DNA of 34,542 bases from Candidatus Wallbacteria bacterium (GTDB lineage: Bacteria; Muiribacteriota; JAQTZZ01), in assembly GCA_028687545.1 (NCBI GenBank), contig JAQTZZ010000041.1:1-34542 (forward strand), in the 5' to 3' direction. The position numbers and the translations under genes were made by a program. Under the pieces are notes generated by a model. The model saw only the letters and a list, made by a program, of their open reading frames with translations. It searched no databases and had not been told where the DNA came from. Every line of letters begins with the position of its first letter. The first letter of the stretch is position 1. This document shows positions 1 to 34,542 of the stretch, piece after piece.

Positions 1-312
1 CGCTATAGTCCGGTCTTGAAAAAATACGTCCGTCTGGTGAACGATGCTGCCATTCTGGAATGCGACAATGTGGTCTTCCAGATGATCAAGTCGGATCGGG
101 AGCAGGAAAATTTCACTCCTTCTACAGTTGGATTCGGTTCCCTGCTTGCCTTCCGCGGCGGGGACACTGTCAAGGGCGTCTGGCTCAAGGAAAATTCGGA
201 GACTCCAGTCAAATTTTATGATGCCAACGGCGACCTGCTGGAACTGAACCAGGGCTCGACCTGGATTGAGGTTCTCCCCGAGGAAATGGGCGTAGACTAT
301 CACACTTATTAG
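1..312 (+). CDS. DUF3048 (YerB-like) protein, C-terminal fragment
   Basis: The reading frame is open to the left edge, so the gene starts outside the window; about 103 residues are visible. The tail holds the pattern I associate with the C-terminal half of the DUF3048/YerB lipoprotein family: a strand ending in VVFQMIKSD, a Gly-rich GFGSLLAFRGGDTVKGVW segment, then PVKFYDANGDLLELNQGSTWIEVLP. That last block (FYD..G..L.LN.G.TWI.V.P) is the strongest resemblance. Members are usually cell-envelope proteins of unknown function; the signal peptide would lie outside the window. A TTG at position 16 is not a credible start because the frame continues upstream. The call rests on memory of the family pattern and not on a search. 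Confidence 0.6.
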   Translation, partial: RYSPVLKKYVRLVNDAAILECDNVVFQMIKSDREQENFTPSTVGFGSLLAFRGGDTVKGVWLKENSETPVKFYDANGDLLELNQGSTWIEVLPEEMGVDYHTY

Positions 313-553
313 GCCTGTTGAAGCAGAGAACTTATTCCTGCTCCGGTCGTTACGTCCTGCTAGCCGAAAAACCGGCAAGCAGGACTTCACTTATCTGCAG
401 GCTTGGACAGGATTCTGCCATGCACAAGGCCGGTAGCGACGCCTTTGAACTCCTTCGCAGGAACAAATTCTCTGCTCTTCAAATTTTTCCGAGTTTCAGT
501 TTTCGAACCTTTTGCTGTTTGCATAGTAATCCCTAATCAGATACATTGCTTCC
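313..553. other. intergenic stretch between DUF3048-like gene and era, with a hairpin
   Basis: No convincing gene lies here; the short open frames have no ribosome binding site and no recognisable protein. The one structured element is an inverted repeat at 354-385: an 8-bp stem (GTCCTGCT with AGCAGGAC), one mismatch, then a 4-bp inner stem (GCCG/CGGC) and a 6-nt A-rich loop. It sits about 40 bases after the upstream stop codon, but no T-run follows it, so it may be a weak or factor-dependent terminator. No Shine-Dalgarno sequence is visible just before era. Confidence 0.4.
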
Positions 554-1429
554 ATGAAAACAGCCTATGTCGCACTCTGCGGGTTGCCGAATTCAGGCAA
601 ATCCACTCTAATCAACCGCCTGGTCGGAGAACGGGTGGCGATCGTATCTCCGAAACCCCAGACCACCAGGAAAAAAATGATTTACCTTTGCACTGACAAG
701 GAGCGACAGCTGGTGCTGTTCGATACTCCGGGATTTTTCCCTGCTGAAAAGAATCAGCTCGATAAATTCCTGATTTCGCAGATCGATGCCGCGATTACAG
801 GCTGCGAACTGATAATTTTCATCACTGCCGCTGATGATGATTCAACTATTCCTCCGGAACTGACGGCTAGATGGAAGAAAAAACCGGTGGTCTGCGTCCT
901 CAACAAGATTGATCTGCTGGGCGGAGATTCCCTGGCCAGGCGGCAGCAGGAACTGGAAAGTAATGGACTTTTCAGGAAAGTCGTAGCTATGTCTGCATTG
1001 CGCGATCTGAGCCTGGACCATTTGTTTCCGGCTCTGGACGAATTTCTCAGCGAGACTGAAGAATACCTGTACGATCCCGAACTGATCTCTCTTGAACGCG
1101 AGCGGGACATCGTGGAAGAATTCATCCGCGAAGAACTCTATGAGAAGCTCTCAGATGAACTGCCCTATGCGTCAGGCGTGATTGTAGAGGAAATGAAGGA
1201 CCGGGAAAATGGCATGGTCTATGTGAAAGCCATCATCTACTGCGAAAAGAGCGGGCAGAAAGCCATCATCATCGGAAAAAACGGGGAAATGATCAGAAAA
1301 ATAGGCGGCTCAGCCAGAGTAAAGATCGAGAAATTTACAAACCGCAAGATCTTCCTCGACCTGCAGGTCAAAAACTACGACAACTGGCGCAAAAAAGAAT
1401 TCCTGCTGAAACAATTCGGATACAAGTAA
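554..1429 (+). CDS. era: GTPase Era
   Basis: Era is an essential GTPase that binds the 3' end of 16S rRNA and assists 30S subunit maturation. The 291 residues match the usual length of about 300. The G domain shows G1 GLPNSGKS (10-17), the G2 threonine in KPQTTRK (about 37-38), G3 DTPG (57-60), G4 NKID (117-120) and G5 SAL (147-149). The C-terminal KH domain carries AIIIGKNGEMIRKIG, the RNA-binding GXXG loop of Era, followed by a VKNYDNWRKKE tail typical of the family. The ATG at 554 gives the canonical short N-terminus, although no Shine-Dalgarno sequence precedes it. It stands alone: neighbours often linked to era, such as ybeY or recO, are not in the window. Identification is secure. Confidence 0.97.
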   Translation: MKTAYVALCGLPNSGKSTLINRLVGERVAIVSPKPQTTRKKMIYLCTDKERQLVLFDTPGFFPAEKNQLDKFLISQIDAAITGCELIIFITAADDDSTIPPELTARWKKKPVVCVLNKIDLLGGDSLARRQQELESNGLFRKVVAMSALRDLSLDHLFPALDEFLSETEEYLYDPELISLERERDIVEEFIREELYEKLSDELPYASGVIVEEMKDRENGMVYVKAIIYCEKSGQKAIIIGKNGEMIRKIGGSARVKIEKFTNRKIFLDLQVKNYDNWRKKEFLLKQFGYK

Positions 1430-1474
1430 GCTTCAAGATTCAATTCCCGCTGAAATTCAAATTTAGATGGGATT

Positions 1475-1542
1475 CCATTGAGCCTCTTACAAAATGTTAT
1501 TTACATTGCATTTTGGGTGGATATTTTGTTAGAGGCTCATGG
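1475..1542. repeat. imperfect palindromic repeat, copy 1
   Basis: A left arm GAGCCTCTTACAAAAT (1480-1495) is the reverse complement, with one mismatch, of the right arm ATTTTGTTAGAGGCTC (1523-1538). The arms are extended by CCAT (1475-1478) and ATGG (1539-1542), with one bulged T at 1479. The centre is 27 bases. A closely related palindrome sits at 28215-28274, so this is a dispersed element and not a one-off hairpin. It lies between era and the C11 protease promoter, and no T-run follows. Confidence 0.75.
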
Positions 1543-1570
1543 AGCACTAATCTTAAGACAAGTGTCTCCA

Positions 1571-1598
1571 TTGTTTTTCAGGTATTTCCGGGTATAAT
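1571..1598 (+). promoter_or_regulatory. sigma-70-type promoter for the C11 protease gene
   Basis: A perfect -10 box TATAAT (1593-1598) is preceded, after a 16-nt spacer, by TTGTTT (1571-1576). The predicted transcript would start near 1605, leaving a leader of about 25 nt with the ribosome binding site GGGGGAAG at 1620-1627. Confidence 0.6.
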
Positions 1599-1630
1599 AT
1601 TTATATGCAGTAATCAATAGGGGGAAGTTG

Positions 1631-3154
1631 ATGAAAAACTTTGCCGTTCTGGTGATGATCCTGGCAGCAGGTTTGTGCCTTTCAGCCGGGCAGGCCAAGT
1701 GGACCCTGATGTTTTACATGACCGCAGCTCCGGACATTGAAGACGAGATGGTCAACAATCTCACGGAACTGGCTTCAGTCGACGAGTCTTCAGACATGAA
1801 CGTGATCGTGGAAGCCGACTGGGTGAAGACTGATCCCTGCTCAGACAAGAAATATTATGTCCCTGATCCTTATGACACAGGTACCTCCAGATACCGAGTC
1901 AGTGAAAATTCAGTCAAGCTGATCAAACACCTTGGCGAACAGAACATGGGTGATGTGAATGTGCTGTCTGATTTTTTGACATACTGCAAAACAAATTATC
2001 CTGCCGACAAATACATACTCTTCATCTGCGGCCACGGCAGCGGCTGGGAGTCCTATTCTGACCTGGAACTGCCACTGGCAGCCGGCAAGGAAGTACCAGT
2101 TGTAACCAAGACTTCGAATACAGTACCTGTGGAAACGCTGGATTCAAGGGCCGTTTCATACGATGATCTGGAAGCTGATTCGATCACTATTCCTGAACTT
2201 AAGGCTGCCATCGAAAAATTCAACAAGGCTATCGGCAGAAAGATGAACATGGTTGTTTTTGACTCCTGCCTGCTGGAAAACATCGAAACATTATATGAAC
2301 TGAAAGATGTGGTGACTCTGATGATCGGATCAGAGGCCGGCGTGCTCACCAAAGGAGTGCAGTATACCTCTTTCCTATTGCCGATCAAGGATGATCCTAA
2401 TGTCGCCTGGCTTACTCTCTGCGACGAATACTGCCACGCTTACGTCGGCGGCGGATCATTCTATCAGACGCTTGTGAACATGTTCGGAGGCACTGTCTCC
2501 TCGACCTTCATCGCCAATCCCAAGACAATTGTGTCCAATCTCAACCGCCTGGTGGAAGAGCTGATGAAAGTTAAGGGCCAGATGTCGATTTATAGCCTGA
2601 CCGGATTCGGCGAAGTGGTGCGCTATTACGATGTCGAGCAGTTCTGCCTGCAGCTTGTAAACGGCAACATCAATTTCAAAAATGCTCCGAATTACGGAAC
2701 CATCAAGGAAATTGCGGGACAAATCTTGGATAATTTCAAGTCAGTTCGTGCGACACTATGGACTGTAGGAAAATATAACCGCCTGGGACTGGGAGGACTC
2801 GGCATCTGGTGGCCGGAGAAAGACCGCTACCAGCTGTACAGGGAGCAATTGAAAAACCTCAGTTTCGGCAAAGACTGCCTCTGGGACGAATTTTTAGACT
2901 GGTTCGTCCTCGGTACTGTCAGACATTCAGTACGCGACAAAGTCAAAGACCTTGGCGAGATCAACAATAGAATCCGTTACAATATCTTCGGGTATGCAGG
3001 AGACAGCCTGGACCAGGACCTGAATGCCAGGGAACAGGTGGTGGCTGAGCTTAAAATTCTGCTTCCTCACCTTGAACCTGCAATCAGGGCTGAAATAGCG
3101 GCAAAGATCAAAGATCAGGAAGGATACGAGGAAATCAGCAAGCTGCTTGAGTAA
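1631..3154 (+). CDS. exported clostripain-family (C11) cysteine protease
   Basis: This is a 507-residue protein of peptidase family C11 (clan CD, caspase-like fold), a family that typically cleaves after Arg or Lys. A signal peptide covers residues 1-22 (basic start, hydrophobic core, AGQA before Lys). The conserved WTLMFYMTA strand opens the catalytic domain. The catalytic pair is visible as His135 in FICGHGSGWE and Cys213 in MVVFDSCLLENIE. A possible TTG start 3 nt upstream was rejected, because the GGGGGAAG ribosome binding site at 1620-1627 is correctly spaced from the ATG at 1631. The gene has its own promoter and ends at a shared terminator, so it is probably monocistronic. The export signal implies action in the periplasm or outside the cell. 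The substrate is unknown. Confidence 0.9.
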   Translation: MKNFAVLVMILAAGLCLSAGQAKWTLMFYMTAAPDIEDEMVNNLTELASVDESSDMNVIVEADWVKTDPCSDKKYYVPDPYDTGTSRYRVSENSVKLIKHLGEQNMGDVNVLSDFLTYCKTNYPADKYILFICGHGSGWESYSDLELPLAAGKEVPVVTKTSNTVPVETLDSRAVSYDDLEADSITIPELKAAIEKFNKAIGRKMNMVVFDSCLLENIETLYELKDVVTLMIGSEAGVLTKGVQYTSFLLPIKDDPNVAWLTLCDEYCHAYVGGGSFYQTLVNMFGGTVSSTFIANPKTIVSNLNRLVEELMKVKGQMSIYSLTGFGEVVRYYDVEQFCLQLVNGNINFKNAPNYGTIKEIAGQILDNFKSVRATLWTVGKYNRLGLGGLGIWWPEKDRYQLYREQLKNLSFGKDCLWDEFLDWFVLGTVRHSVRDKVKDLGEINNRIRYNIFGYAGDSLDQDLNAREQVVAELKILLPHLEPAIRAEIAAKIKDQEGYEEISKLLE

Positions 3155-3173
3155 TGTAATATCTGATTGAAAT

Positions 3174-3208
3174 AAAAAAACAGTCCCCAGTGGGACTGTT
3201 TTTTTTTC
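3174..3208. terminator. bidirectional intrinsic terminator
   Basis: A 7-bp GC-rich stem (CAGTCCC 3181-3187 with GGGACTG 3192-3198) and a 4-nt loop are flanked by seven A on the left and ten T on the right. The structure therefore works on both strands. It sits between the convergent C11 protease gene and the small-ORF operon tail. Confidence 0.9.
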
Positions 3209-3227
3209 GATTGAGGTTTTCAGATAC

Positions 3228-3362
3228 TCAATTCTTGGTACTTTTCTTGTCCGGCTTCAGGACGAACTGCTGCAGCAGTTCTTTCTGCTTGGTGAAAAAC
3301 ACGATGCACTCGTCACACGGTACATCATTTCTACACCCTTCACACAAAATCTTTGAGATCAT
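3228..3362 (-). CDS. 44-aa four-cysteine putative zinc-binding small protein
   Basis: A short gene of 44 residues starts at ATG 3362 with a near-ideal ribosome binding site, AAGGAGGGG (3370-3378), 7 nt upstream. The N-terminal half carries two CxxC pairs (Cys7-Glu-Gly-Cys10 and Cys16-Asp-Glu-Cys19), a compact zinc-knuckle-like arrangement. It is followed by a Lys/Gln-rich helix (KQKELLQQFVLK) and a basic tail (KPDKKSTKN). It lies 25 nt after the 37-aa ORF on the same strand and ends 20 nt before the terminator. The ribosome binding site, Cys spacing and position argue that it is real. I do not recognise a family; nucleic-acid or protein binding is only a guess. Confidence 0.75.
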   Translation of the reverse strand: MISKILCEGCRNDVPCDECIVFFTKQKELLQQFVLKPDKKSTKN

Positions 3363-3387
3363 CGGTGTTCCCCTCCTTAATTGATTT

Positions 3388-3501
3388 CTATTCTATGATA
3401 TTGATCTCTTTCTTGATATTTTCCAGGCGATTGGCCACCTGCTTGAGGTGTGACAGAATTTCTATGAGTTTTTCTCTGATGTTATCATCTTTCTTGTCCA
3501 T
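3388..3501 (-). CDS. 37-aa charged helical small protein
   Basis: A 37-residue ORF starts at ATG 3501 with the ribosome binding site GAAAGGAGT (3509-3517), 7 nt upstream. The protein begins MDKKDDN and then forms one continuous amphipathic helix with regularly spaced Ile, Leu and Val (EKLIEILSHLKQVANRL), consistent with a small coiled coil. It has no Cys and no membrane segment. It precedes the 44-aa zinc-knuckle ORF by 25 nt, and both follow the HEAT-repeat gene on the same strand, so the pair probably forms the end of the pgk-tpiA-HEAT transcript or a separate unit started in the 125-nt gap at 3502-3626. No known family recognised. Confidence 0.65.
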   Translation of the reverse strand: MDKKDDNIREKLIEILSHLKQVANRLENIKKEINIIE

Positions 3502-3626
3502 TGCTGTGACTCCTTTCGTGGTTTGTAATTTTATCGGTAAAATTGAGGGTAAATTGAGATTGATGATCGAATCATAAGATTACTGCTATGCTGCAAGTGT
3601 TTTACAGGTTAGTAGGCTGGTTCCTC

Positions 3627-4667
3627 TTATCTTCTTAGATAGTGGAAAGCCCGCTTGAGCATGATCTTGAAGAATCCCCAGCGGTCTCCGGATTTCAGGC
3701 GTTCCTCGCCGATTTCACGGAGAATCTCATTGATCTCGTTCCAGGGAAGCCCGTCTTCCTCTTCGACTGATTTGACCAGTAAGGATACAGCCTCTCCATT
3801 GAATTTCAGGAAGCACTTTTTCACGTATACTTTTATAATGTCGTCGGGGTCCCCGAGATAAGGGATGATTTTTTCCAGATCTTCGAAGCGGATGATTTTC
3901 AGAAGTGATCTGCCGGCATTGAAGCGTACCAGTTCATCATCGTCCTTCATGAACTTGATGATCATGTCAACCGCTCCCGGAAAGTCGATCTCCCCGAGCA
4001 CATACAGGGCAGATGATTTCATCAGTGAATTATAGCTTTTGAGCATTTTCACGATGTGGGTTTCCAGGTTCTTTTCGCCCAGTTTCCATAGTGCTTTGAT
4101 CGCATTGGCCCGGACGCGGTTGTTTTCGTCGGCGAGCAGGGAGATGAATTCAGGAATCAGTTCCTTGACTCCGAAATTCTCCAGGGCTTCGATGGTGTTG
4201 GCGCGTACCCTGGCATCCGGGTCATCCAGAAACTGGATCAGTTTATCATGGTCTTCGTGACAGTCATTCCGGCCGACCAGGGAGATGATGAAAGATTTGA
4301 TCCTCGGACTCTGATCCTTGAGCAGGAAATCGTAAAAGAGAATGCATTTATCTTCCTTTTTCAGTTTGGAAAGCTGATTCAGGTAAAAAAGCTTTTCCTC
4401 TTCCTTGAATCCGGAATAAAGGGGGATGAAATCCTGGTATTTTTCGATCTGGAAGACATTGCCATTGAGAAGAGGGGAAATCTCGACTTCCTCCTCAAAC
4501 ATGAAACGCTCCCAGGAAGCGAAGTTATACTGCTCATAATTATTGAATTTCTTCTTGGCTGCATCCAGGGCTTCTTCCGTACTTTCGGCCCTGATCTCGT
4601 ATTCCACATAATACCGCTTGTTGCGGTTCTTGCTCTCGCGGTAGGGAATATTCACCAGAAAAAGCAT
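3627..4667 (-). CDS. HEAT-repeat protein
   Basis: The protein has 346 residues. After a β-rich, charged N-terminal domain of about 100 residues (YYVEYEIRAESTEEALDAAKKKF), it holds at least four or five HEAT or HEAT-like repeats from about residue 120 to 290. The clearest are DPDARVRANTIEALENFG and DENNRVRANAIKALWKLG, with the usual D..VR..A...L signature. There is no signal peptide, so it is probably a cytoplasmic scaffold or protein-binding module. The start ATG at 4667 lies 7 nt after the tpiA stop and has a GAGG site 5 nt upstream, so it is co-translated with the glycolytic genes. HEAT arrays alone do not show a function; a link to glycolysis is suggested only by position. Confidence 0.8.
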   Translation of the reverse strand: MLFLVNIPYRESKNRNKRYYVEYEIRAESTEEALDAAKKKFNNYEQYNFASWERFMFEEEVEISPLLNGNVFQIEKYQDFIPLYSGFKEEEKLFYLNQLSKLKKEDKCILFYDFLLKDQSPRIKSFIISLVGRNDCHEDHDKLIQFLDDPDARVRANTIEALENFGVKELIPEFISLLADENNRVRANAIKALWKLGEKNLETHIVKMLKSYNSLMKSSALYVLGEIDFPGAVDMIIKFMKDDDELVRFNAGRSLLKIIRFEDLEKIIPYLGDPDDIIKVYVKKCFLKFNGEAVSLLVKSVEEEDGLPWNEINEILREIGEERLKSGDRWGFFKIMLKRAFHYLRR

Positions 4668-4674
4668 AGATTCC

Positions 4675-5424
4675 TCAGTAATTGAGCAGTTTCAAGAATC
4701 CGTCGGGCTTGAGCGAAGCTCCGCCTACCAGTGCCCCGTCCACATTGGAACATTTCATGTATTCAGTGATGTTTTCCGGCTTCACGCTGCCGCCGTAAAG
4801 GATTCTGACTTTGTCTGCAGTTTCGCGGTTGTAAAGCCCTGCCAGGATGTCGCGGATCAGTTTGGAGACATCTTCGGCATCTTTAGCGCTCGCGTTCTTG
4901 CCTGTACCGATCGCCCAGACAGGTTCGTAGGCGATCACAATCTGTCCGATCTTATCTGCCGGGATGTTCTGGACGCCCTTTTCCAGCTGCAGATTGACGA
5001 CTTTTTCTGTGATGCCTGCTTCGCGTTCGTCCAGTTTTTCTCCGACGCAGAGTATCGGGATCAGGTCTTCGGCGATCACCTTGAGAGTTTTCCTGTTGAT
5101 CAGCTCATTGATCTCGCCCAGGACGTGCCGGCGCTCCGAATGACCGATGATCACATATTGAACGCCCAGTTCCTTGAGCATTCTGCAGGAAATTTCTCCG
5201 GTATATGCACCATTGTCCTGGTAATATACATTCTGGGCAGAGAGTCTGATCTCTGTTCCAGCAGTCCCTTCTTTCGCGGCAGCAAGCGAACAGAATGGAG
5301 GTGCGAGCACGACTTCGGCTGAATTCTTATTTTTATACGAAGCTTTAAAGGTCGAAAGAAACTCGGCAGTCTCCTTTGGCCCATTGTTCATTTTCCAGTT
5401 TCCTGCTATGATCGGTTTACGCAC
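4675..5424 (-). CDS. tpiA: triosephosphate isomerase
   Basis: The enzyme interconverts dihydroxyacetone phosphate and glyceraldehyde 3-phosphate in glycolysis. The 249 residues are typical. Signature elements are Asn9/Lys11 in AGNWKMN, catalytic His95 in IIGHSERR, catalytic Glu167 in AYEPVWAIGTG and the phosphate-binding LYGGSVKPEN and DGALVGGASL segments. I place the start at GTG 5424. An in-frame GTG at 5433 directly abuts the AAGGAGG site (5434-5440) and is too close to it, while 5424 has 9-nt spacing. The gene then overlaps the pgk stop by 8 nt (GTGCGTAA), with its ribosome binding site inside the last pgk codons, an arrangement that favours translational coupling. Confidence 0.96.
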   Translation of the reverse strand: MRKPIIAGNWKMNNGPKETAEFLSTFKASYKNKNSAEVVLAPPFCSLAAAKEGTAGTEIRLSAQNVYYQDNGAYTGEISCRMLKELGVQYVIIGHSERRHVLGEINELINRKTLKVIAEDLIPILCVGEKLDEREAGITEKVVNLQLEKGVQNIPADKIGQIVIAYEPVWAIGTGKNASAKDAEDVSKLIRDILAGLYNRETADKVRILYGGSVKPENITEYMKCSNVDGALVGGASLKPDGFLKLLNY

Positions 5425-6601
5425 TTTGCGCACCCTCCTTGATGATCAGTTTTTCAACGCCAGGCAGAGTTTTGCCTTCCAGAAGCTCCAGCGAGGCACC
5501 GCCGCCTGTGGAAACATGGTAGATCTTATCTTCGAGGCCTGCTTCCTTGATGGCTGAGGCTGAGTCTCCGCCGCCGACCACTACTTTGGCCTTGCAGGTG
5601 GAAAGGTATTTGGCGAGGTCGAATGTGCCTTTGGCGAATTTCTTGATCTCGAATACACCCATCGGGCCGTTCCAGATCACTGTCTTGGCGTGTGAAAGTT
5701 CATTCTGGAAGAGAGCCAGAGTCTTGGGACCTATGTCCAGGCCTTTCTGGCCGGCCTTGATTTCGAATCCAGTCTCTGTCTTGGCGTTTTCATTGACTTC
5801 TGAAGCGATGATATAGTCGACAGGGAAGACCAGCTTGCCTATGCCCTTTTCGATCAGTTTTTTCGCTGTCTCGATGAAATCGTCTTCCACAAGCGAGTCT
5901 CCTACTTTATATCCCTGGGCTTTGGCGAATGTGAAAGCCATCGCGCCGCCGATCAGGAGCTTGTCGACTTTGGGAAGCATGTTTTCGATCACCGGAATTT
6001 TACTGTAGACTTTGGCGCCTCCCAGCACTCCGACAAATGGCCGCTCAGGGTTCTGCATGATTCCGGCCAGGGCAGTGATCTCTTTTTCCATCAGGAATCC
6101 GGCATAGGAAGGGAGAAGATCCGCGATGCCGGCAGTGGAAGCATGGGCGCGATGGGCTGCGCCGAAAGCGTCATTCACATAGATCTCGCCGAGCTTCGCG
6201 AGCTTCTTGCAGAATTCCGGGTCATTCTTCTTTTCGCCCTTATGGAAGCGCACGTTCTCCAGCATGATCACATCGCCAGGCTTCATGGCATTGCAGGTTT
6301 TCTCCACATCTTCGCCGATGCAGTTGTCGAGTTTCCTGACCGGCCGGCGCAGCAGTTCAGAGAATTTTTTCGCGATGTGGTCCACCTTGAAATTCTGTAA
6401 ATCCTCTTCTTTGGGATCTCCGAAATGTGTCATGACTATAAGCTTAGCGCCTTTATCGAGAATGTACTTGATGGTAGGCAGTGCTTTCACGATCCGCGCG
6501 TCATCCGTGATGGTTGTACCCTTGCAGGGAACGTTGAAATCTACTCTCAGCAACACTTTCTTACCGTTAAGATCCGCGTTCTTGATGGTTCTGATCTGCA
6601 T
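5417..6601 (-). CDS. pgk: phosphoglycerate kinase
   Basis: The enzyme transfers phosphate between 1,3-bisphosphoglycerate and ADP, one of the two ATP-forming steps of glycolysis. The 394 residues match the family. Visible signatures are the N-terminal RVDFNVP, the substrate-binding THFGDP, MLENVRFHKGEKKNDP, the hinge segment VGVLGGAKVYSKI, the nucleotide-site WNGPMGVFE and the C-terminal VVGGGDSASAIKEAG and HVSTGGGASLELLEG. The start ATG at 6601 has a TGGAGG site 6 nt upstream. It heads the unit pgk-tpiA-HEAT, with two small ORFs further on. A perfect 12-bp palindrome lies between the probable promoter region and the ribosome binding site. gap is not here; it is 8 kb away in an unrelated operon. 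Confidence 0.97.
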   Translation of the reverse strand: MQIRTIKNADLNGKKVLLRVDFNVPCKGTTITDDARIVKALPTIKYILDKGAKLIVMTHFGDPKEEDLQNFKVDHIAKKFSELLRRPVRKLDNCIGEDVEKTCNAMKPGDVIMLENVRFHKGEKKNDPEFCKKLAKLGEIYVNDAFGAAHRAHASTAGIADLLPSYAGFLMEKEITALAGIMQNPERPFVGVLGGAKVYSKIPVIENMLPKVDKLLIGGAMAFTFAKAQGYKVGDSLVEDDFIETAKKLIEKGIGKLVFPVDYIIASEVNENAKTETGFEIKAGQKGLDIGPKTLALFQNELSHAKTVIWNGPMGVFEIKKFAKGTFDLAKYLSTCKAKVVVGGGDSASAIKEAGLEDKIYHVSTGGGASLELLEGKTLPGVEKLIIKEGAQSA

Positions 6602-6625
6602 TATTTATCCTCCATTAACCAATGA

Positions 6626-6637
6626 CCGGAATTCCGG
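6626..6637. promoter_or_regulatory. 12-bp perfect palindrome in the pgk leader
   Basis: CCGGAATTCCGG is a perfect dyad about 25 nt upstream of the pgk start, just before its ribosome binding site. It could be an operator or a short leader hairpin. No clear -35/-10 pair was found next to it, and 12-bp palindromes can arise by chance. Confidence 0.25.
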
Positions 6638-6780
6638 CCAGATAATTTTTCAATATGATAATACAGAGCCTGTTTTCTTTCCAGTACTCCAGTGGTAACA
6701 GGTTATGGGAAACAGGCAATAGGCATTGGGTTTAGATAGGGTGCCTTCCGGAACTGATAAAACTGAATCCGCGACCATTC

Positions 6781-6840
6781 CCAACCACAAAGTCAGTCCC
6801 CGCCGCCCGTTGACAGATCTTCAGATTTCCCCGAGTCTCC
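6781..6840 (+). repeat. direct repeat A, left flank of toxin-antitoxin module 1
   Basis: This 60-base segment matches 7389-7449 in the same orientation. The first 40 positions agree at about 34, sharing blocks such as CCACAA, TCCCCGCCGCCC and AGATC; the last 20 match with one gap (CCCCGA.TCTCC). It ends 5 bases before the promoter of the antitoxin gene. Confidence 0.7.
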
Positions 6841-6845
6841 AGATT

Positions 6846-6874
6846 TTGACAAGTGGCAGGATTATTCATAGAAT
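6846..6874 (+). promoter_or_regulatory. consensus promoter of toxin-antitoxin module 1
   Basis: A perfect -35 TTGACA (6846-6851), a 17-nt spacer and -10 TAGAAT (6869-6874) give the best sigma-70-type promoter in the window. The predicted start, near 6881, leaves a short leader with AGGA before the ATG at 6895. It rules out the longer GTG-initiated reading at 6853, which would lie inside the spacer. Confidence 0.8.
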
Positions 6875-6894
6875 TAAAGAAAACAGGATTGATC

Positions 6895-7101
6895 ATGAAA
6901 ACCTGCCGCAAAGTTTCTGACCTGACAGTTGATGAATTCAAAATTCTTGTGCATGACATCATCGCAGAAGACCTTAGTGCCTGGAAAGAATCTTTCGAGA
7001 TCATGGCCAATGCAGCTTTAATGGAAAAGGTGGAAAAAGCCGATCAGGACTGGAAAACACAGAAAAAGGGGTCCTACAAATCGTGGGAGAGTATAAGGTA
7101 A
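6895..7101 (+). CDS. antitoxin of a RelE/ParE-type module
   Basis: A 68-residue acidic, helical protein is encoded directly upstream of a RelE/ParE-fold toxin, with a 19-nt overlap. It starts MKTCRKVSDLTVDEFK and ends with a charged tail (KADQDWKTQKKGSYKSWESIR). DLTVDEFKILVHDIIAEDL resembles the antitoxin segments that precede a toxin-wrapping helix in RelB/ParD-like partners. I see no clear ribbon-helix-helix or HTH DNA-binding motif. The ATG at 6895 is chosen because the consensus promoter at 6846-6874 covers the alternative GTG and because an AGGA site lies just upstream. The role as antitoxin is inferred from gene order, size and overlap. Confidence 0.75.
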   Translation: MKTCRKVSDLTVDEFKILVHDIIAEDLSAWKESFEIMANAALMEKVEKADQDWKTQKKGSYKSWESIR

Positions 7102-7352
7102 TTCTCCACAGGGACGCAGCCAGATTTTATCAAAAAGCCAATCAGAAGCTGCAGAGCAGAATCGCCGGAGCCATTGACTGTATCTCAGATTATCCTCAAA
7201 CTGATTCAAATTTCAGGAAACTGCACGGGAAACTGGCGCACCTGTTCAGATACAGAACAGGTAACATCAGGCTGTTGTTTGAAATTCATGAAGATATCAA
7301 AACCATCAGGATCGTCACGATCGATTACCGCGGCAGTGTTTACAAGGATTAA
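7083..7352 (+). CDS. RelE/ParE superfamily toxin
   Basis: The 89-residue protein has the small RelE/ParE fold pattern: an N-terminal strand and helix YKVILHRDAARFYQKANQKLQSRI, a helix ending in ISDYPQTD, the segment FRKLHGKLAHLFRYRTGNIRLLFEI, and terminal strands IKTIRIVTIDYRGSVYKD. The K-L-x-G...FRYRTGNIRLLFEI block with its Arg residues is diagnostic of the family, which contains ribosome-dependent mRNA endonucleases (RelE) and gyrase poisons (ParE); which activity applies here cannot be told. It starts with GTG at 7083, overlapping the antitoxin stop by 19 nt, which fits coupled synthesis. The pair is bounded by direct repeats at 6781-6840 and 7389-7449. Confidence 0.88.
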   Translation: MGEYKVILHRDAARFYQKANQKLQSRIAGAIDCISDYPQTDSNFRKLHGKLAHLFRYRTGNIRLLFEIHEDIKTIRIVTIDYRGSVYKD

Positions 7353-7388
7353 GTTTTCCAGCAAGTGGCATGTAAATCGCCTCTCCGC

Positions 7389-7449
7389 CCAGCCACAAGG
7401 TCACTCCCCGCCGCCCCTTGATAGATCGGCAAGCTGTCCCCGAATCTCC
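7389..7449 (+). repeat. direct repeat B, right flank of toxin-antitoxin module 1
   Basis: This is the partner of the repeat at 6781-6840, in the same orientation, starting 36 bases after the toxin stop codon. The best conserved part is the central TCCCCGCCGCCC followed by TTGA.AGATC. No open frame runs through both copies. Confidence 0.7.
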
Positions 7450-7572
7450 ATAATTCTCTCAAGACCAAGGTCCTTTTATAACCAAAATTTCCAAAAAAAG
7501 CAGTCCAAATGCAGCTAGTGGGAAACATCCTCCGACTATCATGCTAAAAGCAAATCGCCAATTAATCTTGCG

Positions 7573-7818
7573 CTATGCTAAAACAAAGCATCCGATGATC
7601 AGAATCAAGTCGGTAAAAAAAACAGAGAAGAAAAGCATTTGATCATGGTATTTGTAGGGCGAAACAAAATAGTAGAAGTAACCACTTGTCTTTATATCTA
7701 TAAACATGATTAAAAAGGATCCCATAAAGCCAATCATTAATCCGTTGAAGCACAAACTGCACTTAACCAAAAAGGAGGGATGCTCTTCCGTCTCAATTGG
7801 TTTAACGTAATTGCTCAT
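7573..7818 (-). CDS. small two-helix membrane protein
   Basis: The 81-residue ORF encodes a short hydrophilic N-terminus (MSNYVKPIETEEHPS), a first membrane helix at about residues 22-42 (LCFNGLMIGFMGSFLIMFI), a Tyr-rich loop (SGYFYYFVSPYKYHDQ) and a second helix at about 60-81 that runs to the stop codon. An AAAGG site lies 7-8 nt before the ATG. It is more A+T-rich than the housekeeping genes around it and lies between two toxin-antitoxin modules, which suggests acquired DNA. I recognise no family. The clear two-helix pattern makes it more likely than a random frame, but it is not certain to be a gene. Confidence 0.5.
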   Translation of the reverse strand: MSNYVKPIETEEHPSFLVKCSLCFNGLMIGFMGSFLIMFIDIKTSGYFYYFVSPYKYHDQMLFFSVFFTDLILIIGCFVLA

Positions 7819-7987
7819 TTTTTAGCCTTTCAAACTGACCTCAGTCCATCCACTAAGCCAGGTATGGTTATTTCCAAAAGCTAATTTTCAAGATCTGACC
7901 CAGATTCCCATTTTCATGAGACCTTTTCTACATAGTCTATTACATTTCGTTGATAAATTACTGACATAAAATCGCAATGGTGTTAAG

Positions 7988-8057
7988 TCTGGGGCTGCGG
8001 CTTTTTCCTTGCTTTGCTTCTGCTTTTGAGCGGTTTTATGAACTTTTTGCTGAAAAG
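7988..8057 (+). repeat. repeat C, copy 1, downstream of hicB
   Basis: The first 21 bases (7988-8008) match 8676-8696 at 19 positions, sharing TCTGGG and TGCGGCTTTTTCC. Weaker similarity continues to about 8057, including TTGCT.TGC and the TTGA.GGG/CTT.ATG region. The copies have the same orientation and lie on either side of hicAB. On the minus strand both read as short frames containing EKAA-P-L, so they may be decayed copies of one small gene. Confidence 0.5.
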
Positions 8058-8121
8058 ATTGCGCTTTGACCGGATTATAAGCTTCTAAAGAACTGCATGT
8101 TTCCATCTCTTGCTGCCTGAA

Positions 8122-8334
8122 TCACGCATACATCAATCGGCCTTTTGGTTTCGGGACTTCACGTCCGATTTCTTTGGCTGTGTCGATCCACTCAAGAATC
8201 ACTGTCTCGGCATTCTTGATCGCGTCGAAATATGTTGGTCCGTCAGCCATGCAGCCGGGCAGTTCCGGTACTTCCACAATGTAAGAATTGTCTTCCTCGC
8301 TCCAGTAGATGATCATTTCATATTTGTGTTTCAT
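8122..8334 (-). CDS. hicB: HicB-family antitoxin
   Basis: The 70-residue protein is a typical short HicB with a degenerate RNase H fold. It begins KYEMIIYWSEEDNSYIVEVPELPGC, the hallmark strand pair of the family, continues with a helix (TYFDAIKNAETVILEWIDTAKE) and ends with the conserved PKPKGRLMYA tail. It carries no extra DNA-binding domain. It neutralises HicA by direct binding. The ATG at 8334 overlaps the hicA stop in an ATGA, so toxin precedes antitoxin in the operon, the usual hicAB order. Confidence 0.93.
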   Translation of the reverse strand: MKHKYEMIIYWSEEDNSYIVEVPELPGCMADGPTYFDAIKNAETVILEWIDTAKEIGREVPKPKGRLMYA

Positions 8335-8585
8335 TTTCCTCCCTGGTCATGCAATTTATATTTATGAATAATAATTCTGACTTGTTTCACCTGATATGCC
8401 TTGGCTTTGTCTCCTATAGGTTGCAGATTCAAAATCTCAGGAATTCTCTGCAGGTGGAAAATATGATGGTCGCCCCGTAATCTTTCTTCAAATCCCAGGG
8501 AAATCAATAAATTCCGCAAATCAAGAAAGCGGATGTTCCGGTCCGATAGCCCAGAAAGCACTTTTTCCAGGATCTTCTTATTCAT
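8331..8585 (-). CDS. hicA: HicA-family mRNA interferase toxin
   Basis: The 84-residue protein has the HicA double-stranded-RNA-binding-like fold and is expected to cleave mRNA in the cytoplasm. Signatures are the RFLDLRNLLISLGFEERLRGDHHIFH stretch, with the active-site His in GDHHIFH (about residues 40-41), followed by PEILNLQPIGDKAKAYQVKQVRIIIHKY. At 84 residues it is longer than the roughly 60 of minimal HicA, mainly through an N-terminal helix (MNKKILEKVLSGLSDRN). Its ATG overlaps the stop of an upstream 66-codon frame that I do not consider a gene. A perfect 15-bp inverted repeat lies about 200 bp upstream and is a candidate operator. Confidence 0.92.
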   Translation of the reverse strand: MNKKILEKVLSGLSDRNIRFLDLRNLLISLGFEERLRGDHHIFHLQRIPEILNLQPIGDKAKAYQVKQVRIIIHKYKLHDQGGK

Positions 8586-8675
8586 GACATAATGTTATTC
8601 CCAATCCCCGGGTAATTCAACTTTTCATTACAAAAAGTCATTTTGATCATGATGTAGCTTTGAGAGTCAGCTAGT

Positions 8676-8745
8676 TCTGGGATTGCGGCTTTTTCCTGGT
8701 TTTGCTCTGCCCCTTGAAGGGCTTCATGCCGAAATTGGCCAGGAG
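8676..8745 (+). repeat. repeat C, copy 2, upstream of hicA
   Basis: Partner of the repeat at 7988-8057, in the same orientation; the 21-base core (8676-8696) matches at 19 positions and the following 50 bases are only loosely similar. It lies between hicA and the 15-bp inverted repeat. Confidence 0.5.
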
Positions 8746-8781
8746 CTGGTTCTTCCTGTGTACTATTTTTCAATTCCTGCA

Positions 8782-8818
8782 TTCACTGTCAAAATACTTT
8801 TTTTATTTTGACAGTGAA
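8782..8818. promoter_or_regulatory. perfect 15-bp inverted repeat with 7-nt centre
   Basis: TTCACTGTCAAAATA (8782-8796) and its exact reverse complement (8804-8818) flank a 7-base T-rich centre. Each arm contains TTGACA on one strand (plus 8809-8814, minus 8787-8792), pointing outwards, so the element could hold divergent -35 boxes and an operator for hicAB. No good -10 box is found at normal spacing on either side. The arm/centre geometry also resembles a tyrosine-recombinase crossover site. The rest of the stretch, 8819-9038, shows no gene or other structure. Confidence 0.6.
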
Positions 8819-9038
8819 CTGTCGTTATTAAATTTTGAGCAGCAGTGCCAGCCACGATATTTCACTGGTGAGCCTGATTTTCAGATGGGATAATGAAGTT
8901 GCCTCTATCCCGAGCAATGCAAAATCTGCCTGGGCGCAAATCCGGAAGCAGTGTTTTAATATGACAGTTTGAGGCAGTCGTTCTGTATGACACAGGTAGT
9001 CTATTACTGAGAGCACGACAGATTCGGGAATTTACTTG

Positions 9039-9773
9039 TTATTCCCCAGGTTTCTTTACTCTGACGTTGAATTTTGCAGAAAGCGGTAGATTCTGCCTTT
9101 TGTCGGCATACTTCTGGGTAGACCAGGGCGGCTTGATTGCCGAATCCGCGAATCTCACGAAAAGTTCGGCTTCAAAGGGGACATCTTTGTTTCTTGTGAC
9201 CTTGAGCCTGACGAAATCATACTTTCCGTTGAGCGCGCCTTGTCCTGCACCAGGCTCAGGTTCAAGCACAGTGAGATCCCCGATGTCTCCATTGACAGGG
9301 CCGTTGGCGTCTCTGCCCCTGTCCGAGGAGTCAGGATTGCCGCATGTGAAAGTGATCTCTCCGGTGGAAGTGTTGTCATACAGGCTCTTGAAAACAAAGT
9401 CAGCCCCGCCTGCCGCAGCTGCAGCCGGATGTGTTGGAGTTTTACTGAAAAAAACTGTGATCACGTCGTCATTGTCCAGCAGGCCGTTGTTGTTGAGATC
9501 AACAGTCTGCTGCGCGTCGCAGATGGCGAACGGGGGAAGATAGGAGACAGTGATGTTATCCCTATTTACAGGATCTGTAGGGTTCGCTGGGTCCATTTTT
9601 CGATCTGGTCCGGCTGAGATGATGACTCCATCTTCAGGTAAAATTGTATAGGGTATTCCCCATGGATCACTCTTGTTTTCAGTCAGGTATTTCGGGACCA
9701 GCAGATCCAGGCTTTTGCAGGTGCATTTTTCCCTTACCTGATAGTTGATGATTGCATCGCGGATAACCCACAT
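9039..9773 (-). CDS. type II secretion pseudopilin-like protein with dockerin-like calcium loop
   Basis: From the first ATG the protein has 244 residues. WVIRDAIINYQVREK followed by DPWGIPYTILPEDGVIISAGPD matches the helix and DPWG-PY core of GspG-type pseudopilins. A segment DLNNNGLLDNDD is spaced like an EF-hand or dockerin calcium loop. The frame stays open upstream to about 9967, and the extension encodes what the ATG-initiated form lacks: Lys, then a Gly-Cys-Gly start of a hydrophobic helix (GILILVGLLCVIL) leading directly into the helix. No ATG, GTG or TTG occurs in it; an ATT at 9897-9899 follows a GAGG site, and a CTG lies at 9888-9890. The true start is therefore uncertain, and Glu5 of classical prepilins is missing. 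It could be a diverged minor pseudopilin or a gene that has lost its start. Confidence 0.6.
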   Translation of the reverse strand: MWVIRDAIINYQVREKCTCKSLDLLVPKYLTENKSDPWGIPYTILPEDGVIISAGPDRKMDPANPTDPVNRDNITVSYLPPFAICDAQQTVDLNNNGLLDNDDVITVFFSKTPTHPAAAAAGGADFVFKSLYDNTSTGEITFTCGNPDSSDRGRDANGPVNGDIGDLTVLEPEPGAGQGALNGKYDFVRLKVTRNKDVPFEAELFVRFADSAIKPPWSTQKYADKRQNLPLSAKFNVRVKKPGE

Positions 9774-9919
9774 TGAGCGTTGAGCATAATATATTTTACT
9801 TTTGATCGGCCCTGCTATGTTTCCCTCAGGGAGAATGACGCATAATAAACCAACTAAAATCAGTATGCCGCAGCCGATGTTTGTTTTCAGTTCACTAATT
9901 CCAGTCCTCGAAATAGAAC

Positions 9920-9947
9920 TTGCTTCACCACTTATTTGTAATATACT
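9920..9947 (+). promoter_or_regulatory. putative promoter of the STAND regulator gene
   Basis: TTGCTT (9920-9925), a 16-nt spacer and TATACT (9942-9947) face the STAND gene, with a predicted start near 9954, about 48 nt before the ATG at 10002. It lies inside the upstream part of the divergent pseudopilin frame, so the two genes may share control. Confidence 0.45.
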
Positions 9948-10001
9948 ACAGCATTTTTCAGGCTTGATTCAAACAAAGTTCCAAACTGAACGGAATGGCT
10001 G

Positions 10002-12698
10002 ATGGTTGCGGAAAGCCCTGGAAATGCTGACTTGCAGGATTCGGGAACAACCTGTATATTTCTAGTTATGAACACAAGGCAGGGGCATAGCGGGCGTTCG
10101 GCATTGATCGAAAAACTGTACCTGAGGATCGGGGAAGCGGGCTGCATTGTCGTGGTCGGGCTGCCCGGCATGGGCAAGACCTGGACCGCCAATGCGCTTC
10201 AGGCGAAAATTATGGAAAAGCGGAAGACAATCCGCCTCAACTGCGTGGATGACTGGAATGCAGAGGATTTCTTCGCTGAGCTGAACACAAAACTGACCCT
10301 GCTCACAGGTAGCGCTGCCGGTTCCGCGGCAAATGAACCCGGGAAACTATGCGCACTTCTCGCAGAGAAATCGATCACACTGATTCTCGACGACATCCAT
10401 CTATGCGAAACAGAGGCAGTGAGCCTGATCGAGGTTGCGGCCAGGACAGCTCAAGGCTCGATCATCGCTTTTTCCCAGAAAAGGCCTGACCTGAAGCCTG
10501 CAGTGGTCCCTGACGTGTTCACCCAGATCCTCAGGGAACTGACTGAGCCTGAAACCGCGGAGATGGTAGGCTCGATTTTCGGTTTTCACGGAGTCCGGCC
10601 TCCCAAGGATTGTGCCAAGATCCATGAACTGACCAACGGACATCCTCTGTCAGTCAAGTTGGCCTGCGGAATCCTGCTTTCCGGGAAAACCACTCTCACT
10701 GACCTGCAAAAAGCTGATCTTTCGAATTTCAGGGACAGATATCTGGAAGAATTCATCTGGGAGATGCAGTCCGCTGAAGTGCGGAAAATGCTGTCCATTC
10801 TCAGTGTGCTGAGGATTCCGATCAACAGGAAGATTATCGGAGCAGGCAGGGAGGACTCCATTGACTGCATGCTGGATACCTGCCTGATTGAAAGCGATCA
10901 TTCAGGAGCGGTTTTCCTCCCCAGAATGCTGAAAAACATGGTTTTGAATAAAAACGGCGAAAGCAGGAGCAGGAAGCTGCATCTGGAAGCTGCAGGCCTG
11001 CTTTCAAGCTGCAAGGAAAACCCGGAGTGCCTAAGAGAGGCCTATTATCATTTCTCGATCGCCGGTGAAAGGGAGAAAGCAATCGATGCATTGCTGGAAC
11101 TGGGGAATCTGAATATCTATCTCCAGGAGGTTTTTGGAGACGCAGCTCACATCCTGAACCGGGAGATCGAGAAGGGACATTACAGGAACCAGGAACTGCG
11201 TGTGATGCTGGCAGACCAGCTGATTCACCTTGGAAAAATTGAGGAAGCTGAAGCTGTGATTGTGTCAATTCAAGGCTTCTACAGGCATTTTCTGGAAGGA
11301 AATATCGAGTACATGAAAGGCAGGACTGAAAAAGCGCTGGCCTTGTATCAGCGGATTCTCGGGACTTCAGGAAACAGGAAGTTCGAACTGCTGGTTTCGG
11401 TCTACATCGCGGAGTGCCAGATGGCCATGTGCAATTTCAGCGAATCAACCAGGTTTTTTGATGAAATCTCTGCAGACCCTGCTCTAGAGGAATATCCAGA
11501 TGTCAGGGCTCTGTATTGCTTTACCCGTGCAGTCGTATACTACCTCAACGGCAGCCTGACTCAGGCGCTGCCTCTGATCGAAGAAGCCTTATCCCTTTTC
11601 CGGAAACTTTCGGTCAGAGCCAGAGTAGTTTCCACCTTGAACACTAGAGGATACATGCTTTTTCTTCAGAACCGCGGGGTGGAGGCAGAATCCCAGGCTA
11701 ATGAAGCCATCGCGATCGCCAGGGAAATCGGCGATTCGGTCAAGGAAGCCGAGGGCTATGGTCTGCTTGCTGAAATCTGCAGCCTGACCGGCGCATACGA
11801 CAGGGCAATCGAATTCAGACTCAAAGCGCACGACCTGTACCGCCTGACAGGCAGCCGTGATTTCATAGGCGTCAATTACATCAGTATCGGAACAGCCTGG
11901 CTCAGGCTTCTGAATCTGGCTGACGCGGAATATTATTTCCTGAAAGGGATGGGTGTTGTAGACGGGCTGGAAGACAAGCTTGCCAAGCTTACAGCTGTGA
12001 TCAATTTCTGCGAATTCCTGATTTTCTCAGGCAGGCTCAGCGAGGCCTATAAGAGACTGACCGGCATCAGAAGTGAACTCAATGGCGAGATCCCCGGGGT
12101 GATGGCTTCTTTTTACTGGCAGCTGGGGATAGTCCTGGAACTGGCAGGCAGAAAGGACGAAGCAGGAGACTGCTTCAATCAATACCGCAGCGAGCTGGAC
12201 AAGCTGCCTTCCCAGACCAGGGAGGCGATCGAGCGCGACGATGCCTGGCTCAAAGGGAAAGTCGCAGAGACCAGGGACAGAACCAGGGTCCTCAGAAGGG
12301 GGAAAAACCCGGAGCTCCTTGATTTAGCTGCTGCCGACTCCCTGCGCGGGAAGCCGGAGAAATTCGAGATTCTGGCAGATTTCGTAAATTCCAGCCTGCA
12401 TGTGGACGGAAAGGAAATAAACATCTTCAGAAAGCGCACGCTGGCCAGGCTGCTGCGTGAAATTGCGGTAAAGCCAGGGACAGAGCATAAGGCGGCTGCG
12501 ATCTACCCCCGCATCTGGGGGCGCGGTTTTGTCCCTGGCGAAGATGACAACTCTTTCCGCAACAACATTTCACGCCTGAGAAGGATCCTGGATTCGAAAA
12601 AACTGGACCGCTTCATTGAAAATACAGACAATCCGAACTGCTGCCGCTTTAGCGACTCAGTGAATTACTGCATCCTGCTGCCGATGTTCGAGAATTGA
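10002..12698 (+). CDS. STAND-type ATPase regulator with TPR array and C-terminal winged helix
   Basis: The 898-residue protein has an N-terminal P-loop ATPase with Walker A GLPGMGKT (53-60) and Walker B LILDDIH (127-133), the latter followed by a region like the NB-ARC/MalT arm. A long helical middle of about residues 350-760 contains TPR units, for example AEGYGLLAEICSLTGAYDRA. A C-terminal domain (about 787-898) reads as an OmpR/SARP-like winged helix: a helix with RTLARLLREI, the IWGRGF turn, a recognition-helix-like NSFRNNISRLRRIL and a terminal β-hairpin. This order (ATPase-TPR-DNA binding) is that of MalT, but with a winged helix in place of a LuxR domain. It is probably a cytoplasmic, ligand-sensing transcription factor. 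ATG 10068 is an alternative start; neither has a strong ribosome binding site. A metalloprotease gene follows after 56 nt. Confidence 0.85.
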   Translation: MVAESPGNADLQDSGTTCIFLVMNTRQGHSGRSALIEKLYLRIGEAGCIVVVGLPGMGKTWTANALQAKIMEKRKTIRLNCVDDWNAEDFFAELNTKLTLLTGSAAGSAANEPGKLCALLAEKSITLILDDIHLCETEAVSLIEVAARTAQGSIIAFSQKRPDLKPAVVPDVFTQILRELTEPETAEMVGSIFGFHGVRPPKDCAKIHELTNGHPLSVKLACGILLSGKTTLTDLQKADLSNFRDRYLEEFIWEMQSAEVRKMLSILSVLRIPINRKIIGAGREDSIDCMLDTCLIESDHSGAVFLPRMLKNMVLNKNGESRSRKLHLEAAGLLSSCKENPECLREAYYHFSIAGEREKAIDALLELGNLNIYLQEVFGDAAHILNREIEKGHYRNQELRVMLADQLIHLGKIEEAEAVIVSIQGFYRHFLEGNIEYMKGRTEKALALYQRILGTSGNRKFELLVSVYIAECQMAMCNFSESTRFFDEISADPALEEYPDVRALYCFTRAVVYYLNGSLTQALPLIEEALSLFRKLSVRARVVSTLNTRGYMLFLQNRGVEAESQANEAIAIAREIGDSVKEAEGYGLLAEICSLTGAYDRAIEFRLKAHDLYRLTGSRDFIGVNYISIGTAWLRLLNLADAEYYFLKGMGVVDGLEDKLAKLTAVINFCEFLIFSGRLSEAYKRLTGIRSELNGEIPGVMASFYWQLGIVLELAGRKDEAGDCFNQYRSELDKLPSQTREAIERDDAWLKGKVAETRDRTRVLRRGKNPELLDLAAADSLRGKPEKFEILADFVNSSLHVDGKEINIFRKRTLARLLREIAVKPGTEHKAAAIYPRIWGRGFVPGEDDNSFRNNISRLRRILDSKKLDRFIENTDNPNCCRFSDSVNYCILLPMFEN

Positions 12699-12754
12699 GA
12701 GTTTTCAACCAGATGCAAGTTGTGAATCTGTGCTGAAGTGATCAAAGGAGCATT

Positions 12755-13606
12755 ATGAGTGAATTTCAATCAAAGTTTTTCAGGGTCTCTGATTCTACTG
12801 GTTTTGATTATAACTCTGCCGAAGTTAAAAAGCTGCTGGACAGGATACTTGTGGAACAGGCTCAATTCATCAGAGTTGATTCAGCTGGTTTTAAAAAAAC
12901 GGATGTATTTTTCAACAAGGAAACGTCCAGTGCAGCTGATGGAAAGATCTTTCTTTGGCTGAAGCCCCCTGCAACCGCTGATGTCCTGCTGGAAGAGATT
13001 GAACTGCTGCACAGGCACGAACTGACCCATATACTGATTCAGATGCGTTGCGGAACTGAATTCCTGCCTGTCATCTTCTGGGAAGGCATTCCGATCCATT
13101 TTGCCGACAATTTTGTTAGAACCAGGCTGTCCGGAAATTCCTACCATGATTACTGCAGGGTTTTTCTGGATAAAAAGTGCCTGATCCCAATGGAGCTGAT
13201 CCAGCTCGGACATAATTATTACGGTATGCGCCAGGACTTCAGAATCGACATCCAGGCCGGTTCTTTCGCTGGATTCATGATCGAAAAACATGGTATTGAT
13301 AAAATCGTGGATTTCCTTCGCGATTTCCAGCCGCCTGTTCCGGAAAAGCCGGTGTTATCAATCAATCCCCTTTGCCGGAAGTTTTTCGGAATGGATTTCA
13401 AGGGGCTGGAGAGTGAATGGAATAACTACCTTCTCGCTCTGCCTGAAAGAGCTCAACTGAGAGATAAATTCGCCGGGAAAAACTTTCCCTCTGAAATTCC
13501 TCTGGCTCATAAGCACTGCAGATTCTGCTACCATCCTTTCGAAGAGGGTGAAATCTGCCCTGCCTGCAAAGCAGACAACAGGATAGAATTGATAGTTGAA
13601 TCATAA
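12755..13606 (+). CDS. cytosolic HEXXH zinc metalloprotease with C-terminal zinc ribbon
   Basis: The 283-residue protein carries a gluzincin-type motif, His88-Glu-Leu-Thr-His92 within LLHRHELTHIL, and a downstream FWEGIPIHFAD in which Glu110 is the likely third zinc ligand, as in peptidase_MA-like families. The C-terminus has a separate zinc ribbon with Cys255/Cys258 and Cys268/Cys271 (CRFC ... CPAC). There is no signal peptide, so it probably acts in the cytoplasm. The ATG at 12755 has AAAGGAG 5 nt upstream. It follows the STAND regulator by 56 nt and ends at a terminator, so the two probably form one transcript. I do not know a characterised homologue; the substrate could be a regulatory protein, but nothing in the sequence names it. 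Confidence 0.8.
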   Translation: MSEFQSKFFRVSDSTGFDYNSAEVKKLLDRILVEQAQFIRVDSAGFKKTDVFFNKETSSAADGKIFLWLKPPATADVLLEEIELLHRHELTHILIQMRCGTEFLPVIFWEGIPIHFADNFVRTRLSGNSYHDYCRVFLDKKCLIPMELIQLGHNYYGMRQDFRIDIQAGSFAGFMIEKHGIDKIVDFLRDFQPPVPEKPVLSINPLCRKFFGMDFKGLESEWNNYLLALPERAQLRDKFAGKNFPSEIPLAHKHCRFCYHPFEEGEICPACKADNRIELIVES

Positions 13607-13609
13607 ATT

Positions 13610-13635
13610 AAAAACCCGCCGGGAGGCGGGTTTTT
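13610..13635. terminator. bidirectional intrinsic terminator
   Basis: An 11-bp stem (AAAAACCCGCC with GGCGGGTTTTT) closes a 4-nt GGGA loop and has A and T runs on its two sides. It lies between the convergent metalloprotease gene (stop at 13606) and gap (stop at 13671), serving both. Confidence 0.92.
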
Positions 13636-13670
13636 GCTTATGTGATTCTGTCAAATGTATAGACCCGGTG

Positions 13671-14687
13671 TCACAGGCCTTTCTTGATCATCAGCAGAGC
13701 GAGGTCTCTTACGCGGCAGGAATAGCCCCACTCATTGTCATACCAGGCTACGACTTTGCAAAGCCTGTTGTCGATCACCATCGTGCAGAGGGAATCAAAG
13801 ATAGAGGATGATTCGTTTCCACAGAAATCGATGGAGACCAGCGGCTTGTTGCAGTATTCGATGTAGCCCTTCATCGGGCCTTCAGCTGCTTTCTTGACTA
13901 CTTCATTGATCTGTTCCTTGGTGGCATCTTTTTCCAGAGTCACAACCAGGTCCACAACAGAGACATCAGGAGTCGGGACGCGCATCGCGAATCCGTCCAG
14001 CTTGCCTTTCAGTTCCGGAATCACCTGTGCAACTGCTTTGGCTGCGCCGGTGGTGGTGGGAATCATGGACATGGCGGCAGCCCTGGCGCGGCGCAGGTCC
14101 TTATGCGGGAAATCCAGGATCACCTGGTCATTGGTGTAGGCATGGATTGTGGTCATCAGGCCGTGCTTGATGCCGAAATTGTCCATCAGCACCTTGGCGA
14201 CCGGAGCCAGGCAGTTGGTGGTACAGGAAGCATTGGAAACAGTCTTATGCTTGGCAGGATCATATTTGTCGTGATTGACGCCCATCACTACCGTAATGTC
14301 GCAGCCTTCCTTGTCCTTGGCAGGGGCGGTCAGGATCAGCCTCTTGGCACCGGCAGCAATGTGCGGCATCAGCTTCTCTCGTTCCACGAATTTGCCCGTG
14401 GACTCGATCACAATGTCGACTCCCAGGTCTTTCCAGGGCAGATTGGAGGGGTCTTTCTCGGCCAGCACCTTTATTTTCCTGCCGCCGACCACTAGATGGC
14501 CGTTGTCGATCGAGACATCTTCCTTGAGAATTCCGTGAATCGAGTCATATTTCAGGAGATGTGCCAGAGTTTCAGGCGTGGTCAGGTCATTGATGGCTAC
14601 AAATTCGAGTTCCTTGTTCTGCAGAGCTGAGCGGAGCACGAGTCTGCCGATTCTTCCGAAACCGTTGATTGCAATCTTGGCGCACAT
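13671..14687 (-). CDS. gap: glyceraldehyde-3-phosphate dehydrogenase, type I
   Basis: The enzyme oxidises glyceraldehyde 3-phosphate to 1,3-bisphosphoglycerate with NAD. The 338 residues show the Rossmann start [10 protein letters not shown], Asp34 in AINDL (favouring NAD over NADP), the catalytic Cys155 in [12 protein letters not shown], His182 in [10 protein letters not shown], and the [12 protein letters not shown] tail. The ATG at 14687 lies 2 nt after the rpsA stop, with an AAGGAGGA site inside the last rpsA codons, so it is the last gene of the cmk-plsC-rpsA-gap operon. It is therefore separated from pgk-tpiA by over 7 kb and shares control with a ribosomal protein gene, which is unusual. 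Confidence 0.97.
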
Positions 14688-14689
14688 GG

Positions 14690-16942
14690 TCAGTCCTCCT
14701 TGTTCTGGTTGTTCTTGGCTAAAGCTTCGCGGATTTTATCTCCAAGAGATACTCCGCCTGAAATATTTGTATCGAGGTTTTTCTTGTACTCCTCGATTTT
14801 CTGGGCATTCACCGCATCCTTGGCTGACAGCCGCAGCTGGCGCTTGTCCTTGTTGGCTTCCAGCACCATCACTGACATTTTATCTCCGATCGGATAGGAT
14901 TTGCTGATGTCATCGACATTCTCGTCCAGCAGCTGGGATTTGTGGATCAGGCCTTCCACGCCTTCCTCGAGCTTCACGAAGATTCCGAATTCCGTGTGTT
15001 TGGTGACTTCACCCTCGAAGATGGCGCCTTTCCTGTATTTGCTGAGCGGATCGTCTGAGACCTGTTTCAAGCCGAGCTTGATCTTGCGGTTGCCCGGGTC
15101 GATCTCAATCACCTTCACCCTCACCAGGTCGCCTTCATTTACCATTTCGTTCGGGTGATGCACTTTCTTGTTCCAGGACATGTCAGAGACATGCACCAGG
15201 CCCTCGATGCCTTCCTCGATCTCCACAAATGCTCCGAATGAGGAAAGGGAAATCACGTGACCTTCCACAACATCACCTACCGGGAATCTGGTTTCGATGT
15301 CATTCCAGGGATCAGGCACGACCTGCTTGAGGCCAAGCGAGATCCTCTGCTCTTCGGAATTGACTTCCAGAACCCTGATCTTTACAGGATCGCCCTTTTT
15401 CAATATTTCTGAAGGATGGTTGACTTTCTTGGTCCACGACATGTCTGAGATATGGATCAGGCCCTCGATCCCGTCAGCCAGTTCGACAAAGGCTCCGAAT
15501 TTGGCGAGATTTGTCACGCGGCCGTCGATAGTTGTTCCAGGAGGGTAATTGTCCCTGGCCATGCTCCATGGATTGGGCTGCACCTGCTTCAAACCGAGCA
15601 CGATCCTTCTCCGTTCACCGTCCAGCTCCAGAATTTTAGCTTCAATGGTCTGTCCGACTTCGACTACATCGCCGGCATTGTTGATCTTCTTGGTCCAGGA
15701 GAGATCACGCAGCCCGACAAATCCGGTCAGATCCCCTTCCAATTCGACTGTGAAACCGTTTCTCAGTATTTCACGTACTTTTCCTGTTACGATCGAGTTG
15801 ACGGTATACAGCTGTTCAGCCTTGAACCAGGGATCTTCGGAGAGCTGCTTGATGCCAAGTGAAATCCGTCTGGCTTCCGGATCGACATTGAGCACCTTGA
15901 CCTTGATATTCTCTCCGGCTGTGACTATTTCCTTGGGATGCCCGATCCGCCTGACCCATGAAATATCCGAAATGTGGACCAGCCCCTCCAGACCTTCCTC
16001 GACTTTTACGAAGATTCCGAAGTCTGTGAGTTTGGTGACTTTTCCGGTGATTTCAGAGCCGCTCTGATATTTTTCCTTGGCATAGCTCCAGGGCTCGGGA
16101 ATGAGCTGCTTCATGCCGAAACTGACTTTGTTGTTTTCTTTATCTATTTTAAGTATCTTGACGTCTACTTCGTCGCCGACTTTCAGGGCATCCTCAATTT
16201 TCTCGATCCTGCCCCAGGAAACATCGGTAATGTGCAGGAGGCCTTCCACGCCCATGAAATCCATGAAAGCGCCATAGTCCTTGAGCCTGACTACCTTGGC
16301 TTTGGCTACATCGCCTTCCTTGGTGGTCTGGAAGATGTTGTCGAATCTCTTTTTCCGCTCTTCTTCGAGCAGGATTTTGCGGGAAACCACGATGTTGTTG
16401 CGCTTTTTGTTGGCTTCGATTACCCGCACTCCGATTGATGCACCCATCTTGCATTCCTGATTCAGCTGGGAAAGCGGCATGAAAGCCTTGATTACACCAT
16501 CGAGGTAAACTTCATATCCGCCTTTGACTTTCGCCGAGAGCCTGCAGGCGACTTCAGCACCATTTTCGTAGGAATCATAAATCTTGTTCCAGATCCGCTG
16601 CTGGTCAGCCTTGGATTTGGAAAGAATCGGATAGCCTCCGTAACCGTCCAGGCTGACGATCATTACTTCGACTTCATTGCCTTCCTTAAGTGATCCAATG
16701 TCTTCTTTAAAGTCATCGGCAGAGATTATGCCTTCTGACTTGTATCCGATATCAACGAACACTTCATTGCCGTTGATGTTGGAAATCCGCCCCTTAACAA
16801 TCGCTCCTTTATTGAGCGTGTTAAGATTGGCCATATAATCTTCGTAGATTTCTTCACCTTCTTTTTTTCCACCTTTGATGTTTTCCTTGTTGTTTTCTTC
16901 TTTTTCCATTTCTAATTCTTCCATTTTCATCTTCTTGTCCAT
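14690..16942 (-). CDS. rpsA: ribosomal protein S1-like protein with eight S1 domains
   Basis: S1 brings mRNA to the 30S subunit. This 750-residue version begins with a very acidic and lysine-rich tail (about residues 1-40). Eight OB-fold S1 domains follow, starting near residues 45, 130, 212, 297, 385, 471, 558 and 643. Domains 3, 4, 6, 7 and 8 show the full G.V....FG.FV...EG..GL.H.S signature, with S-W closing most; domains 1, 2 and 5 are more divergent, as the ribosome-binding domains of S1 usually are. Escherichia coli S1 has six domains in 557 residues, so two extra are present. The ATG at 16942 has AGGAG 5 nt upstream. The position after cmk and plsC is the classic rpsA neighbourhood. 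Confidence 0.93.
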
Positions 16943-16999
16943 ATTGTCTCCTAAATTTTGTTCCCATTTCCGCCTTTTAGAGATCTAAATCATTTTTTA

Positions 17000-17656
17000 T
17001 CAGTTCAGTTTTCCACCTCCATCAGAGTTACTTTTGGATTCATCCCTGAGATTTCTGATTTCCTCCATAATCAGGTGAGTAATCTCCTGATAGGACTCCT
17101 TTTCATCACGGCAACCTATTTTAGCAGAGATTTCTTCAAAAGTTAAGATTTTTCCGAAATTGATTTTCACTGTTCCAGGCGCCGGGAGAAAGTGTTTTTT
17201 GGGAAGTATCGAAAACGAATCAATATACAGGGGCATTACCGGGATCCGAAGTTTCTGAACCAGGTAACCAAAGCCGGGCTTGCCGTTCTTGATCTCCCCG
17301 TCGAGGCTGCGTGTCCCTTCCGGAAAAAGCAGAACATTCCGTTCCGCTAGCCTTTCAGTGATGGCTTTAAGCGTGGACTGACCAAAGGCCTGGCGGTTGA
17401 TGCGGATCGTGCCCAGATCCCTGAAAAGCCAGCCGATGAACGGCAGATCTAATATTTCTTTCTTGGAAACTATGGAAACCATTTCCGGGTAAGTGTAAAA
17501 GATCAGGGGAGGGTCAAGGTTGCTGAAATGGTTCGAAGCGAGCAGCAGACCGTTTGCCGGGATTTTTTTTTCCTTGAAGGATGGAATTACACTGACCATG
17601 AAGGCGAACAGAAGTATGTCCAGCCAGAATTTGCATATTTTAACCCCGATGTCCAT
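17000..17656 (-). CDS. plsC: 1-acyl-sn-glycerol-3-phosphate acyltransferase
   Basis: PlsC adds the second acyl chain to make phosphatidic acid at the inner membrane. The 218 residues contain the catalytic NHFSNLD (His43, Asp48; HX4D motif) and FPEGTRS (111-117) motifs, both intact, plus a hydrophobic N-terminal segment (WLDILLFAFMVSVI) for membrane association and the LPFIGWLFRDLG and IPVMPLYIDSF segments. Its ATG lies inside the end of cmk, an overlap of 17 nt. It sits between cmk and rpsA, an order found in many bacteria. The C-terminus ends in a charged, Ser/Gly-rich tail of no known role. Confidence 0.94.
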   Translation of the reverse strand: MDIGVKICKFWLDILLFAFMVSVIPSFKEKKIPANGLLLASNHFSNLDPPLIFYTYPEMVSIVSKKEILDLPFIGWLFRDLGTIRINRQAFGQSTLKAITERLAERNVLLFPEGTRSLDGEIKNGKPGFGYLVQKLRIPVMPLYIDSFSILPKKHFLPAPGTVKINFGKILTFEEISAKIGCRDEKESYQEITHLIMEEIRNLRDESKSNSDGGGKLN

Positions 17657-18311
17657 TTAAAACCATCCCTGCGAGTTTTTCCCTTACATCGTCGATCCCC
17701 AGAGCAGTCGTGTCCACGCTGATCGCATCCTCGGCGGCTTTGAGGGGGGAATCGGCCCGTTCGCTGTCGATGCGGTCGCGGTCCCTGATGGATTTGAGGA
17801 TGTCTTCAAAATCCGCCTGCTCCCCGCGCTCCTTCAGTTCATTCACCCTGCGCTTGGCCCGTTCCTCTGCGCCGGCTGTGAGAAAAAACTTGTACTCTGC
17901 TTCAGGGAAGACGACAGTGCCGATGTCGCGGCCGTCCATGACTATGCCTCTGGGATGATCAAATTCCCGTAAAAGCTGGACAACCTTTTTCCGCAGTGGC
18001 GACAGCCTGGCGATCAGTGAGACATGCCTGCTGACGCGGTCCAGGCGGATCAGGGAGTTGACGCAGGTCTCACCCACGAAGATGTTGAGCTCACCTTTTT
18101 CGGACAGCAGCAGTTTCAGAGGGCAGCTCAATCCCAGCCTGGTAATCTCCTCGTCATTATTCATGTCTATTTTTTTCTCAAGACAATGCCAGGTCAGGGA
18201 ACGGTAGAGTGCCCCGCTGTCTATGTACAGATATCCGAGCTCGCGGGCAAGCAGCTTGGCGATGGTAGATTTTCCGGAACCGGCAGGTCCGTCAATGGCG
18301 ATTTTGACCAT
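17640..18311 (-). CDS. cmk: cytidylate kinase
   Basis: The enzyme phosphorylates CMP and dCMP using ATP. The 223 residues show the P-loop GPAGSGKS (8-15), the LGYLYIDSGALYRSLTW substrate segment, the MDGRDIGTVVFPEAE motif, and the lid region AKRRVNELKERGEQADFEDILKSI... followed by DRDRIDSERADSPLKAA. The ATG at 18311 is preceded by AAGGAGAGG. It is the first core gene of the cmk-plsC-rpsA-gap run, 65 nt downstream of the zinc-ribbon membrane protein. Confidence 0.97.
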   Translation of the reverse strand: MVKIAIDGPAGSGKSTIAKLLARELGYLYIDSGALYRSLTWHCLEKKIDMNNDEEITRLGLSCPLKLLLSEKGELNIFVGETCVNSLIRLDRVSRHVSLIARLSPLRKKVVQLLREFDHPRGIVMDGRDIGTVVFPEAEYKFFLTAGAEERAKRRVNELKERGEQADFEDILKSIRDRDRIDSERADSPLKAAEDAISVDTTALGIDDVREKLAGMVLNGHRG

Positions 18312-18376
18312 GATCCTCTCCTTGAAAGGGCTGGTGTAATTTTAATGAGATATCCTTGAAAATACAAGATCTGGAT

Positions 18377-19528
18377 TTAAACCTGTTTCTGAGAGCTGCT
18401 CTGGAAACCTTCCTGAATCGGACGGTTGTGGTCGGTTCCGCCGCAGTCCCGATAGAGCAGGGTAATGATGCAGATCAGGAAAAGCGTAGTGGCTGTGGTA
18501 ATCAGAGTCTGCATGAAATCAGTGGTAAACACTGCAACCATGCCCACATTGAAATTAGAGTCCTTCAGTGCTTTGAAGACTTTCTCGAAGATGTCTGTGA
18601 TGTTGTTGAAGTAGCTCATATAGGTTATCAGATAGAGGAGCAGTGAGGACTTGATCAGAAAAAAGGCAACTGTCCAGGTTTTATTCCTGGTCAGGGTCCA
18701 GGAAGTCCTGATGGCTGTGAGAGGACCCAGAGAGCGGTCTGCAGCCAGCGGATAAACCAGGATCAGTCTGCTCCAGAGCAGGATGATTACCCAAAAGTAC
18801 AGCACTAAGGAAACCAGAACTCCCAATCCCGAATCGATGATTGCAGACAGAGCGAACAGAGCCAGGCAGGAAACGCATGCCAGCAGCATTAACAGCCATT
18901 TAGACGCAACTATCTTGAAAAAAAAGAATGGTCGTTTGAAAATCTTGAGAAAGGCGCGGAAAACGTCAGTCTTTCCAGCGATGGCAGTAAGTGATGAAAA
19001 ATAGGTACCAAGAAACAGGAATTCCATCAGTAGAAAGAGCAGGAAGCCAGTCAAGGGCTGCAGGACGAACTTGAGCCATTCGGGTTTGACTGTGGAAAAA
19101 AAGAAATCCCCACTTTCTTTCCCTGAATAGTAAATCTTCAGCTTGGAATGGCCGGTGACTTCAGTGCTGGCAACAGGTGGTGAAGTGTACAGGACTTCCT
19201 GTGTGCCAGTTTCTTCAGTAACATTTGCCCTCAGCAGGGGATAATTGAAATTCACTTTCTCTAAATGCATTAATCTGACAGCTACTGTGAGCAGCAGGCA
19301 GATCGCCAGCATCTGCGCCAGATTGCTGTTGAAAAGTTCCCAGGCTGCATAAACAGTCTGCTTGACCCTGCGGTGGCAGTCTACAGGCACATTCATCGGT
19401 CCTGCATCGCCGGGATTGCTTTCCTGAGGTTTTATCAGAAATTTATATCCGCAGGTGGGGCAGAAGTTTTCTTCAAACTGGCAGCTTCTCGCGCAGCCCG
19501 GGCAGAGTTTGACAGGATTTTCAGACAT
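18377..19528 (-). CDS. zinc-ribbon, six-helix membrane protein
   Basis: The 383-residue protein opens with a short zinc ribbon (CPGC at about 9-12 and CPTC at about 23-26), a common prefix of uncharacterised membrane proteins. About six transmembrane segments follow, near residues 62-85, 155-178, 205-235, 236-262, 280-300 and 335-365, with a soluble loop of about 70 residues after the first. Its layout resembles DUF975- or YciC-type inner-membrane proteins, with a PFFFFKIVASKW... and a TAIRTSWTLTRNK element. No enzymatic motif is visible. A TATAAT box lies only 6 nt before the ATG and there is no ribosome binding site, so the transcript is probably leaderless. Function unknown. Confidence 0.75.
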   Translation of the reverse strand: MSENPVKLCPGCARSCQFEENFCPTCGYKFLIKPQESNPGDAGPMNVPVDCHRRVKQTVYAAWELFNSNLAQMLAICLLLTVAVRLMHLEKVNFNYPLLRANVTEETGTQEVLYTSPPVASTEVTGHSKLKIYYSGKESGDFFFSTVKPEWLKFVLQPLTGFLLFLLMEFLFLGTYFSSLTAIAGKTDVFRAFLKIFKRPFFFFKIVASKWLLMLLACVSCLALFALSAIIDSGLGVLVSLVLYFWVIILLWSRLILVYPLAADRSLGPLTAIRTSWTLTRNKTWTVAFFLIKSSLLLYLITYMSYFNNITDIFEKVFKALKDSNFNVGMVAVFTTDFMQTLITTATTLFLICIITLLYRDCGGTDHNRPIQEGFQSSSQKQV

Positions 19529-19534
19529 GCGGAT

Positions 19535-19540
19535 ATTATA
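19535..19540 (-). promoter_or_regulatory. extended -10 promoter, leaderless start
   Basis: On the minus strand TGTTATAAT gives a perfect -10 box with an extended TGn. Only 6 nt separate it from the ATG at 19528, so transcription should start at or next to the A of the start codon. No convincing -35 box is present, as is common for extended -10 promoters. Confidence 0.6.
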
Positions 19541-19569
19541 ACATGTTTTCAGGTCTGAATCCCGTTGTC

Positions 19570-19598
19570 TTGACTTTTTGCCAGCCTGACACTAACAT
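19570..19598 (+). promoter_or_regulatory. pheS promoter
   Basis: TTGACT (19570-19575), a 17-nt spacer and TAACAT (19593-19598) give a good sigma-70-type pair on the plus strand, with a predicted start near 19605 and a leader of about 70 nt before pheS. No T-box motif was recognised in that leader. Confidence 0.6.
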
Positions 19599-19678
19599 TT
19601 AGTGAGCTGTACCAGGTAAATGGGCAGCACCAGAGAATTTTAGAGTTTAATTAAGTCCACTAATTCATGGAGTACGGT

Positions 19679-20695
19679 ATGGAACAAATCAACCTTCTGC
19701 GCGACGAGATAGACAAGGCTCTTTCAACTGCAGGGACATCGGAAGAACTGGAAAACCTGCGGATAGGTTACCTCGGCAAGAAGGGCAAGCTTACTGCTTC
19801 GCTCAAGTCGCTCGCTGCTCTCGATGTGGAAACGAGGAAAGAGGCAGGCAAAGCCTTGAATGATCTGAAGGACTGGCTGTCTGAAGCCATCAATCAAAAG
19901 AAAAACGGCCTGGCAGGCAGGCTTCTGGAAGAAAAGCTCGCCAGGGAATGGACCGACATCACGGTCCCGCTGCCTGCGAAACGCTCGGGCACCCTCCATC
20001 CCATCAGCCGCATTCAGTATGAGATCGAAGATATTTTCTCTTCCCTGGGGTTCATGATTCTGGACGGACCATGGGCTGAGGACGACTGGCATAATTTCCA
20101 GGCTCTGAACATTCCTCTCGACCATCCTGCCAGAGACATGCAGGATACTTTCTGGCTTTCAAACGGTAAACTTCTGCGCACCCACACCTCCTGCGTGCAG
20201 GTCCGGGCCATGGAAAAGTTCAAGCCGCCCCTGCGTGTGATTGCCCCTGGCCGGGTGTTCAGATATGAAGCTACAGACGCTTCTCATGAAAACACTTTTT
20301 ACCAGGTGGAAGGACTGATGGTGGACAAGGGAATTTCAGTCGCCCATCTGATCTACACCATGAAAACCTTGCTCAGACACGTGTTCGGCCGCGATGTAAA
20401 GGTCAGGCTCAGACCTGGATTCTTCCCCTTCGTGGAACCCGGATTCGAACTGGATATAAACTGCCTGATCTGCGGCGGTTCCGGATGTCCTGTCTGCAAG
20501 CAGTCGGGCTGGGTGGAGCTGCTGCCCTGCGGACTCGTGCATCCTAATGTGCTGAAACACGGGAAAATTGATCCTGAGATTTATTCCGGATTCGCCTTCG
20601 GGCTGGGTCTGAATCGCCTGGTAATGATGCGTTACGGCATCAATGACATCAGGTACTTCCAGAATCCGGATCTGAGATTTTTAAGTCAGTTCTAG
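19679..20695 (+). CDS. pheS: phenylalanyl-tRNA synthetase alpha subunit
   Basis: This is the catalytic subunit that charges tRNA-Phe, normally as an α2β2 complex. The 338 residues show the N-terminal coiled coil ending in NLRIGYLGKKGKLT, motif 2 in RTHTSCVQVRAM and APGRVFRYEATDASHENTFYQVEGLMVD, and the Cys-rich CLICGGSGCPVCKQSGWVELLPCGLVHPNVL. Motif 3 follows in GFAFGLGLNRLVMMRYGINDIRYF. An upstream ATG at 19667 was rejected because TGGAG is spaced 6 nt from 19679. The gene has its own promoter and is followed by a gene on the opposite strand, so the usual pheT partner is not adjacent. Confidence 0.97.
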   Translation: MEQINLLRDEIDKALSTAGTSEELENLRIGYLGKKGKLTASLKSLAALDVETRKEAGKALNDLKDWLSEAINQKKNGLAGRLLEEKLAREWTDITVPLPAKRSGTLHPISRIQYEIEDIFSSLGFMILDGPWAEDDWHNFQALNIPLDHPARDMQDTFWLSNGKLLRTHTSCVQVRAMEKFKPPLRVIAPGRVFRYEATDASHENTFYQVEGLMVDKGISVAHLIYTMKTLLRHVFGRDVKVRLRPGFFPFVEPGFELDINCLICGGSGCPVCKQSGWVELLPCGLVHPNVLKHGKIDPEIYSGFAFGLGLNRLVMMRYGINDIRYFQNPDLRFLSQF

Positions 20696-20740
20696 CTGAA
20701 CCCTGTGGGATGATGAACTCAAAGTATCGGCGGCTTGAGC

Positions 20741-21445
20741 CTATTCCTTGATCTTATAAAAGTTAACGTAATCCGCTTTCTGGGTGATGGTTTCTTTCTT
20801 CTGATTGAGCAGGTTGATGATGGTGTCGTTCTTTAGCTGCGTAGCGATTTTCATGGGATCATTGCCGAAATTGTCCAGAGAGTACTTATACGCGCCTTTA
20901 TCCAGAAGAAGCTGAACCGCGCTCACGTTCTGCTGAGCTACGGCATAAGTCAGAGCAGTGGTTCCATTCTTGTCCTTTGCGTTTACGTCTGCCCCTTTTT
21001 CGATCAGCATTTTGGCCAGATCCACCTGTCCGACATAGATGGCGTGCATCAGCGGTGTAATCTGGGAAGCGTCGGAATCATTGATCTTGGCCTTTTTTTC
21101 CAGGAGCATGTTGACGATCTTTGTCTGTTTGCAGACTATGGCATGCATCAGCGGGCTCAAGCCTTTTTTATCCTTAGTGCCCACTTCAACTTCCACCTTG
21201 TCCCCGAGCAGGTATTCGACGATATCCTTGTTTCCGCGCCTTGCTGCCATGATCAGAGGCGTGTATCCGTTGTTCAGATTATCCACTGCTTCCGGATCTG
21301 CACCCAGTGAAATCAAGTGCTTGACTTCAGTGAAGTTTTCCTCGTTGATCGCCGCGAAAAGTCTGGTGTCGTCAGGACTGGCCTGCAGAACCACTGACTG
21401 GATCAGAAATGCGAGCAGGATGATTTTTTTCAGGCACTTGATCAT
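20741..21445 (-). CDS. exported ankyrin-repeat protein
   Basis: The 234-residue protein begins MIKCLKKIILLAFLIQSVVLQA, a signal peptide with cleavage probably before SPDD. About five ankyrin repeats follow (DDTRLFAAINEENFTEVKHLIS, TPLIMAARRGNKDIVEYLL, SPLMHAIVCKQTKIVNMLL, TPLMHAIYVGQVDLAKMLIEKGADVNAKD, TALTYAVAQQNVSAVQLLLDKGA), then a polar tail. It is thus a periplasmic or secreted protein-binding module. The longer frame from 21514 was rejected: it would hide the signal peptide and start inside iorB. A TATAAT box 7 nt before ATG 21445, and no ribosome binding site, point to a leaderless transcript. Confidence 0.85.
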   Translation of the reverse strand: MIKCLKKIILLAFLIQSVVLQASPDDTRLFAAINEENFTEVKHLISLGADPEAVDNLNNGYTPLIMAARRGNKDIVEYLLGDKVEVEVGTKDKKGLSPLMHAIVCKQTKIVNMLLEKKAKINDSDASQITPLMHAIYVGQVDLAKMLIEKGADVNAKDKNGTTALTYAVAQQNVSAVQLLLDKGAYKYSLDNFGNDPMKIATQLKNDTIINLLNQKKETITQKADYVNFYKIKE

Positions 21446-21452
21446 GATACTA

Positions 21453-21458
21453 ATTATA
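21453..21458 (-). promoter_or_regulatory. -10 box of a leaderless promoter for the ankyrin gene
   Basis: A perfect TATAAT on the minus strand lies 7 nt before ATG 21445, which puts the expected transcription start at the start codon. The region is just after the iorB stop codon. No clear -35 box was found. Confidence 0.5.
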
Positions 21459-21480
21459 TCGGAAATAAATCCGAATTTCT

Positions 21481-22044
21481 CTATTTTTGGAATATCTGCC
21501 AGTTTTTTTCGCATACTCCAGGCTTGAAACTTTCCCTAAAGGATTTTTCCCAGGCTTCCCTGGGAATCGCTATTTCACTATTCAGGGCTTTCAGGAGCAG
21601 CACGTTCTGGATGCGTGTGTCGCCGAGTTTCTGGGCTTCCAGAAGAGCCTGCACCTCTTGGGATCTGAAATTCTGAACTTCAAAGAATTTTTTAAGTTGA
21701 GCAGGATACTCATCGCGTCTGTAACCGATCGGGACGATTTCCAGGTCGTCGTAAATCAGCAGGCCTCCCGGTTTCAGGTAACCGCAATACCTGTAAGCTT
21801 CCAGTTTTTCAAAACCGAGCAGGAAATCAGCGTAACCCGGGTCTATCAGCGGGGAATGGACGACAGGACCGATCTTGATCTGGGTGAGCAGGCTTCCGCC
21901 CCGCTGGGCCAGGCCGTGCACTTCAGACTTCTTGACATCGAATCCGGCATGAAAAGCAGCTCTGGCCAGCAGGTCAGAAGCTTTCATAAGTCCCTGGCCA
22001 CCCACTCCTGCCATGATGATCTGATATGCTTTCAGCTCGTTCAT
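21481..22044 (-). CDS. iorB: indolepyruvate:ferredoxin oxidoreductase beta subunit
   Basis: IorB partners IorA in the oxidative decarboxylation of indolepyruvate and other aryl pyruvates, with reduction of ferredoxin during amino-acid fermentation. The 187 residues show the gamma-domain signature AGVGGQGLMKASDLLARAA near the start, the VHGLAQRGGSLLTQIKIG segment, and DFLLGFEKLEAYRYCGYLKPGG. A GTG at 22056 in the same frame was rejected, because GAGGTG is correctly spaced from ATG 22044. It lies 15 nt downstream of iorA, and the two form one operon with the U32-ruvX-alaS genes upstream. Confidence 0.92.
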   Translation of the reverse strand: MNELKAYQIIMAGVGGQGLMKASDLLARAAFHAGFDVKKSEVHGLAQRGGSLLTQIKIGPVVHSPLIDPGYADFLLGFEKLEAYRYCGYLKPGGLLIYDDLEIVPIGYRRDEYPAQLKKFFEVQNFRSQEVQALLEAQKLGDTRIQNVLLLKALNSEIAIPREAWEKSFRESFKPGVCEKNWQIFQK

Positions 22045-22059
22045 GATGCACCTCACATA

Positions 22060-24003
22060 TTATTGAGCTTTTACTCCCGAGATTGCTGACTTGGGGCAGA
22101 CCTGTGCGCAGAGCCCGCAGCCGGCGCACATGAATTCCCTGATCAGAGGCTTTTCAGCGGCTTCAAGCGCGGGGCAGAGAAGTTTCAGGCAGGCTTTGCA
22201 GTTCACGCAGGCGGCCTGGTCGATCCGGAAAGGGCTTTTTTTGTTCTTGGCCACTTCAGGCAGCAGGATACAGGGAGACTTGAAGATCACGACAGCTCCA
22301 GACTGCGAATTCATGATCTGCTCGAGTTCCCTGGCGCTGTCTTTGAGGCTCAGCGGATCCAGTGATTTCACGTTGATCCCGATCGATCCGACCAGAGCTT
22401 CCAGATTGATGCCTCTCGGTTCACCCCGGCTGTTGACAGGAGAACCGGGATTCGGCTGATGACCGGTCATGGCAGTGGTTGAATTGTCCAGGATCACAAG
22501 CTTGCTGGTGGCGCTGTTGAAATAAATGTCAAGAAGTCCGGTGACGCCAGAATGATAGAAGGTGGAATCCCCGATTACGCCCAGTACTTTTTCCAGAGGT
22601 CTGACCTTTGAAAATCCTTCGGCCATGCCTACACTTGCTCCCATGCAGATGATTGTGTCCATGCATTCGAGAGGAGGCAGGGCTGCGAGGCCATAACAGC
22701 CGATGTCCCCGGTGATCACCCGGGCGTATTTTTTGGTGAGGTAGAAACTGCCCCTGTGCGGACATCCGGGGCAGAATACAGGCAGACGCCTGAGCGCGTC
22801 CTGGGCCAGGCCTTTTTTGATGCCTGTCTTTCCCTTGAATGCGACCCGGATCGTTTCCGGAGTAAGTTCCCCCACGACCGGGAGCAGGTCTTTTCCGTGG
22901 ATTTCTACTGAAGGACAAAGTGCTCTCACCTGTTCCTCGAGGAAGGGGTCGTTCTCTTCGATCAGATAAACCTGTTTCACCTTTGACGTGAAATCCTTGA
23001 TTTTCGCTTCAGGGAGGGGATAGGAAAATCCGAGCTTCAGGATCGAATACTGCGGGAAAGCTTCCAGGGCATGGAAATAAGCCACACCTGAAGTAATGAT
23101 TCCCACGTCTGATGATTTCCAGGTGATGTCGTTGAGAGGGGAACTTTCCGAGGCTTGCTTGAGGTTGCAAAGCCTCTTTTCCACTTCAGGGTGCCTGGCG
23201 AGGGCATTGGCAGGTACCATTGCGCGCTTGCGCCAGTCTTTTTTATATTCTTTCAGGGTCGGGTCCTGCATTTTTCCCGGATAAACCACGCTGTGGCCGT
23301 GGCAGATTCTCGTAGTGAGGCGCAGGAGCACCGGCGTATCAAACTCCTCGCTTAGAGCGAATCCGTATTTCGTGAATTCCAGTGCTTCCTGGCTGTCTGA
23401 GGGCTCCAGCATGGGAATTTTGGCGAATTTCGCATAATTCCGGTTGTCCTGTTCATTCTGCGAACTGTGTACTCCCGGCTCGTCAGCGCTTACGATCACG
23501 AGCCCCCCGTTCACACCGGTGTAGGAAATGGTGAAGAACGGATCGGCTGCTACGTTCAGTCCGACCTGCTTCATGGTGACCAGAGTCCTGGCTCCGGCGA
23601 GGCAGGCTCCGTAACCGACTTCCAGAGCCACCTTTTCATTGGTCGCCCACTGGGCATTGATCCCGCTGTATTCGCGGAGCACTGTTTCCAGAATCTCGGT
23701 GGAAGGCGTGCCTGGATAGGAGGTCGCAAACCTGCAGCCTGCTTCATAGGCTCCCCTGGCTACGGCTTCATTGCCTGACAACAGTTTTTTTTCATCCATC
23801 TGCACCTCATAAAAATGGTATTTTCCGGATAGATTGCTTAGCATTGAACGGAATTCAGATTCCTCGAAGCAGGAGAGTTTGATGATCCTGGGATTTTGGG
23901 AAACTGTCCGCACTGAAACCAAGTTGTCAAGGCCTTCGAGAGCATAGATCAGTTCGTTGTTTTTCTGGGTAGGGGAGAGAATGAAAATTTCATGCAGAGT
24001 CAT
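22060..24003 (-). CDS. iorA: indolepyruvate:ferredoxin oxidoreductase alpha subunit with N-terminal extension
   Basis: This 647-residue ThDP- and iron-sulfur-dependent enzyme has the standard core from about residue 69 (MDEKKLLSGNEAVARGAYEAG), the pyrimidine-domain ATSYPGTPSTEI, the ThDP site GDIGCYG ... GDSTFYHSG ... DNSTTAMTGHQPNPG, and a C-terminal ferredoxin-like domain with two [4Fe-4S] motifs (CVNCKACLKLLCP and CAGCGLCAQVCP). The first 68 residues are not part of the usual enzyme and look like a small βαββαβ domain. Two starts each have a ribosome binding site: ATG 24003 with GAGGG, overlapping the U32 stop as ATGA, and ATG 23799 (Met69) with GAGG 5 nt upstream. Both forms may be made. 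Confidence 0.94.
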   Translation of the reverse strand: MTLHEIFILSPTQKNNELIYALEGLDNLVSVRTVSQNPRIIKLSCFEESEFRSMLSNLSGKYHFYEVQMDEKKLLSGNEAVARGAYEAGCRFATSYPGTPSTEILETVLREYSGINAQWATNEKVALEVGYGACLAGARTLVTMKQVGLNVAADPFFTISYTGVNGGLVIVSADEPGVHSSQNEQDNRNYAKFAKIPMLEPSDSQEALEFTKYGFALSEEFDTPVLLRLTTRICHGHSVVYPGKMQDPTLKEYKKDWRKRAMVPANALARHPEVEKRLCNLKQASESSPLNDITWKSSDVGIITSGVAYFHALEAFPQYSILKLGFSYPLPEAKIKDFTSKVKQVYLIEENDPFLEEQVRALCPSVEIHGKDLLPVVGELTPETIRVAFKGKTGIKKGLAQDALRRLPVFCPGCPHRGSFYLTKKYARVITGDIGCYGLAALPPLECMDTIICMGASVGMAEGFSKVRPLEKVLGVIGDSTFYHSGVTGLLDIYFNSATSKLVILDNSTTAMTGHQPNPGSPVNSRGEPRGINLEALVGSIGINVKSLDPLSLKDSARELEQIMNSQSGAVVIFKSPCILLPEVAKNKKSPFRIDQAACVNCKACLKLLCPALEAAEKPLIREFMCAGCGLCAQVCPKSAISGVKAQ

Positions 24004-25202
24004 TTTTCCCTCTTTCTCAGGAAACTGCCCCAGGAGTATTCTCTGGATAAGGCGCAGTTGACGATCATTTCATTGGTGGCTTTTGAGATTTTATGGTTTC
24101 CAGAACGCAGTTCACGGATACTTTCAGGGAACACCCCTTCAGGGGAAAACACCTCCACTGAATCGCCTGAGTACAGGTTGTTTTTTACATGAATTTTGCT
24201 TCTTCCCGCATTGCAGGAGAGAATTTTGCCGACCACCTGGCAGTTTCTAAGGTAGGCGGATTGCTTCCTCATTACATCTGCAGGCAGTCCGGTGAAAAAG
24301 CCGGTTGTATACTCCCTGTGGGAAACGCTCGCCAGTTCGTGAAGCCACTCTTTTCTGAGTGTGAATTTTTTCCCGCTGTAGCATGAATCAATAGCTTCAC
24401 GGTAAGTTCTGCCGACAACTGCCAGATAATACTCGGATTTCACGCGCCCCTCGATCTTGACGCTGTCGATGCCTAGGCTGATGATTTCCGGAAGATGACC
24501 GATCAGGCAGAGGTCTCTGGAATTGAATATCAGACTGCCTGAATCTTCTTCGCTGATCGGCAGGTATACTCCGGGTCTTTTTTCTTCCTGGAGCTGGTAT
24601 TTCCAGCGGCAGGGATGGGAACAGTCTCCTTTATTCGCGTCCCTTTTGTTAAAATAGAGGCTGAGCAGGCAGCGGCCTGAATAGCTGACGCACATCGCTC
24701 CGTGTACGAAAATCTCCAGCTCCACATTTCGATGTTTTTTCCGGATCAGCGAGATTTCCGCTCTGGAGAGTTCTCTCGCGAGGATAATCCTTTTGACAGG
24801 GATCCTGTTCAGAAATGCCACTGCATAATGGTTGAGTATATTTGCCTGGGTGGAAATGTGCAGCGGGATCCCGATTTTCAGTTCGGCCAGGAGTTCGATG
24901 ATTCCCAGATCCGAAACTATCAGGGCATCCAGCGGCAGCTTGCTGATTTTTCGAAGATATTTTTTCAGAGCTGGAAAATCTCCGCATCTGGGAAAAATAT
25001 TCAAAGCCAGGTAGAACTTCCGGCCTGATTCATGAGCCAGCCTGATTGATGACTCCAGTTCTTTAGGGGTGAAGTTCCGGCAGGCGTTGCGCAGGCTGAA
25101 ATGCTCGCCTCCGGCGTAAAAAGCATCACCGCCATAGGCAAGCCCGACTTTGAATTTTTCTGGATCTCCGGCCGGTAAAAGCAGTTCGATTTTTCCGCTC
25201 AT
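24000..25202 (-). CDS. peptidase U32 family protein (TrhP-like)
   Basis: The 400-residue protein has the U32 family pattern: the LLLPAGDPEKFKVGLAYGGDAFYAGG start, the STQANILN segment and the signature EIFVHGAMCVSYSGRCLLS with its conserved Cys residues, followed by CSHPCRWKY. Although called peptidases, characterised relatives of this size are tRNA-hydroxylation (TrhP, acting on U34) or rRNA-hydroxylation proteins, so RNA modification is more likely than proteolysis. It is coupled to ruvX upstream and iorA downstream by 4-nt ATGA overlaps. The alaS-ruvX-U32 neighbourhood also occurs in Firmicutes, where it includes the trhP pair, supporting this assignment. Confidence 0.88.
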   Translation of the reverse strand: MSGKIELLLPAGDPEKFKVGLAYGGDAFYAGGEHFSLRNACRNFTPKELESSIRLAHESGRKFYLALNIFPRCGDFPALKKYLRKISKLPLDALIVSDLGIIELLAELKIGIPLHISTQANILNHYAVAFLNRIPVKRIILARELSRAEISLIRKKHRNVELEIFVHGAMCVSYSGRCLLSLYFNKRDANKGDCSHPCRWKYQLQEEKRPGVYLPISEEDSGSLIFNSRDLCLIGHLPEIISLGIDSVKIEGRVKSEYYLAVVGRTYREAIDSCYSGKKFTLRKEWLHELASVSHREYTTGFFTGLPADVMRKQSAYLRNCQVVGKILSCNAGRSKIHVKNNLYSGDSVEVFSPEGVFPESIRELRSGNHKISKATNEMIVNCALSREYSWGSFLRKREK

Positions 25203-25600
25203 ATCCTGGAGTTGAGATAAAACTGAAGAATCAGCGAGGCAGCAATCTTGTCCTTGTTCTGTTTCCTTTTTTTTCTGGCAAATTCGGCCTCCAGCATGAA
25301 ATGTTCTGCATCCATGGTGGTGAAATCCTCATCCACGCGTTCGACAGGGAGCCCGAACTGAGACAGCACTTTGATGAAATCAAAGATTTTTTTGGTCTGC
25401 TTGGTCGGTTCATCCTTGCTGTTGGTAGGCCAGCCCACCACGATGATTCCCACATCCTGCTCTTTGATGATTTTTTCGAGGCCCTGAAACAGCTGCTCAT
25501 CGTTTTTCAGCACTGCAAATGGCGAGGCGATGATCTGCATGGGATCCGACATCGCGACTCCGACCCTGACTTCGCCGTAATCGAGACCCATCACCCTCAT
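25199..25600 (-). CDS. ruvX: RuvX/YqgF family Holliday junction resolvase-like nuclease
   Basis: The 133-residue protein has an RNase H-like fold. It opens MRVMGLDYGEVRVGVAMSDP, with the conserved Asp in LDYG, continues with VVGWP, and ends with the conserved VERVDEDFTT, AE, and DKIAASLILQFYLN segments. The family is essential in many bacteria and has been linked to 16S/23S rRNA processing and to junction resolution; the exact role here cannot be told. Its ATG overlaps the alaS stop as ATGA, and its own stop overlaps the next start as ATGA, so three genes are translationally linked. Confidence 0.95.
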   Translation of the reverse strand: MRVMGLDYGEVRVGVAMSDPMQIIASPFAVLKNDEQLFQGLEKIIKEQDVGIIVVGWPTNSKDEPTKQTKKIFDFIKVLSQFGLPVERVDEDFTTMDAEHFMLEAEFARKKRKQNKDKIAASLILQFYLNSRI

Positions 25601-28191
25601 TTCAGGAGCTCCTTCGCGATTTCGATCCCGCGGTCCAGGGCAGCCTGGATTTTCGCCGGACTTTTCCCTCCTGCCTGAGCGAGGTCCGGCTTTCCTCCGC
25701 CGGTTCCGTCGACCAGCCTGGCGATTTCCCTGATCAGGTCGCCGGCTTTGACTTTGCCTGACAGCTCCTTTGAAACTTTCACCACCAGAGCCGCCTTGCC
25801 TTCAGTGTCGGATCCGAGAATGGCGATGCCCTTGACACGGTCAATGATCCTGTCGGCCAGGCTGCGCAGTTCCTGAGCCTGCAGGTCCTGGAATTTTTTT
25901 GCGACTATCTTTGCACCCGAAACTTCCGGTGAACCGCTGATCACTGAATCCAGGTCGCCTCCGGCGAGCCTGGCCTTCAGTTCTTCGACTTTACGCTCCA
26001 GATCCTTCTTTTCTGTTTGAAGGGATTGGATTTTTTCCAGGAGTTCCCCGCTGTTCTGGGATTTCACTGTTGAGCAGAGATCAGAGAGAAGGTGTTCGTG
26101 ATCCTTGAAAATTTTCAGGGCGCGTTCATGCGTTACAGCTTCGATCCTGCGCATGGAAGCAGCGATTCCAGTCTCAGAGATGATTTTGAACAAGCCGATT
26201 TCTCCTGAGTTGTGCACATGAGTTCCACCGCACAGCTCTGTAGAGAAGTCCCCCATTTTTACTACCCGCACCACCTGGCCGTACTTCTCTTCGAAAAAAG
26301 CCAGCGCTCCTTCGCTTTTAGCTTCGTGCAGACTTTTTGCCATGGTAGTGACATTCAACATTTCCCAGATTTTACGATTCACGATTTCTTCGGTCTTCCG
26401 GATTTCAGACAAAGTGAGGGGAGCGAAATGCTTGAAGTCGAAGCGCAGCTTCTCGTCATCCACAAAAGAGCCTGTCTGCTGGACATGGGAGCCCAGGACT
26501 TGTCGCAGCGCGGCCTGCAGCATGTGCGTTGCGGAATGATTGAATCTGATGGCAGCCCGTCTTGGTTCATCCACCAGGGCTTTGACTTTGGCGTTCTTCA
26601 CTGGGGAGCCTGACTCTGTTTCATAAAAATGCAGGTAAACACTGCCTGATTTCCTGGTGTCAGTAATTATGCAGCGGAAATTTTCAGCCTCGATTGTGCC
26701 TGTGTCTCCTGTCTGGCCGCCTGATTCGGCATAAAAAGGAGTGCGGTCGAGCAGCAGCACCTGATCGTCAAAATCCAGTATGGCTGAGCTGTCTGAGGAT
26801 GTCTCATCATAGCCGAGAAATTCGGTGGGCTTGTGTTTCACGGCCCATTCCTGGTATTCCTTCAGAGCCTCGTCTTTTTTCCAGGAAGCCTGGCCCATTG
26901 TTTTCTGTTTTTCCATCCATTCGTTGAATCCTGGTTCGTCGATCGCAAAGCCTGCTTCTGCGAAAATATCCTTGCTCATTTCCAGCGGGAAGCCGAATGT
27001 ATCGTACAGCTTGAAGGCATCAAAACCAGGCAGTACGGACTGGTTTTCAGCCTTGAGTTTTGCGATCAGTTCCTCGATCATGCTGCGGCCCTTCCGGAGA
27101 GTCAGGGCAAATTTCTCCTCTTCCAGCCTGATGATCTTGGAAATCAGCTCTATCTTTTCTATCAGCTCAGGATAGGCGTCTTTCATGATCCTGATCACTT
27201 CAGGGAACAGCTGATAGAGATACTCGCCTTCGATTTCCAGCCGTTCCTGATAGCGCTTGGCACGGCGCATGATCCGGCGCAGGACGTATCCACGGCCTTC
27301 GTTGGAGGGAAGCACGCCGTCGCAGATCAGGAAGGACATGGCCCTGATGTGATCCGCCAGTACTCTCATGGCTGTGTCTTTTTTGAGGTCTGACCCGTAC
27401 ACTGCGCCTGAATCTTTTGAGATCCGCTCGATGATCGGAAAAATCAGGTCAGTCTCATAATTGCTGTGCTTGCCCTGGATCACGGCAGTCAAGCGTTCCA
27501 GACCCATGCCTGTGTCAATTGAAGGCTTGGGAAGCTTTGTCATTTCTCCGTTTTCTTTTTTATCGAACTGCATGAAGACCAGGTTCCAGATTTCCAGGAA
27601 TCTGTCGCAGCCGCAGTGGATATCGCAGCCGGGTTTTCCGCAGCCCACACCGCTTCCCTGGTCGATGTGTATTTCCGAGCATGGTCCGCAGGGACCTGTG
27701 TCGCCCATGCTCCAGAAATTATCCAACTCATCCATGCGCACTATCCGCTCAGGCCTGACCCCGATTTTCTGCTCCCAGATTGAAGCAGCTTCGTCGTCTT
27801 CGCGGAAAACCGTGATCCAGAGCTTATCCTTAGGCAACCCGTAAACCCCGGTCAGAAGTTCCCAGGCCCAGGCAATCGCGTCTTCCTTGAAATAATCGCC
27901 GAAGCTGAAATTGCCGAGCATTTCGAAAAATGTATGATGCCTGGCAGTGATGCCCACGCTCTCCAGGTCATTGTGCTTGCCGCCCGCACGCACGCATTTC
28001 TGGCTTGAGGCAGCCCTCCTGGATTCACGCTTTTCTTCGCCTGTAAACACTGATTTGAACTGCACCATGCCGGCATTGGTGAAGAGCAGGGTCTTGTCGC
28101 CCTGCGGGATCAGCGAAGAACTTTTGACTCTAAGGTGCTTTTTTTCCTCGAAAAATTTCAGGAATTTTTCCCTGATTTCTGAGCCTGTCAT
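25597..28191 (-). CDS. alaS: alanyl-tRNA synthetase
   Basis: The enzyme charges tRNA-Ala and edits mischarged Ser and Gly. The 864 residues run from the canonical MTGSEIREKFLKFFEEKKHLRV start through motif 1-3 elements (LFTNAGMVQFKSVF, the ALL insertion SSQKCVRAGGKHNDLESVG, GDTGPCGPCSEIH). Next comes the editing domain with zinc ligands His552/His556 (HSATHMLQ) and Cys654/His658 (CGGTHVHNSGEIG), and then the C-Ala domain ending GGGKPDLAQAGGKSP. A longer frame from 28260 was rejected because it would add residues encoded by a palindromic repeat; ATG 28191 has a GGGG site 8 nt upstream. It heads the alaS-ruvX-U32-iorAB operon. Confidence 0.97.
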   Translation of the reverse strand: MTGSEIREKFLKFFEEKKHLRVKSSSLIPQGDKTLLFTNAGMVQFKSVFTGEEKRESRRAASSQKCVRAGGKHNDLESVGITARHHTFFEMLGNFSFGDYFKEDAIAWAWELLTGVYGLPKDKLWITVFREDDEAASIWEQKIGVRPERIVRMDELDNFWSMGDTGPCGPCSEIHIDQGSGVGCGKPGCDIHCGCDRFLEIWNLVFMQFDKKENGEMTKLPKPSIDTGMGLERLTAVIQGKHSNYETDLIFPIIERISKDSGAVYGSDLKKDTAMRVLADHIRAMSFLICDGVLPSNEGRGYVLRRIMRRAKRYQERLEIEGEYLYQLFPEVIRIMKDAYPELIEKIELISKIIRLEEEKFALTLRKGRSMIEELIAKLKAENQSVLPGFDAFKLYDTFGFPLEMSKDIFAEAGFAIDEPGFNEWMEKQKTMGQASWKKDEALKEYQEWAVKHKPTEFLGYDETSSDSSAILDFDDQVLLLDRTPFYAESGGQTGDTGTIEAENFRCIITDTRKSGSVYLHFYETESGSPVKNAKVKALVDEPRRAAIRFNHSATHMLQAALRQVLGSHVQQTGSFVDDEKLRFDFKHFAPLTLSEIRKTEEIVNRKIWEMLNVTTMAKSLHEAKSEGALAFFEEKYGQVVRVVKMGDFSTELCGGTHVHNSGEIGLFKIISETGIAASMRRIEAVTHERALKIFKDHEHLLSDLCSTVKSQNSGELLEKIQSLQTEKKDLERKVEELKARLAGGDLDSVISGSPEVSGAKIVAKKFQDLQAQELRSLADRIIDRVKGIAILGSDTEGKAALVVKVSKELSGKVKAGDLIREIARLVDGTGGGKPDLAQAGGKSPAKIQAALDRGIEIAKELLK

Positions 28192-28214
28192 ATTTAGTAC
28201 CCCGGATTTTTTCT

Positions 28215-28274
28215 GAGCCTCTTTCAAAATGATTTTCAGCGCTGAATCCTTATCAGTCATTTTGTTAGAGGCGC
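28215..28274. repeat. imperfect palindromic repeat, copy 2, in the alaS leader
   Basis: The left arm GAGCCTCTTTCAAAATGA (28215-28232) and the right arm TCATTTTGTTAGAGGCGC (28257-28274) are reverse complements with 3 differences in 18. The same arm sequences occur at 1480-1495 and 1523-1538, while the centres differ. Here the element lies just after the promoter, so the alaS transcript would begin with it and fold it into a hairpin. Confidence 0.75.
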
Positions 28275-28280
28275 TGATGA

Positions 28281-28310
28281 ATTATATCAGAATCAGGGGA
28301 GAGGATACAA
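28281..28310 (-). promoter_or_regulatory. alaS promoter
   Basis: On the minus strand TTGTAT (28305-28310), an 18-nt spacer and TGATATAAT, an extended -10 with a perfect TATAAT (28281-28286), predict a start near 28274. This is the first base of the palindromic repeat and leaves a leader of about 80 nt. Confidence 0.7.
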
Positions 28311-28470
28311 TAAAGTCGCAAGCAGAGCCAGGCTGTTTTTCGCTCCGGCAGTCAATTCCAATTTGTCAGGTAACAGCAAAGTGTCGAAATTTCGTGGGGA
28401 AGATTATCTCGTTTCTCTCTTGTTTGGTGTCTCTTTTTCTTTTGATCGGCCATCGCCAGTTGCAAAATTC

Positions 28471-29583
28471 CTATTTCCTGCCATGCTTTTCCCTTAGATA
28501 ATCCTTGATCTGCACAAGTGTCGCTCCAGGGGGAAACCAGATTTGTGTATATTCGTAATTCTTGCAGTATGGCAAGTTATCTATTGGTGAAATGTTAACT
28601 GAGTACAATTTATCCGCCGCTTCGATAGACGCGCCGTGTTCGATGAGAAAATCGGCTGTCTTGAAATGTCCGAAGTAACAGGCATAAAACAGAGCATTTC
28701 CATTTCCGCCTGTTGCGTTCACATCAGCACCGGCCTGCACCAGATCCGAAACAAGTTCAACGAATTCATTGCTCGCTTCAATGGATTTTTGATATGCTTG
28801 GATCTCATCCGGAATTGCTGCATCCTTTCTTATCCAAAGCTCTTTTCCAATCCTCCAGTCGCCTGCGGCCATCACCAGGGGAGTGTAAGCCCCGTTATGG
28901 TAATGGTCAGCGTATTTTACATCTGCCCCCTTTTCCAGCAGCTTTCTCACAACAGCAAGTTGTTTTTCCCTGGCAGCAAAGAAAAGTGCTGTCCGCCCAT
29001 GAATGTCCGTACAGTTTACATCTGCACCCAGATTCAAAAGCCGGAGACTTAAATCGGTTTTCCCGTAAATTATCGAGAGCATCAAAGGCGTTCGCGAATA
29101 ACGGTCCTCTTGGTTGATCTCTGAGCTTGAAATCACCAGGCTGTTTTCGTCTGGAATCGGGTATTTAAAGTGAAGTTCAGGGGTCATTTCCCAATAGGTA
29201 AGCCTGTCCAGCAGTGACGGATTATTTATCAATTCAATGTATCTCCGTGGCTTTTTAAAGTAGGGAATTCCATGGACACTGCATCTGCAAAAAAAACAGT
29301 CTTTGCTATTGTAAAGACTATATTCTCCATTTTGCGGGCAGTTGGGACCGGTGTGATGTATTAACTCAGGAAGGTACTTCAGGATCAGCATGGAGGACGG
29401 GATATAACCCCAGTCGCGATTGAATTCATCTAACTTGCCGTCAAACTCATAACGCAGTTGTCCGCATTGCATCACATTGCAGCAGGATCTAAATAGAAAT
29501 TCAGTGATTGCTACCAAACAGACAATCCCTATAACAGATTTTATCAGATAACTTCGAAGATAACTCTTGGTGTTATTTTCCAT
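28471..29583 (-). CDS. membrane-anchored, extracytoplasmic ankyrin-repeat protein
   Basis: The 370-residue protein has a short basic N-terminus (MENNTKSYLRSYLIK) and one membrane helix (about 16-32), so the rest should face the periplasm. A Cys-rich region of about residues 33-125 follows (SCCNVMQC, KDCFFCRC), consistent with disulfides outside the cytoplasm. The second half holds about four ankyrin repeats (TPLMLSIIYGKTDLSLRLLNLGADV, TALFFAAREKQLAVVRKLLEKGADV, TPLVMAAGDW..., NALFYACYFGHFKTADFLIEHGA). The start lies 6 nt after the stop of the TPR-caspase gene, so the pair is probably co-transcribed. No ribosome binding site is obvious, suggesting translational coupling. Confidence 0.78.
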   Translation of the reverse strand: MENNTKSYLRSYLIKSVIGIVCLVAITEFLFRSCCNVMQCGQLRYEFDGKLDEFNRDWGYIPSSMLILKYLPELIHHTGPNCPQNGEYSLYNSKDCFFCRCSVHGIPYFKKPRRYIELINNPSLLDRLTYWEMTPELHFKYPIPDENSLVISSSEINQEDRYSRTPLMLSIIYGKTDLSLRLLNLGADVNCTDIHGRTALFFAAREKQLAVVRKLLEKGADVKYADHYHNGAYTPLVMAAGDWRIGKELWIRKDAAIPDEIQAYQKSIEASNEFVELVSDLVQAGADVNATGGNGNALFYACYFGHFKTADFLIEHGASIEAADKLYSVNISPIDNLPYCKNYEYTQIWFPPGATLVQIKDYLREKHGRK

Positions 29584-29589
29584 AAGTAC

Positions 29590-32500
29590 TCAGTAAGGTA
29601 TCAGGCAATCGCCTATTCTCACTAATGGACAATCAATTAGAGAAGGCCATTCGGTTAATATTGACAAATCTAACAATTCAGAAAACAGCATCCCTTTGTT
29701 GTGATCTATCCAATTCTGATTCGCCAGCTTGAACAGCTGGGTAAAAACTTCTTCCGCATCTAACGCATTCAGTTCTCCATCACTTCCAACAAAGACATCC
29801 GGGTTGTTGAAAGCATTGATCCAGCTCGAGGCATTGTCGAGACCATGTATGCCTTTAGCAGACCAGCAGGCTGACAGAATTACAACCCTAGGATGATTAT
29901 TACCTAAATTTGGTTTTACTTCCTTGGGAGCAAGGTAACAATCCCGATAACTCCAATATGTATCATAGATTCTTTCATCTGGATACATTGCAATTCCTGC
30001 TATCGTACCATAACCATGACCAGCGATGATGATCTTGTCAAAATCTTTCAACGAAAGATAGTTTCTTAATGAGGCATCTTTGAATTGCGCTGGTGTGGGC
30101 GTATAGCATACCGTCACATTGTTTGTTTTCCTGAGTTCATTCTCTAACAGCTTGATCTGAGCGCTCCAGATCCCTTCCTTGGAAGTAAAAATCTGGCCGA
30201 AAATTGATTCAAAATACACTAAGTTTATTGCATTATTGATAAAATCCGCTTCTACAATGTTAGGATTGTATGCACACACGAGCAATGTAGGAAGCTTGAT
30301 CAGAATTCTCCTGATTTTCTGCCCGAAAATCAGCTCCAGCAGATTCATTCTACTCTCGTCGCCGGTTTTTACTGGAACAATCATGCCACCTTTAATGCTG
30401 CTTTGATCGCTCGGGTGACTGTCACTGGCCAAAAGTAATTTTCCGGACCTGAACTTACTCTTGCTGATTCGATCGCATATCACTTCATCAGAGTCATATA
30501 CATTTGTTTTAAACCTGAGGCTGATACTGTCACCTTCTTCAACTGGCGATGTCACTTCAATCTGAAAAATTGTATTGTCATTCATAAACTGGGTTTGGTC
30601 CAGGTCTGCGGCATTGCTGAAATCAATGAAAGAATTGGAAGCTTCATATTTTACACTCTTCGAAACTTTATCAGAGCCGATGCCCGGTCCAAGCCAGAGC
30701 GGCAATTTTAATGGTATTTTTTCTCCGAAAGCGATTAAATTTCCATTCAGCAACTCTTCACCAGGTTTTTTTCCGGAAAACCGATCATCGGGAGATGGGC
30801 TCAACACTTCAAGCTCCAATGTTCCAGCTTCATTGACAAAATGACGGCTGCTCGGGGAAGTTTCTGTGAATGACAATCTGATTTCCTCAGTTGCATTTGG
30901 ATTCCATGGTATCAATATTATTTCATCAGTAGCATCATCTGAGTAATCAGTGGCAAATTTAAGTGTTGTTTTTACAGGAGCTCCGTAGTTCGGTGGAAGC
31001 CCCATTCCTTTTGCAGAGTGGTTAATAAACACTGGTGCAAACTTGATCCTCTTCCCATCCTCATTCACCAGACAAATCGGCACCTGGTTGTCTCCCTCCA
31101 CCCAGATTTCAGGTGTTACTGATCTCGTGCCGAAGATTCCAGCATTCAGTCTGCATTTGGCTGTCAGGATCGTGTCCTGAAAATCGCCCGTGCCGCCGGT
31201 ATAGGTGGCTGTGTTGGTTTCAGTGGAAGCGAAGATGTGGCCGTCGCCTTCATTGCCGCTTTCTTCCCATTTCCATTCCTTGATAGCTGAGGCAGGCACC
31301 TGGGCTTCATGAGAGTCATCGTCCATGTAAACAAGTTTTGCAGTGAAGTTTACAGGCTCGCCTTGGGCGATGGTGTCTGTCATTGGGTCTATGATCACTC
31401 GAAGTATCTTTTTTACGATCAGGTCTTTCGCTTCCAGGGCATAATCATCACCGTCCTCAATAGTGACTCCGATGCAGTATACTCTCACAGCTTCAGCAAG
31501 GTGTTGATGAGCTGTCTGGATCTTGTTCAAGGCAAGTTCGCATTTGCCCAGGCCGAGTTCTGCCCGGCAATTGAAATATGGCTTGAATGAGCTTGAAACA
31601 TCAAGCCCTAGCACTTTATTGTACCAGTCTTCTGCTTCTGTGTAGGACTTCAGGCCGTAAAGAGCGTCGCCTTTGCCCAGATGATAATAAGGAAAATCAG
31701 CGGATTTCGGGTACTCAACGATACCCCTGTCAAAATATGTGATTGCTGTGGCGTATTCTTCAAGCCACAGGTAAATCTCCCCGCAATATCGCAGGCTGCT
31801 GGAGCGGAAAGTGGAGGAACCATAGATTGAGGTGCTGTAATCAAAGACCTTGGTCAGTTCGTCAATTCCGAGCTGGCCGTATTTGCGCTGGTTTTCGCTG
31901 TCATGCGTGATTTTCCTGAACGCATCGGAGAGAAGTTTGTAATTCTCTCCGATGCGGTACTGGGCCTGTATTTTGTACCTGTCATTGATGCCTGCCATGG
32001 CCAGGATCTTTTTCCAGTGATCAATGCCTGACAGGTAGTATTTTTCTGCATTGACCATGTCCTTCTCGTTTTGATATGTTAGCGCCACATAGCGCAGGTC
32101 AAAGGCTGCCTGGGAGATGCACTGCAGTAGCTGTCCGCCTGCCGGGTATCCGCTGATATACCGGTCATAGGTGTCTACTGCCTGAAGCAGATATTCGCGT
32201 CTGTAGGGCATTCCATTGTTTCCATAGTTGTTACCCAGATTGTCATAGCATCTGGCTAATGAGATGAGAATCGCGTCATTGGAGCTATAGTCCGGATATT
32301 TTATCAGTGAATCTTTATAAGCAGTGATTGCCTTGAGGCTGAATTTGTCCTTGTCTTCGAACTTATCCAGAACAGATTGAATGGACATACTATAAATATC
32401 ACCAGCACCCCAGTAATATTTAGGGGCATAAACACTATCTGGATAATCACCGGTCATCTTAAGATATTCTTCACCTCCCTGTTCATAATAAGAAATCCGC

Positions 32501-34098
32501 TTTTCCCTGGACAAGTCCGAAATATCCCCCAGGCATTTGAACGAGTCGGCTATGTATGAGCGCACAGTTTCTGTGGTAATGGCTCCAGAGGTGGCGCTTG
32601 GGGGTTTCGGATATTCCACGATGTTTTTTCTGTAAATCTCGATCGCTTTGTTGAGATAAAGTTCCTGGTCCACAGCGCTGATCCCGGATAGCGGGACCTT
32701 TGCCAGCCTGTAATAGGCATTCCCTAGTTGCACTTGGGTGTTATCAGGTTTTTTCCATTCCTCAAGATCTGCGACAGGCTTGTAATAGTCGAGCTGATGG
32801 CAGTAAGCATCCACGCCTTCTTTGAAATATTCCGCCCTCCTGGGGAGAAGCAGGTCTGGAAGAAATTCGTCAACCCGCATGCAAAAACGCCCCATCTCGC
32901 ACCAGACGCTCTGACTGATGTAATCGTCCGGAGGTGGCATGGCATACACATCCTTGAGATAGGCGATCGCTTTAGTATATGAGGCATCAGTTTGAATGTT
33001 GAGATAGATGGTCACACCTTCATAAAAGGATTCCCTCTTGTACGGCTTGGTGACGTCATATCTGATGCTGTCCTTGAAGCTGTTCACAGCCTGGTCCGGT
33101 GAACTCCAGTCCCTGTAACAGATGCCTATGTACCAATAGCATCCGTTTTGCGAGGCGTACGTAGAATCCATGGAAATGACCTGATTGAAAAGGTTGATTG
33201 CTTCTGAATAACTCTTTGCTTTATATGCTTTCACTGCCTTGCCATAGACGTCTGCCGGAGTCTCTGCTTTTCCGGTTCCATAGACATTCTGCAGTTCTGC
33301 ATAGACGAGAAAGGCTTTGTCTATGAATGCTTTCTGCTTTTTGAATTCAGCCTGATCGCCGCTATTGAGCAGCTCTCCGAGAGTCTGGGCGTGCATGGAC
33401 ACGATCAGCAGGCCATATTTATCAATCATTTCCTGAATAGTGATCTTGTATCTATCAAAACTCACCTGGGAATTCTGGGATTCTGTGATGATTTTCTTGA
33501 TTTCAGCAAGACATTGAGAAAGAAAATGAGTTGAGGGAAGATTCAGAATTTTTTCTTCGATTTTTCCGGCCAGAACGCCAAATCCTTTTTTAGCATTTGA
33601 ATCGGATTTGTGAAAGAAAAACGAGAATTCACGAAAAGGAGAGCCATTGCCCAGGACCAGCTCATTCACTATCGAATCAGCTATTTTTGCCGATTTCCTG
33701 CTGTTTTCGTCCAGGGAAGAGGCATAGACCTGCTCGATGGATTCTTGTGTCGCTTGATTACGGTGCCAGGCCGTGGCTTGGGTAGCGGATTTGGGAACGG
33801 CACAGGCACCGGAACCGGCTGTGGATGGGGTCAGGTCTGATTTAGGGTAGGCTTTGCTGGCTCGGCCAGATCCCGATTCAATATTTGTAGGGGCAGACCC
33901 ATCTGTCTGCCCAAGAACCTGGGAAAGGTGCAGGGTCCACAACGAAGCATTGATCAGGCTTTTCAGGGTTTCCAGGTCAGGTTGGATGCTGGTTTCGACT
34001 TCCTGAGCCATATCAGGTTGGGGGGGGCTTAAACATGACTCAGAGTAACTGCAAAAGAATGAAATAGAAACCAAAGCCAGAATCATTATTTTCCGCAC
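29590..34098 (-). CDS. exported TPR protein with C-terminal caspase-like protease domain
   Basis: The 1502-residue protein has a signal peptide (MRKIMILALVSISFFC), a low-complexity linker (about 50-110), and a TPR/Sel1-like helical array spanning about residues 280-900 with many units such as KAYKAKSYSEAINLFNQVI. A β-sandwich, Ig-like stretch follows from about 905 (IDPMTDTIAQGEPVNFTAKL), then a mixed region of 300 residues. The last 200 or so residues look like a clan-CD/CHAT caspase fold with His1361 in IIIAGHGYG and Cys1411 in VVILSACWSAKG. GTG 34098 is chosen over ATG 34116 because GGAGG is spaced 5 nt from it. It is probably periplasmic or surface-located; the protease assignment rests on the two spaced motifs. 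Confidence 0.75.
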   Translation of the reverse strand: MRKIMILALVSISFFCSYSESCLSPPQPDMAQEVETSIQPDLETLKSLINASLWTLHLSQVLGQTDGSAPTNIESGSGRASKAYPKSDLTPSTAGSGACAVPKSATQATAWHRNQATQESIEQVYASSLDENSRKSAKIADSIVNELVLGNGSPFREFSFFFHKSDSNAKKGFGVLAGKIEEKILNLPSTHFLSQCLAEIKKIITESQNSQVSFDRYKITIQEMIDKYGLLIVSMHAQTLGELLNSGDQAEFKKQKAFIDKAFLVYAELQNVYGTGKAETPADVYGKAVKAYKAKSYSEAINLFNQVISMDSTYASQNGCYWYIGICYRDWSSPDQAVNSFKDSIRYDVTKPYKRESFYEGVTIYLNIQTDASYTKAIAYLKDVYAMPPPDDYISQSVWCEMGRFCMRVDEFLPDLLLPRRAEYFKEGVDAYCHQLDYYKPVADLEEWKKPDNTQVQLGNAYYRLAKVPLSGISAVDQELYLNKAIEIYRKNIVEYPKPPSATSGAITTETVRSYIADSFKCLGDISDLSREKRISYYEQGGEEYLKMTGDYPDSVYAPKYYWGAGDIYSMSIQSVLDKFEDKDKFSLKAITAYKDSLIKYPDYSSNDAILISLARCYDNLGNNYGNNGMPYRREYLLQAVDTYDRYISGYPAGGQLLQCISQAAFDLRYVALTYQNEKDMVNAEKYYLSGIDHWKKILAMAGINDRYKIQAQYRIGENYKLLSDAFRKITHDSENQRKYGQLGIDELTKVFDYSTSIYGSSTFRSSSLRYCGEIYLWLEEYATAITYFDRGIVEYPKSADFPYYHLGKGDALYGLKSYTEAEDWYNKVLGLDVSSSFKPYFNCRAELGLGKCELALNKIQTAHQHLAEAVRVYCIGVTIEDGDDYALEAKDLIVKKILRVIIDPMTDTIAQGEPVNFTAKLVYMDDDSHEAQVPASAIKEWKWEESGNEGDGHIFASTETNTATYTGGTGDFQDTILTAKCRLNAGIFGTRSVTPEIWVEGDNQVPICLVNEDGKRIKFAPVFINHSAKGMGLPPNYGAPVKTTLKFATDYSDDATDEIILIPWNPNATEEIRLSFTETSPSSRHFVNEAGTLELEVLSPSPDDRFSGKKPGEELLNGNLIAFGEKIPLKLPLWLGPGIGSDKVSKSVKYEASNSFIDFSNAADLDQTQFMNDNTIFQIEVTSPVEEGDSISLRFKTNVYDSDEVICDRISKSKFRSGKLLLASDSHPSDQSSIKGGMIVPVKTGDESRMNLLELIFGQKIRRILIKLPTLLVCAYNPNIVEADFINNAINLVYFESIFGQIFTSKEGIWSAQIKLLENELRKTNNVTVCYTPTPAQFKDASLRNYLSLKDFDKIIIAGHGYGTIAGIAMYPDERIYDTYWSYRDCYLAPKEVKPNLGNNHPRVVILSACWSAKGIHGLDNASSWINAFNNPDVFVGSDGELNALDAEEVFTQLFKLANQNWIDHNKGMLFSELLDLSILTEWPSLIDCPLVRIGDCLIPY
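33885..33912. repeat. REP-like palindrome inside the TPR-caspase gene
   Basis: GGGCAGAC (33891-33898) and GTCTGCCC (33905-33912) form a perfect 8-bp stem with a 6-nt loop, preceded by TGTAGG. TAGGGGCAGAC...GTCTGCCC is a pattern I recall from dispersed palindromes in many environmental bacterial genomes. It lies in the low-complexity linker of the protein and keeps the frame open. Only one copy is in this window. Confidence 0.45.
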
Positions 34099-34127
34099 AC
34101 CTGCCTCCGGAATCATATAATTATTTT

Positions 34128-34156
34128 ATTATATTCGTTAATACCGGCTCGGACAA
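34128..34156 (-). promoter_or_regulatory. promoter of the TPR-caspase/ankyrin unit
   Basis: On the minus strand TTGTCC (34151-34156), a 17-nt spacer and a perfect TATAAT (34128-34133) predict a start near 34121, about 23 nt before GTG 34098 with its GGAGG site. This makes the pair independent of the outer-membrane protein gene upstream. Confidence 0.7.
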
Positions 34157-34202
34157 GTAACATCTTTGTTACAAATGACGAGAGTTTAGTGATGTTTGGG
34201 TT

Positions 34203-34542
34203 TCAGAACGTGAATTCGATGCCCAGGCCGAGCACAGTCTGCGAATAGACCTGGTTCAGGTCATAGGCATAGAGATTCAGGAGGGAAGTGATCGTGTGGT
34301 GGGAGATCAGCATCCTCAGCCCGACATTGACAAGCAGCTCGTCGAGGTTGCTGTATTCTGCTGAACGCTCTGCTTCCAGCAGCAGGGAAGTATCCCTGGA
34401 AAGATAAGTTTCCAGTCCGGCCTGCTGCCAGTGCTGGACCTTATCCTGCCTGGCCAGGGTGCTGTTCCTGTAATTCAGGGACAGGATGATGTCAGGCAGG
34501 ATTTCATGGCTGAACAATACAGCCAGCCTGTCGGAGAGATCG
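34203..34542 (-). CDS. outer-membrane β-barrel protein, C-terminal fragment
   Basis: The frame is open to the right edge of the window (DLSDRLAVLFSHE...), so the N-terminus is missing; about 113 residues are visible. Alternating polar/hydrophobic strands (DIILSLNYRNSTL, AGLETYLSRDTSLLLEAERSAE, LLVNVGLRMLIS, SLLNLYAYDLNQVYS, TVLGLGIEFTF) and a terminal Phe are the features of an outer-membrane barrel inserted by the Bam machinery. The exact family cannot be named from this fragment. The downstream 86 bases hold only the promoter of the next gene and a short GTAAC/GTTAC inverted repeat. Confidence 0.65.
   Translation of the reverse strand, partial: DLSDRLAVLFSHEILPDIILSLNYRNSTLARQDKVQHWQQAGLETYLSRDTSLLLEAERSAEYSNLDELLVNVGLRMLISHHTITSLLNLYAYDLNQVYSQTVLGLGIEFTF

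What the first reader, a model, noticed from the sequence alone, without database searches (positions are those of the whole stretch)
28471..34098. Exported TPR-caspase protein paired with a periplasmic ankyrin protein
Seen: a signal-peptide-bearing 1502-residue protein with a TPR array, an Ig-like stretch and a C-terminal AGHGYG/SACWSAKG pair, followed after 6 nt by an ankyrin protein with an N-in membrane anchor and Cys-rich periplasmic region. Known: TPR fused to CHAT caspase-fold proteases occurs in bacteria, mainly as cytosolic effectors. The exported location and the ankyrin partner make this an unusual arrangement, perhaps a periplasmic proteolytic switch.
Basis: partly seen in the sequence, partly recalled or inferred. 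Interest (0 to 1): 0.65.

Follow-up and report, generated by a model that had tools for sequence, protein, structure and literature searches.

The report
Swappable exported protease tips with partners
The protein and its neighbour belong to a family of large exported proteins in an uncultured bacterial lineage (Candidatus Wallbacteria), in which a protease-like tail and the small exported protein encoded right behind it are exchanged together like a cassette, the hallmark of toxin-plus-antidote systems bacteria use against one another.

Summary
In detail: 29590-34098(-) encodes an exported TPR protein whose last ~265 residues are a CHAT/caspase-like domain with the His/Cys dyad (profile-profile probability 92%, catalytic residues aligned), and 6 nt downstream lies a membrane-anchored, outward-facing ankyrin protein. 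The "periplasmic switch" reading is not the best one. The genome has six paralogs; a related genome (Candidatus Wallbacteria STB_16) has at least twelve loci; 38 other genomes of the phylum have none. All are a constant body (signal peptide, N-domain, TPR, conserved beta1) with a variable tip. Nearly every tip is followed at close quarters by an exported partner of unrelated types: ankyrin on a pilin-like anchor, the anchor alone, GspG-like, or PepSY. Partner class follows the tip (1 change on the tip tree) and not the body (4 changes, the maximum). STB_16 holds orphan tip+partner cassettes, genes that switch parent sharply inside beta1, and a second tip class. The body ortholog of the window gene carries another tip, and its old tip+ankyrin type lies just behind it as an orphan. 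Best explanation: a polymorphic toxin/immunity-type system with protease-like tips and periplasmic inhibitors. Toxicity and neutralisation are untested. Novelty: new variant of a known kind.

The parts
29590..34098 (-). Full-length exported TPR/caspase-tip protein (1502 aa from GTG; 1508 aa if ATG at 34116 is used)
   Evidence: ORF; GGAGG before the GTG; six paralogs in own genome
34030..34098 (-). Signal peptide (MRKIMILALVSISFFCSYSES...)
   Evidence: only hydrophobic segment of the protein; nearly all paralogs with an intact 5' end have one
33277..33756 (-). Conserved N-domain (residues 121-280 of 1508)
   Evidence: 42% mean pairwise identity among six paralogs
31402..33276 (-). TPR array (residues 281-905)
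   Evidence: Pfam TPR_12 above cut-off; best relative is 38m of STB_16 (43%)
31081..31401 (-). beta1, most conserved block (residues 906-1012), main crossover zone
   Evidence: 61% mean pairwise identity against 22% in tip; parent switches fall here
30388..31080 (-). beta2 (residues 1013-1243), moves with the tip
   Evidence: best relative is orphan 38o (41%), not the body ortholog 38m
29593..30387 (-). Variable caspase/CHAT-like tip (residues 1244-1508)
30016..30018 (-).
   Evidence: present in 15 of 16 tips; aligned to CHAT His
29866..29868 (-).
   Evidence: invariant in 16 of 16 tips; aligned to CHAT Cys
28471..29583 (-). Partner gene: N-in membrane anchor, pilin-like Cys motif, ankyrin repeats (370 aa); proposed immunity/inhibitor protein
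   Evidence: reciprocal best match of the partner of orphan 38o (33%, E=1.5e-21)
29479..29559 (-). Partner TM segment (residues 9-35)
29269..29340 (-). Partner CP..G.Y...C..HG motif (residues 82-105)
   Evidence: same motif in the C18, L044, L067, L069 and L039 partners
28609..29139 (-). Partner ankyrin repeats
   Evidence: Pfam Ank E=3e-21

Best explanation
This is one active locus of a polymorphic toxin/immunity-type system. A constant body (signal peptide, N-domain, TPR array, beta1) exports and presents a variable C-terminal tip, here a CHAT/caspase-like cysteine protease domain. The gene directly behind encodes the cognate, closely coupled, membrane-anchored periplasmic partner, which most likely binds and blocks the tip, protecting the producer and kin while the protease passes through or arrives in the periplasm. 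Tip (with beta2) and partner are stored and exchanged as one cassette by homologous recombination in beta1. Shown by sequence: modularity, orphan cassettes, mosaics, partner-tip linkage, export signals, conserved catalytic residues. Inferred: proteolysis, toxicity, target in another cell, neutralisation by the partner.
For: Six paralogs in own genome: identity 61% in beta1, 22% in tip. Exported partner in tight coupling (-25 to +8 nt at the 17 pairs measured) behind 21 of the 22 tips whose downstream sequence is available. Full-length PepSY partners found only behind tips: 6 of 6, plus one fragment behind a tip (one weak divergent hit elsewhere). Partner class: 1 change on tip tree (0 of 500 shuffles as low), 4 (maximum) on body tree; 1 on the tip tree of the same 11 rows. 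Orphan tip+partner cassettes without signal peptide or TPRs behind full genes in STB_16. C41's TPR body matches 38m best (sister, 100/99), but its beta2, tip and ankyrin partner match the orphan just behind 38m best. Gene 40m is 94-100% identical to 48m up to residue 899, then 81-100% to 39m over 900-1249. C22 in own genome: 713-bp 99.2% direct repeat brackets tip+partner. A second tip class on a homologous body, L044. Tox-Caspase, Imm-Ank, Sec/T2SS export with TPRs and toxin+immunity cassettes are described elements of polymorphic toxins (PMC3482391); periplasmic ankyrin immunity exists for Tle/Tli (PMC11470151).
Against: No toxicity or inhibition data. No outer-membrane route identified, only that the cell is diderm with nine secretin matches. 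One caspase tip has Gln for the catalytic His (39m) and one orphan tip has no partner (L068). The pilin-like anchor domain also occurs away from tips, so that partner type is not dedicated. STB_16 is a fragmented, low-coverage assembly (cov 2-3 in record titles), so single contigs could be chimeric; the own-genome paralogs alone carry the linkage signal only in part.
Confidence: 0.66

Rival explanations
1. A diversified family of secreted proteases (nutrition, predation or surface remodelling) each co-encoded with a private inhibitor that prevents self-digestion during export, as with staphopain/staphostatin; no toxin role.
For: Export signals, protease-like tips; PepSY domains are regarded as protease-inhibitory propeptide modules (own knowledge of the family); nine secretin matches for secretion. 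Also explains tight tip-partner linkage.
Against: Does not by itself explain silent orphan cassettes lacking start and export parts, the extreme tip diversification with a conserved body, or cassette replacement in beta1.
Confidence: 0.2
2. Periplasmic proteolytic switch: the ankyrin protein is a sensor/regulator or substrate of the caspase-like protein in one signalling pathway of the cell.
For: Both proteins face the periplasm and are closely coupled.
Against: Ankyrin replaced by PepSY or pseudopilin-like proteins at sister loci; partner follows the tip and not the body; orphan tips lack signal peptides.
Confidence: 0.07
3. Surface-antigen variation by cassette conversion: tips are exposed variable regions changed to evade phages or predators, partners are tip-specific chaperones or secretion adaptors (the GspG-like partners resemble pseudopilins).
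For: Cassette store and conversion-like mosaics; T2SSG hits of three partners.
Against: Catalytic His/Cys kept while the rest diverges to ~22%; unrelated partner folds are not expected of one chaperone role.
Confidence: 0.07

Closest known systems
Polymorphic toxin systems (Zhang et al. 2012, PMC3482391), Tox-Caspase class with Imm-Ank type immunity
   Same: Sec-exported N-terminal body with repeats, caspase-like domain as C-terminal-most module, partner gene directly downstream, toxin+immunity order, standalone cassettes, recombination at the 3' end
   Different: Body (N-domain, beta1/beta2) matches no described trafficking domain in the libraries searched; every partner is extracytoplasmic; partner types include PepSY (0 occurrences in that paper's held text) and GspG/pilin-like proteins; toxicity unknown
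Rhs main/orphan loci of Salmonella LT2 (Koskiniemi et al. 2014, PMC3967940)
   Same: Full-length gene followed by an orphan tip+immunity pair lacking start and export parts, with a near-identical block allowing recombination (522 bp at 95% there; 218 bp at 91% in L038, 713 bp at 99.2% around the C22 cassette here)
   Different: No Rhs repeats; different body, tip and partner families; switching not observed experimentally
Tle/Tli T6SS lipase and ankyrin immunity of Enterobacter cloacae (PMC11470151, PMC10294624)
   Same: Ankyrin-repeat immunity protein exported to the periplasm
   Different: Tli is a lipoprotein and its toxin a T6SS phospholipase; here a TM-anchored ankyrin with pilin-like motif and a Sec-exported caspase-like tip
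TPR-CHAT proteins (PF12770)
   Same: TPRs plus C-terminal CHAT-type His/Cys domain
   Different: Signal peptide, very divergent CHAT (below the Pfam cut-off), cassette exchange, extracytoplasmic partner

Membership tests
Polymorphic toxin system | Constant N-terminal trafficking part with export signal | tested here: met
   signal peptides in members with intact 5' end (the start of the C39 ORF is uncertain and shows none); N-domain and beta1 conserved
Polymorphic toxin system | Variable C-terminal tip, different tip classes on homologous bodies | tested here: met
   tip 22% against beta1 61%; caspase-like and a second Cys-containing tip class in L044 and L067
Polymorphic toxin system | Cognate partner gene immediately downstream, linked to the tip | tested here: met
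   21 of 22 tips; tree test
Polymorphic toxin system | Standalone tip+immunity cassettes and recombination with the main gene | tested here: met
   orphans in L038, L042, L049; mosaics and repeats; low-coverage assembly is a caveat
Polymorphic toxin system | Tip is toxic and the partner neutralises it | not testable with these tools
   needs expression experiments
Caspase-fold (clan CD) / CHAT protease | His and Cys after consecutive hydrophobic strands | tested here: met
   Cys 16/16, His 15/16; hhalign 92% with catalytic residues aligned; PDB 8tl0 CHAT protein E=0.0013
Caspase-fold (clan CD) / CHAT protease | Caspase fold in 3D | tested here: inconclusive
   single-sequence AlphaFold2 failed, pLDDT 31
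CHAT family PF12770 as curated | Score above Pfam gathering cut-off | tested here: not met
   17.9 bits for the isolated window tip against cut-off 24
Imm-Ank immunity proteins | Ankyrin-repeat protein encoded directly behind the toxin | tested here: met
   neutralisation itself untested
Transglutaminase/papain-like toxin (second tip class) | Cys-His-Asp catalytic triad | tested here: inconclusive
   one Cys in the expected motif invariant but no invariant His; Pfam Tox-PL-2 and Transglut_core only at E about 0.2

The most novel reading that the evidence does not exclude
A lineage-specific polymorphic effector system of Candidatus Wallbacteria with a new TPR/beta delivery body, in which exported caspase-like protease tips are held in check in the periplasm by inhibitor families not known for this role: PepSY proteins and pilin/GspG-derived membrane proteins, the latter sometimes extended by ankyrins.
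Probability: 0.45. Interest if true: 0.75.

Novelty: new variant of a known kind. Interest (0 to 1): 0.6.

Why it matters
If true, an uncultured phylum has its own polymorphic effector arsenal built on exported caspase-like proteases, with a natural catalogue of matched tip/partner pairs. It would give new families of natural inhibitors of caspase-fold proteases (PepSY, pseudopilin-like, membrane-anchored ankyrin), and tip-partner specificity could be tested directly with pairs that exist in nature.

Tried and rejected
(1) Unique TPR-caspase/ankyrin pair: rejected, six paralogs and several partner types. (2) Completely unrelated toxin domains at each locus (first guess): rejected for the own genome, since all six tips keep His/Cys; a different tip class was seen only in STB_16. 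(3) Single-sequence structure of the tip: useless (pLDDT 31), so no fold search was run. (5) Calling the second tip class a transglutaminase: not secured. (6) Pilin-like anchor as a dedicated partner: rejected, the domain is widespread in both genomes. (7) Known anti-phage defence system: PADLOC gives only ankyrin-based hits for the partner and none for the main protein. (8) Some CHAT loci were first read on the wrong strand, corrected. (9) L070 was first read in the wrong frame, corrected.

Full report
What is there. The window is one complete 34.5-kb contig (G000:C41) of a 4.54-Mb, 97% complete genome. The gene pair sits next to alaS and ruvX at the contig end. It has one N-terminal hydrophobic segment, TPRs, a conserved stretch I call beta1 (906-1012) and beta2 (1013-1243), and a 265-residue tip. 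The names beta1/beta2 are labels only; no fold was obtained for them. The partner gene follows after 6 nt and encodes an N-in TM anchor, a CP..G.Y...C..HG motif and ankyrins.

The tip is CHAT/caspase-like. Alone it scores below the Pfam cut-off (17.9 against 24 bits). Sixteen related tips share an invariant Cys and a His in 15 of 16; 7 of 16 hit CHAT, best 2e-5; the profile finds the CHAT protein 8tl0 in the PDB (E=0.0013); profile-profile comparison with CHAT domains of the same phylum gives 92% and E=6.6e-7 with both catalytic motifs aligned. AlphaFold2 on the single sequence failed, so the fold itself is unproven.

It is a family. The genome has six full-length paralogs of 1379-1508 aa on six contigs among housekeeping genes. 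A second genome of the same family-level group, Candidatus Wallbacteria isolate STB_16, has twelve or more loci, many truncated at contig ends. With the beta1 profile, none of the other 38 genomes of the phylum has the body. Mean pairwise identity among the six own paralogs: N-domain 42%, TPR 28-36%, beta1 61%, beta2 32%, tip 22%.

Each tip has an exported partner. Partners are of four kinds: TM anchor + CP-type motif + ankyrins (C41, C15, C39, 42m, 38o), TM anchor + CP motif (C18, L044, L067, L069, 39o), TM + GspG-like domain (40m, 42o1, 42o2 hit T2SSG at 1e-7, 6e-5 and 3e-8; 39m by its motif only), and secreted PepSY proteins (C16, C22, 38m, 48m, 49o1, L070; Pfam PepSY weak, E=0.002-0.005 for two, the rest by alignment A8). 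At the 17 pairs measured, gaps run from -25 to +8 nt. Of the 22 tips with downstream sequence, 21 have such a partner; L068 has none. The full-length PepSY partner (six copies) occurs nowhere else in either genome, and the one further fragment also lies behind a tip. The CP anchor domain does occur elsewhere, so it is a general module of these bacteria.

Partner follows tip and not body. On the tree of 16 caspase tips the class PepSY versus TM-anchored needs one change (0 of 500 shuffles as low, mean 5.0). On the tree of 11 bodies it needs four, the maximum possible; with the same 11 rows on the tip tree, one. For example the bodies of C16 (PepSY) and C18 (TM-CP) are sisters with 100/99 support. 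The tip-tree split has moderate support (84/87) and several long branches, so the count matters more than the exact topology. C18's tip lies next to the PepSY clade although its partner is TM-anchored.

Cassettes and crossovers. In STB_16 full-length genes with their partners are followed by tip genes without signal peptide or TPRs, each with a partner: L038, L042 (two in a row), and similar orphans in L049. Gene 40m is 94-100% identical to 48m over residues 600-899 (C41 numbering) and 16-25% in most windows after 1050, while against 39m it is 10-33% before 900, 81-100% over 900-1249 and about 31% in the tip. So parents switch in beta1 and again where the tip begins. The window gene gives the clearest case: its TPR body pairs with 38m (43%, body-tree sister 100/99), but its beta2 (41%), tip (23%) and ankyrin partner (33%) have as reciprocal best match the orphan cassette lying directly behind 38m on the same 7.3-kb contig. 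In that lineage the active gene apparently received a PepSY-type cassette and the C41-type cassette was displaced behind it. In the own genome, C22 shows a 713-bp, 99.2% direct repeat of its TPR region behind the partner gene, bracketing the tip+partner segment.

A second tip class. L044 and L067 carry on a homologous body a different C-terminus with an invariant Cys but no invariant His, also present as L068, L069 and 39o with their own signal peptides. Four of these five have a TM-CP partner. A papain/transglutaminase-like fold is a guess (Pfam E about 0.2).

Interpretation. Constant exported body, variable C-terminal tip, tip-linked downstream partner, silent cassettes and 3' recombination are the described anatomy of polymorphic toxin systems, for which caspase-like tips, ankyrin immunity proteins and Sec-dependent export with TPRs are recorded (PMC3482391); main/orphan recombination is known for Rhs (PMC3967940) and periplasmic ankyrin immunity for Tle/Tli (PMC11470151). 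That all partners face the periplasm fits a protease that passes through or acts in that compartment. The cell is diderm (Omp85) with nine secretin matches, so a T2SS route is possible but unproven. Whether the tip kills anything is unknown; a private secreted protease with its inhibitor is the main rival.

Caveats. STB_16 contigs have coverage near 2-3, so individual joins need long reads; the 9% DNA divergence between 40m and 48m argues against a simple mix-up of the same copies. No description of such a system in Wallbacteria was found in the papers held (nine papers, one mention each).

Noticed in passing
window 1628-3154 (+): Exported clostripain (Peptidase_C11, E=3e-34), another clan-CD protease, without a partner gene behind it.
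   Followed up: partly
L118 962-2500 and 2527-2835 (G000:C34): An exported clostripain-like protein (judged by eye) followed after 26 nt by a CP-motif pilin-like protein: a possible further protease/partner pair.
   Followed up: partly
window 20741-21514 (-): Ankyrin protein of 257 aa with an N-terminal hydrophobic segment and no tip next to it.
   Followed up: partly
L125 1995-3161, L126 2-622, L127 963-2765: TM-anchored CP-motif proteins in the own genome, with ankyrin-like stretches, without an adjacent tip: possible orphan immunity genes.
   Followed up: no
L127 7065-8720: CP motif apparently inserted inside an alpha/beta-hydrolase-like exported protein.
   Followed up: no
L071 438-2815: An IS21-like element interrupts a PepSY partner gene behind a caspase tip.
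   Followed up: no
L044 5454-5580 and 10664-10790; L012 5644-5802 and 10619-10777: Direct repeats (100% and 87%) flank the whole gene+partner unit.
   Followed up: partly
L014 4638-6293 (G000:C7): Exported TPR+beta1 protein without a tip, a likely truncated or tip-less member.
   Followed up: no
window 10002-12698 (+): STAND-type NTPase (NB-ARC/AAA) with TPRs.
   Followed up: no
L012 12614-15693: Three similar exported paralogs of 288-292 aa in tandem.
   Followed up: no
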